Of a stretch of 35,868 bases of DNA, positions 1 through 35,868 are shown piece by piece (positions within the stretch are counted from its first letter, which is position 1; every line of letters starts with the position of its first letter). A program made the translations under genes and the position numbers. The DNA comes from Myxococcaceae bacterium (GTDB lineage: Bacteria > Myxococcota > Myxococcia > Myxococcales > Myxococcaceae), in NCBI GenBank assembly GCA_020247085.1, contig JADCJJ010000064.1, forward strand, positions 1 to 35,868, given 5' to 3'. The notes under the pieces were generated by a model, which was not told the origin of the DNA, did no database searches, and saw only the letters and a program-made list of their open reading frames with translations.

Positions 1-270
1 GGGTCCGTCGATGCCGGGTCCGTCGATGCCGGGTCCGTCGATGCCGGGTCCGTCGATGCTGGGTTCGTCGATGCCGGGTCCGTCGATGCTGGGTTCGTCG
101 ATGCCGGGTTCGTCGATGCCGGGTCCGTCGATGCTGGCTCCGTCGATGCCGGGTCCGTCGATGCTGGATCCGTCGACGGTGGCTCCTTCGATGGTGGAGC
201 GGTCGACGCGGGCGCAGCGGATGCTGGAGACGCCGACGCGGGCGCCGCCGATGCTGGAGACGCCGACGCC
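1..270 (+). repeat. 15-bp tandem repeat encoding GSVDA-type pentapeptides
   Basis: Eighteen in-frame 15-bp units are visible, with consensus GGGTCCGTCGATGCC in the first eleven and increasing divergence towards the 3' end (GAVDA, GAADA, GDADA). The array runs off the left edge, so the true copy number is unknown. The 5' units are nearly identical while the 3' ones are diverged, as expected when slippage or unequal recombination expands one end of the array. Confidence 0.95.
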
Positions 271-450
271 GGAGACACCGGTCTCACCGACGGCGGCCCC
301 GACATCGAGAGCGGCGGTACGGTCTCGCTGCTCCCGGACGTGGCGTTCCGGGGCGGCGGGTGCGGCTGTACGTCTCCTGACGCCGGGAGCGTGCTGGCCC
401 TCGCCGGGCTCCTCTCGCTGGTCCGGCGCCGGCGCAGGACGCGACGCTGA
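1..450 (+). CDS. MYXO-CTERM surface protein, C-terminal part (5' end outside window)
   Basis: Reading from base 1 in frame 1 gives 149 open codons ending in TGA at 448-450; the start lies upstream of the window. The visible protein begins with 18 pentapeptide units of the form G-x-x-D-A/G (mostly GSVDA), followed by a short spacer and a tail with GGGCGC, a hydrophobic stretch (VLALAGLLSLV) and a run of arginines. That tail is the MYXO-CTERM sorting signal (TIGR03901), known to mark exported surface proteins of myxobacteria that are processed at the C-terminus, so this should be an envelope-anchored protein with a flexible acidic stalk. The functional N-terminal domain is not visible. An overlapping frame beginning at base 11 reads MPGPS repeats but lacks the sorting tail and is rejected. 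Confidence 0.88.
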   Translation, partial: GSVDAGSVDAGSVDAGSVDAGFVDAGSVDAGFVDAGFVDAGSVDAGSVDAGSVDAGSVDGGSFDGGAVDAGAADAGDADAGAADAGDADAGDTGLTDGGPDIESGGTVSLLPDVAFRGGGCGCTSPDAGSVLALAGLLSLVRRRRRTRR

Positions 451-526
451 AGGGCCGCGCACCGGGCCAGCCCTCGACGTGCCCGAGTCCTGACTTCACG
501 GCCCGGTGGGGCATGATGTCAGTCCC

Positions 527-1906
527 ATGCCGCACCCCACCCTGCTCATCCGTGGCCAGCGCGTGCTGCTGCCCACGGGCCTCGCCCCCGCCACGCTGCA
601 CGTCTGCGGTGAGCGCATCACCGAGGTGACCCCCCTCGACGCGCCCGCGCCCGCCGACGTGCCGGTGGTGGATGCCGGCCGCCTGCTCGTCACGCCCGGC
701 CTCGTCGACTCCCACGTGCACATCAACGAGCCCGGCCGCACCGAGTGGGAGGGCTTTCGCACCGCCACCGAGGCGGCGGCCGCCGGCGGCATCACCACCG
801 TCGTCGACATGCCGCTCAACTCCATTCCCCCTACCACCAGCGCAGACGCCGCGAAGGCGAAGCAGGACGCGCTCGGCGACCAACTGCACGTCAACGTCGC
901 CTTCTGGGGCGGCGTCGTCCCGGGTAACCGAGGGGAGCTCGACGGCCTCTCGCGCTTCGGCGTGCCAGGCTGCAAGTGCTTCACCTGTCACTCGGGCGCC
1001 GACGAGTTCCCCATGTCGACCCGCGACGACCTCGACGCCGCCATGCCGGTGCTGCGCGACGCCGGCCAGGTGCTGCTCGTGCACGCCGAGGCCATGGGCC
1101 CCCTCGAGCGCGCCGAGGCCGAGCTCGCCGCCGAGCAGGCCGACCCGCGCAAGTACCAGACGTACCTGCGCTCGCGCCCCAACGCCGCCGAGGACGAGGC
1201 CATCGCGATGGTCATCGAGCTGGCCGCGAAGCACCGCTGCCCGGCGCACATCGTCCACCTCTCGTCTGCTTCGGCGCTGCCGCTGCTCGAGCGCGCACAG
1301 GCCGAGGGCGTGCCCGTCACCGCCGAGACGTGCCTGCACTACCTCGCCTTCACCGCCGAAGAGATTCCCGACGGCGCCACCCACTTCAAGTGCGCGCCTC
1401 CGATTCGCGAGGCGTCGAACCGCGAGCGGCTCTGGCAGGGCCTCGAGCGCGGAATCATCAGCCAGGTGGTGTCCGACCACTCCCCCTGCACGCCGGCGCT
1501 GAAGAAGCCCGAGACCGGCGACTTCCTCGGCGCCTGGGGTGGCATCGCCGGGCTCCAGCTCGGCCTGTCGGTGCTGTGGACGCTCGCCCGGCAGCGCGGC
1601 TCCGGCCTCGACCAGGTGGTGCGCTGGAACACGCTCGCGCCTGCCCGCCTCGCCGGCCTGCAGGCGCGCAAAGGCCAGCTCGCTGCCGGCTTCGACGCCG
1701 ACGTCGTGCTGTGGGACGACGAGGCCTCGTTCACCGTGGAGCCCGCGGGCATTCGCCACCGCCACAAGGTGACGCCGTACGCCGGCCGCACGCTCTTCGG
1801 CGTGGTGCACGAAACGTACGTGCGCGGCAGGCGGGCCTACTCACGGAGAGACGGCCTCTCCCGCCCGGGCGGCCGGTTCGAGGCCGTCGGGCCGGCCCAG
1901 CGCTGA
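527..1906 (+). CDS. allB: Allantoinase (allantoin amidohydrolase, cyclic amidohydrolase family)
   Basis: This 459-residue protein belongs to the dihydroorotase/hydantoinase/allantoinase superfamily. Allantoinase opens the hydantoin ring of allantoin to give allantoate in purine/ureide breakdown. Binuclear-metal residues are in place: H63 and H65 in HVHINEPG, a bridging lysine K150 in GCKCF (carboxylated in this family), H186 in LLVHAE, H244 in HIVHLSS and D317 in VSDHSPCTP. The strings INEPGRTEWEGF and DHSPCTP are typical of allantoinase rather than dihydroorotase, and the length is normal. ATG at 527 was chosen because the protein then begins just before LLIRGQRVLL, the usual N-terminal strand; an in-frame GTG at 506 is possible. 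No other ureide-pathway gene lies beside it, so its physiological setting is not shown by context. Confidence 0.93.
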   Translation: MPHPTLLIRGQRVLLPTGLAPATLHVCGERITEVTPLDAPAPADVPVVDAGRLLVTPGLVDSHVHINEPGRTEWEGFRTATEAAAAGGITTVVDMPLNSIPPTTSADAAKAKQDALGDQLHVNVAFWGGVVPGNRGELDGLSRFGVPGCKCFTCHSGADEFPMSTRDDLDAAMPVLRDAGQVLLVHAEAMGPLERAEAELAAEQADPRKYQTYLRSRPNAAEDEAIAMVIELAAKHRCPAHIVHLSSASALPLLERAQAEGVPVTAETCLHYLAFTAEEIPDGATHFKCAPPIREASNRERLWQGLERGIISQVVSDHSPCTPALKKPETGDFLGAWGGIAGLQLGLSVLWTLARQRGSGLDQVVRWNTLAPARLAGLQARKGQLAAGFDADVVLWDDEASFTVEPAGIRHRHKVTPYAGRTLFGVVHETYVRGRRAYSRRDGLSRPGGRFEAVGPAQR

Positions 1907-1972
1907 CGGGCCCTTCCCGGGACTCGGCGCAACCGGTGGGGGCGGCTCCGGTACCACCTGGTGGAGGCCCCC

Positions 1973-2653
1973 ATGGGACGCCCGGTCGAGCGGTACCACC
2001 TCGCGATGCACCTGACGAAGCTGGCGATTCCACTCACCCTCCTGCTCCTCGTGCCCCACCCACTGGGCCGCCTCGTCGGCGCGACGCTCGTCTTCCTCGC
2101 GGGGTTCGCGTTGACGCACGACCTCGCCCACGGCGCGCTTGGCCTGCCGCCCCGGCTCAACGACGTGGCGCTCGCAGCGGCGGCGCTGACGAACCTGCTA
2201 CCCGGCCACGCGATGCGGCGGCTGCACGCGCGGCACCACGCCCGGCCCCTGGCCGACGACGACGTCGAGGGCGAGGGCGCCCGGCGCTCATGGTGGGGGG
2301 CGCTGTGCATCGGCCCGCGAAACGCGCTCCGGTACCGGCTCGAGGGGCTGACCGGTACGCACGGCGCGGAGCGGGCCTGGGTCATCGCCGAGACCGCGCT
2401 CGGCCTCGCGCTCGCCTTCGCCGCGCTCGAGAGCCACGCCCCGGCGGCGCTGACCTGGCTCGGCGCGTGTCTCTTCCTGCAGGCGACGATGGCCCTCTGG
2501 GCGAGCCACCTGCCCCACCGGCCGCCCCCGCTCCTCGTCAGGCTCGCGCGGCACCTGACGTGGACGCGCAGCGCCGTCGTCGCCAGCTTCCTGCACCACG
2601 ACGCGCACCACCGGCGGCCGTGGGTGCCTTGCGGCGAGCTCGGCGCGCCCTGA
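1973..2653 (+). CDS. Small membrane fatty-acid-desaturase-superfamily protein (CrtW/hydroxylase-like)
   Basis: The 226-residue protein has the three histidine boxes of the membrane-bound di-iron desaturase superfamily: HDLAH, HARHH and HDAHH, separated by hydrophobic segments. The C-terminal LHHDAHHRRPWVP resembles the last histidine box of CrtW-type carotenoid ketolases and related hydroxylases, and the compact length also fits those better than acyl-lipid desaturases, which are usually over 300 residues. The likely reaction is oxygen-dependent hydroxylation, ketolation or desaturation of a lipid or carotenoid; the substrate is inferred only loosely. ATG at 1973 is preceded by GGAGG at 1963-1967, a good ribosome binding site; an in-frame GTG at 1961 lacks this. 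No carotenoid gene is adjacent. A stem-loop follows directly after the stop. Confidence 0.75.
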   Translation: MGRPVERYHLAMHLTKLAIPLTLLLLVPHPLGRLVGATLVFLAGFALTHDLAHGALGLPPRLNDVALAAAALTNLLPGHAMRRLHARHHARPLADDDVEGEGARRSWWGALCIGPRNALRYRLEGLTGTHGAERAWVIAETALGLALAFAALESHAPAALTWLGACLFLQATMALWASHLPHRPPPLLVRLARHLTWTRSAVVASFLHHDAHHRRPWVPCGELGAP

Positions 2654-2658
2654 AGGGC

Positions 2659-2683
2659 GTGGCGCGATTCGTCACCGCGCCAC
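2659..2683 (+). terminator. Stem-loop after the desaturase-like gene
   Basis: A perfect 8-bp inverted repeat, GTGGCGCG and CGCGCCAC with a 9-nt loop, begins 5 nt after the stop codon at 2653. There is no T-tract, as is common in very GC-rich genomes, so its role as a terminator is inferred from position and symmetry. It sits between convergent genes and could serve both. Confidence 0.4.
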
Positions 2684-2822
2684 CGCGCGCCGGGAAGCCG
2701 GAGCCGGCCGCAGAGCCTCGCTGCCAGACGAGGCCGGTCACCGTGTCACTGCCCATGCCCCAGAGGTCGCGGTCGAGCGGGCGAGGGACGCGATGCGACT
2801 GGCCCCCGCCGTCGGGGCCCCC

Positions 2823-4598
2823 TCAGCGCGTCGGCGCGCAACCGCTCAGGCGCTTCAGCTCCGCGGCGAGCACCTCAGCCATGCGCGCGTTGCCCAGCGC
2901 CAGGTGCGTCTTCGCCAGCAGCGCCTCGACGGGCGCGGGCTTGAAGTGGTCGGCCGAGGCCATCGCCCACCACCTCGCGTACCGCGGGGGCGGCTCCCCG
3001 GCGGCGAGGCAGCCCCACTCGACGGTGGGGTAGATCTCGGAGACGGGCTTGACCTCGGTCTGCGAGATGCGTCGGATGAGCAGCTCGGGGTGCAGCTCGG
3101 CGGGCGAGGCGAGGCCGGCGGCGCCCACGAGCTCGAGCAGCGAGGTCACGGTACGGCGGTGGAAGTTCGCCACGCGCACCGCCTTGTCGTCAACGTCGAG
3201 GCCCGCCACCAGGCGCTCGTCCTGCGTGGCCACGCCCACCGGGCACTTGTTCGAGTTGCACTTGAGCGCCTGGATGCAGCCGAGCGCGAACATCATGCCG
3301 CGCGCCGAGTTGCAGGCGTCGGCGCCGATGGCGAGGTGGTGCATCAGGTCGAAGCCCGAGGTGATGCGGCCCGCCGAGAGCAGCACGACGCGGTCGCGCA
3401 GCGCCGCCCCCACCAGCGTGTTGTGCGCCAGCCGCAGGCCCTCGACCAGCGGCGCGCCCACCGAGTTCGAGAACTCGAGCGGCGCCGCCCCCGTGCCGCC
3501 CTCGCCGCCGTCGATGGCGATGTAGTCGGGCAGCAGGCCCGTCTCGAGCATGGCCTTGACGATGCCCATGAACTCGACCGGGTTGCCCATGCACAGCTTG
3601 AAGCCCACGGGCTTGCCGCCAGACAGCTCGCGCAGCCGGGCCACGAACTCGAGCAGCCCCCTGGGCCCCGAGAACGCGGTGTGTGCCGGGGGCGAGAGCA
3701 CGTCCTTGCCCATGGGCACGCCGCGAATGCGCGCCACCTCTTCGGTCACCTTCCCCGCCGGCAGGATGCCGCCGTGCGCCGGCTTGGCGCCCTGCGAGAG
3801 CTTGACCTCGATCATCCGCACCGCGGGCTGCGCGGCGTTCTCGGCGAAGCGCTCCGGCGAGAACCTGCCGTCGGGGCCGCGGGCGCTGAAGTAGCCGGTG
3901 CCCACCTGCCAGACGATGTCGCCGCCGTGCTCGAGGTGGTACGGCGACAGCCCGCCCTCGCCCGTGTTGTGAAAGAAGCCTCCCAGTTTCGCGCCCTTGT
4001 TGAGCGCCCGCACCGCCGCCTTCGACAGGGAGCCGTAGCTCATGGCCGAGATGTTGAAGATGCTGGCGCTGTACGGCTGCTTGCAGCGCTCGGCCCCCAC
4101 CAGCACGCGCGCCGTCTCGGGCCCCGGGTGCGTCGGCTCGAGCGAGTGGTTCAGCCACTCGTAGCCCGTCTGGTAGACGTTGAGGCGCGTGCCGAAGGGC
4201 AGCGTGTCGAGCACGTCTTTCGAGCGCTGGTACACGAGGCTGCGCTGCTCGCGCGAGAAGGGGTTCTCTTCGTGGTCGCTCTCGACGAAGTACTGCCGCA
4301 GCTCGGGTCGGATGGACTCGGCGAAGGAGCGAAGCCGGCCGAGCACCGGGAAGTTCCGCAGAATCGTCTGCCGCTTCTGCGCCATGTCCCCCAGGCCCAT
4401 CACCCAGAAGGCCGCGGGCAGGGCGAGCAGGGGCGCCAGGGGCGGGCTCCACGCGGCGGCCCCGGCGGCAAGGGCCGTCAGCAGCACCGCCGTGGCGACG
4501 AAGGGCCCGCGCCCCCAGTGCTCGACGAAGGCGGGCACGCGGTCGGGCGGGCGCTCCCAGCGCTTCACGTTCTCAGGGGCGACGGGGGGCGGGGTCAC
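2823..4598 (-). CDS. FMN-binding glutamate synthase family protein with N-terminal membrane segments
   Basis: The 591-residue protein carries the FMN-binding (beta/alpha)8 domain of glutamate synthase (PF01645). Visible signs are SYGSLSKAAV, NTGEGGLSPYH, KLSQGAKPAHGG, the IDGGEGGTGAAP phosphate-binding loop and, near residue 450, KCNSNKCPVGVATQ with cysteines spaced as for the 3Fe-4S cluster. It lacks the N-terminal glutaminase domain and the C-terminal beta-helix of full-length GltB. Residues about 30-65 are hydrophobic and suggest membrane attachment. Stand-alone proteins of this type are widespread and usually named only by family; the electron donor and the amide source are unknown. GTG at 4598 was chosen because AGGAGG lies 5 nt upstream. 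It follows the MBL-fold gene on the same strand after 121 nt. Confidence 0.9.
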   Translation of the reverse strand: MTPPPVAPENVKRWERPPDRVPAFVEHWGRGPFVATAVLLTALAAGAAAWSPPLAPLLALPAAFWVMGLGDMAQKRQTILRNFPVLGRLRSFAESIRPELRQYFVESDHEENPFSREQRSLVYQRSKDVLDTLPFGTRLNVYQTGYEWLNHSLEPTHPGPETARVLVGAERCKQPYSASIFNISAMSYGSLSKAAVRALNKGAKLGGFFHNTGEGGLSPYHLEHGGDIVWQVGTGYFSARGPDGRFSPERFAENAAQPAVRMIEVKLSQGAKPAHGGILPAGKVTEEVARIRGVPMGKDVLSPPAHTAFSGPRGLLEFVARLRELSGGKPVGFKLCMGNPVEFMGIVKAMLETGLLPDYIAIDGGEGGTGAAPLEFSNSVGAPLVEGLRLAHNTLVGAALRDRVVLLSAGRITSGFDLMHHLAIGADACNSARGMMFALGCIQALKCNSNKCPVGVATQDERLVAGLDVDDKAVRVANFHRRTVTSLLELVGAAGLASPAELHPELLIRRISQTEVKPVSEIYPTVEWGCLAAGEPPPRYARWWAMASADHFKPAPVEALLAKTHLALGNARMAEVLAAELKRLSGCAPTR

Positions 4599-4719
4599 GG
4601 GGTCCTCCTCGAGGAATGGCGGACGGGGAAATGAGCATGAAGCCCCGGCGCTGTCCGCCTCGGCCGAGCTGGCCGCCGTCAGCGGGCGCCGTCGAGGCCG
4701 CCCCGACGGGCGCGGCGCG

Positions 4720-5457
4720 TCACAGCTCGACGGCCTCGCCGGGTCTCAGCCACCGGGCCTGCGCCCGACTGCCGCAGCGCTCGAGCTCGCGCTGGAGCGC
4801 GTCTGGCTCGCTGCGGACCGACAGCAGCGACGGCAGCAGGCCTTTCGCCGCGTGCGGGTGCAGGCCCGTCGGCGCGACGACGCGCGCGCCCGCCGCCGCT
4901 GCCATGCGGGCCGCCCGCCGCGCGTCCATCGACAGCTGCACGCCGAAGAGGCGCACGCCCTCGGCCGTGGTGACGAGCAGGTCGACCCGGCCCACCTGCC
5001 CGAGGCGCTGCGCCGTCGTCACGTGGGCCTCGAGGTAGGCCCGCTTGCCGGCCTCCTCGAACACCAGGCCCAGCGCGCTCGTCGAGAAGGGGAAGCCGGG
5101 CGAGACGAAGGTGAGCGACGCGCCGGAGCCCAGCGCCACCACCTGCCCCGGCGAGGCGACCTGCGCGCGCGTGAAGCCGACCGCCCCGAGGCGCCGGCAG
5201 CCGGCGGCCGTCGACCAGGCCGGCAGCACCTTCGGCAGCAGCGCGAGGCTGGGCGGGTGCAGGTGGTCTCCGAAGTGCGCGGTGAGCACCAGCAGGTCGG
5301 CCTCGCGCTCGGCCTCGGCCGGCGAAAAGGCCCTGCGCCGCGTCGCCAGCCCGAAGGCATACGTCAGCTCCGTGGTGAGCCACGGGTCGACGAGCACGCG
5401 ACGCCCGCCGACGTCGACCCGCCACGACTGGTAGTCGTCGAGCCTGACGACCCTCAC
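4720..5457 (-). CDS. MBL-fold protein (UlaG-like), metal site degenerate
   Basis: The 245-residue protein has the metallo-beta-lactamase fold of the UlaG-like branch: an early strand pair with RRVLVDPWLTTE and a motif TAHFGDHLH. In the canonical H-x-H-x-D-H signature the first two histidines would occupy the positions that are A and F here, so only the D-H pair is kept. Further histidines (LEAH, GLHPH) occur later. Either the metal site is altered or the protein is no longer a hydrolase. GTG at 5457 is preceded by GGAG with a 5-nt gap, a usable ribosome binding site. The 121-nt gap to the downstream glutamate-synthase-family gene allows an operon but does not prove it. The substrate is unknown. 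Confidence 0.75.
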   Translation of the reverse strand: MRVVRLDDYQSWRVDVGGRRVLVDPWLTTELTYAFGLATRRRAFSPAEAEREADLLVLTAHFGDHLHPPSLALLPKVLPAWSTAAGCRRLGAVGFTRAQVASPGQVVALGSGASLTFVSPGFPFSTSALGLVFEEAGKRAYLEAHVTTAQRLGQVGRVDLLVTTAEGVRLFGVQLSMDARRAARMAAAAGARVVAPTGLHPHAAKGLLPSLLSVRSEPDALQRELERCGSRAQARWLRPGEAVEL

Positions 5458-5856
5458 GGCGGCTCCGGCGGTGGTGAAAGCCGGGGAGCTGCGAGCGCGA
5501 CGCCGACCGGCCCACGCCCGGGGACGCCGAGGACGTCGCGCGCGCCGTCGAGCAGCGCAGGCCCCGAGCGGTGGAGCCGTCCACCCCGTCGTCGAAGGGC
5601 CCGCCCGTCGGCTCGCCTCGCGCCGCGCGGCGCCCGGGTGACTCCCGCGCTGACGAGACGCACTGTCGCTGGCTGGCGCATGATGTCAGCGACTTCATCA
5701 CGAAACCCGTTGGGCGCGACGGCCCGGACGCCCCGGGCTGGGCGGACGCACGCCGACGCCTTCAGCCAGGCCCCGGGCGCCGTCAGCCCAGCGAGCGCGC
5801 TCCGCCCAGAGCCCGCTGCCGCTTCGACGCGCCTCGCGCGCCCCTCGGGCCGAGGG
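5458..5856. other. Gene-free interval
   Basis: About 400 bases separate the MBL-fold gene from the lipoprotein gene. Both strands contain open frames, but their translations are Arg/Pro/Ala-rich and show no domain, signal peptide or ribosome binding site. I see no RNA gene. A promoter for the MBL-fold gene probably lies at the left end. Confidence 0.5.
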
Positions 5857-7164
5857 TCACCACCCGGTGACGCCTCCATCGGCGGCGGAAGGCGACGCCC
5901 GAAAGAGTGGCTTCGCCGGGGCCGAAGGGTCGCGGGCCTCGATGGTGAAGTCCGCCATCGCCCAGAGGTCGCCGCGCGCGGGGCACGGGGCCTGCGCCAG
6001 CTCGAGGCTCCGGGCCACGCAGGCCGCGACCGCGGGCGGCAGCGGCGGGTACCGCTTCTGCTCGACGATGCGCGCGGGGCGGCCTCTGGTGTCGAACCAC
6101 ACCGCCCAGCGGGTGGCGAGGTCGCCCGCGGTGTGGAAGGCGCCGGCGAAGCACGCCCCCGTGAGGGGCGCCGGCGGCGTCTTCCAGTCTTCGAGGCTGG
6201 GGTGCTCCACCTTCGGGCGGAACGTCGGCCGCTTCGCGCCAGGCGCCTGGTGCCGCTCGAGGTGCTTGCGCCAGGAGCCCCTCAGGACCAGCGCCCCATC
6301 GAGCGTCATCGAGTCGGAACGGGTTCTCTGCAACGACAAGCGCCACCGCCCCGCGGCGAGACCGTCCGAGAGGCGCGCGCGGGCGAGCAGGGCGCAGGCG
6401 CAGCCGGCCACCGACGCCGCTTCGTCCTCCGAGCCCTCGCAGCGCGACACGAGGCCGTCACGGACCTCAACCAGCAGCGACGCGACCTCGTCTCCGGCCC
6501 CGAGGCACGCCGACACCTGCTCGAGCGAGAGGCCCGTCAGCGGCGGCTCCGGGGCGTCTGCCCGACGCCGACGGTCCGCGGGGGACGCCACCACGCGCAG
6601 CCGGTCCTCGCGCTGAACCCCTCGCGAGCCGAGACCGCCGACGCCGAGGCCCCCACGACCCTCGCTCGGCGGAGGCGCCGCGACGTGCGCCAGCGCCTCC
6701 TCGAGCGCGACCAGCGGGCTCCCGTCGCGGGCGATGGGCGCGACGAGCCTGACGGACTCACCCTCGTCGTGAAGCGGGTGGCCATACACCGACAGCTCGC
6801 AGCCGCCGTCGGCCTCGCAGAAGACACTCGCCGAGACCGAGGCCTCGACCCCCACCGATGCCGCCCACCGCCGCCGCGCCTCGTCGCGCACCAGCGGCCG
6901 GCCGCACACTTGCCCGGTGAGCGGATGCCTGCCCTCGGCGGCGAGCGCCCACGCCTGCTCCACCTCGGCCGGCGCGACCGCGACGCCCTGGCGCTCGAGC
7001 GCTGCCGCCAGCAGGGCCCGCGCGCGCTCGCGCTCGTCACGGAAGAGCCCCAGCCCCGACACCGCCTCGACGTCGTGGCGCACGCGGCGCGGGGCGTGGG
7101 CCCGGGGCGCGGCGGTGCTGCAGGCCCACAGCGCGAGGCCAGTCACGACGAGCAGGGCGCGCAC
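5857..7164 (-). CDS. Predicted lipoprotein of unknown function
   Basis: Starting at GTG 7164 the 435-residue protein opens with a short basic segment and a hydrophobic stretch ending LALWAC, a lipobox, so it should be a lipid-anchored envelope protein. The open frame extends 115 codons further upstream, but that part is antisense to the divergent gene and has no signal-sequence character. The body shows no family I can name. Two segments, around SLEQVSACLGAGDEV and PAVAACVARSLELAQAPC, have the conserved-Cys plus amphipathic-helix pattern that recalls the AgmX/PglI-type C-terminal domains of myxobacteria; this is only a resemblance. It is transcribed divergently from the FHA-like gene at 7232, with 67 nt between the starts. 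Confidence 0.75.
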   Translation of the reverse strand: MRALLVVTGLALWACSTAAPRAHAPRRVRHDVEAVSGLGLFRDERERARALLAAALERQGVAVAPAEVEQAWALAAEGRHPLTGQVCGRPLVRDEARRRWAASVGVEASVSASVFCEADGGCELSVYGHPLHDEGESVRLVAPIARDGSPLVALEEALAHVAAPPPSEGRGGLGVGGLGSRGVQREDRLRVVASPADRRRRADAPEPPLTGLSLEQVSACLGAGDEVASLLVEVRDGLVSRCEGSEDEAASVAGCACALLARARLSDGLAAGRWRLSLQRTRSDSMTLDGALVLRGSWRKHLERHQAPGAKRPTFRPKVEHPSLEDWKTPPAPLTGACFAGAFHTAGDLATRWAVWFDTRGRPARIVEQKRYPPLPPAVAACVARSLELAQAPCPARGDLWAMADFTIEARDPSAPAKPLFRASPSAADGGVTGW

Positions 7165-7231
7165 CGCGCTCGCGTACCACGCCGGCAGCGGCAGTGGGGC
7201 GCGCGCGTCGCTTTCGGGTAGAGGGGCCCGG

Positions 7232-8353
7232 GTGGACTCGACGCTGCCCGAGTTGCAGGGCCTGACGCGGAGCCTCCGCCACGTCATCGCCCCGCCCGGC
7301 GCGGGCCTGCCGCTCGACGGTGGCGGGCTCGAGCCCCTCGCCTCGCTGTACCAGCTGAAGGACATGGCCTGGGCCGTGTACCTGCAGGACGACGGTTGGC
7401 GGCTGCACGTCGCCTCGGGCCTCGAGGTGACGCTCAACGGCGCCCCCACCGGCGGCAGCGCGCTGGTGTCGGGGGACGTCATCGGCGGGGACGACGTCTG
7501 GCGCTTCACCGCGGGCCCCTGGCCGGGCCCGACGGACGCGACGCTCGACGCGCAGACGCTCGCCGCGCCCGACGACGACGCCCTGGCGCTCGTCTACCGC
7601 GACCGGCTGCTCGAACTCGGCGCGCCCCTCGCCGAGGCGCTGCGCCGGCCGGTGCCGCGCGCGGAGCAGGCGCGCCACCTCTGGCCCTTCGCGAGGGACG
7701 TCGCCCGCGGCTTCGTCGAGGCCCGCTTCAGCGGCCCGCACGTCCGCGCGGTGGTGAGCCGCCGGCCCCAGCTCGACCTCGTCGGGTTCGCCGACGCCCT
7801 CGGCCTCGTGGCCCCCGCCCTGCCCCACCTCACGGCGGTGAAGACGTGGGGCCTCTCGGCGGACGACGCCGTGCAGCTCGCCCTGCTCCTCTCACGCCAG
7901 CCCGGGCTGGAGCGCGTCGGCCGCCTCGAGACGGGGGTGCGCGGGGCCTTCGACCTGAGCGACTTCCGCGCGCGCGACCGGCTCGAGGCCCCGCCGCGGG
8001 CGGTGCGCGCCGTCGCCAGCCCACGAGAGGGGCCGGCACGGCCGCTGGCGCTCCAGCTCGTCGCCTGGGACGGCTGGACGGCGCTCTCGCCGCTGACGTC
8101 GGAGAAGCGCGTGACGCTCGACGCCGACACCGCCCTGGTGTTCCACGCCGACGGCGGCGCGCTGGTCGCCGGCGCGCGCGGTGACGTCACCCTGCGCCGC
8201 GCCGACGACTGGGTGCTCGAGGTGTCCGCGCGCACGCCCGATGCGCTGACGCCGCGCCTCGACGGGCTGCCCCTGCGGGGCGCGTTCGGCGTGGGCCCCG
8301 GCGACGAGCTCGAGCTGGTGCTCGGGCTGCGCTGCCGCCTCGGCCCCGGTTGA
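7232..8353 (+). CDS. FHA-like/TIGR02996-like protein
   Basis: The 373-residue protein has three parts. Residues about 45-95 (WAVYLQDDGWRLHVASGLEVTLNGAPTGGSALVSGDVI) look like an FHA-type beta-sandwich. The middle begins DDDALALVYRDRLLELGAPL, which parallels the TIGR02996 consensus (LVYADWLEERGDP) and continues into leucine-rich-repeat-like units. The C-terminus has a second beta-rich segment ending VGPGDELELVLGLRCRLG. The protein at 13947-15170 has the same order of parts, so the two look like paralogues. FHA domains bind phosphothreonine, but the classic GR and SxxH residues are not obvious here, so phosphopeptide binding is uncertain. GTG at 7232 has GAGGGG five bases upstream; earlier starts would overlap the divergent lipoprotein gene. 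Confidence 0.7.
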   Translation: MDSTLPELQGLTRSLRHVIAPPGAGLPLDGGGLEPLASLYQLKDMAWAVYLQDDGWRLHVASGLEVTLNGAPTGGSALVSGDVIGGDDVWRFTAGPWPGPTDATLDAQTLAAPDDDALALVYRDRLLELGAPLAEALRRPVPRAEQARHLWPFARDVARGFVEARFSGPHVRAVVSRRPQLDLVGFADALGLVAPALPHLTAVKTWGLSADDAVQLALLLSRQPGLERVGRLETGVRGAFDLSDFRARDRLEAPPRAVRAVASPREGPARPLALQLVAWDGWTALSPLTSEKRVTLDADTALVFHADGGALVAGARGDVTLRRADDWVLEVSARTPDALTPRLDGLPLRGAFGVGPGDELELVLGLRCRLGPG

Positions 8354-8469
8354 CGGTACCCCCGCGACCGCGGCGCGGGCGCGTCAAGCGACGACCCGCG
8401 CGGGCGCCGCGGCCCTTTCGGCGCACGGGCCTTCGCGCCTTCGCCAGACCCGCGACCCCCGGGCGGCGC

Positions 8470-9132
8470 TTACTCGCGCTGGAAGTTACAGGGCCGGCAG
8501 CACTTGTACTGCTCGAGACAGCCCACGCTGGAGAGGCACCCGGCGCTCGTCTTCTCGATGCCAACGAGGAACCGGCCTCCACGGCACTCGAAGGTGCCGG
8601 CCTGGTTGTTCTCGAAGAGGAACAGGTCGGCGACCGACGCCGAGAGCACCGTGCCCTGCCGCGTCGTGAGCTGCGAGGCGTACTCGCAGTCGCACCAGCT
8701 GGAGGACTGAATCCGGACCCGCGCGGTCTGGGACAGCGTCACCTCGCCGTTGAGCTGGCTCGTCCCCTGAACCGCCAGGCTGCCGACGCTGGCCGCCCCG
8801 GCAAACGAAGCGCTCGAGCCGGTCACGGTTCCGCCGTCGACGGGGCCCACCTTCGACTCCAGCCACTCCTTGAGTTGGGCAAAGTTGGTGTTCACCTCGC
8901 TCGCCTTCGCAGGGGTGTCGGCAGAGAAGCAGAAGGGAAGGCCATTGGGGCACAGGCCGTCGGCAGCCAGCGCAAGCGGCGCGACGACGAGGGCCAGAAC
9001 CGCCCCGCCCACCAGCACTCTGGCGCGGCGGCGCGCGCGCGACGAGCGCTCCCGCTCCTGCGCCTCGAGCCTGGCGACCCGGGTCGTGAGTTCGGCGAGA
9101 GCAGCCGCTGTTTCAGGGGGTTCTTGCTTCAT
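8470..9132 (-). CDS. Coiled-coil/single-TM protein with Cys-rich extracellular end
   Basis: The 220-residue protein starts with a short predicted coiled coil (residues about 8-30, AALAELTTRVARLEAQERE), a basic RRRAR patch, one membrane-spanning segment (about 38-58), and then an exported part. That part contains TPAKASEVNTNFAQLKEWLESKVG, a motif often seen at the start of bacterial fibre or stalk-like secreted proteins, a beta-rich repeat segment, and a C-terminus with many cysteines (CDCEY, CRGGRF, CLSSVGCLEQYKCCRPC) likely to form disulphides. The topology is therefore N-in with the C-terminus outside. I do not recognise a family with an assigned function. ATG at 9132 is preceded by AGGA. 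Its third-position GC is lower than that of the neighbours. Confidence 0.8.
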   Translation of the reverse strand: MKQEPPETAAALAELTTRVARLEAQERERSSRARRRARVLVGGAVLALVVAPLALAADGLCPNGLPFCFSADTPAKASEVNTNFAQLKEWLESKVGPVDGGTVTGSSASFAGAASVGSLAVQGTSQLNGEVTLSQTARVRIQSSSWCDCEYASQLTTRQGTVLSASVADLFLFENNQAGTFECRGGRFLVGIEKTSAGCLSSVGCLEQYKCCRPCNFQRE

Positions 9133-9144
9133 GAAGTCCTGACG

Positions 9145-9600
9145 CTAGCACATGCCCCTCGAGCGCCCGCCCGGCGTCTCTCGCCGCGCCTGAGCCGGCG
9201 CGCGAGCGGTCGAGCTTGCCCTCGACCTCGGCGTGCCGCGCGCGCTGCGCCTCGGGCGTGTCGTGCACGAACCCAGCGCCTCGGTCTGCAGCGCCTGCCC
9301 GTCCTCCGAGAGGAACGCCACCTTCGCCTCGTGGCGGCCTGCCGCGAACGGCTTCCCGTCAGGCCGCTTGCCGCCGGAGACGAAGGCCATCGCCCCGTGC
9401 GTGCTCGCCTGCGGCGAGGAAGAGACAACGTCTAGCCTCGCGCCCGGCTCGGCCGACCGCACCTCGAGCCTCACCTGCCCCTTCGTGCCCGAGGGCCTGC
9501 GGCGGGAGCAGACGACCTGCGCTCCGTCCGACGGAGTGGTGACGCCCGGCCCGCTCCGCGAACCCGGTCAGGTCCTCACGGCTGAGGTGCGCGTCGTCAT
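9145..9600 (-). pseudogene. Decayed gene for a small beta-rich envelope-type protein
   Basis: On the minus strand an ATG at 9600 reads MTTRTSAVRT and hits TGA, yet the same frame continues with coding-like composition: VRLEVRSAEPGARLD, then SPQASTHGAMAFVSGG, PFAAGRHEAKVAFLSEDG and LQTEALG. At about 9265 the frame must shift by one base to continue as FVHDTPEAQRARHAEVEGKLDRSRAG. One in-frame stop and one frameshift in about 450 bases indicate a dead gene or sequencing errors. It lies downstream of the lipoprotein gene at 9621 on the same strand and may once have been co-transcribed with it. I cannot name the family. Confidence 0.5.
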
Positions 9601-9620
9601 GGAGCGCCGAGCGCGCTGGC

Positions 9621-10946
9621 TCACGGCCCGCTGAAACTCCACGTCGCCTGCACGGGCCCACTCGCGCAGGCTCGCGAGGACGAACCCATGAGCGACCTCG
9701 GGTCCGACCACGTCGTCGTGGAGGTGCCCGGGCAGGCGTCATCGCCGCTGTCGAAGAGCACGGGCACCAGGTACTGAGCCTGGCACGTGCCAGCGCCAGC
9801 GCTGCGCCGTCGGCACGAGATGGGCACCGTCACGTCACCGGCGAACCCCCAGCTGTATCGGCTGCGGGTCAGGCGCAACGAGCCCATGAACGGGGCGCTG
9901 CCACCCTTGAGGTCGCAGTCGCAGTCCGGCAGCTCGACGAAGCCAGCCGTCACCATCAGCGTCCCCGAGCCCTCGTAGCTCCCCTCTTCGTCTCGGCTCG
10001 TGAAGGTCACGCGCCCCATGGCCGCGACGCGCAGCTTCGTCGAGCCGGTGCCGGGGCCGCCGCGGTCGGAGTCGAAGGTGAACGTTCCGCTCAGCTCGGC
10101 CGGGTACTCGACCTGGTCGTCGGTGACGCGCACGTTCGACACCACGGTGGTGAGCCCGTCACTCGTGTTGAAGCGCAGGCTCACCGCGACGAGGTCGGGG
10201 CTCGGCTTGCGGGCGGGCGCCGTGAAGGTGACCTGCGCCCCCGCGTTGCGCACGGTGCCGAACGTCGCGTTGCCGCCCTCGACCCCATTGACCGCGGCCT
10301 GTGACCGGAGCGGCGCCAACTCCTCCTCGACGCAGTCGAGCGCGATGGGCGCCAGCTCGTCGCCCTCCACCACCTCGGAGGGCGCGAAGTCACAGCTCCT
10401 CAACGCGAAGACCTGTGACTGGCTCACCTTCACCTGCGCCCTGCTGGGCGTGAGCGAGAAGCCCCTCAGCATGGTCCAGTCGGACAGGTGCGTCGTGGTG
10501 ACCGACAACGTCCGGGTGGTCTCGTTCACCGTCGTGGGCAGGGGCCGCCAGCGGCGCTTCGAGTCCTGAAAGGCGACGCGCAGGAAGCGCGGCTCCGTCG
10601 CCTTCGCCTCGTCTTCTGCGTACCGCAGCGAGAGGGTCGCCGGGCTCGTGAAGCGCGTACCGTCGGGCCCCAGCCGCCAGGCCACCGCGCTGCCCGGCGC
10701 GGTCGCGGTGATGGGGGTGATCGAGAACATCGTCGGCGTCGAGACGGCGCCGGCGGGAACCGTGAGGCTGAGCAGGCCGTCGGGGGTGCTGATGGTGCCG
10801 CCCTCGGGGCCGAGCATGCGGGTGGTGCTCGCCCCGCTGGGCGTGCCGAGCTCGGTGACGGCGACGACGCGAGGCCGGGGCGTGGGCTGGCCACACCCAG
10901 CGCCGAGGGCAGCCAGGACGAGGACGGTCGAGCGGAAGAGCGGCAT
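9621..10946 (-). CDS. Secreted lipoprotein with ZU5-like N-terminal domain
   Basis: The 441-residue protein starts at ATG 10946 with a signal sequence (MPLFRSTVLVLAALGAGCG) that ends in a cysteine with a loose lipobox. Residues about 30-150 contain GPEGGTISTPDGLLSLTVPAGAVSTPTMFSITPI, the pattern of ZU5-like domains, followed by a beta-rich segment typical of myxobacterial exported proteins. The rest is beta-strand and Cys-containing (PDCDCDLKGG, CRRRSAGAGTCQ). It is probably an outer-surface lipoprotein; no enzymatic motif is seen. The frame extends eight codons upstream, but only the chosen ATG puts the signal sequence at the N-terminus. Confidence 0.8.
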   Translation of the reverse strand: MPLFRSTVLVLAALGAGCGQPTPRPRVVAVTELGTPSGASTTRMLGPEGGTISTPDGLLSLTVPAGAVSTPTMFSITPITATAPGSAVAWRLGPDGTRFTSPATLSLRYAEDEAKATEPRFLRVAFQDSKRRWRPLPTTVNETTRTLSVTTTHLSDWTMLRGFSLTPSRAQVKVSQSQVFALRSCDFAPSEVVEGDELAPIALDCVEEELAPLRSQAAVNGVEGGNATFGTVRNAGAQVTFTAPARKPSPDLVAVSLRFNTSDGLTTVVSNVRVTDDQVEYPAELSGTFTFDSDRGGPGTGSTKLRVAAMGRVTFTSRDEEGSYEGSGTLMVTAGFVELPDCDCDLKGGSAPFMGSLRLTRSRYSWGFAGDVTVPISCRRRSAGAGTCQAQYLVPVLFDSGDDACPGTSTTTWSDPRSLMGSSSRACASGPVQATWSFSGP

Positions 10947-11003
10947 CGCGCGCACGCTAGAACGGCGCACGCAGAAGTCGAAAGAGCCGCGGCCGCCTCG
11001 CTG

Positions 11004-11346
11004 TCAGTTGACCGCGCCCGCCGAGGTCGGCAGGAGCCACCTCGTTGCAGAAGGCGACACGCTCAGAGACGTCGCGACGACGCGCTCACCGTTCGCCTGA
11101 TGGCACGTGCCGGGGCTCGAGACTCCGCGCGCCCACGTGGCAGCTCGTCGGGTGGGCCTTCGGGTGCGGCACCACGACACCGGGCGGCGCACCGGGGCGC
11201 TCGGCCGTGAGCGCGAAGGTGACGCTCCCCTCGGACGGGTCGTGGTCGTGCTCGCCGGCCAGGCGACGCCGCCCGGACTCGGAGCCGCGCGCCCTCGTTG
11301 GTGACGCCCGCGCCCCATCGCCGCCAGCTGGGCACGATGCCATCAC
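11004..11346 (-). pseudogene. Frameshifted remnant of a small protein gene
   Basis: Two minus-strand frames carry coding-like sequence in succession. One reads DPSEGSVTFALTAERPG and then PHPKAHPTSCHVGARSLEPR, and soon afterwards meets TGA. The next frame continues with GTCHQANGERVVATSL, then SPSATRWLLPTSAGAVN and a stop at 11004. A single-base shift near 11110 would join them. It lies between the lipoprotein and radical SAM genes on the same strand. The fold and family are unknown. A sequencing error would explain it equally well. Confidence 0.4.
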
Positions 11347-11362
11347 CTCGCGCGAGGGCCCG

Positions 11363-12595
11363 TCAGCGTGCCTGGGGGGCCCGCCGCTTCACCAGGTCGC
11401 GCGGCGTGGGCGGCCGGGGGTCGGGCGCGTCGAAGGGCTCCTCGACGAGGTCGAAGCGGCCATGGTCGAACGGCACGCCCGGAGCGGCCTCGCGCAGCAC
11501 CAGGCGCTCGCGCAGCCCCCGCCGCGCGAGCGTCTTCGCGCGGAAGTGACAGTACGGGTTGTTGCCGGGCCGCCCCAGCACCGCGTGGGCCGTGAAGGTG
11601 CACCCGGCGAGGCAGCGCTCGGCGAAGGGGCACTCGCGGCAGAAGCCCCACAGCGCCTCGACCGTCCGCGCCCGCGCGAAGCCGATGCGCTCCGAGCCCT
11701 CCCACAGCTCTCGCAGCGAGCGCTCGGCGAGCGAGCCGCCGACGTACGACGGCTGGAGCGACGGGCAGCCCTTCACCGCCCCGTGCGCCTCGATGCCCAT
11801 GACGAAGCGCCCCGCCTGACAGCCCGCCCACGCGTCCTCGGGAACGACGCCGGCGAGCGACCGCAGCTCGGGCTCGTCGGGGTGGAAGTAGCCGAGGTTG
11901 TTTCCCGGCATCACCGCCAGCCTCGCCTCGCGCCAGGCGCGGCGCTTGAGCTCGAGCACCCGAGGCACCAGGTCGAGCAGGTTCCACGGCTGCAGCAGCA
12001 TCGCCGGGCGGTCGGCCGCGCGCCCCAGCGGCGCCGTCACCTGGAGCTGCCACGCCGTCGCGCCCTGGTCGCGCAGGTGCTCGTACAGCCCCTCGAGGTC
12101 GCCGACGTTGAGACGGTTGACGTTGGTGTTCGCCGACACCCGCACGCCAGCCTCGCGCAGGAAGCCCATCGCCGCCGTGGCCGCGGCGAAGCTGCCGCGC
12201 GAGGCACGCATCAGGTCGTGCGTCGCCTCGAGCCCGTCGAGCGACACCGACGCCTGGTAGAGCCCCGCGCCGGCCATCGCGAAGGCCAGCCTTCGGTCGA
12301 CGCCGCGCCCCCCGGTGGTGAGCACCGGGCGAATGCCCGCCTCCTTCAGCGCCGCCACGACGTCGAGGAAGCCCGGGTGCAGGTAGGCCTCTCCGCCGAT
12401 GAGCACCACCTCGCGCGTGCCCAGCGCGGCGAGCTCGCCGACGACGGCCAACGCCTTGTCCGTCGTCAGCTCTCCCTCGCGGGCCGTACCCGCCCGGGAG
12501 CCGCAGTGGGTGCACGGCTGGTCACACGCGAGCGTGAGCTCCCAGACGACGTACGCCGGGTGCCAGGCCGCCGAGAGGTCCTGCCGCCGCGACAT
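11363..12595 (-). CDS. Radical SAM/SPASM peptide-maturase-like enzyme 1
   Basis: The 410-residue protein has the radical SAM cluster motif C-x3-C-x2-C (C24, C28, C31 in ACDQPCTHCGSR), the GGEA SAM-binding segment and SVSLDG. The C-terminal SPASM region has GCQAG, KGCPSLQ, WGFCRECPFAERCLAGC and NPYCHFRA, enough cysteines for two auxiliary Fe-S clusters. SPASM enzymes mostly modify ribosomal peptides or protein side chains by radical chemistry. It aligns over its whole length with the enzyme at 23384-24733, sharing CTHCGSRAG, LIGGEA, SLDGLE.THD, ADRP, CQAG, KGCPSL, SYVGG, LWGFC, PGNNP and RGLRER. ATG 12595 lies 3 nt after the stop of the small gene at 12599 (TGA CGC ATG), so the two are almost certainly translationally coupled and that protein is the leading substrate candidate. 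Confidence 0.9.
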   Translation of the reverse strand: MSRRQDLSAAWHPAYVVWELTLACDQPCTHCGSRAGTAREGELTTDKALAVVGELAALGTREVVLIGGEAYLHPGFLDVVAALKEAGIRPVLTTGGRGVDRRLAFAMAGAGLYQASVSLDGLEATHDLMRASRGSFAAATAAMGFLREAGVRVSANTNVNRLNVGDLEGLYEHLRDQGATAWQLQVTAPLGRAADRPAMLLQPWNLLDLVPRVLELKRRAWREARLAVMPGNNLGYFHPDEPELRSLAGVVPEDAWAGCQAGRFVMGIEAHGAVKGCPSLQPSYVGGSLAERSLRELWEGSERIGFARARTVEALWGFCRECPFAERCLAGCTFTAHAVLGRPGNNPYCHFRAKTLARRGLRERLVLREAAPGVPFDHGRFDLVEEPFDAPDPRPPTPRDLVKRRAPQAR

Positions 12596-12598
12596 GCG

Positions 12599-12946
12599 TC
12601 AAGGCCCCGCGTCAGCGCCCGCGTCGCTCGCCGCCGCGCCGCCGTCGGTGCTCCCCGCGTCGCCTGACTTCACCCCGGCGTCGGTGCTCCCCGCGTCGCG
12701 CACCTCACCGCAGACGTAGTCGGTCTGCCGCCCCCCATCGGGCAGCGTGATGCTCTCGTAGCAGCTCGACGGCGCCGCCCCGTAGCACGCCATGAGCGTC
12801 ATCGACGCCCCCAGCCCGCCGAGCAACCCCAGCGCCAGCTTGCCCACCCGCGCCGTTCTCGAACCTTCGGCACCGCAGTGCGGACAGGCCGACGCCGACG
12901 AGGGAACGACTCCGGAACACGACGAACACTTCGTCAACGCAGACAT
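12599..12946 (-). CDS. Small zinc-ribbon/TM protein with ACYG motif, putative radical SAM partner
   Basis: The 115-residue protein starts at ATG 12946, with GGGAGG about 9-10 nt upstream. It has a zinc ribbon at the N-terminus (CSSC...CPHC, residues about 7-24), a hydrophobic helix (about 33-52, LALGLLGGLGASMTLMAC) and then ACYGAAPSSCYESITLPDGG, a further cysteine (YVCGEV) and an Asp/Ala/Gly/Ser-rich tail. The cysteine in LMAC could be read as a lipobox, but it follows a 30-residue cytosolic part, so a simple membrane anchor is more likely. It ends 3 nt before the radical SAM/SPASM gene. From memory, paired radical SAM/lipoprotein systems of other phyla (TIGR04133/TIGR04134) also carry a Cys followed by a YG motif; that comparison is unverified. 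The role as modification substrate is inferred from coupling and motif. Confidence 0.75.
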   Translation of the reverse strand: MSALTKCSSCSGVVPSSASACPHCGAEGSRTARVGKLALGLLGGLGASMTLMACYGAAPSSCYESITLPDGGRQTDYVCGEVRDAGSTDAGVKSGDAGSTDGGAAASDAGADAGP

Positions 12947-13090
12947 GGTTGTGAGACCTCCCCGACCCGTGATGGGCACGAGCCGGAGCAAGGCCTGCGC
13001 CATCGGAGAACCTGCCGGAATCAGAGCGCAGCACCGCCGCGTGGGCCTCGGTCAGGCGTAGACCCTGACGGCCATGACAGGGTGCCGGCA

Positions 13091-13912
13091 TCAGGGCTGC
13101 GAGAGGAGCCGGTCGAACCGAACCGCCGCCGCGTCGACCTTCAGCACCAGCTGCAGCAGCTGCCGCGACAGGGCGCGCGCCTGCTCCGCCAGCGCCTCGT
13201 CGTGGTGCTCCTGCGCCTCGCCCGACAGCGCCATCGCCAGGCCGGTGAAGCCCAGGAGCAGCTCGTACAGCTGCTGCTTGTCCTTGTTCGGCAGCTTCGC
13301 GAGCTCGGGCGACTCGTCGACGCTCGCGTTGACGGCCGCGAAGACGGCCTGGGTCACCTCGTCGGACGGCTCGGGCGTGCCGTTGGCGATGGTGGCGTTG
13401 GCGATGAGGAAGAACGCGAGCGCCCCGGCGACGTTGTTGCGCCACGGCTTCGTCTCGGGCTGCGCCTCGAAGCCCACCTTCGTCGCCTGGACGAGGGCCA
13501 CCACGCCCTCGCGCTCCTCGGGTGACTCGGTGATGGCCTCGGCGATGAGCTTCGCCGCGCTCACGCGCTTGTCCGGCTTGAAGGCGCCCAGGTTCTTCAC
13601 CACGCGGGGCGCCGCCACCTGCGGCCCGGCCTCGGGGAGCGCGCGCCCGCTGGCGGCCTCGCGCTCGGCCTTCTCGACGGCGGCCAGGCCCCACTTGTTG
13701 ATCATCGCCTGCCGCGTCGTGAGCCGCGCGATGTTCTGCTGCGTCGTGGTGAAGATGTTCTGCACGGCGCTGGCGTAGCCGAAGGAGCTGTAGACGGTGC
13801 CGTAGCCGGTGTTCCACCCTCCGGCGTTCGAGTTCCACGTCTGGGCCAGCGCGGACCATGACGCGAGCGACAGCGACAACGTGAGCGCGGTTCGGAGCAT
13901 GGGCCGCGTCAT
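13091..13912 (-). CDS. Secreted protein of unknown function
   Basis: The 273-residue protein has a cleavable signal peptide (about residues 1-23, ending SALAQ) and a Gly/Tyr/Asn-rich start to the mature part (NSNAGGWNTGYGTVYSSFGYA). The remainder is mostly predicted helix: a first segment TTQQNIARLTTRQAMINKWG, a central hydrophobic helix (GALAFFLIANATIANG) and amphipathic C-terminal helices with EAQEHHDEALAEQA. I do not recognise an enzyme motif. It is the first gene of a possible three-gene minus-strand run with the ACYG protein (144-nt gap) and radical SAM enzyme 1. ATG 13912 was preferred, though ATG 13900 is also possible. Confidence 0.8.
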   Translation of the reverse strand: MTRPMLRTALTLSLSLASWSALAQTWNSNAGGWNTGYGTVYSSFGYASAVQNIFTTTQQNIARLTTRQAMINKWGLAAVEKAEREAASGRALPEAGPQVAAPRVVKNLGAFKPDKRVSAAKLIAEAITESPEEREGVVALVQATKVGFEAQPETKPWRNNVAGALAFFLIANATIANGTPEPSDEVTQAVFAAVNASVDESPELAKLPNKDKQQLYELLLGFTGLAMALSGEAQEHHDEALAEQARALSRQLLQLVLKVDAAAVRFDRLLSQP

Positions 13913-13946
13913 ACCGCAGGTGCGCCCTTCGCTTCTCGGCCAGGCG

Positions 13947-15170
13947 CTACCGCAGGCGAAAGCGCAGGCGCAGGCCGTCCATCGGCTCGAGCACGTCGCC
14001 GTCGCGCAGGTGGGCGTACGGCCGCTCCCGCCCGTTGACGCGGAGCGCCGGGCCCCACGCCCTGCGGCCCCGCGCCAGGCCGGCGATGTCTTCGACGAAC
14101 CACCGCGCGCCGTCGTCCTCGACGCGCAGCGCCAGCCGCGACGCGGGGTGCTCGTCGCCGGCGCTCACCTGTACCGCGCACTCGTCGAGCTGGCCGATGA
14201 AGTTGGGGTGCGTGCCCGACAGGCCGATGCTGCGACCGGGCCCGGGGCGCGCGGCGACGCCCGCCGGGGCCGCCACCACCTCGAGCGTCGCCTGGCCGGC
14301 CGAGAAGAGGAGCCGCTCCGCCGGCGTCACCAGGCGGGGCAGGCGTTCGCGCACCGCGGCCCACGCCTTCGCCACCGCCTCGGGGCGCACCGCCAGCCCC
14401 ACCGGCCCCACCCGCACCGACTCGAGGGGCACCGTCCAGGGGGCCGCGGCCAGCAGGGCGAGCAGCTGGTCGACGTCGTTCGCGGCACGCAGCCCGGTGC
14501 CGAAGCTCGCCGGGTCGACCTCGAGGTGGCGCAGGAAGCGGCAGGCCGGCTCCTCGAGCACGCGCTGCACCAGCAGGGCCGGCGTCTCGCCCATCGGCGA
14601 CACTGGCGTCGGCCCCCGCACCACGACGCGGCGGGGGAACCCCCGGTGGAAGTCGACGTCGAGCCAACCGTCGCGCCAGGCGGCGCCGAGCGAGCCCAGG
14701 GCCCGGGCGTCGTCCTCGGCGTCGCCGGCCTCGCCCGCCACGCGGCGGCCGGTGGGGTTGCCGTTCTCGATGAGCCAGTCGCCCCACACGAGCCAGCGCG
14801 CGTCGTCGTCGAGGTCGTCGAGCACCGCCCGCTCGAGCGCCGGGCTGTCGGGCGGCGGCGGCGCGAGCCAGACGCGAAAGGCGGCGCCGTCGGGGAACTC
14901 GACGACGTCGCCGCTCTCGACCTCGGCGTCGCGCACCGCCTCGCCGTTCTTCCTCACGCCGTTCGCCGAACCCACGTCGAACACCCACCACCGCCCGAAG
15001 CGGAACTCGAAGCGCGCGTGCAGCGGCGCGAGCAGGCCCGAGGCGAGCGCCACCCCGCTCTTCGGCGACCGCCCGACGGTGAGGCCGTCGACGAGCGCCA
15101 CCTGCTCCCCGCGCCTCGCCGCGCCGGCGTGCGGGCTGATGACCTCGAGACGGGGGAAGCCGGCGTCCAC
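13947..15170 (-). CDS. FHA-domain/TIGR02996 protein
   Basis: The 407-residue protein begins with a classic FHA domain (about residues 1-100): GRSPKSGVAL, LLAPLHARFEF and GSANGVRKNG supply the GR, S/L-x-x-H and NG positions used in phosphothreonine binding. Next comes LDDLDDDARWLVWGDWLIENGNPTGRRV, matching the TIGR02996 signature, and leucine-rich-repeat-like units. The C-terminal 100 residues hold a second FHA-like sandwich (WFVEDIAGL, LRVNGRERPYAHLRDGDVLE). It is likely a cytoplasmic signalling adaptor for Ser/Thr kinases, which are abundant in myxobacteria. GTG 15170 was chosen because it starts just before the first FHA strand; upstream extension would run into the divergent gene's promoter region. 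It resembles the protein at 7232-8353. Confidence 0.82.
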   Translation of the reverse strand: MDAGFPRLEVISPHAGAARRGEQVALVDGLTVGRSPKSGVALASGLLAPLHARFEFRFGRWWVFDVGSANGVRKNGEAVRDAEVESGDVVEFPDGAAFRVWLAPPPPDSPALERAVLDDLDDDARWLVWGDWLIENGNPTGRRVAGEAGDAEDDARALGSLGAAWRDGWLDVDFHRGFPRRVVVRGPTPVSPMGETPALLVQRVLEEPACRFLRHLEVDPASFGTGLRAANDVDQLLALLAAAPWTVPLESVRVGPVGLAVRPEAVAKAWAAVRERLPRLVTPAERLLFSAGQATLEVVAAPAGVAARPGPGRSIGLSGTHPNFIGQLDECAVQVSAGDEHPASRLALRVEDDGARWFVEDIAGLARGRRAWGPALRVNGRERPYAHLRDGDVLEPMDGLRLRFRLR

Positions 15171-15267
15171 GCCCCTCGGAGTCTCCCACGGGCCGCGGCC
15201 GGGTCGAAGCCAGCGGCGGGCGCCTGGCGCGGGCGTGGATTCGACGCCGCCGCCGGGGCGGTGGAGT

Positions 15268-17052
15268 ATGGGGCGGCGCATGTGGCCGTTCCTGAGAGCG
15301 CGCTTCGGAACGCTCGACACCCGCAGCCTCGGGCTGTTCCGCGTCGGCTTCGGCCTGCTGCTGGTGTCGAACCTGCTCGACCGCACCGGCTTCTTCGGCG
15401 ACGACCTGGTCAGCTTCTATACGAACGACGGCCTGTGGCCGAACCACTACGCCCTCTTCCTGCCGCCGACGCACGGCTACTGGTCGCTGCTGTCGGGCTT
15501 CTCGACGCCGGGCGAGGTGCGCTTCGCGCTGGCCGTCGTCCTCGTCATCTACCTGCTCTACACGGTGGGCCTGTGGACGCGGGCGATGCAGGTGCTCGCG
15601 CTGCTGGCGCTCGAGTCGGTCAACTTCCGCTTCCTGCTGCCGCAGCACGGCGGCACGGTGGTGATGAACATCCTCGCGGTGTGGACGGTGTTCCTCCCGC
15701 TGGGCGACCGCTTCTCGCTCGACGCGCTCTTCGCCAGCCTTCGCCAGCACGACGAGCGCACCCCCGCGCAGCTGCACCAGCGGGCCTGGCTCGAGGGCCA
15801 GCCGGCGACGCGCACCGGGCTCGCCGTCTTCGGCGTCTTCTTCAACTTCGCCGCCATCTACTTCTTCAACACCGTGCACAAGGTGGGCGCGTCGTGGCGC
15901 GACGGGAGCGCCGTGCACTACCTGCTGTGGCAGAACCGCATGGCGACGCACCTCGCCGACGTCATCCGCCACCACGAGCCCGCCTTCCTCAGCCCCGCGC
16001 TCACGTACGGCACGCTCGTCATCGAGGGCGGCCTGGTGGTGCTGCTCCTCTCGCCCGTGCTCCAGGACAAGCTGAGGCCACTCGCGCTGGGCTGCATCTG
16101 GGCCCTGCACGGCGGCATCGCCCTGATGACGACGCTGGGCCCCTTCTCGTACTCGATGATGGCCTTCGGCCTGTTGACGGTGACGCCGGGCCTGTGGGGC
16201 TGGCTCGAGGCCCGCTGGCGCCGGGGGCCACCGGTGACGGTGCGCTACGACGAGGCGAGCGCGCTTCACCGCTTCGGAGCCCGCCTCGCCGCGCGCCTCG
16301 ACCTCGGCCAGCGGCTGACCTTCGAGGCGACACCGGGGGCCCGGCTCGGCCCGGCCGAGGTGACGGCGGTGGCGAAGGCGCTGCCCCTCTGGCGCCTGGG
16401 AGCCCCCCTCGTCGGCCCGGCCTTCGCCGCGCTGCGGTGGGGCCTCGCCACCCTCGCCTCGCAGCTGACGCCGACGCCACCGCCGCCCCCGAGGCCGCCC
16501 TTCGTGCAGCGCCTGGGCGGGCTCGCCTCGACGGCGGGGCCCGCGCTGGTGCTCGCCGCGGTGGTGAGCCAGTTGCTGATGGAGAACTGGGCGGTGCCCG
16601 CGGCCCTCAAGCCGGCCAGCCGCCCGCAGTGGATGACCGACGTCATCGACGTCTGGCAGGTGCCGCAGGGCTGGTCGATGTTCGCGCCCGACGTGCCAAA
16701 GCAGGACGCGCGCCTCGTCGTCGACGCCACCCTCGCCGACGGCACGCACGTCGACCCGCTCACCGGCCTCGCGCCCGACTTCGACGCGCTCTTCAACGGC
16801 CCCTGGTTCATGAACCAGCACTGGTGCGAGGTGCACGCGCGCATGCCGGGCTGGAGGCACCACTGGCGGAACTTCCGCGACTACCTGCTCCGGCGCCACG
16901 GCGCCCGGCGCCCCTCGGCCGAGCAGCGCATCGTCGCGCTCGAGGTCTTCACCCTCACCGGCGACATGCCGCCGCCCGGCTCGACGACGCCCACCAACGT
17001 CAGGCGGGAGCGGCTGTTCGGCGAGGGGCCCGGCGAGCTGCAGCGCCCCTGA
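15268..17052 (+). CDS. HTTM-domain membrane protein (vitamin K-dependent carboxylase-like)
   Basis: The 594-residue protein is a multi-pass membrane protein with the HTTM/gamma-carboxylase-like pattern: an N-terminal RSLGLFRVGFGLLLVSNLLDR, several long hydrophobic segments, FNFAAIYFFNTVHKVGASWRDGSAVHY and later WSMFAPDVP. Bacterial HTTM proteins are related to the membrane part of vitamin K-dependent gamma-carboxylase, but their reaction is mostly unknown. After about residue 320 there is a soluble insert with a Pro-rich linker (TPTPPPPPRPP), then another TM helix and a C-terminal domain with YLLRRHG. Alternative ATGs lie at 15268 and 15280; no clear Shine-Dalgarno separates them. It is divergent from the FHA gene and 50 nt upstream of the CPBP protease gene. 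Confidence 0.85.
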   Translation: MGRRMWPFLRARFGTLDTRSLGLFRVGFGLLLVSNLLDRTGFFGDDLVSFYTNDGLWPNHYALFLPPTHGYWSLLSGFSTPGEVRFALAVVLVIYLLYTVGLWTRAMQVLALLALESVNFRFLLPQHGGTVVMNILAVWTVFLPLGDRFSLDALFASLRQHDERTPAQLHQRAWLEGQPATRTGLAVFGVFFNFAAIYFFNTVHKVGASWRDGSAVHYLLWQNRMATHLADVIRHHEPAFLSPALTYGTLVIEGGLVVLLLSPVLQDKLRPLALGCIWALHGGIALMTTLGPFSYSMMAFGLLTVTPGLWGWLEARWRRGPPVTVRYDEASALHRFGARLAARLDLGQRLTFEATPGARLGPAEVTAVAKALPLWRLGAPLVGPAFAALRWGLATLASQLTPTPPPPPRPPFVQRLGGLASTAGPALVLAAVVSQLLMENWAVPAALKPASRPQWMTDVIDVWQVPQGWSMFAPDVPKQDARLVVDATLADGTHVDPLTGLAPDFDALFNGPWFMNQHWCEVHARMPGWRHHWRNFRDYLLRRHGARRPSAEQRIVALEVFTLTGDMPPPGSTTPTNVRRERLFGEGPGELQRP

Positions 17053-17102
17053 CGGGCGACGAGGGCGCCATCGGCGCGCGCCAGCGGCTACGCTGTGCGC
17101 CC

Positions 17103-18167
17103 ATGACGGGGTCCTTCCGCTTCGCCTGGCTCGTGCTGCTCGCGTCTTTCGCGACGTTCATGACGGTGAGCGGCGCCTTCCTTCAACTCAACGGGGTGGC
17201 GAGCGTCGTGGGGGGCCTGGTGGCGCTGGGCGGCACGACGCTGGTCGCCCTGGCCACGAGCGGGCGCGAGTGGCGCAGCGCCACCGGGCTGTTGACGTTC
17301 CGCCCGGGCGACGTGGCGCTGGGCGTGGTGCTGGGCGTCACCAACGCCCTGTCGCTGAGCGCCTGGCTCGGCGCGCTGTCGACGGCGGTCTTCCCGAAGG
17401 TCCTGGTCGAGCTCTTCGACACCGGCGCGATGCTGAAGCAGATGGTGACAAACCCGCTCGAGCGGGCGGCGATGGTGCTGGCGGTGGCGGTGCTGGCGCC
17501 GCTGGCCGAGGAGCTGCTGTTCCGCGGCGTGCTGGTGCGCGGCCTCGTCGAGCGGTTGAGCCCCCTCGCCACCGCCGTCGTCAGCGGCTTCATCTTCAGC
17601 GCCTACCACCTGGACCCGGTGGGGTTCCTCCCCCGCTTCGCCATCGGCATCATGTTGGCGCTCCTGGTGCTGAAGAGCGGCTCGCTCTGGCCGGCCATCG
17701 CCGCGCACGCCGCGAACAACGCGCTGGCGCTGGGCACGCTCGAGGCCGGCCTCGAGGACTCCGACCTGCCGGTGTGGGTCGGCCTGGCGAGCCTCGTCGT
17801 GCTGCTCGCCACGGGCGCCTGGCTCAAGACGCGCCCGACGGTCGAGGGGCCCACGCCCCTGCCCCGCGCGCCGCACCCGTTCCTCCGCGCGGTGGCGCCC
17901 TGGGGCGGGTCGCTCGTCGCGAGCGCGCTGCTCCTGGCGACGCTCGACGCCCGCGGCGGCCAGCTCACCCGCATCGACCTCACCGCGCCGCTGGTGGGGC
18001 GCAGTGACGACGCCGAGCTCACGGCGCTGCTGGAACTGCGCGCCCAGGCTCGCCGCGGCGAGCTGAGCTGCGAGGCGTACGGCGAGCGGCGCCGGGCCGT
18101 GAGCCACGCTCGCCTCCAGGCGCTGCTGCGCACGTGGCTCTCTGCCTTCCGCCGTCGCGACGGGTAG
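17103..18167 (+). CDS. CPBP-family (CAAX-type) intramembrane metalloprotease
   Basis: The 354-residue polytopic protein has the ABI/CPBP (PF02517) motifs: EELLFRG with the catalytic glutamates, FSAYHLDP giving the F-x3-H motif, and HAANN near the end of the core. In bacteria such enzymes act as membrane proteases in bacteriocin immunity, peptide maturation or envelope processing; the substrate here is unknown. About 120 residues follow the core, with one more TM segment and a basic C-terminus (RLQALLRTWLSAFRRRDG). It begins 50 nt after the HTTM gene on the same strand, so both may be co-transcribed. Confidence 0.88.
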   Translation: MTGSFRFAWLVLLASFATFMTVSGAFLQLNGVASVVGGLVALGGTTLVALATSGREWRSATGLLTFRPGDVALGVVLGVTNALSLSAWLGALSTAVFPKVLVELFDTGAMLKQMVTNPLERAAMVLAVAVLAPLAEELLFRGVLVRGLVERLSPLATAVVSGFIFSAYHLDPVGFLPRFAIGIMLALLVLKSGSLWPAIAAHAANNALALGTLEAGLEDSDLPVWVGLASLVVLLATGAWLKTRPTVEGPTPLPRAPHPFLRAVAPWGGSLVASALLLATLDARGGQLTRIDLTAPLVGRSDDAELTALLELRAQARRGELSCEAYGERRRAVSHARLQALLRTWLSAFRRRDG

Positions 18168-18358
18168 TCCTGCAGCGCGGCGCCGCACCTGCGTCGCGTG
18201 CACCACGTCACGCGCCCTTGCGCCTCACCCGTCGTCGCCGCTGCGCTCCCGCGGGCCCACCGCGCCGGCGCCATCCATCCCTCGGACCGAAGATGAACAT
18301 CGAATCAATCAGGGGCCGGCGCCCTGCGCCCCGGGGCGGCGTGTGGTGTCTTTCGCGC

Positions 18359-19456
18359 ATGCCGACGAGAGTCTCGACGCCCGCCCCCCGCACCCAGACA
18401 CAGCCGACGCAGCCGCCCTCCTCGGGCGGAGCCAGCATCGACGTGAAGCCCGGCGATTCCCTCAGCAAGCTCGCCCGACGCCACGGCGTCACCATGGACG
18501 CGCTCGTGCAGGCGAACGTCGGCCGCTACCCCGGCCTGGCGACCAACCGGAACGCGCTGGCCGTCGGGTGGGTGCTCACGCTGCCGGCGCGCACCCCGGC
18601 GGGCGACACCACGCCGGCGGGCCCGCAGGGCTGGAGCGGGCAGCAGAGCAGCCGGCCCTCGTCCGCCACGACCACGCAGCAGGCGCCGGAGCCGCAGCGG
18701 GTCCGCGGCGAGGGCGCACGGCTGGCGGCCGGCGGCGTGCAGTCGCTGGAGCGTCAGATGCGCGCCCACCACGACGCCCTCGAGCGCACGGGCGTGGGCC
18801 TGTACTACGGAGACAAGTCCGGCTTCGCGAAGCTCGACCGTGCAGGCCAGCGGCAGTGGCTGCAGGACAACGTGAAGCCAGACCAGACGCCTCCGACGGG
18901 CCTCAAGGAGTCGAGTTGCATCGGTTGGGCCCTCGAGCACGTGGGCGCTGCCTACGCGGCCGCGGGCAAGGCCGACCGCTGGCGCGAAATCTACGCCACC
19001 GTCACCCGCAACGGCGCGAAGGGCACCGACCTGGCGAAGGAGCTCCAGAAGGACGGCTGGAAGGCCATCTACTGGAACCCGGACGCGAAGAAGCCCGCGG
19101 ACGGCGACAGCGAGCACTCGTTCTCGGCGGCGCAGGTGCGGCGCGGCAATGGGTACTACGGCATCAAGGTGGACGACTCGGTGGTGAACTTCCGGCCGAC
19201 GGAGGGCGGCGGCACCGCGCAGGACATGAGCGGCATCGAGCGGCTGAAAGAGGTGCCGTTCTGGTTCGGCCTGGCGCGCGGCGGGAAGCACACCTTCGTC
19301 GGGCGCGGGAACCAGCTCAACGAGTTCCACTGGACGGAGCAGCCCACCTCGTCGCGCCCCTTCAGCGAGAAGCCGCTCGAGACGTACTCGTGGTTGTCGG
19401 GGCTCATCATGGTGCCCCCCGGCACCTGGCCCACGGGCGACGTCAGCGCACGCTGA
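18359..19456 (+). CDS. LysM protein with Cys-His putative hydrolase domain
   Basis: Starting at ATG 18359 the 365-residue protein has a Thr/Pro/Gln-rich N-terminus without a signal peptide, a LysM domain at about 27-76 (VKPGDSLSKLARRHGVTMDALVQAN), a low-complexity linker to about 120, and a conserved-looking C-terminal domain. That domain contains SSCIGWALEHV (C187) and, 124 residues later, GGKHTFVGRGNQLNEFHW (H311). A Cys followed by a GG-x-H segment recalls NlpC/P60-like or papain-like peptidoglycan or amide hydrolases, but I cannot assign the family. LysM binds GlcNAc polymers such as peptidoglycan. Lack of a signal peptide suggests specialised export or release by lysis. An upstream ATG at 18293 is possible; neither start has a clear ribosome binding site. 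Confidence 0.78.
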   Translation: MPTRVSTPAPRTQTQPTQPPSSGGASIDVKPGDSLSKLARRHGVTMDALVQANVGRYPGLATNRNALAVGWVLTLPARTPAGDTTPAGPQGWSGQQSSRPSSATTTQQAPEPQRVRGEGARLAAGGVQSLERQMRAHHDALERTGVGLYYGDKSGFAKLDRAGQRQWLQDNVKPDQTPPTGLKESSCIGWALEHVGAAYAAAGKADRWREIYATVTRNGAKGTDLAKELQKDGWKAIYWNPDAKKPADGDSEHSFSAAQVRRGNGYYGIKVDDSVVNFRPTEGGGTAQDMSGIERLKEVPFWFGLARGGKHTFVGRGNQLNEFHWTEQPTSSRPFSEKPLETYSWLSGLIMVPPGTWPTGDVSAR

Positions 19457-19634
19457 ACACAGCCTGCTCGGCACGCTCCGGCGGCCGTCGGTGACGGCGT
19501 CGGTCAGCCATGGACGAGCGGGCCCCGCGAACAGGGCTCACGCGCCTGGCCCTTCGTGTCGAGCGGACAGCGGCTGGCGCGGGGAGTGACCTCGTGCGGG
19601 CCCTCGGGCGACGACGGCCCGCAGGTCGCCTCGC

Positions 19635-20069
19635 TCAGCCCGCGCGCTTGCGGCGCTTCTTCAAGGCCGCCCGCGCCCGGCGTCGCGGCGCTGCCGGGGC
19701 CTTCTCGGTGCCGTCGAACAGGCGAATGGCGCGCGCCACCGCAGCCGCCCGGTCCCCCTTCACGAGGTAGCGCCGAATCGTCCACGACAGGCCTGGCATC
19801 GGGTCCTCCTCTTTCTCCACCACGTCATCGGCGACCACGGAGACGGGCTCGAGGGCGAACAGGAAGAGGTCCAACATGGAGACGTCTTCAATCGTCTCGT
19901 CATGGAAGTCGGCGTACCCGCACCAACGCTTCTTCATGGCCTGGGCCAGCGGTCCGGCGCGCACCTCTTGGTCCCACAGGTCGACCTCGAGCAGCAGGTG
20001 AGCGCAGCTGCCCGTCGCGTCCTCGCAGAACGTGCACGCAGGGCCGAACCGGGGTCTCGACAGGGTCAT
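19635..20069 (-). CDS. Small protein with Cys-x2-Cys-x6-Cys-x-His motif, unknown
   Basis: The 144-residue reading frame has balanced composition unlike the antisense shadows around it. Near the N-terminus it has CTFCEDATGSCAHLL, a possible metal-binding knuckle, then an acidic middle (DFHDETIEDVSMLDLFLFALEP, VVEKEEDPMPGLS) and a strongly basic C-terminal tail (PRRRARAALKKRRKR). The tail could bind nucleic acid. No family is recognised. Start ATG 20069 has no convincing ribosome binding site. It is divergent from the epimerase gene, with about 270 nt between the starts. Confidence 0.62.
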   Translation of the reverse strand: MTLSRPRFGPACTFCEDATGSCAHLLLEVDLWDQEVRAGPLAQAMKKRWCGYADFHDETIEDVSMLDLFLFALEPVSVVADDVVEKEEDPMPGLSWTIRRYLVKGDRAAAVARAIRLFDGTEKAPAAPRRRARAALKKRRKRAG

Positions 20070-20337
20070 GCGCGCGAGCGTTCGCCGAAGCGCTGACAGG
20101 CGAGGTCAGCCCGGGCGCCCCCTGGCACGAGTGATGGCGCAAGCGCTGCGACCCGGCCCCGCCGGCGTGATGGCCCGGGCGCAAAACGTGCGGAGACACG
20201 GTGGCCCGGGGAGCGCCAGCGGCCACGCGTCAACGGCGGGCGCCCTCAGGCGCCGAGGGAAAGGACCCGGCCGGAGAGGCCGGTCGCACGCGGCTTGCAC
20301 ACCGTGTCCGTCGACTCGAAGCGAAGGAGCCCCTCGG

Positions 20338-21318
20338 ATGAGACATGTCGTGCTCGGCGCAGGACCCGTCGGCCGGAGCGCCGCCTCGGCGTTGGCGGGC
20401 TGTCAGCAGGACGTCGTCATCGTGAGCCGCGCGGCCCCGCCCGGCCTGCCGCGCACGGTGCGCCACGTCGCGGCCGACGTGCTCGATGGGCCGGCGCTCG
20501 AGCGCGCCTGCGAGGGCGCCGACGTCGTCTATCAGTGTCTCAACGCGCCGTACCACCTGTGGCCGGAGCGCTTCCCCCCGCTGCAGGAGGCCGCCGTGCG
20601 CGCCGCGCGCGCGGTGAAGGCCCGCTACGTCAGCTTCGAGAACGTCTACGCCTATGGCCTGCCTGGAGCGGCGCCGTTCTCCGAGGGCCAGCCTGCCGCG
20701 CCGTGCTCCGGGAAGGGGCGCGTGCGCGCGGCGATGAGTGAGGCGCTCGCCCGGCTGTACGCCCAGGGGGTGCTCGAGGTCACGTTCGTCCGGGCGAGCG
20801 ACCTGTTCGGGCCCGGCATGCGCGCCTCGGCGATGGGCGACGAGTTCATCGGGCGGGCCGTCGCCGGAAAGGGCGCGCGCGGGTTCGGCGACCTCGATGC
20901 GCCCCACACGTGGACGTACACGCGCGACGCCGGCGCCACGCTGGCCGCGGCGGGGTTGAGCACCTCGTGGGGCCACGTCTGGCACGTCCCGTCGGACCGA
21001 CCTCGTTCGCAGCGCGAAGTCGCCGCCGAGCTCTCCCGCCTGCTGGCGCACGCCGTGCCGCTCTCGTCGACGCCGCCCTTCGTGCTGGGCCTGCTCGGGC
21101 TCTTCCGCCCCGAGGTGAAGGCGCTCGTCGAGATGGCCTACGAGTTCGACCGGCCCTTCGTCGTCGGAGACGAGAAGACGCGCGCGGCGCTGGGCCTCGC
21201 GTCGACGCCCTTCGCGGACGCGCTCGAAGCGACGGTGCGGTGGTTCCGCGGCGCCGCCACCACCCAGTCGGTCCAGCGCGCCCCCCGCGAAGGCGCGGTG
21301 AGCCGGCAGACGCAGTGA
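20338..21318 (+). CDS. NAD(P)-dependent epimerase/dehydratase-like SDR protein
   Basis: The 326-residue protein is an extended short-chain dehydrogenase/reductase-like protein. The N-terminal Rossmann motif is VLGAGPVGRS, followed by DVLDGPALERACEGADVVYQ and VRASDLFGPGM, all usual for NAD-dependent epimerases. The usual catalytic Y-x3-K is not seen; the matching place reads SGKGRVRAAMSEA. It may be catalytically altered or act as an atypical reductase. ATG 20338 has AAGGAG 8 nt upstream. The likely substrate (a nucleotide sugar or steroid-like compound) cannot be told from sequence or neighbours. Confidence 0.85.
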   Translation: MRHVVLGAGPVGRSAASALAGCQQDVVIVSRAAPPGLPRTVRHVAADVLDGPALERACEGADVVYQCLNAPYHLWPERFPPLQEAAVRAARAVKARYVSFENVYAYGLPGAAPFSEGQPAAPCSGKGRVRAAMSEALARLYAQGVLEVTFVRASDLFGPGMRASAMGDEFIGRAVAGKGARGFGDLDAPHTWTYTRDAGATLAAAGLSTSWGHVWHVPSDRPRSQREVAAELSRLLAHAVPLSSTPPFVLGLLGLFRPEVKALVEMAYEFDRPFVVGDEKTRAALGLASTPFADALEATVRWFRGAATTQSVQRAPREGAVSRQTQ

Positions 21319-21368
21319 CGGGACGCCAACCGCGCGGGCGGTGACGCCGTCGCTGGCGCCGCCCTCCG

Positions 21369-22330
21369 ATGATGGGCTCGGACGGCCGGGGTGCAGCAGA
21401 GGCGTCGGTGGTGCGGCAGGGCTGGCTGCAGGTGTGCGAGCCGGTGCCGGCGCGGGTGCGGCGCAAGGTGTCGGCCTTCCTTCGCTGCGGGGACGTGCGG
21501 CCGGGCTTCGTCGAGGTGTCCTGCGACGAGTGCCACCAGTCCGACGAGGTGGCGTCCCGGCGCATGAGGAGCGGCTTCTGCCCCTCGTTCTCCAACCGTC
21601 GGGCGGTGGAGTCGGGTGAGAGGTTGGTGGCCCTCCTGCCGCGCGTCCGCCTCCGGCAGTGGACCGTCAGCGGCCCCGTCTGGCTGCGCTTCGCCGTGGT
21701 GAAGCGCCCGACGCTGCTGCAGGCGCTGGAGGCCAGGATGGTGCGCGCCACCTGACGCTGGCAGCGGCGGGGAGCACACAGGCTGGGCGCCCATGGCCCG
21801 CCTCGCGGCGACGCCGTCGTCTTCACGAGAGTGGCTCGGCTCGATGCTTCAACCGACGCCGCACCTCCACGCGCTGCTCTCTTCAGGCGCTGTGGGCGCA
21901 AGACGGCAAGGCGATGGACTTCCCCGCACCCGACGACGCCATCCTCCGGCGCGTCTTGCGCCAGGCCCGCAAGCACTTCACCGCCGAAGACGTCACGTGG
22001 CCTGCGGACGAGGACGAGGCGCTCCAGCGCGCATCCCTCCAGCGCCCGGTGCCGCTGGACTCGCCAACGCGTCCACGCCGGCAGCGCGTCGCCCTGGCCG
22101 TGGGCTTCTCCCTTCCCGCCGACGCCGCCGTCCGTGGCAACGACAGGGCGACTTCGAGCGCCTGGCCCGGTCGCCCTGGTGGCCTACCGCCCCTTCCCCA
22201 CCGCACACCCGCGCTCGCCACGCCTGGGCCCTCGCCTGCCTCCGAGGCCACGGCCCCCTCCCGGAGCCCGTCACCGGCGCGCCTGCAGGACGTCCCCTTC
22301 TCAGCCAGTCCTTCGCCGCCTCTTGACCCT
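21369..22330 (+). mobile_element. Degenerate IS91-type (Y2) transposase
   Basis: Successive plus-strand frames carry pieces of an IS91-family transposase. The frame from 21369 has RCGDVRPGFVEVSCDEC and GFCPSFSNRR, matching the zinc-binding region (PF14319), where the usual GFCPSC cysteine is now F, and RLRQWTVSGP, matching the conserved VRQWVLSLP. After a stop at 21755 another frame gives LQPTPHLHALLSSG (21850-21890), the H-x-H motif of the Rep-like catalytic domain (PF04986). A third gives DFPAPDDAILRRVLRQARKHF and a fourth FERLARS. At least three frame changes and a stop show the gene is dead. I found no clear IS91 ends or ori/ter signals. It lies just upstream of the peptide-maturase block. 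Confidence 0.72.
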
Positions 22331-22399
22331 CGGCTCCGTTTCTTGCCCTGAATCACTCGGCGTTCGCGTTCCGGGGCGGGGGCTGGAGCGGCCCACCCG

Positions 22400-22667
22400 G
22401 TGCGTGGACGCCCGAGGGGCCGCAGCACCGACTCCGGCCCGGCGAAGGGCGGCGCGGCGTCGGACACCCACATCGTGCGCCGCAGCGTCCGCCGGAGGTG
22501 GCGCCAGGCCGTGTCCTCGTCGGTGACGTCAATGAAGCCCTCGACACCGCGCACGTCGAGCCGCACGTCGCGGTACGCCTCGCTGGAGCGGTTCCTGCCG
22601 TGCCGCGGAACACTGCCGATTGCACCGACACGTGGACGCGGGAGTCGCTCTTCCAGGCCACCGCCAC
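22400..22667 (-). pseudogene. Frameshifted, probably truncated gene fragment
   Basis: On the minus strand a GTG (22667 or 22661, the latter with GGGAGG 7 nt upstream) opens AVAWKSDSRVHVSVQSAVFRG. A one-base shift near 22600 then continues as NRSSEAYRDVRLDVRGVEGF, IDVTDEDTAWRHLRRTLRRT and MWVSDAAPPFAGPES. Composition and codon third positions are coding-like in both halves. Towards 22400 the sequence dissolves into the IS91-like remnant, which may have removed the 3' end. Family unknown. It is divergent from the precursor gene at 22742 and shares its 75-nt upstream region. Confidence 0.5.
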
Positions 22668-22675
22668 GCCTCCCG

Positions 22676-22706
22676 TTGCACACCGCGCCGCGCCGCGGTG
22701 TATCCT
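22676..22706 (+). promoter_or_regulatory. Candidate promoter with embedded operator, upstream of the repeat-core precursor
   Basis: TTGCAC at 22676-22681 and TATCCT at 22701-22706 resemble sigma-70-type -35 and -10 boxes with a 19-nt spacer, slightly long. The spacer is filled by a perfect 8-bp inverted repeat, ACACCGCG-N6-CGCGGTGT at 22680-22701, whose outer bases touch both boxes. A repressor bound there would block polymerase, and the long spacer is typical of promoters that need a DNA-distorting activator. The same symmetry could also form a hairpin. Functional use is inference; chance symmetry in GC-rich DNA is possible. Confidence 0.4.
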
Positions 22707-22741
22707 TGCTGTTTCACAGCCGCCTCCTCAAAGGAACCACC

Positions 22742-23359
22742 ATGCCGCGCATCGGGAAACCCGCTCCGAAGACGACGAGCCGCTCGTCTTCGCCGAAGGC
22801 CACGACGAAGGCCTCGACGGCGAAGGCCTCCACGAAGGCCTCGGGCACGAAGGCGTCCGACAAGGTCGAGTTCCCGCGCGCCAACTGGAAGGATCCGGTC
22901 AAGTTGAACGACACGATCAACCGCGCCAAGGACCGCCTGGGCCTCAGCGACCACCCGCGCGGTCGCTACACGAAGCCAGAAGGGGGGGCGCCGCGTCCGC
23001 CAGTGGTGGCGCGCTACGGAGTCATCCGCCCGCCCGTCGATGGTGGGAACAAGCCGCCAAAGCCGCCAGTGGTCGCTCGCTACGGCGTCATTCGCCCGCC
23101 CGTCGATGGTGGAACCAAGCCGCCAAAGCCGCCAGTGGTCGCACGTTACGGGGTCATTCGCCCGCCCGTCATCGACGACGGCTCCACCCCGCCGCGCCCG
23201 CCGGTGGTCGCCCGCTACGGCGTCATCCGCCCGCCCGTCGACACCGATCCGCCGCGTCCCCCCGTGGTCGCCCGCTACGGCGTCATTCGCCCCCGCCCTG
23301 GCATCGAGACCAGGCCCCGGCCCAGCGCGGGCCGCGCGCGTCGTGGCTCCGTCGAGTAA
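22742..23359 (+). CDS. Putative multi-core RiPP precursor with five PPVVARYGVIRP units
   Basis: The 205-residue protein starts at ATG 22742, with AAAGGA at 22730-22735 (6-nt spacing). Residues 1-40 are Lys/Ala/Ser/Thr-rich with KAS/TKAS repeats, 42-70 form a more ordered stretch (VEFPRANWKDPVKLNDTINR) that could be a recognition leader, and from 86 on five identical units PPVVARYGVIRP occur at 86-97, 108-119, 130-141, 153-164 and 173-184. Linkers such as PVDGGNKPPK differ in length. The C-terminus is Arg-rich. There is no signal peptide. A radical SAM/SPASM gene begins 24 nt after the stop. Identical repeated cores plus such an enzyme are the mark of multi-core RiPP precursors; the likely modified residues are in R-Y-G-V-I-R. 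The alternative is a structural repeat protein that is modified but not cleaved. Confidence 0.82.
   Translation: MPRIGKPAPKTTSRSSSPKATTKASTAKASTKASGTKASDKVEFPRANWKDPVKLNDTINRAKDRLGLSDHPRGRYTKPEGGAPRPPVVARYGVIRPPVDGGNKPPKPPVVARYGVIRPPVDGGTKPPKPPVVARYGVIRPPVIDDGSTPPRPPVVARYGVIRPPVDTDPPRPPVVARYGVIRPRPGIETRPRPSAGRARRGSVE
22997..23293 (+). repeat. Five imperfect direct repeats encoding the PPVVARYGVIRP core
   Basis: Units lie at 22997-23032, 23063-23098, 23129-23164, 23198-23233 and 23258-23293. Tyr-to-Tyr spacings are 22, 22, 23 and 20 residues. At DNA level the Ala codon is GCG, GCT, GCA, GCC and GCC in order, Gly is GGA, GGC, GGG, GGC and GGC, and eight of twelve codons vary, yet no amino acid changes. 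The linkers do change amino acids and length. Confidence 0.95.
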
Positions 23360-23383
23360 CCCGCTGCGCCCCGTCACCCGCGC

Positions 23384-24733
23384 ATGACGAAGGTCGAGAA
23401 GCCGCGAACGCCCCGCCGGCGTGCGGCGGCTGGTGCGAAGTCAGGGCCATCGACACCCGAGAAACCCGCGTTCGCATATGCCGAGCGCCTCAAGGACTAC
23501 CGGCGCACGGCGTACGCGGTCTGGGAGATCACCCTCAAGTGCAACCTCGGCTGCACGCACTGCGGCTCGCGTGCTGGTGACAAGCGCGAAGACGAGCTGT
23601 CGACCGCCGAGGCGCTCGACCTCGTCCAGCAGCTCGCCGACGCCGGCATCACCGAGGTGTCCCTCATCGGCGGAGAAGCCTTCCTTCGCCCAGACTGGCT
23701 CGAGATCACCCGCGCCATCGCCGACGCGGGCATGATCCCCACCATGGTGACGGGCGGCTATGGCATCAGCCTCGCCACGGCCCAGAAGATGCGCGACGCC
23801 GGCATGGCGCAGGTGTCGATCTCGCTCGACGGCCTCGAGAAGACACACGACACGCTGCGGGGGAAGCCGGGCTCGTTCTTTCAGGCGCTCCAGACGGCCA
23901 GGAACTTCCGCACCGCAGGCCTCGAGTTCGGGTGCAACTCGCAGATCAACCGGCGCTCTGCGCCCGAGCTGCCCCGCCTCTACGAGGTGATCCGCGACGC
24001 CGGCGCCAACGGCTGGCAGTTCTCGCTCACCGTGCCCATGGGCAACGCGGCAGACCGGCCGGAGCTCCTCATTCAGCCCGTCGAGCTGCTCGAGCTGTTC
24101 CCGGTGCTGGCGCGCGTCACCTGGCGTGCCAACCGCGAGGGCGTGCGCGTCATTCCAGGCAACGACATCGGCTTCTTCGGGCCGTACGAAGAGATCTTGC
24201 GCGAGGAGCAGTTTCGCCTTGGCGCCTTCTGGCAGGGCTGTCAGGCAGGCCTGGGGTCGCTGGGCATCGAGGCCGACGGGAAGATCAAGGGTTGCCCGTC
24301 GCTCCCCTCTGACAGCTACGTCGGCGGCAACGTGCGCGACCTGCCGCTCCAGGAGATCCTCAAGGCGAAGGAGCTCACCTTCAACCTCGAGGTCGGCGGC
24401 ACCACCGAGGGCACCAGGCCGTTGTGGGGCTTCTGCAAGACGTGCGACTACGCCGACCTCTGCCGCGGCGGCTGCACGTGGACCGCCCACGTCTTCTTCG
24501 ACAAGCCCGGCAACAACCCCCATTGCCACCACCGCGCCCTCACCATGCAGTCCCGCGGTCTGCGCGAGCGCGTCGAGCTGAGAGAGAAGGCCTCGGGCCT
24601 GCCCTTCGACAACGGCGTGTACGAGCTCAAGGTCGAGCCCCTCGACGCGCCGTGGCCTCAGAACGATCCGCTCCGCTTCACCGCCGACAAGGTGGTCTGG
24701 CCCGACAGCTGGAGCGCGTGGCCGACGTTCTGA
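23384..24733 (+). CDS. Radical SAM/SPASM peptide maturase-like enzyme 2
   Basis: The 449-residue protein has a Lys/Arg/Pro-rich N-terminal extension of about 40 residues, then the radical SAM core with C53, C57 and C60 in KCNLGCTHCGSR, LIGGEAF and SISLDGLE. The SPASM part has GCQAGLGSLGIEADGKIKG, CPSLPSDSYVGG, FCKTCDYADLCRGGC and NPHCHHRA, enough cysteines for two auxiliary clusters. Such enzymes form C-C, C-O or C-N links or epimerise residues in ribosomal peptides. It follows the five-core precursor by 24 nt and precedes a small gene by 37 nt, so the three look like an operon. It has no obvious N-terminal PqqD-like recognition domain. Start ATG 23384 lacks a strong ribosome binding site, which fits coupling to the upstream gene. 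It is a full-length paralogue of the enzyme at 11363-12595. Confidence 0.92.
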   Translation: MTKVEKPRTPRRRAAAGAKSGPSTPEKPAFAYAERLKDYRRTAYAVWEITLKCNLGCTHCGSRAGDKREDELSTAEALDLVQQLADAGITEVSLIGGEAFLRPDWLEITRAIADAGMIPTMVTGGYGISLATAQKMRDAGMAQVSISLDGLEKTHDTLRGKPGSFFQALQTARNFRTAGLEFGCNSQINRRSAPELPRLYEVIRDAGANGWQFSLTVPMGNAADRPELLIQPVELLELFPVLARVTWRANREGVRVIPGNDIGFFGPYEEILREEQFRLGAFWQGCQAGLGSLGIEADGKIKGCPSLPSDSYVGGNVRDLPLQEILKAKELTFNLEVGGTTEGTRPLWGFCKTCDYADLCRGGCTWTAHVFFDKPGNNPHCHHRALTMQSRGLRERVELREKASGLPFDNGVYELKVEPLDAPWPQNDPLRFTADKVVWPDSWSAWPTF

Positions 24734-24770
24734 CACACCACCGCAGCACCAACGCCCGGAGGGGATCGCC

Positions 24771-25061
24771 ATGCAGGAGTACCTTCTCAAAGTGAACGAC
24801 TCAGCCTCGAAGGACGTCGCCGAGTGGCTGCTGCTCGCGAAGGCGCCGACGCACGTGCGCCTCGCCACGCTCGCGCCGCTGTCGAACTATGGCTACCCCT
24901 CGGGGGCTGACGCGGCGGTGCTGAAGCTCACCGTGCACGGCGTGGTGACGGGCCAGGCCGGTGGTGACGAGGCGCCACACGACTTCGTGCCGTGGCAGAA
25001 CGTCGCGTACCTCTCGGATGGTTCGGGCCTCGCGAAGGAGCTGGCTGGCGCGAAGAAGTAG
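24771..25061 (+). CDS. Small unknown protein in the precursor/radical SAM operon
   Basis: The 96-residue soluble protein starts at ATG 24771 with GGAGGGG at 24758-24764, an excellent ribosome binding site. It begins MQEYLLKVNDSASKDVAEWL, has LSNYGYPSGADAAVLKLTVHG in the middle and FVPWQNVAYLSDGSG near the end, suggesting a small alpha/beta or beta-rich fold. I do not recognise a family. Its size and place make it a candidate recognition element, chaperone or immunity protein for the peptide system, but no PqqD-like winged-helix pattern can be shown by eye. It also contains a YG dipeptide. Confidence 0.8.
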   Translation: MQEYLLKVNDSASKDVAEWLLLAKAPTHVRLATLAPLSNYGYPSGADAAVLKLTVHGVVTGQAGGDEAPHDFVPWQNVAYLSDGSGLAKELAGAKK

Positions 25062-25071
25062 CCGCGGTTCT

Positions 25072-25087
25072 CGGCGGGAAGCCGCCG
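25072..25087 (+). terminator. Stem-loop after the putative RiPP operon
   Basis: CGGCGG, a 4-nt GAAG loop and CCGCCG form a perfect short hairpin starting 10 nt after the stop at 25061. There is no T-tract. The position at the end of the operon and before the convergent alpha-2-macroglobulin gene suits a terminator, but short GC hairpins are common here. Confidence 0.28.
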
Positions 25088-25252
25088 CGCAGCTCGCCGC
25101 GACGGGCCCCATCGCCATGCCCGGCCTCGCACGGGTCCGCGAGCCCGAGCGGGTGCGTGACGTCGTCGCCGCGCTCCCGCGTCAGGCAGAAGCCCGGCGC
25201 CTCGAGCAGCGGCGGTGCCGGGCTTTGGGCCGGTGCTCGTCTTCGTCGCCGC

Positions 25253-28200
25253 TCATTGCGTGGCGACGCCGGTGGTCGGCGCGTCACGCACCTCGAAGCG
25301 CATCTCGTCGGCGGTCGCCTGGATCTCGGGCGCGTACATGGCCTCGGCGCGGGCGGGGAGCGCCGAGAACCGACCCGGCGTCTCGGCGCGCAGCTCGTAC
25401 GAGAGCTTCGTCGTGCCGACCTTGAGCTCAGAGAGGAACATCGCCACGCGGTCGGCGCGGAGCTCCGCGTGGGCGCAGGCGAAGTTGCACACCTCTGGGC
25501 CCGAGCGCTGCTGCACGGCCTCGAAGCCCGCGGGCTTCAGGTCCTCCAGCATCACGAACTCGACGGCCTTGTTCGCAGTGACCTCGAGGTCCACCCGCAC
25601 GCGAACGCCCGACTCGACCGGCATGCCGTACTCGGTGGGCGCGGTGCTCTTCTCCGCGCTCGGCTTGCCGAGGAGCGTGTAGGTGCGCGCGACCTTCACG
25701 TCGCCGCCCACGCCCTTGATGAAGTCGTTCTGGTTGAAGACGTCCCAGGTGCCGGCCCAGTAGCCGGTGCCGCCCCCGTCGCGCCGCACCTGCACGGTGT
25801 TCTTCCCCGGCTTGAAGTCGGCGTCGGTGAACACCAACGCGGGCACGTCGAGGCCGCCCTGCGCGTACTTCACCACCTTCACCTGCCTGCCGTTGATGGT
25901 GACGGTGAGGGTGCCCTGCTGCGCGGGGGCCTTCTCACGGCGCGCGATGTCGGCGAGCGCGTAGATGGCGAAGGCCGTGTCGCGAGTGGTGCGCCACTTG
26001 CCGCCGTTGCGCCGCAGCACGAGGAAGTCGGTGAGCGACCCGACGTCCTTCGCGCCCCCGGCCCAGCGCGACATCGCCATCAGCGTGTACGCGGTGGCCT
26101 CGATCGCGGCCGAGGTGCTCCAGGCGTCGTTGACCTCTCCCACCGCCGCGTCCTTGCGGGCCTCGGCCGTCTTCACCACATCGTCGAGGTTCTCCACCGT
26201 GATGCGCGCCCGCGGGTCCTTCGCGGCGAGGAACGCGAGCGCGACGAGGGCCCGGCCGCGGGGCTGCATCTTCGTGCGCCGCTCGAAGGTCTGGTCGAGT
26301 ACCGCCTTCGGCACCGGCCCCGACTGCGCGAGCGCGTAGACGGCGAAGGCGTGCGTGTCGGGGTGGTCGAGCGCCTCGCCGAGATGAGCGAGGAGAAAGG
26401 CCCGGCCGCGGGCGACCATGTTCGCGTCGAACGCCAGGCCGGCGCCCTTCGCGAGCCCGAGCGCGTAGACGACGTACGCCGTCATCCACAGGTTGGTGCG
26501 GTCGCTCTGCCACCAGCCCCAGCCGCCGTCGCCGTGCTGAAAGCCGGCGAGCCGCTCGAGGCCCTGCTGCACCATGTCATCGAGGTGGGGCGGCAGCCGC
26601 TCGGACGGCAGCGACAGGTCCTTCACCGCCTTGCGCGCGATGACGGCCGGCACGAAGCGCGAGAGCGTCTGCTCGACGCAGCCGTACGGGTACTGCGCGA
26701 GGTACGGCAGCCCGTCGAGCATCACCGCGAGGAGCGAGGGCGAGAGGTTGAGCTCGAGCTTCGTCAGCGCCGCCTTTCGCTTCTGCGGGAGCTCGACGTC
26801 GAACGAGAACGTGTCGGAGAGCCGGCCCGCGAAGAACTGCCGCTGCGCCGAGCCGTGCACGAGCGCGGGAATGGTGAGCTCCATCGCGTCGCCGGTCGCG
26901 CCCGACGTCACCTGCGCGCGAATCAACCGGTCGCCGAGCTCGACCACCTTGAAGCGCACGTCGAAGCGGGTGACCTGCTCCGGCGTCACCGTGAGCGTCT
27001 TCTTCGTCGGCCCGAGCGCGGTGAGCCCTGGCGCGCTGAGCGTGACCGCGACCGGGCCGGCCTTCGGCAGGTGGCTCTCGATGACGGCCGAGAGCACCAC
27101 CTCGTCGCCCTCGATGAAGAAGCGCGGCGTCTGCAGGCGCACCATGAGGGCGCGGGCGGTGCGAAGGCTCGCGGCGCCGCGGCCAAGGCTCGGGCCCTGG
27201 GTGACGACCGTCGCGACGGCCTTCCACGCGGTGAGCGAGTCGGTGAGCGTGATCGGCTGCGCCAGCGGCGCGTCGATGCGGCCGACGAGCCCGGGGTACC
27301 AGCCGGCCGAGCTGCCGAAGTCGGTGCGGGCCTTCACCGGCGTCAAGTCACCCCGGGCGCTGCCGTCGGCGTCCGCTTCAGCGTCGCGTGGCCCCGACGA
27401 CGCCCTCCGCTTGGCCGGCTCCAGAACGCGCTCGGCCGGGGGCACCGCGGCGGGCGCGGCCATCGAGGCGACAGCGAGGTCGGCCTTCTCCTCTTCGCGT
27501 CCCGCGACGTCCTTCATCACGGCCCCCCTCACAGCCGGCGCTTCGGGCGGCTCGGCGCCCGGCGCCGCGGGCTGTGGGTCCGGGCGATCGCGGTAGCTGC
27601 GCCACTCCGTGGAGCGGTGGGTCTGCACGGCGTGGTTGCGGCGCTGGCGACCGAAGAACGTGAGGAAGTCCTGCCGCTCGGGCTCGATCGCGAACAGGGC
27701 CTCGTCCACCACGGTGAGCGCGGTCTCCATCGGCCCGGCGGCGCCCTTCGTGGCACGCACGTTCACCGGAATGGTGGCGCCCGGCTCCACGACGGCGCGC
27801 TCGAACGCCACCTTCACGTCGAGCTCCACCTCCGAGCCCTTCACGCGCAGCTCGCGCTGCTGCTGGAGCACGTCTCCTCGCTCGTACCGGCTCGCGAACA
27901 GCCACGCGTTCGGCGTCGCCTCGGCCGGAATGGGAATCTCGACGTACCTCGTGCGCCCCGTCATCTCGACCACGCGGCTGGTGACGACGAGGTCGTGCTC
28001 GAGCGTCAGCCACACGTGGCCGCCCGGCTGGGGCGTGACGATGAGCGCCCGCAGCGCCTGGCCGACCGCGAGCGGCGCTCGGTCCATCAGGAGCTGGAAG
28101 CCGGGCCCCGGTGGAGGGAGCGGCTTCGTCTCCGAGGTGAGCCAGAGGTCGGCGGTCGCGAGCGGCGGCTGCTCGGGCCCGGCGTCGACGTCCACCACGT

Positions 28201-30550
28201 CGACCCGCACGGCCCCCAGCGCGTCGGCGTCGAGCTGGGCCAGGCCCTGGCCGTCGACGATCTTCGTCCGCGCCTCGGCGATCTTCGACAGCGCGCCGGT
28301 GTTCGGGTCCGAGATGCGCGAGAGCCGCACCACCACGTCGGGCGACATCGGCCGGCCGTTCGCGTCCTCCGAGCGCAGCCGCAGCGTGACACGCTCCCCG
28401 GGCCGGTAGAGGAAGTGTTCGCTGCGCACGTCGACGAAGTACGGCGCGCGCGAGATCCTCGCCACGCCGGTGCCGGCGACCTCCCGGCGCGAGGCGTCGG
28501 TGACGAAGACCTGCGCGGTGACCTGCAGATCGCCCTCCGCCCCGGGCGTCGCGGGCACCTCGAGCTCGGCGGTGCCGTCGGCGCCCGTCTTGAAGACGAG
28601 CGTGTGCGTCGCGACGACGCTTTCGTACCCGCGGGAGCCACCGCGGCGGAAGGGGCGCGCGTCGTCGAAAGAATCGTCGCCAAAGCCGCGATAGGCAGGC
28701 TGACCGTCCTGCGCCTCGTCGGGCCACTTGCCGAACTGGTGCTGCCAGTGGCTCACCGTGACGACGGCCCGGCCCTGGGCGCCCGTGAGCGGCCCGCCAG
28801 AGTAGTACTTCGCGGTCACCTTCAGCTTCACCGGGTCGCCGGGCTTCGGGCTGCCGACGGGGCTCACCGAGACGGTCGCCTCGGGCGGCTTGTACGCCTC
28901 GACGCGGAACGTGAGCCCCGGCTGCTGGTACGCGTGCTGGCCGTCGGAGACGTTCACGGACCAGGCGCCCAGCGTCGCCGTCTTCGGCAGCACGAGGGTG
29001 GTGCTCGCGGTGCCGAAGCCGTTGGTGGTGAGCGAGGGCTTCGCGACCTCCTTGCCGTTCGGGTCTCGCACCTGCACGGAGACGGTGCGGTTGACGATGG
29101 GCTCCGACGGCCCGCCTTCGCGCGCGCGGAGGAAGAGCTTGAGGCCCACCGTCTCGCCCGGCTTGTAGAGCGGCCGATCCATCAGCACGTAGGCGAGCTC
29201 CTGCTTCGACCAGCTCGACCAGTACGCGTTGCCAGCCCGTCCGTACGCGACCTGCTGGCCGCGCTTCACCCAGACGGAGTGCGAGTCGGCGAAGGTCTCC
29301 TTCTCGAGCTGGAAGCTCGCGAGGCCCTGGGCGTTGGTGCGCGCTGTCCGCGTCGCCTCCCAGGCGCCGCGGATGAGCAGCACCTCGGCGTCGGGCTGCG
29401 CCCTGCCGGTCTCGACGTCGGCGACGAAGACCTGCACCTGCTTGCGGTCGCTCTTGGTGATGACGCCCAGCTGGCTCTGCATCGCGAAGTCGCGCGCGGT
29501 AAGCCCGTCGCCAGTCGCCTCCAGCACGTAGAGGCCGGGGGAAGGCAGCTCGAGCTCGAAGCTCCTGGTGCCCGGGGCCCACGCCGTCTTCACCTCGAGC
29601 GCCTCGCTCCAGGTCTTCTCGGCGGCGCCGGTGGCGTACGCGTCGATGGAGTTGGGGTCGTTGCCGTCGCGGCCGGCGAAGGGGTCGACGCGCCTGAGCG
29701 TCCACGTGACGCGCTTGACGTTCCGCCACGAGAGCGAGACCGGCAGCTTCAGGCCCGGCAGCGTCACCTGGTACGCGCTGACCGAGAGGGTCGGCCGGCG
29801 GATGTTCTCGGCGGCGTTGCGCGCGTCGCCGTGCCGGTTCGAGGTCGTCGGCGAGAACCGCTTCACGACGCCGTCGTAGATGGTGAGCGCGTCGGAGTAC
29901 TGCTCCCGGCCCTCACGCTGCTGGCCGAGGCGGTAGAGCGCGTCGTCGGCCCAGGTGGTGTTGGTCGCGCCGATGTCGGTGAGCTCCTGCTCGCCCTTGC
30001 CGCGGGTCGCCTCGCGTTGCAGCCAGCCCTGCGCGCGAGCGAAGCGGGCGTGGGCCCGGTCACCCTCGCTGCTCGCGTACTTGAGCACCACGGCGGTGAG
30101 CTCCGCGGAGAGCTCCACGTCGTAGTACTGGCTGTCGAGCTGGAGCAGGCAGCCTTCCACGAGCAGGCGGCGCGCCTCGTCGCCCACGCGCCCGGCGGCC
30201 TTCGTCGCTGCCTCGAGCAGGGGGAGCGCCTGCTGGAAGGTGCGGTAGCCCTGCGAGGCGAGCGCCCACTGCGCGTAGGCGCGGGCGAAGTCCTGCTCGC
30301 CGGTTTCGGCCAGCCTCGACAGCTCGGTGGAGCCGTCCTTCCGGCCCGCCCTCCAGCAGGCGAGGGCGCGCTTGGCGGAGGCCTCGCGGGCGAGCGGTGA
30401 CGCGGGCCCGGCCTTGAGGAACGAGTCGAACGCCTCGCAGGCCTTCGCGTAGGACTGCTCGGAGAGGTACGTGTTGGCGGCGTCGAACGACGCGCTCTGG
30501 GCGAGCGCGGACGACGAGACGAGCATGACGGCAAAGACACACAGGCGCAT
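25253..30550 (-). CDS. Large bacterial alpha-2-macroglobulin with thioester motif
   Basis: The 1765-residue protein begins with a signal peptide (MRLCVFAVMLVSSSALA) without a lipobox, so it should be soluble in the periplasm or secreted, unlike the lipid-anchored type of E. coli. Residues about 20-240 are helical, TPR-like. Then follow many macroglobulin beta-sandwich domains (for example MDRPLYKPGETVGLKLFLRA). Residues about 980-1075 form a long Pro/Ala/Glu-rich disordered stretch, matching a bait region. The thioester motif GCVEQ is present with the cysteine at about residue 1291, followed by the helical TED domain. Alpha-2-macroglobulins trap attacking proteases after bait cleavage. The usual partner, penicillin-binding protein 1C, is not next to it. 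ATG 30550 is preceded by GGGGAG. Confidence 0.93.
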   Translation of the reverse strand: MRLCVFAVMLVSSSALAQSASFDAANTYLSEQSYAKACEAFDSFLKAGPASPLAREASAKRALACWRAGRKDGSTELSRLAETGEQDFARAYAQWALASQGYRTFQQALPLLEAATKAAGRVGDEARRLLVEGCLLQLDSQYYDVELSAELTAVVLKYASSEGDRAHARFARAQGWLQREATRGKGEQELTDIGATNTTWADDALYRLGQQREGREQYSDALTIYDGVVKRFSPTTSNRHGDARNAAENIRRPTLSVSAYQVTLPGLKLPVSLSWRNVKRVTWTLRRVDPFAGRDGNDPNSIDAYATGAAEKTWSEALEVKTAWAPGTRSFELELPSPGLYVLEATGDGLTARDFAMQSQLGVITKSDRKQVQVFVADVETGRAQPDAEVLLIRGAWEATRTARTNAQGLASFQLEKETFADSHSVWVKRGQQVAYGRAGNAYWSSWSKQELAYVLMDRPLYKPGETVGLKLFLRAREGGPSEPIVNRTVSVQVRDPNGKEVAKPSLTTNGFGTASTTLVLPKTATLGAWSVNVSDGQHAYQQPGLTFRVEAYKPPEATVSVSPVGSPKPGDPVKLKVTAKYYSGGPLTGAQGRAVVTVSHWQHQFGKWPDEAQDGQPAYRGFGDDSFDDARPFRRGGSRGYESVVATHTLVFKTGADGTAELEVPATPGAEGDLQVTAQVFVTDASRREVAGTGVARISRAPYFVDVRSEHFLYRPGERVTLRLRSEDANGRPMSPDVVVRLSRISDPNTGALSKIAEARTKIVDGQGLAQLDADALGAVRVDVVDVDAGPEQPPLATADLWLTSETKPLPPPGPGFQLLMDRAPLAVGQALRALIVTPQPGGHVWLTLEHDLVVTSRVVEMTGRTRYVEIPIPAEATPNAWLFASRYERGDVLQQQRELRVKGSEVELDVKVAFERAVVEPGATIPVNVRATKGAAGPMETALTVVDEALFAIEPERQDFLTFFGRQRRNHAVQTHRSTEWRSYRDRPDPQPAAPGAEPPEAPAVRGAVMKDVAGREEEKADLAVASMAAPAAVPPAERVLEPAKRRASSGPRDAEADADGSARGDLTPVKARTDFGSSAGWYPGLVGRIDAPLAQPITLTDSLTAWKAVATVVTQGPSLGRGAASLRTARALMVRLQTPRFFIEGDEVVLSAVIESHLPKAGPVAVTLSAPGLTALGPTKKTLTVTPEQVTRFDVRFKVVELGDRLIRAQVTSGATGDAMELTIPALVHGSAQRQFFAGRLSDTFSFDVELPQKRKAALTKLELNLSPSLLAVMLDGLPYLAQYPYGCVEQTLSRFVPAVIARKAVKDLSLPSERLPPHLDDMVQQGLERLAGFQHGDGGWGWWQSDRTNLWMTAYVVYALGLAKGAGLAFDANMVARGRAFLLAHLGEALDHPDTHAFAVYALAQSGPVPKAVLDQTFERRTKMQPRGRALVALAFLAAKDPRARITVENLDDVVKTAEARKDAAVGEVNDAWSTSAAIEATAYTLMAMSRWAGGAKDVGSLTDFLVLRRNGGKWRTTRDTAFAIYALADIARREKAPAQQGTLTVTINGRQVKVVKYAQGGLDVPALVFTDADFKPGKNTVQVRRDGGGTGYWAGTWDVFNQNDFIKGVGGDVKVARTYTLLGKPSAEKSTAPTEYGMPVESGVRVRVDLEVTANKAVEFVMLEDLKPAGFEAVQQRSGPEVCNFACAHAELRADRVAMFLSELKVGTTKLSYELRAETPGRFSALPARAEAMYAPEIQATADEMRFEVRDAPTTGVATQ

Positions 30551-30963
30551 GGGCTCCCCAGAAGCGACGGTGGCGTTTGGACACGGTCAGCGGCGGGAGT
30601 GTTCCACACCAGTCGTTCGTCACCACCTCAATCACGCGCCCCTCGGCGGCCGGCGAACTGCGTGGGCGCAGGCTCCTTCGAGCACGTCCTGCCTCGGTCG
30701 CTGGTGTGTCGCGGCGATGGGGCTCACCGTGGTGCTGGCCGCGGTGCACCTGGCCTGCGTCGAAGACCGCCCGCTCGGCGTCCGACGGCGCTGCGCACCC
30801 TCCTGGCCCACGCCCTGAAGCGGCGCGCGGCGGCCTCGAGCGGGTGAAGGTGCCGCCCGGGCCGCGCCCACCTCGTGCGCCGGGGCGGCCGTCTCCTCGG
30901 GCGGGCCCTGGACGCGACGTGGTCGCGCCCGGCCCCGGCGGCGGGCGCGACCAGCCCGGCGCG
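30551..30963. other. Gene-poor interval upstream of the alpha-2-macroglobulin gene
   Basis: About 410 bases separate two minus-strand genes. The right-hand part of the alpha-2-macroglobulin upstream region is less GC-rich and probably holds its promoter. A 33-codon plus-strand frame at 30717-30818 begins like a lipoprotein signal (MGLTVVLAAVHLAC) but ends after a basic stretch and is not called as a gene. No RNA gene is visible. Confidence 0.45.
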
Positions 30964-32421
30964 TCACCGCTTCTTCGACGGCGCCAGCACGCCCTCGACG
31001 AGCGCGCGAACGAGCTGGGCCCACGCGTCGGCCGGCCCCGCGCCCTCGTCGGCGCGCACGGCGGCACCGCCCCCCTGCCACGCCAACTCGGGCCGCGGCC
31101 CGTCGACGCCGACCCACGCATCGGGCCGGCGCTCGTCGTCGAGCCCCGTTGGGAAGCGCGCGCCGAACAGCACCACCCGCGCCCGCCGCCCCCACGTGTC
31201 CCTCGCCTGCTGACACGCCTGCGCCGCCGTCTCTGCCTCGCGCACGACGAGCTGCCCCCGCTCGCGATACTGCCGCAACACCAGCCCGACGACGCCCAGC
31301 TCCTCGCCCAGCGAGGCCTCGGGGCCGCGCACGAAGATGAGCTCGAAGGAGAGCGCCTCGCGGTCGAACCAGCCGGCCATCTTTCGCACCAGCGCCGCCG
31401 TCGCCCCCAGGAGCCACAGCAGCCGCTGGAACGTCGCCTTCTCGTCCATCACCCGCGCCTCGACGAGGGAGGCGTCGAACACCAGCGTCACCGCCCGGCG
31501 CCGCCGCACCGCCACCGCCTCGTCGCGCGAGTAGTACAGCAGCTCACCCTCGACGAAGCGCACGTCGAACAGGTCAGGCCGCGCCGCCCCCGCGTCGTCC
31601 ATGTAGATGAGCTCGGACGTCACCAGGTTCTCGAGGCTCCCGGACGTCGCGATGCTGGCGAAGCCGCCCACCGGGTAGGCGCTGTCCTCCTCGAGCGACG
31701 TCGGCGCGTCTCCGTCTTCGAAGACCTGCCCCTTGAGGCGCGCCGGCAGCCGCTCCTCGACCTGCTGCGCCGCCGTGGCCAGCTGCGCCAGCGCCACCCG
31801 CGCGCCCAGCGAGCGCAGCGACGCGACGTTCTCGGCGAGGAACACCTCTGCGTCGCTCAGCAGCTCCCGCGTCCGCCGGGCTGCCTTCGCCAGCAGCTCC
31901 AGGCCCTCGACCACCCGCGCAGCCACCACCGGCGTCGCCAGCGCCTGCCGGCCCCCCTCGAGCACGTCGCCCAGCGGCTGCGCCGAGAGCCGCCGCACCA
32001 CCGCCTGGCTCACCCCGGTGCCGCCCCCGAGGCCCAGCCGGGCCAGCAGCTGCGTCACCACCAGCGCGATGGCTACGCCCCGCAGCTCCTTCGGCGCCGC
32101 CCTCACCGCGTCGGCGAGCCGTGTCCACCGTCGGTCCGCCGTCAGCCGCGCCAGCACGTGGTCTTCATAGGCGCGCAGCGCGTCCTTCACCGCCGGCAGG
32201 GCCTCGACCGTCACCGGGCCCGGGCGCTCGCCCTGCAACAGCACCGTCAGGTCGAGCACCAGCGTCGGCGCAGGCAGCAGCGGCCGCTCGGCGAACGTCG
32301 CCTCGAGGGCCTCGAAGCACGCCATCGTCCACGGCGCGGCGTGCACCGGCGCCCGCGCCACCGCGACGCACGCATGCAGGAAGGCCACCGCCTGGGCTGG
32401 GTCGAGCCGCTCACCACTCAC
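30964..32421 (-). CDS. Large cytoplasmic protein with vWA-like C-terminal domain
   Basis: The 485-residue protein has a helical N-terminal two-thirds (many Ala/Leu heptads, for example LLAKAARRTRELLSDAEVFLAENVASL) and a C-terminal alpha/beta domain. There, AVTLVFDASLVEARVMDEKATFQRLLWLL and SFELIFVRGPEASLGEE have the arrangement of a von Willebrand factor A domain. The MIDAS D-x-S-x-S is incomplete (DASLV), so metal-dependent binding may be lost. Proteins of this make-up often work with MoxR-type AAA+ ATPases, but none lies nearby. GTG 32421 was preferred because it precedes SGERLDPAQAVAFL; GTG 32460 would add thirteen residues. Neither has a strong ribosome binding site. Confidence 0.65.
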   Translation of the reverse strand: MSGERLDPAQAVAFLHACVAVARAPVHAAPWTMACFEALEATFAERPLLPAPTLVLDLTVLLQGERPGPVTVEALPAVKDALRAYEDHVLARLTADRRWTRLADAVRAAPKELRGVAIALVVTQLLARLGLGGGTGVSQAVVRRLSAQPLGDVLEGGRQALATPVVAARVVEGLELLAKAARRTRELLSDAEVFLAENVASLRSLGARVALAQLATAAQQVEERLPARLKGQVFEDGDAPTSLEEDSAYPVGGFASIATSGSLENLVTSELIYMDDAGAARPDLFDVRFVEGELLYYSRDEAVAVRRRRAVTLVFDASLVEARVMDEKATFQRLLWLLGATAALVRKMAGWFDREALSFELIFVRGPEASLGEELGVVGLVLRQYRERGQLVVREAETAAQACQQARDTWGRRARVVLFGARFPTGLDDERRPDAWVGVDGPRPELAWQGGGAAVRADEGAGPADAWAQLVRALVEGVLAPSKKR

Positions 32422-32496
32422 GGGCGCCAGTCTCGCACTCCCCGGCCCCCATGGAACCACCCGTCACCGAGGCGGGTGATTGGAATGGCGCCGGCG

Positions 32497-32506
32497 GTAG
32501 ATCTAC
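32497..32506. promoter_or_regulatory. 10-bp palindrome upstream of the sigma factor gene
   Basis: GTAGATCTAC is a perfect palindrome 18 nt before the sigma-factor start and about 40 nt from the alternative start of the divergent vWA-like gene. A TA-containing palindrome stands out in this GC-rich context and could be a regulator site or part of a promoter. There is no direct evidence for either. Confidence 0.25.
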
Positions 32507-32524
32507 GGCACCCGCCGCGCCACA

Positions 32525-33040
32525 ATGCCCTCAGTGAGCGGGTTCTCTCCAAAGGTGACGGCCGCGTACGAGCGGCACCGCGCCGCCGTTTTTCGCCGGT
32601 GCCTGAGCCTGCTCAAGGACGCCGCGCTCGCCGAGGACGCCACGCAGGACGTCTTCCTCAAGCTGGCGGCCAACGAGCAGCGCCTGACGAACCCGCAGGC
32701 GCTCCTCGCCTGGCTGCTCCAGACGGCGACGAACCACTCGATGACGCTGATGCGGGGTGCCCGGAAGACCGAGTCGCTCGACGAGCCCAAAGAGGGTACG
32801 TCGCCCGCCGAGCCTTCCCACCAGGTCACCGGCCAGTACGAGGCGCGGCAGTTATCGAAGAAGCTCCTCGACGAGCTCGGCACCATGTCGCAAGACATCG
32901 CCCTCTCGGTGCTGGCCGGCGACGAGGAGCGGCAAGAGGCAGCGGCGCGGCTGTCGGTCAGCCGCAAGACGGTGACGCGGAAGATTCAGTCCATCTCGGC
33001 CAGGGCCCTGGGGCTGCTGACGAAGAAGCGCCATGACTGA
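32525..33040 (+). CDS. ECF-type RNA polymerase sigma-70 family factor
   Basis: The 171-residue protein has sigma region 2 (AYERHRAAVFRRCLSLLKDAALAEDATQDVFLKL, about residues 14-50, and AWLLQTATNHSMTLMRGARK) and a region 4 helix-turn-helix (DEERQEAAARLSVSRKTVTRKIQSI). The region-2 DATQDVFLKL string is typical of ECF factors. No anti-sigma gene of the zinc-binding type is adjacent. Instead its last 8 bases overlap the start of the Ser/Thr kinase gene, suggesting translational coupling and control by phosphorylation rather than by a classic anti-sigma factor. A shorter start at GTG 32534 is possible. Confidence 0.9.
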   Translation: MPSVSGFSPKVTAAYERHRAAVFRRCLSLLKDAALAEDATQDVFLKLAANEQRLTNPQALLAWLLQTATNHSMTLMRGARKTESLDEPKEGTSPAEPSHQVTGQYEARQLSKKLLDELGTMSQDIALSVLAGDEERQEAAARLSVSRKTVTRKIQSISARALGLLTKKRHD

Positions 33041-34541
33041 CGAGCGCGGGCCCAGGCCCGTGGCCCTGGGGAGCTGCCCGACGTGCGGCCGCCAGTTCGA
33101 GCTCGCGCAGCGCGTCTGCCTGGTGCATCGCGTGCCCCTCGTCGAGGCCACCCAGCGCAACACCGAGCCCGAGGGGCTGTTCTCCCTGAGCGACGCCCGC
33201 ACCGACTTCGAGCGGCCCAGCCTCGGCGTCGCACAAGACACCCTGCTCGAGCGACCAGCGCTCGGTAACGACGCGCCCCGGACGGACCCGGCGGGCAACG
33301 GCCTCTTTGCCGCTCCTGGCCGAGAGCGCGTCGAGCCCCCCCGGCGCCCTTCGGTGCGTGACGTCATGCCCGTCGTGGCGCGAGGCGGCGCGACCGACCG
33401 GCAAGCCGTCGCCACGGTCGTCGAGGCCGCCGTCGGGCCGGCGCGGGCGCGCGCTTCACCGGGCCCCCTCCCCACCGCGCGGCCGCTCGAAGAGCCCACC
33501 GAGCCGCTCGCGCTGGGGGTGCCGGGCAGCAGCGGAAAGCCCCTCGTCGCGCCGCGCCTGTCCCAGCGGTCGCTGCCGCCGACGCCGGTGGACGAAGCCC
33601 AGCTGCGCGCCGACCTCACCGGCCAGCGCTTCGACGGCTACGAAGTCACAGGGCCCCTCGCCGAAGGGGGCATGAGCGTCGTCTACGAGGCCCAGCACAC
33701 CCTGCTCGGGACGCAGGCGGTGGTGAAGGTGCTCAAGAAGCTCCTCACCGCCGACCCGGTGTCGATGCGCCGCATGGTGACCGAGGGCCAGACGCTCTCG
33801 GCGCTGACGCACCGGAACGTGGTGCGCGTCTTCGGCTTTGGCTACCTGCCCGACGGGCGGCCGTGGCTGCTGATGGAGCGGCTCGTCGGCGAGACGCTGG
33901 GCGCGCTGCTCCGGGCGGGGCAGGCGCTGCCCGTCGGCGAGGCGCTCCCGCTGATGCGGCAGCTCGCCGCGGGCCTCGAGGCGACCCACGCGCTCGGCGT
34001 GGTCCACCGCGACCTCAAGCCCGACAACGTCTACGTCGTCGTGGAGCCCGACGGAGAGCGGCTGGTGAAGCTCATCGACTTCGGCATCGCCCGGCCCGAC
34101 ATCCTCGACGCGCCCGGAGACGCGCGCACCGCCGTGGGCCGCTTCGTGGGCACGCCGGCCTACGGCGCGCCCGAGCTCTTCCTGGGCAAGCCGTGCTCCC
34201 CTGCGAGCGACGTCTACGCGCTGGGGGTGTGCTTCTTCGAGATGCTGACGGGCCGCCGGCCCTTCACCGAGACCCAGCTGGCGGGGTTGACGCAGCTGCA
34301 CCTCGAAGCGGCGCCGCCGCGGCTCTCGTCGCTCGTCCGCGGCGTCGACGCCCGCATGGACGCGCTGGTGGCCTCGATGCTGGCGAAGCGACCCGACGAG
34401 CGCCCGAGCCTCACCGAGGTGCGCACCTCGCTCGAGGCGATGGGCGGCCGCACGACGCGCAGCGGCGACCTGGTGCCCTGGCTGGTGGCAGCCCTGGTGG
34501 CCATCGCCCTGGGCGTGGGGGCCGGGCTCTGGCTGCGCTGA
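33033..34541 (+). CDS. Membrane-anchored Ser/Thr protein kinase
   Basis: The 502-residue protein begins with a possible zinc-binding segment (CPTCGRQFELAQRVC), followed by a long disordered Pro/Arg-rich region to about 200. The Hanks-type kinase domain spans about 204-475: glycine loop PLAEGGMSVVYEA, the ATP lysine in AVVKVLKK, HRDLKPDN with catalytic D327, DFGIARPD and the APE-like APELFLGKP. The last 20 residues (LVAALVAIALGVGAGLWLR) form a TM helix, so the kinase is cytoplasmic and membrane-tethered with almost no external domain. ATG 33033 lies inside the end of the sigma-factor gene. The kinase is the likely regulator of that factor. The zinc-ribbon membrane-protein gene follows after 19 nt. 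Confidence 0.93.
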   Translation: MTDERGPRPVALGSCPTCGRQFELAQRVCLVHRVPLVEATQRNTEPEGLFSLSDARTDFERPSLGVAQDTLLERPALGNDAPRTDPAGNGLFAAPGRERVEPPRRPSVRDVMPVVARGGATDRQAVATVVEAAVGPARARASPGPLPTARPLEEPTEPLALGVPGSSGKPLVAPRLSQRSLPPTPVDEAQLRADLTGQRFDGYEVTGPLAEGGMSVVYEAQHTLLGTQAVVKVLKKLLTADPVSMRRMVTEGQTLSALTHRNVVRVFGFGYLPDGRPWLLMERLVGETLGALLRAGQALPVGEALPLMRQLAAGLEATHALGVVHRDLKPDNVYVVVEPDGERLVKLIDFGIARPDILDAPGDARTAVGRFVGTPAYGAPELFLGKPCSPASDVYALGVCFFEMLTGRRPFTETQLAGLTQLHLEAAPPRLSSLVRGVDARMDALVASMLAKRPDERPSLTEVRTSLEAMGGRTTRSGDLVPWLVAALVAIALGVGAGLWLR

Positions 34542-34560
34542 TGCGGTAGCCTTCGCAGTG

Positions 34561-35232
34561 ATGGTGTGCGCCGTCTGCGGCTCCGCGAGCGAACACGAGA
34601 CGTTCCGCCCGGGCTGCGGCGCCGAGCGGCCCCCGGCGCGGGAACCCACGCCAGCCCCGCCCCTGGCCCACGCGCCGGCCCCGGACGTGGACCTGACGGC
34701 GCCGAGGTGCCCCCAGCACCCCGACATCGGCGCCAGCGCCACCTGCCTGCGCTGCGGGCGCTTCGTATGTGCGCGCTGCACGCCCCTCGCGCTCCAGCAG
34801 CCCCGCCTGACGTGCGAAGCGTGTGTGCGGCAGCTCGAGCAGGCGAAGCGGCCCGCGCAGCTCCGCGCGCTGGGCCTGCAGCTCGTCGTCTCGTGGCTGC
34901 TGGTGGCGCTGGCCATGGCCGTGACGCTGACGGGCCTCGTGCTGCTGGCCGGTGGTGACGCCTCGCGGCGCCTGGGCGCGCTGCTGCTGCTGGGCCCGGC
35001 CCTCGTGGCGCTGGTGCTGTGCACGGCCCTCTTCGCGGTGACGCGACGCCCGTGGGTCGGCTGGGTGGCGACGGTGACCGAGGTCTTCCTGCTGGTGCCG
35101 CTGTGGTTCACCAACCCGTCGCTCTGCACCGCGGTACTGGCGGCGGCCCCCGTCTTCAGCGCCGTGCGCCTGCTGCAGCTGCGCGAGCTCGAGCTCGGGC
35201 TCGGGCTCGGGCTCGGGCGGCCCACCTCGTGA
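34561..35232 (+). CDS. Double zinc-finger, multi-pass membrane protein
   Basis: The 223-residue protein has an N-terminal zinc ribbon remnant (MVCAVCGS...GCGAE) and a B-box-like second zinc motif (CPQHPDIGASATCLRCGRFVCARCTP and CEAC). Four hydrophobic segments follow (from LVVSWLLVALAMAV to VTEVFLLVPLWF and onward). It ends in a Leu/Gly repeat (GLGLGLGR) made by four CTCGGG hexamers. Such zinc-finger membrane proteins are common in myxobacteria next to Ser/Thr kinases. The 19-nt gap to the kinase suggests one operon with it and the sigma factor. ATG 34561 is preceded by an in-frame GTG. The role is unknown. Confidence 0.8.
   Translation: MVCAVCGSASEHETFRPGCGAERPPAREPTPAPPLAHAPAPDVDLTAPRCPQHPDIGASATCLRCGRFVCARCTPLALQQPRLTCEACVRQLEQAKRPAQLRALGLQLVVSWLLVALAMAVTLTGLVLLAGGDASRRLGALLLLGPALVALVLCTALFAVTRRPWVGWVATVTEVFLLVPLWFTNPSLCTAVLAAAPVFSAVRLLQLRELELGLGLGLGRPTS
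35194..35217 (+). repeat. Four tandem CTCGGG hexamers
   Basis: Four consecutive copies encode the Leu-Gly repeat at the end of the zinc-finger membrane protein. The array is short enough to vary by slippage, and would change the tail length in frame. Confidence 0.9.
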
Positions 35233-35339
35233 CGAGGCGCCGCGAGCACGCCCCTCACCCCGTCGCGCCCCACGGAGGACGCCGCCACCGCGAGCGCACA
35301 CCCGCCCCGCCAGCGACGGCGCCCAACGGCGCGCCACCC

Positions 35340-35669
35340 TCAGCGCGGCGGTGAGCGGGCCTCGTTGCGCAGCGTCCACTCGAACCAGAAGGCGCCGAAG
35401 GGCACCAGCGAGGCGGCGAAGGCGCGCGAGAGCTTCGCGAGGCCCCAGGCGCCATCGACCGCCAGCCGCGCCAGGGCCGCGACGAAGAGCACGAAGAGGA
35501 GCCCGTGGACGCGACCCAGCACCGCCACGGCCTCGGGGCGGCCGAGGGCGTACTTCAGCGGCATCGCGACGAAGAGCAGCAGCAGCCACGAGCCGCCCTC
35601 GACGAGGCTGACGAGGCGAAACAGGCGCTCGCCGGGCGGCGCCGCCTTCGGCCGGGGCGCCTCACTCAC
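35340..35669 (-). CDS. DUF3817 small membrane protein
   Basis: The 109-residue protein has three TM segments and the DUF3817 (PF12823) pattern: FRLVSLVEGGSWLLLLFVAMPLKYALGRP followed by VLGRVHGLLFVLFV. Function is unknown for the family. GTG 35669 overlaps the end of the upstream monooxygenase gene by 8 nt, so the two are probably translated together. The C-terminus is charged (WTLRNEARSPPR). Confidence 0.88.
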   Translation of the reverse strand: MSEAPRPKAAPPGERLFRLVSLVEGGSWLLLLFVAMPLKYALGRPEAVAVLGRVHGLLFVLFVAALARLAVDGAWGLAKLSRAFAASLVPFGAFWFEWTLRNEARSPPR

Positions 35670-35868
35670 TGACGTAGAGGATGCCGAGGCACATCTCGTC
35701 GCCGGTGCCCTCGCCCCAGTTGGCGTCCCGCGGCGGGCCGCGCACGCCGTTCATCACCGGCTGGAACTCGGCGGTGTTGTTCCACGAGCATGACAGCTTG
35801 AGCTGGTCACCCACCCGCAGCGTCTTCGGTGCAGCGAAAGCGTACGAGCGCTGCCAGTCGAAGTCCCA
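35662..35868 (-). CDS. Copper type II ascorbate-dependent monooxygenase, C-terminal end (partial)
   Basis: The last 68 codons of a minus-strand gene run in from the right edge. They read WDFDWQRSYAFAAPKTLRVG, then CSWNNTAEFQPVMNG and NWGEGTGDEMCLGILYV before TGA. This matches the C-terminal domain of the copper type II, ascorbate-dependent monooxygenase family (PF03712, related to DBH/PHM), and the Met of GDEMC corresponds to the copper-B ligand. The enzyme hydroxylates carbon centres using two copper ions. The N-terminal half and any signal peptide lie outside the window. Confidence 0.85.
   Translation of the reverse strand, partial: WDFDWQRSYAFAAPKTLRVGDQLKLSCSWNNTAEFQPVMNGVRGPPRDANWGEGTGDEMCLGILYVSE

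Follow-up and report, generated by a model that had tools for sequence, protein, structure and literature searches.

A five-core precursor with a PlpY-like leader beside a PlpX-type radical SAM enzyme: a probable tyramine-excision operon in Myxococcaceae

Organization of the Five-Core Operon

The window, i.e., the whole stretch of 35,868 nucleotides analysed here, carries on its forward strand (22742-25061) three consecutive genes, lying where the original prediction had placed a precursor, a SPASM enzyme and a 96-residue protein. The first (22742..23359, +) encodes the 205-residue precursor P0001; it is preceded by the ribosome binding site AAAGGA, and its start methionine is shared by the orthologue of a same-genus genome (G003). 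A gap of 24 nt separates its stop codon from the gene (23384..24733, +) of a 449-residue radical SAM/SPASM enzyme, a putative splicease assigned as a PlpX homologue on the basis of its identity to PlpX, its TIGR04103 and Pfam matches and its position in a phylogeny; after a further 37 nt, an ORF behind GGAGGGG (24771..25061, +) encodes the 96-residue companion protein P0003. Neither a signal peptide nor a leader protease nor an exporter is seen within the operon. The presence of an RRE (PqqD-like winged helix) was considered and rejected: neither the precursor nor the 96-residue protein has a corresponding Pfam match and the enzyme has none of RRE type; PlpY, the partner protein of PlpX, is likewise too small for an RRE fold (PMC12710340). 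Just upstream of the operon, the zinc-binding domain of an IS91-type transposase survives as a remnant (21369-21755, +), and the left end of the window (1-280) is occupied by a tandem 15-bp repeat, GGGTCCGTCGATGCC. Convergent with the operon is a gene for a bacterial alpha-2-macroglobulin, a protease trap (25253-30550, -); as the operon of G003 is followed by another gene, this neighbourhood is probably accidental.

The precursor contains five identical copies of the unit PPVVARYGVIRP, re-found exactly as first described, at residues 86-97 (22997..23032, +; XYG site R91-Y92-G93), 108-119 (23063..23098, +), 130-141 (23129..23164, +), 153-164 (23198..23233, +) and 173-184 (23258..23293, +). The sole tyrosine outside these cores, Tyr76 (RYT), is not followed by glycine. 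The chain is Pro-rich, with a low-complexity Lys/Thr/Ala composition, and matches no Pfam or NCBIfam family, the Nif11 class included; a match to the precursor in genome G021 was rejected as a Pro-rich linker belonging to an unrelated protein. Pairwise, the core units differ at 3-7 positions per 36 nt, and the 45 differences found in these comparisons are without exception at third codon positions; in none of 2000 trials with equally many randomly placed changes did the units stay identical. In the G003 orthologue the five units are kept, with 23 nucleotide changes and no amino-acid change across them. Third-position-only variation, together with the retention of all units in G003, indicates that the core array is old and selected for its protein sequence. 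The operon genes are under purifying selection, with dN/dS values of 0.074/0.51 for the precursor, 0.019/0.35 for the enzyme and 0.024/0.20 for the 96-residue protein. The proposal that a RiPP-type precursor with several cores is paired with a dedicated SPASM radical SAM modifier holds up, as this arrangement recurs in the RYG/KYG repeat homologues; when these were checked for copies lacking a radical SAM neighbour, all those found had the enzyme directly downstream.

The Radical SAM Enzyme Is a Homologue of PlpX

The enzyme harbors a CxxxCxxC motif at residues 53-60 and matches the Pfam Radical_SAM and SPASM families. Its best NCBIfam match is TIGR04103 (nif11-class peptide radical SAM maturase 3), which we take to be the same family as IPR026482; with 673.3 bits it remains below the equivalog cut-off of 725 bits, and it is thus classed as a PlpX homologue rather than a TIGR04103 equivalog (PlpX scores 824.4 bits). 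PlpX, the tyramine-excising enzyme of Pleurocapsa, is a member of IPR026482 and, with PlpY as partner, processes Xaa-Tyr-Gly (PMC11002830). The two enzymes share 60% identity over 409 residues. The sequence used as PlpX comes from a cluster in genome G142 (locus L180), reached by searching relatives of a Xenococcaceae locus, with two Nif11-type precursors, one carrying GGAVAAMYGVVFPWDNE and the other ending in PLFPIRPLYGLPI; the cores PIRPLYGLPI and AVAAMYGVVFP match the PlpA2/PlpA3 splice tags printed in PMC10533398, and it is on this agreement of the cores that the identification of the L180 enzyme as PlpX rests.

In a phylogeny of 55 sequences with SH-aLRT support, the window enzyme, those of G003 and G010 and two from G008 constitute one clade (SH-aLRT 99), all of them with PlpY-like leaders in cis (see below); a further branch (SH-aLRT 98) unites the window enzyme with PlpX and separates both from the lipoprotein-type enzymes. 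Among the 25 NCBIfam matches listed, the sole cyclophane-type maturase is DynA, a distant one (47 bits against 450), and a PDB sequence search returned general SPASM matches only (SkfB, PqqE and cytosylglucuronate decarboxylase).

XYG Precursors Accompany the Enzyme Family

The precursor, whose gene ends 24 nt before that of the enzyme, carries five ARYGV sites, each an instance of XYG, the motif at which splicing is described in the literature (PMC10533398, PMC11002830); the earlier impression that no family with this core had been described is thus wrong at the level of the class. One scan of named genomes yielded 525 relatives of the enzyme, 80 of them kept. XYG precursors adjoin the family in Cyanobacteriota, Myxococcota, Eremiobacterota and Pseudomonadota; at some of the remaining loci none was seen within the DNA examined around them. 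The cyanobacterial relatives among the 80, mostly 61-66% identical, adjoin Nif11-leader precursors with LYG/MYG cores. Within Myxococcaceae, the neighbouring XYG proteins are varied and comprise small GG-leader peptides (KYGLPP, RYGLPP), two-site proteins (MYGVF, MYGVV), lipoprotein-like proteins (CYGAP, LYGVPC) and repeat proteins. Precursors with multiple cores were also seen in Eremiobacterota (ten cores), Thiothrix, Thiofilum and further lineages; in the G015 precursor, which has ten divergent cores, most positions vary and Y-G is invariant. Across related systems the residue before tyrosine is Arg, Lys, Met, Leu, Val, Ile, Ala or Cys and Y-G is fixed; in the clade of the window enzyme, X is Arg or Lys in all 21 of 21 cores. 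The characterised PlpXY substrates in the literature examined have Met, Leu or an engineered Gly at X, and Arg was not found there. At loci L169 and L172, from Eremiobacterota-type genomes, ten-core MYG/LYG precursors lie opposite a gene for a protein of the 96-residue type; the further opposite genes encode, as judged by eye, 2-oxoglutarate oxygenase-like and asparagine synthetase-like proteins.

A PlpY-like Element in the Leader

PlpY is encoded by a 56-residue ORF directly after PlpX and contains VLPRQGWQDKQAFIKALIKAKQSL. Small ORFs with the motif [FL]PRxxW are found just downstream of the enzyme at nearly all cyanobacterial loci examined, and 56 such trans ORFs were collected. The Myxococcaceae repeat precursors carry this motif inside their leader; the window copy reads EFPRANWKDPVKLNDTINRAK and belongs to an element at residues 44-68 (FPRANWKDPVKLNDTINRAKDRLGL; 22871..22945, +), summarised as FPRANWKDPVKLNDTINRAK, which is supported by motif scan, profile-profile score and intermediate precursors. 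The motif scan found no separate PlpY gene in the window operon, and at none of the loci examined do cis and trans forms occur together, a distribution partly confounded by phylogeny, as nearly all trans loci belong to one cyanobacterial clade.

An HMM of the trans-PlpY ORFs was searched against 5,749 ORFs from loci without a collected trans ORF. Its top matches are a cyanobacterial ORF missed by the motif rule (L111), followed by precursor leaders, namely that of G015 (E 0.001) and those of L158 and L157 (E about 0.02-0.03); a precursor of another family in G217, with LPRSGWANQATLNQNVAQARATLD and several XYG sites, is matched at E 0.002. This G217 precursor (L189, 9353-10744, -) is 463 residues long, with a PlpY-like leader and long helical-looking inserts between its XYG sites. 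On its own, the leader of the window precursor gives no significant match with this HMM (E about 21), and its link to PlpY therefore rests on the group profile and the intermediates: a profile of five RYG/KYG leaders scores 28.3 against trans-PlpY, and all of 300 column-shuffled controls score 15.4 or less. As sequence, the resemblance to PlpY is well supported for the RYG/KYG group; in function, the leader would stand in for PlpY. This idea fits with PlpY being too small for an RRE (PMC12710340) and with the RiPP leader being dispensable once PlpXY is supplied (PMC10533398). The operon in turn suggests a role for PlpY, that of a leader supplied in trans.

Proposed Reaction and Possible Function of the Product

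The most probable reading, to which we give a probability of roughly 85% on the basis of sequence comparisons, is that the operon performs tyramine-excision splicing and constitutes a spliceotide operon; the membership of the enzyme in the PlpX family at 60% identity and the invariant Y-G with variable X both lead to this expectation. Points against it are the TIGR04103 score below the equivalog cut-off, the failure of the trans-PlpY HMM to detect the window leader by itself, the lack of Arg at X among characterised PlpXY substrates in the literature examined, and an operon in which neither protease nor exporter is seen. Published splicing takes place at XYG sites with loss of C8H9NO and can affect multiple sites per precursor (PMC10533398, PMC10373908, PMC11002830). 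In the window organism, the leader segment FPRxxWxDxxxLxxxIxxAK would probably dock the precursor onto the radical SAM enzyme, a separate PlpY gene being thereby unneeded. At each A-R-Y-G-V site, a tyramine equivalent (C8H9NO) would be cut from the tyrosine and the chain rejoined, so that the preceding arginine becomes an α-keto-β-amino (ketoamide) residue. The predicted loss is 135.068 Da per core, hence up to 5 × -135.068 Da for the full-length precursor (from 21,914.04 to 21,238.70, monoisotopic), and the expected product is a Pro-rich protein bearing five tethered ketoamide-arginines.

This raises the question as to what such a protein would do. It would most likely inhibit trypsin-like proteases in a reversible and multivalent manner, either intracellularly or after release by lysis, a function for which the odds nevertheless fall just short of even. 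Protease inhibition is a reported effect of spliceotide β-residues (PMC10373908), and cyclotheonamide A, a natural ketoamide, forms a hemiketal with Ser195 of trypsin (PMC8154582). The occurrence of Arg or Lys before tyrosine in every core of the clade suggests inhibition of trypsin-like proteases, and five Pro-flanked ketoamide-arginines on one chain would fit a tethered inhibitor of this kind. Alternatively, splicing may occur and yield a protein with a structural or regulatory role, for example self-crosslinking or amine-trapping through its keto groups. The operon's apparent lack of means for export or leader cleavage, the tethering of five sites to one chain, the existence of relatives with Met, Leu or Val at X and the reactivity of a Gly-type ketoamide, sufficient for tetrazine ligation (PMC10533398), make this alternative a serious one; it is nonetheless somewhat doubtful, as the basic residue at X throughout the clade fits inhibition better and known ketoamide inhibitors (PMC8154582, PMC10373908) favour it too. 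Whatever the function of the spliced product, the precursor would offer a natural substrate encoded by one gene, its five splice sites identical and equipped with a basic P1-like residue, of use for making ketoamide-arginine proteins and for studying protease inhibition.

The 96-Residue Companion Protein

Homologues of the 96-residue protein are present in 7 of the 195 Myxococcota genomes searched and also at multi-core splicease loci of other phyla. It belongs to no Pfam or NCBIfam family, and a PDB sequence search gave no convincing match. An AlphaFold2 model based on 7 sequences (mean pLDDT 88) predicts a β-rich fold; the best Foldseek hit of this model has an E of 0.56, with no clear fold match, and with VIA-align (best Z 3.1) Sm/Hfq-like, SH3-like and SspB rows are tied, so that no fold is assigned. 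In G024 (L021, 2200-2941), a homologue directly follows a 145-residue Pro-rich protein devoid of YG, with LLSRGAP/LISRAGG/LLSRSGA repeats and no radical SAM enzyme nearby, which may be a decayed or a different modification system.

The 96-residue protein accompanies multi-core systems facultatively. Its gene lies directly after that of the enzyme, as PlpY does, in five Myxococcaceae genomes (G000, G003, G008, G010, G015), a position that would suit a required partner replacing PlpY in place of the leader. Such a replacement is unlikely, since the protein bears no resemblance to the PlpY motif, is missing at a second G008 locus with an equal precursor type, has no adjacent enzyme in G024 and is encoded about 7 kb from the splicease gene in G217; for want of the motif, and given its occurrence apart from adjacent enzymes, it was rejected as a PlpY. 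A broader proposal, which is tentative and has the odds against it, takes PlpY as a leader acting in trans, the window precursor clade as its cis-fused counterpart and a genetically encoded multivalent trypsin inhibitor, and the 96-residue protein as a new accessory (chaperone or immunity) protein.

Other Chemistries

SPASM radical SAM enzymes form crosslinks in other RiPPs, and Arg and Tyr are neighbours within each core; both points speak for one crosslink per core, be it of the Arg-Tyr type known from ryptides or a three-residue cyclophane, at -2 Da each. This is very improbable, as the closest characterised enzyme is a splicease and the variation of the residue before tyrosine, with Y-G kept, misfits a chemistry on arginine; a variable X with a fixed Y-G is predicted by XYG splicing and not by an Arg-Tyr link. 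Ryptides conserve both Arg and Tyr as the crosslinked residues, a pattern not found here. The crosslink or epimerisation chemistry of the original prediction (-2 or 0 Da) is thus not borne out for an XYG core next to a PlpX homologue, and the mass shift expected per core is corrected from -2 to -135 Da. The reading of the repeat protein as a common structural protein rich in proline, with an accidental enzyme neighbour, as its composition might suggest, can practically be dismissed given the repetition of the arrangement in four further genomes (G003, G008, G010, G015), the XYG precursors adjoining the enzyme family in several phyla and the silent variation among units.

Comparison with Known Systems

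The operon, previously unrecognised, is now placed within a known, unusual chemistry: the reaction class is known and reported to be widespread. Like the PlpXY system of Pleurocapsa sp. PCC 7319 (PlpA, PlpX, PlpY), it possesses a PlpX-type enzyme, similar flanks around XYG (AVAAMYGVVFP in Pleurocapsa, VVARYGVIRP in the window) and the possibility of multiple splicing of one precursor. In contrast to that system, its precursor has neither a Nif11 nor a nitrile-hydratase leader, a PlpY-like segment lies in the leader and a separate PlpY gene is lacking, PlpD is missing from the operon, an extra 96-residue protein is present, and the five cores are identical with Arg at X. Scott et al. (Chem 2022, as cited in PMC10533398) reported 939 predicted splicease systems as widespread, with protease inhibition; as far as the citing papers convey, the enzyme class and the motif are common to those systems and the window. 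TIGR04103, the best family match of the window enzyme, differs in that the window score lies below its cut-off and the precursor is not of the Nif11 class. Cyclotheonamides and other natural α-ketoamide protease inhibitors resemble the expected product, as a likeness in working only, by a ketoamide beside a basic side chain; they are small macrocyclic peptides, in contrast to the window's repeat protein. In its design the precursor looks like a new variant; as far as checked, with Scott et al. compared through citing papers, the new elements are the location of the PlpY element in cis, the clade of multi-core precursors with Arg/Lys at X and the 96-residue companion.

A Second Splicease-like Pair in the Window

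A second enzyme of the splicease family, 410 residues long and of another subclade, is encoded 10 kb upstream of the five-core operon (11363..12595, -); it shares 45% identity with PlpX, scores 424 bits on TIGR04103 and falls into a separate clade of the tree (SH-aLRT 98). The adjoining gene (12599..13003, -) encodes its probable substrate, with a zinc-ribbon N-terminus and a hydrophobic segment that closes with a lipobox-like MTLMAC and is followed by CYGAP. The lipobox-like cysteine is at the same time the X of the XYG site (MTLMACYGAP), and pairs similar to that at 11363-13003 are found at loci L068, L069 and L070.
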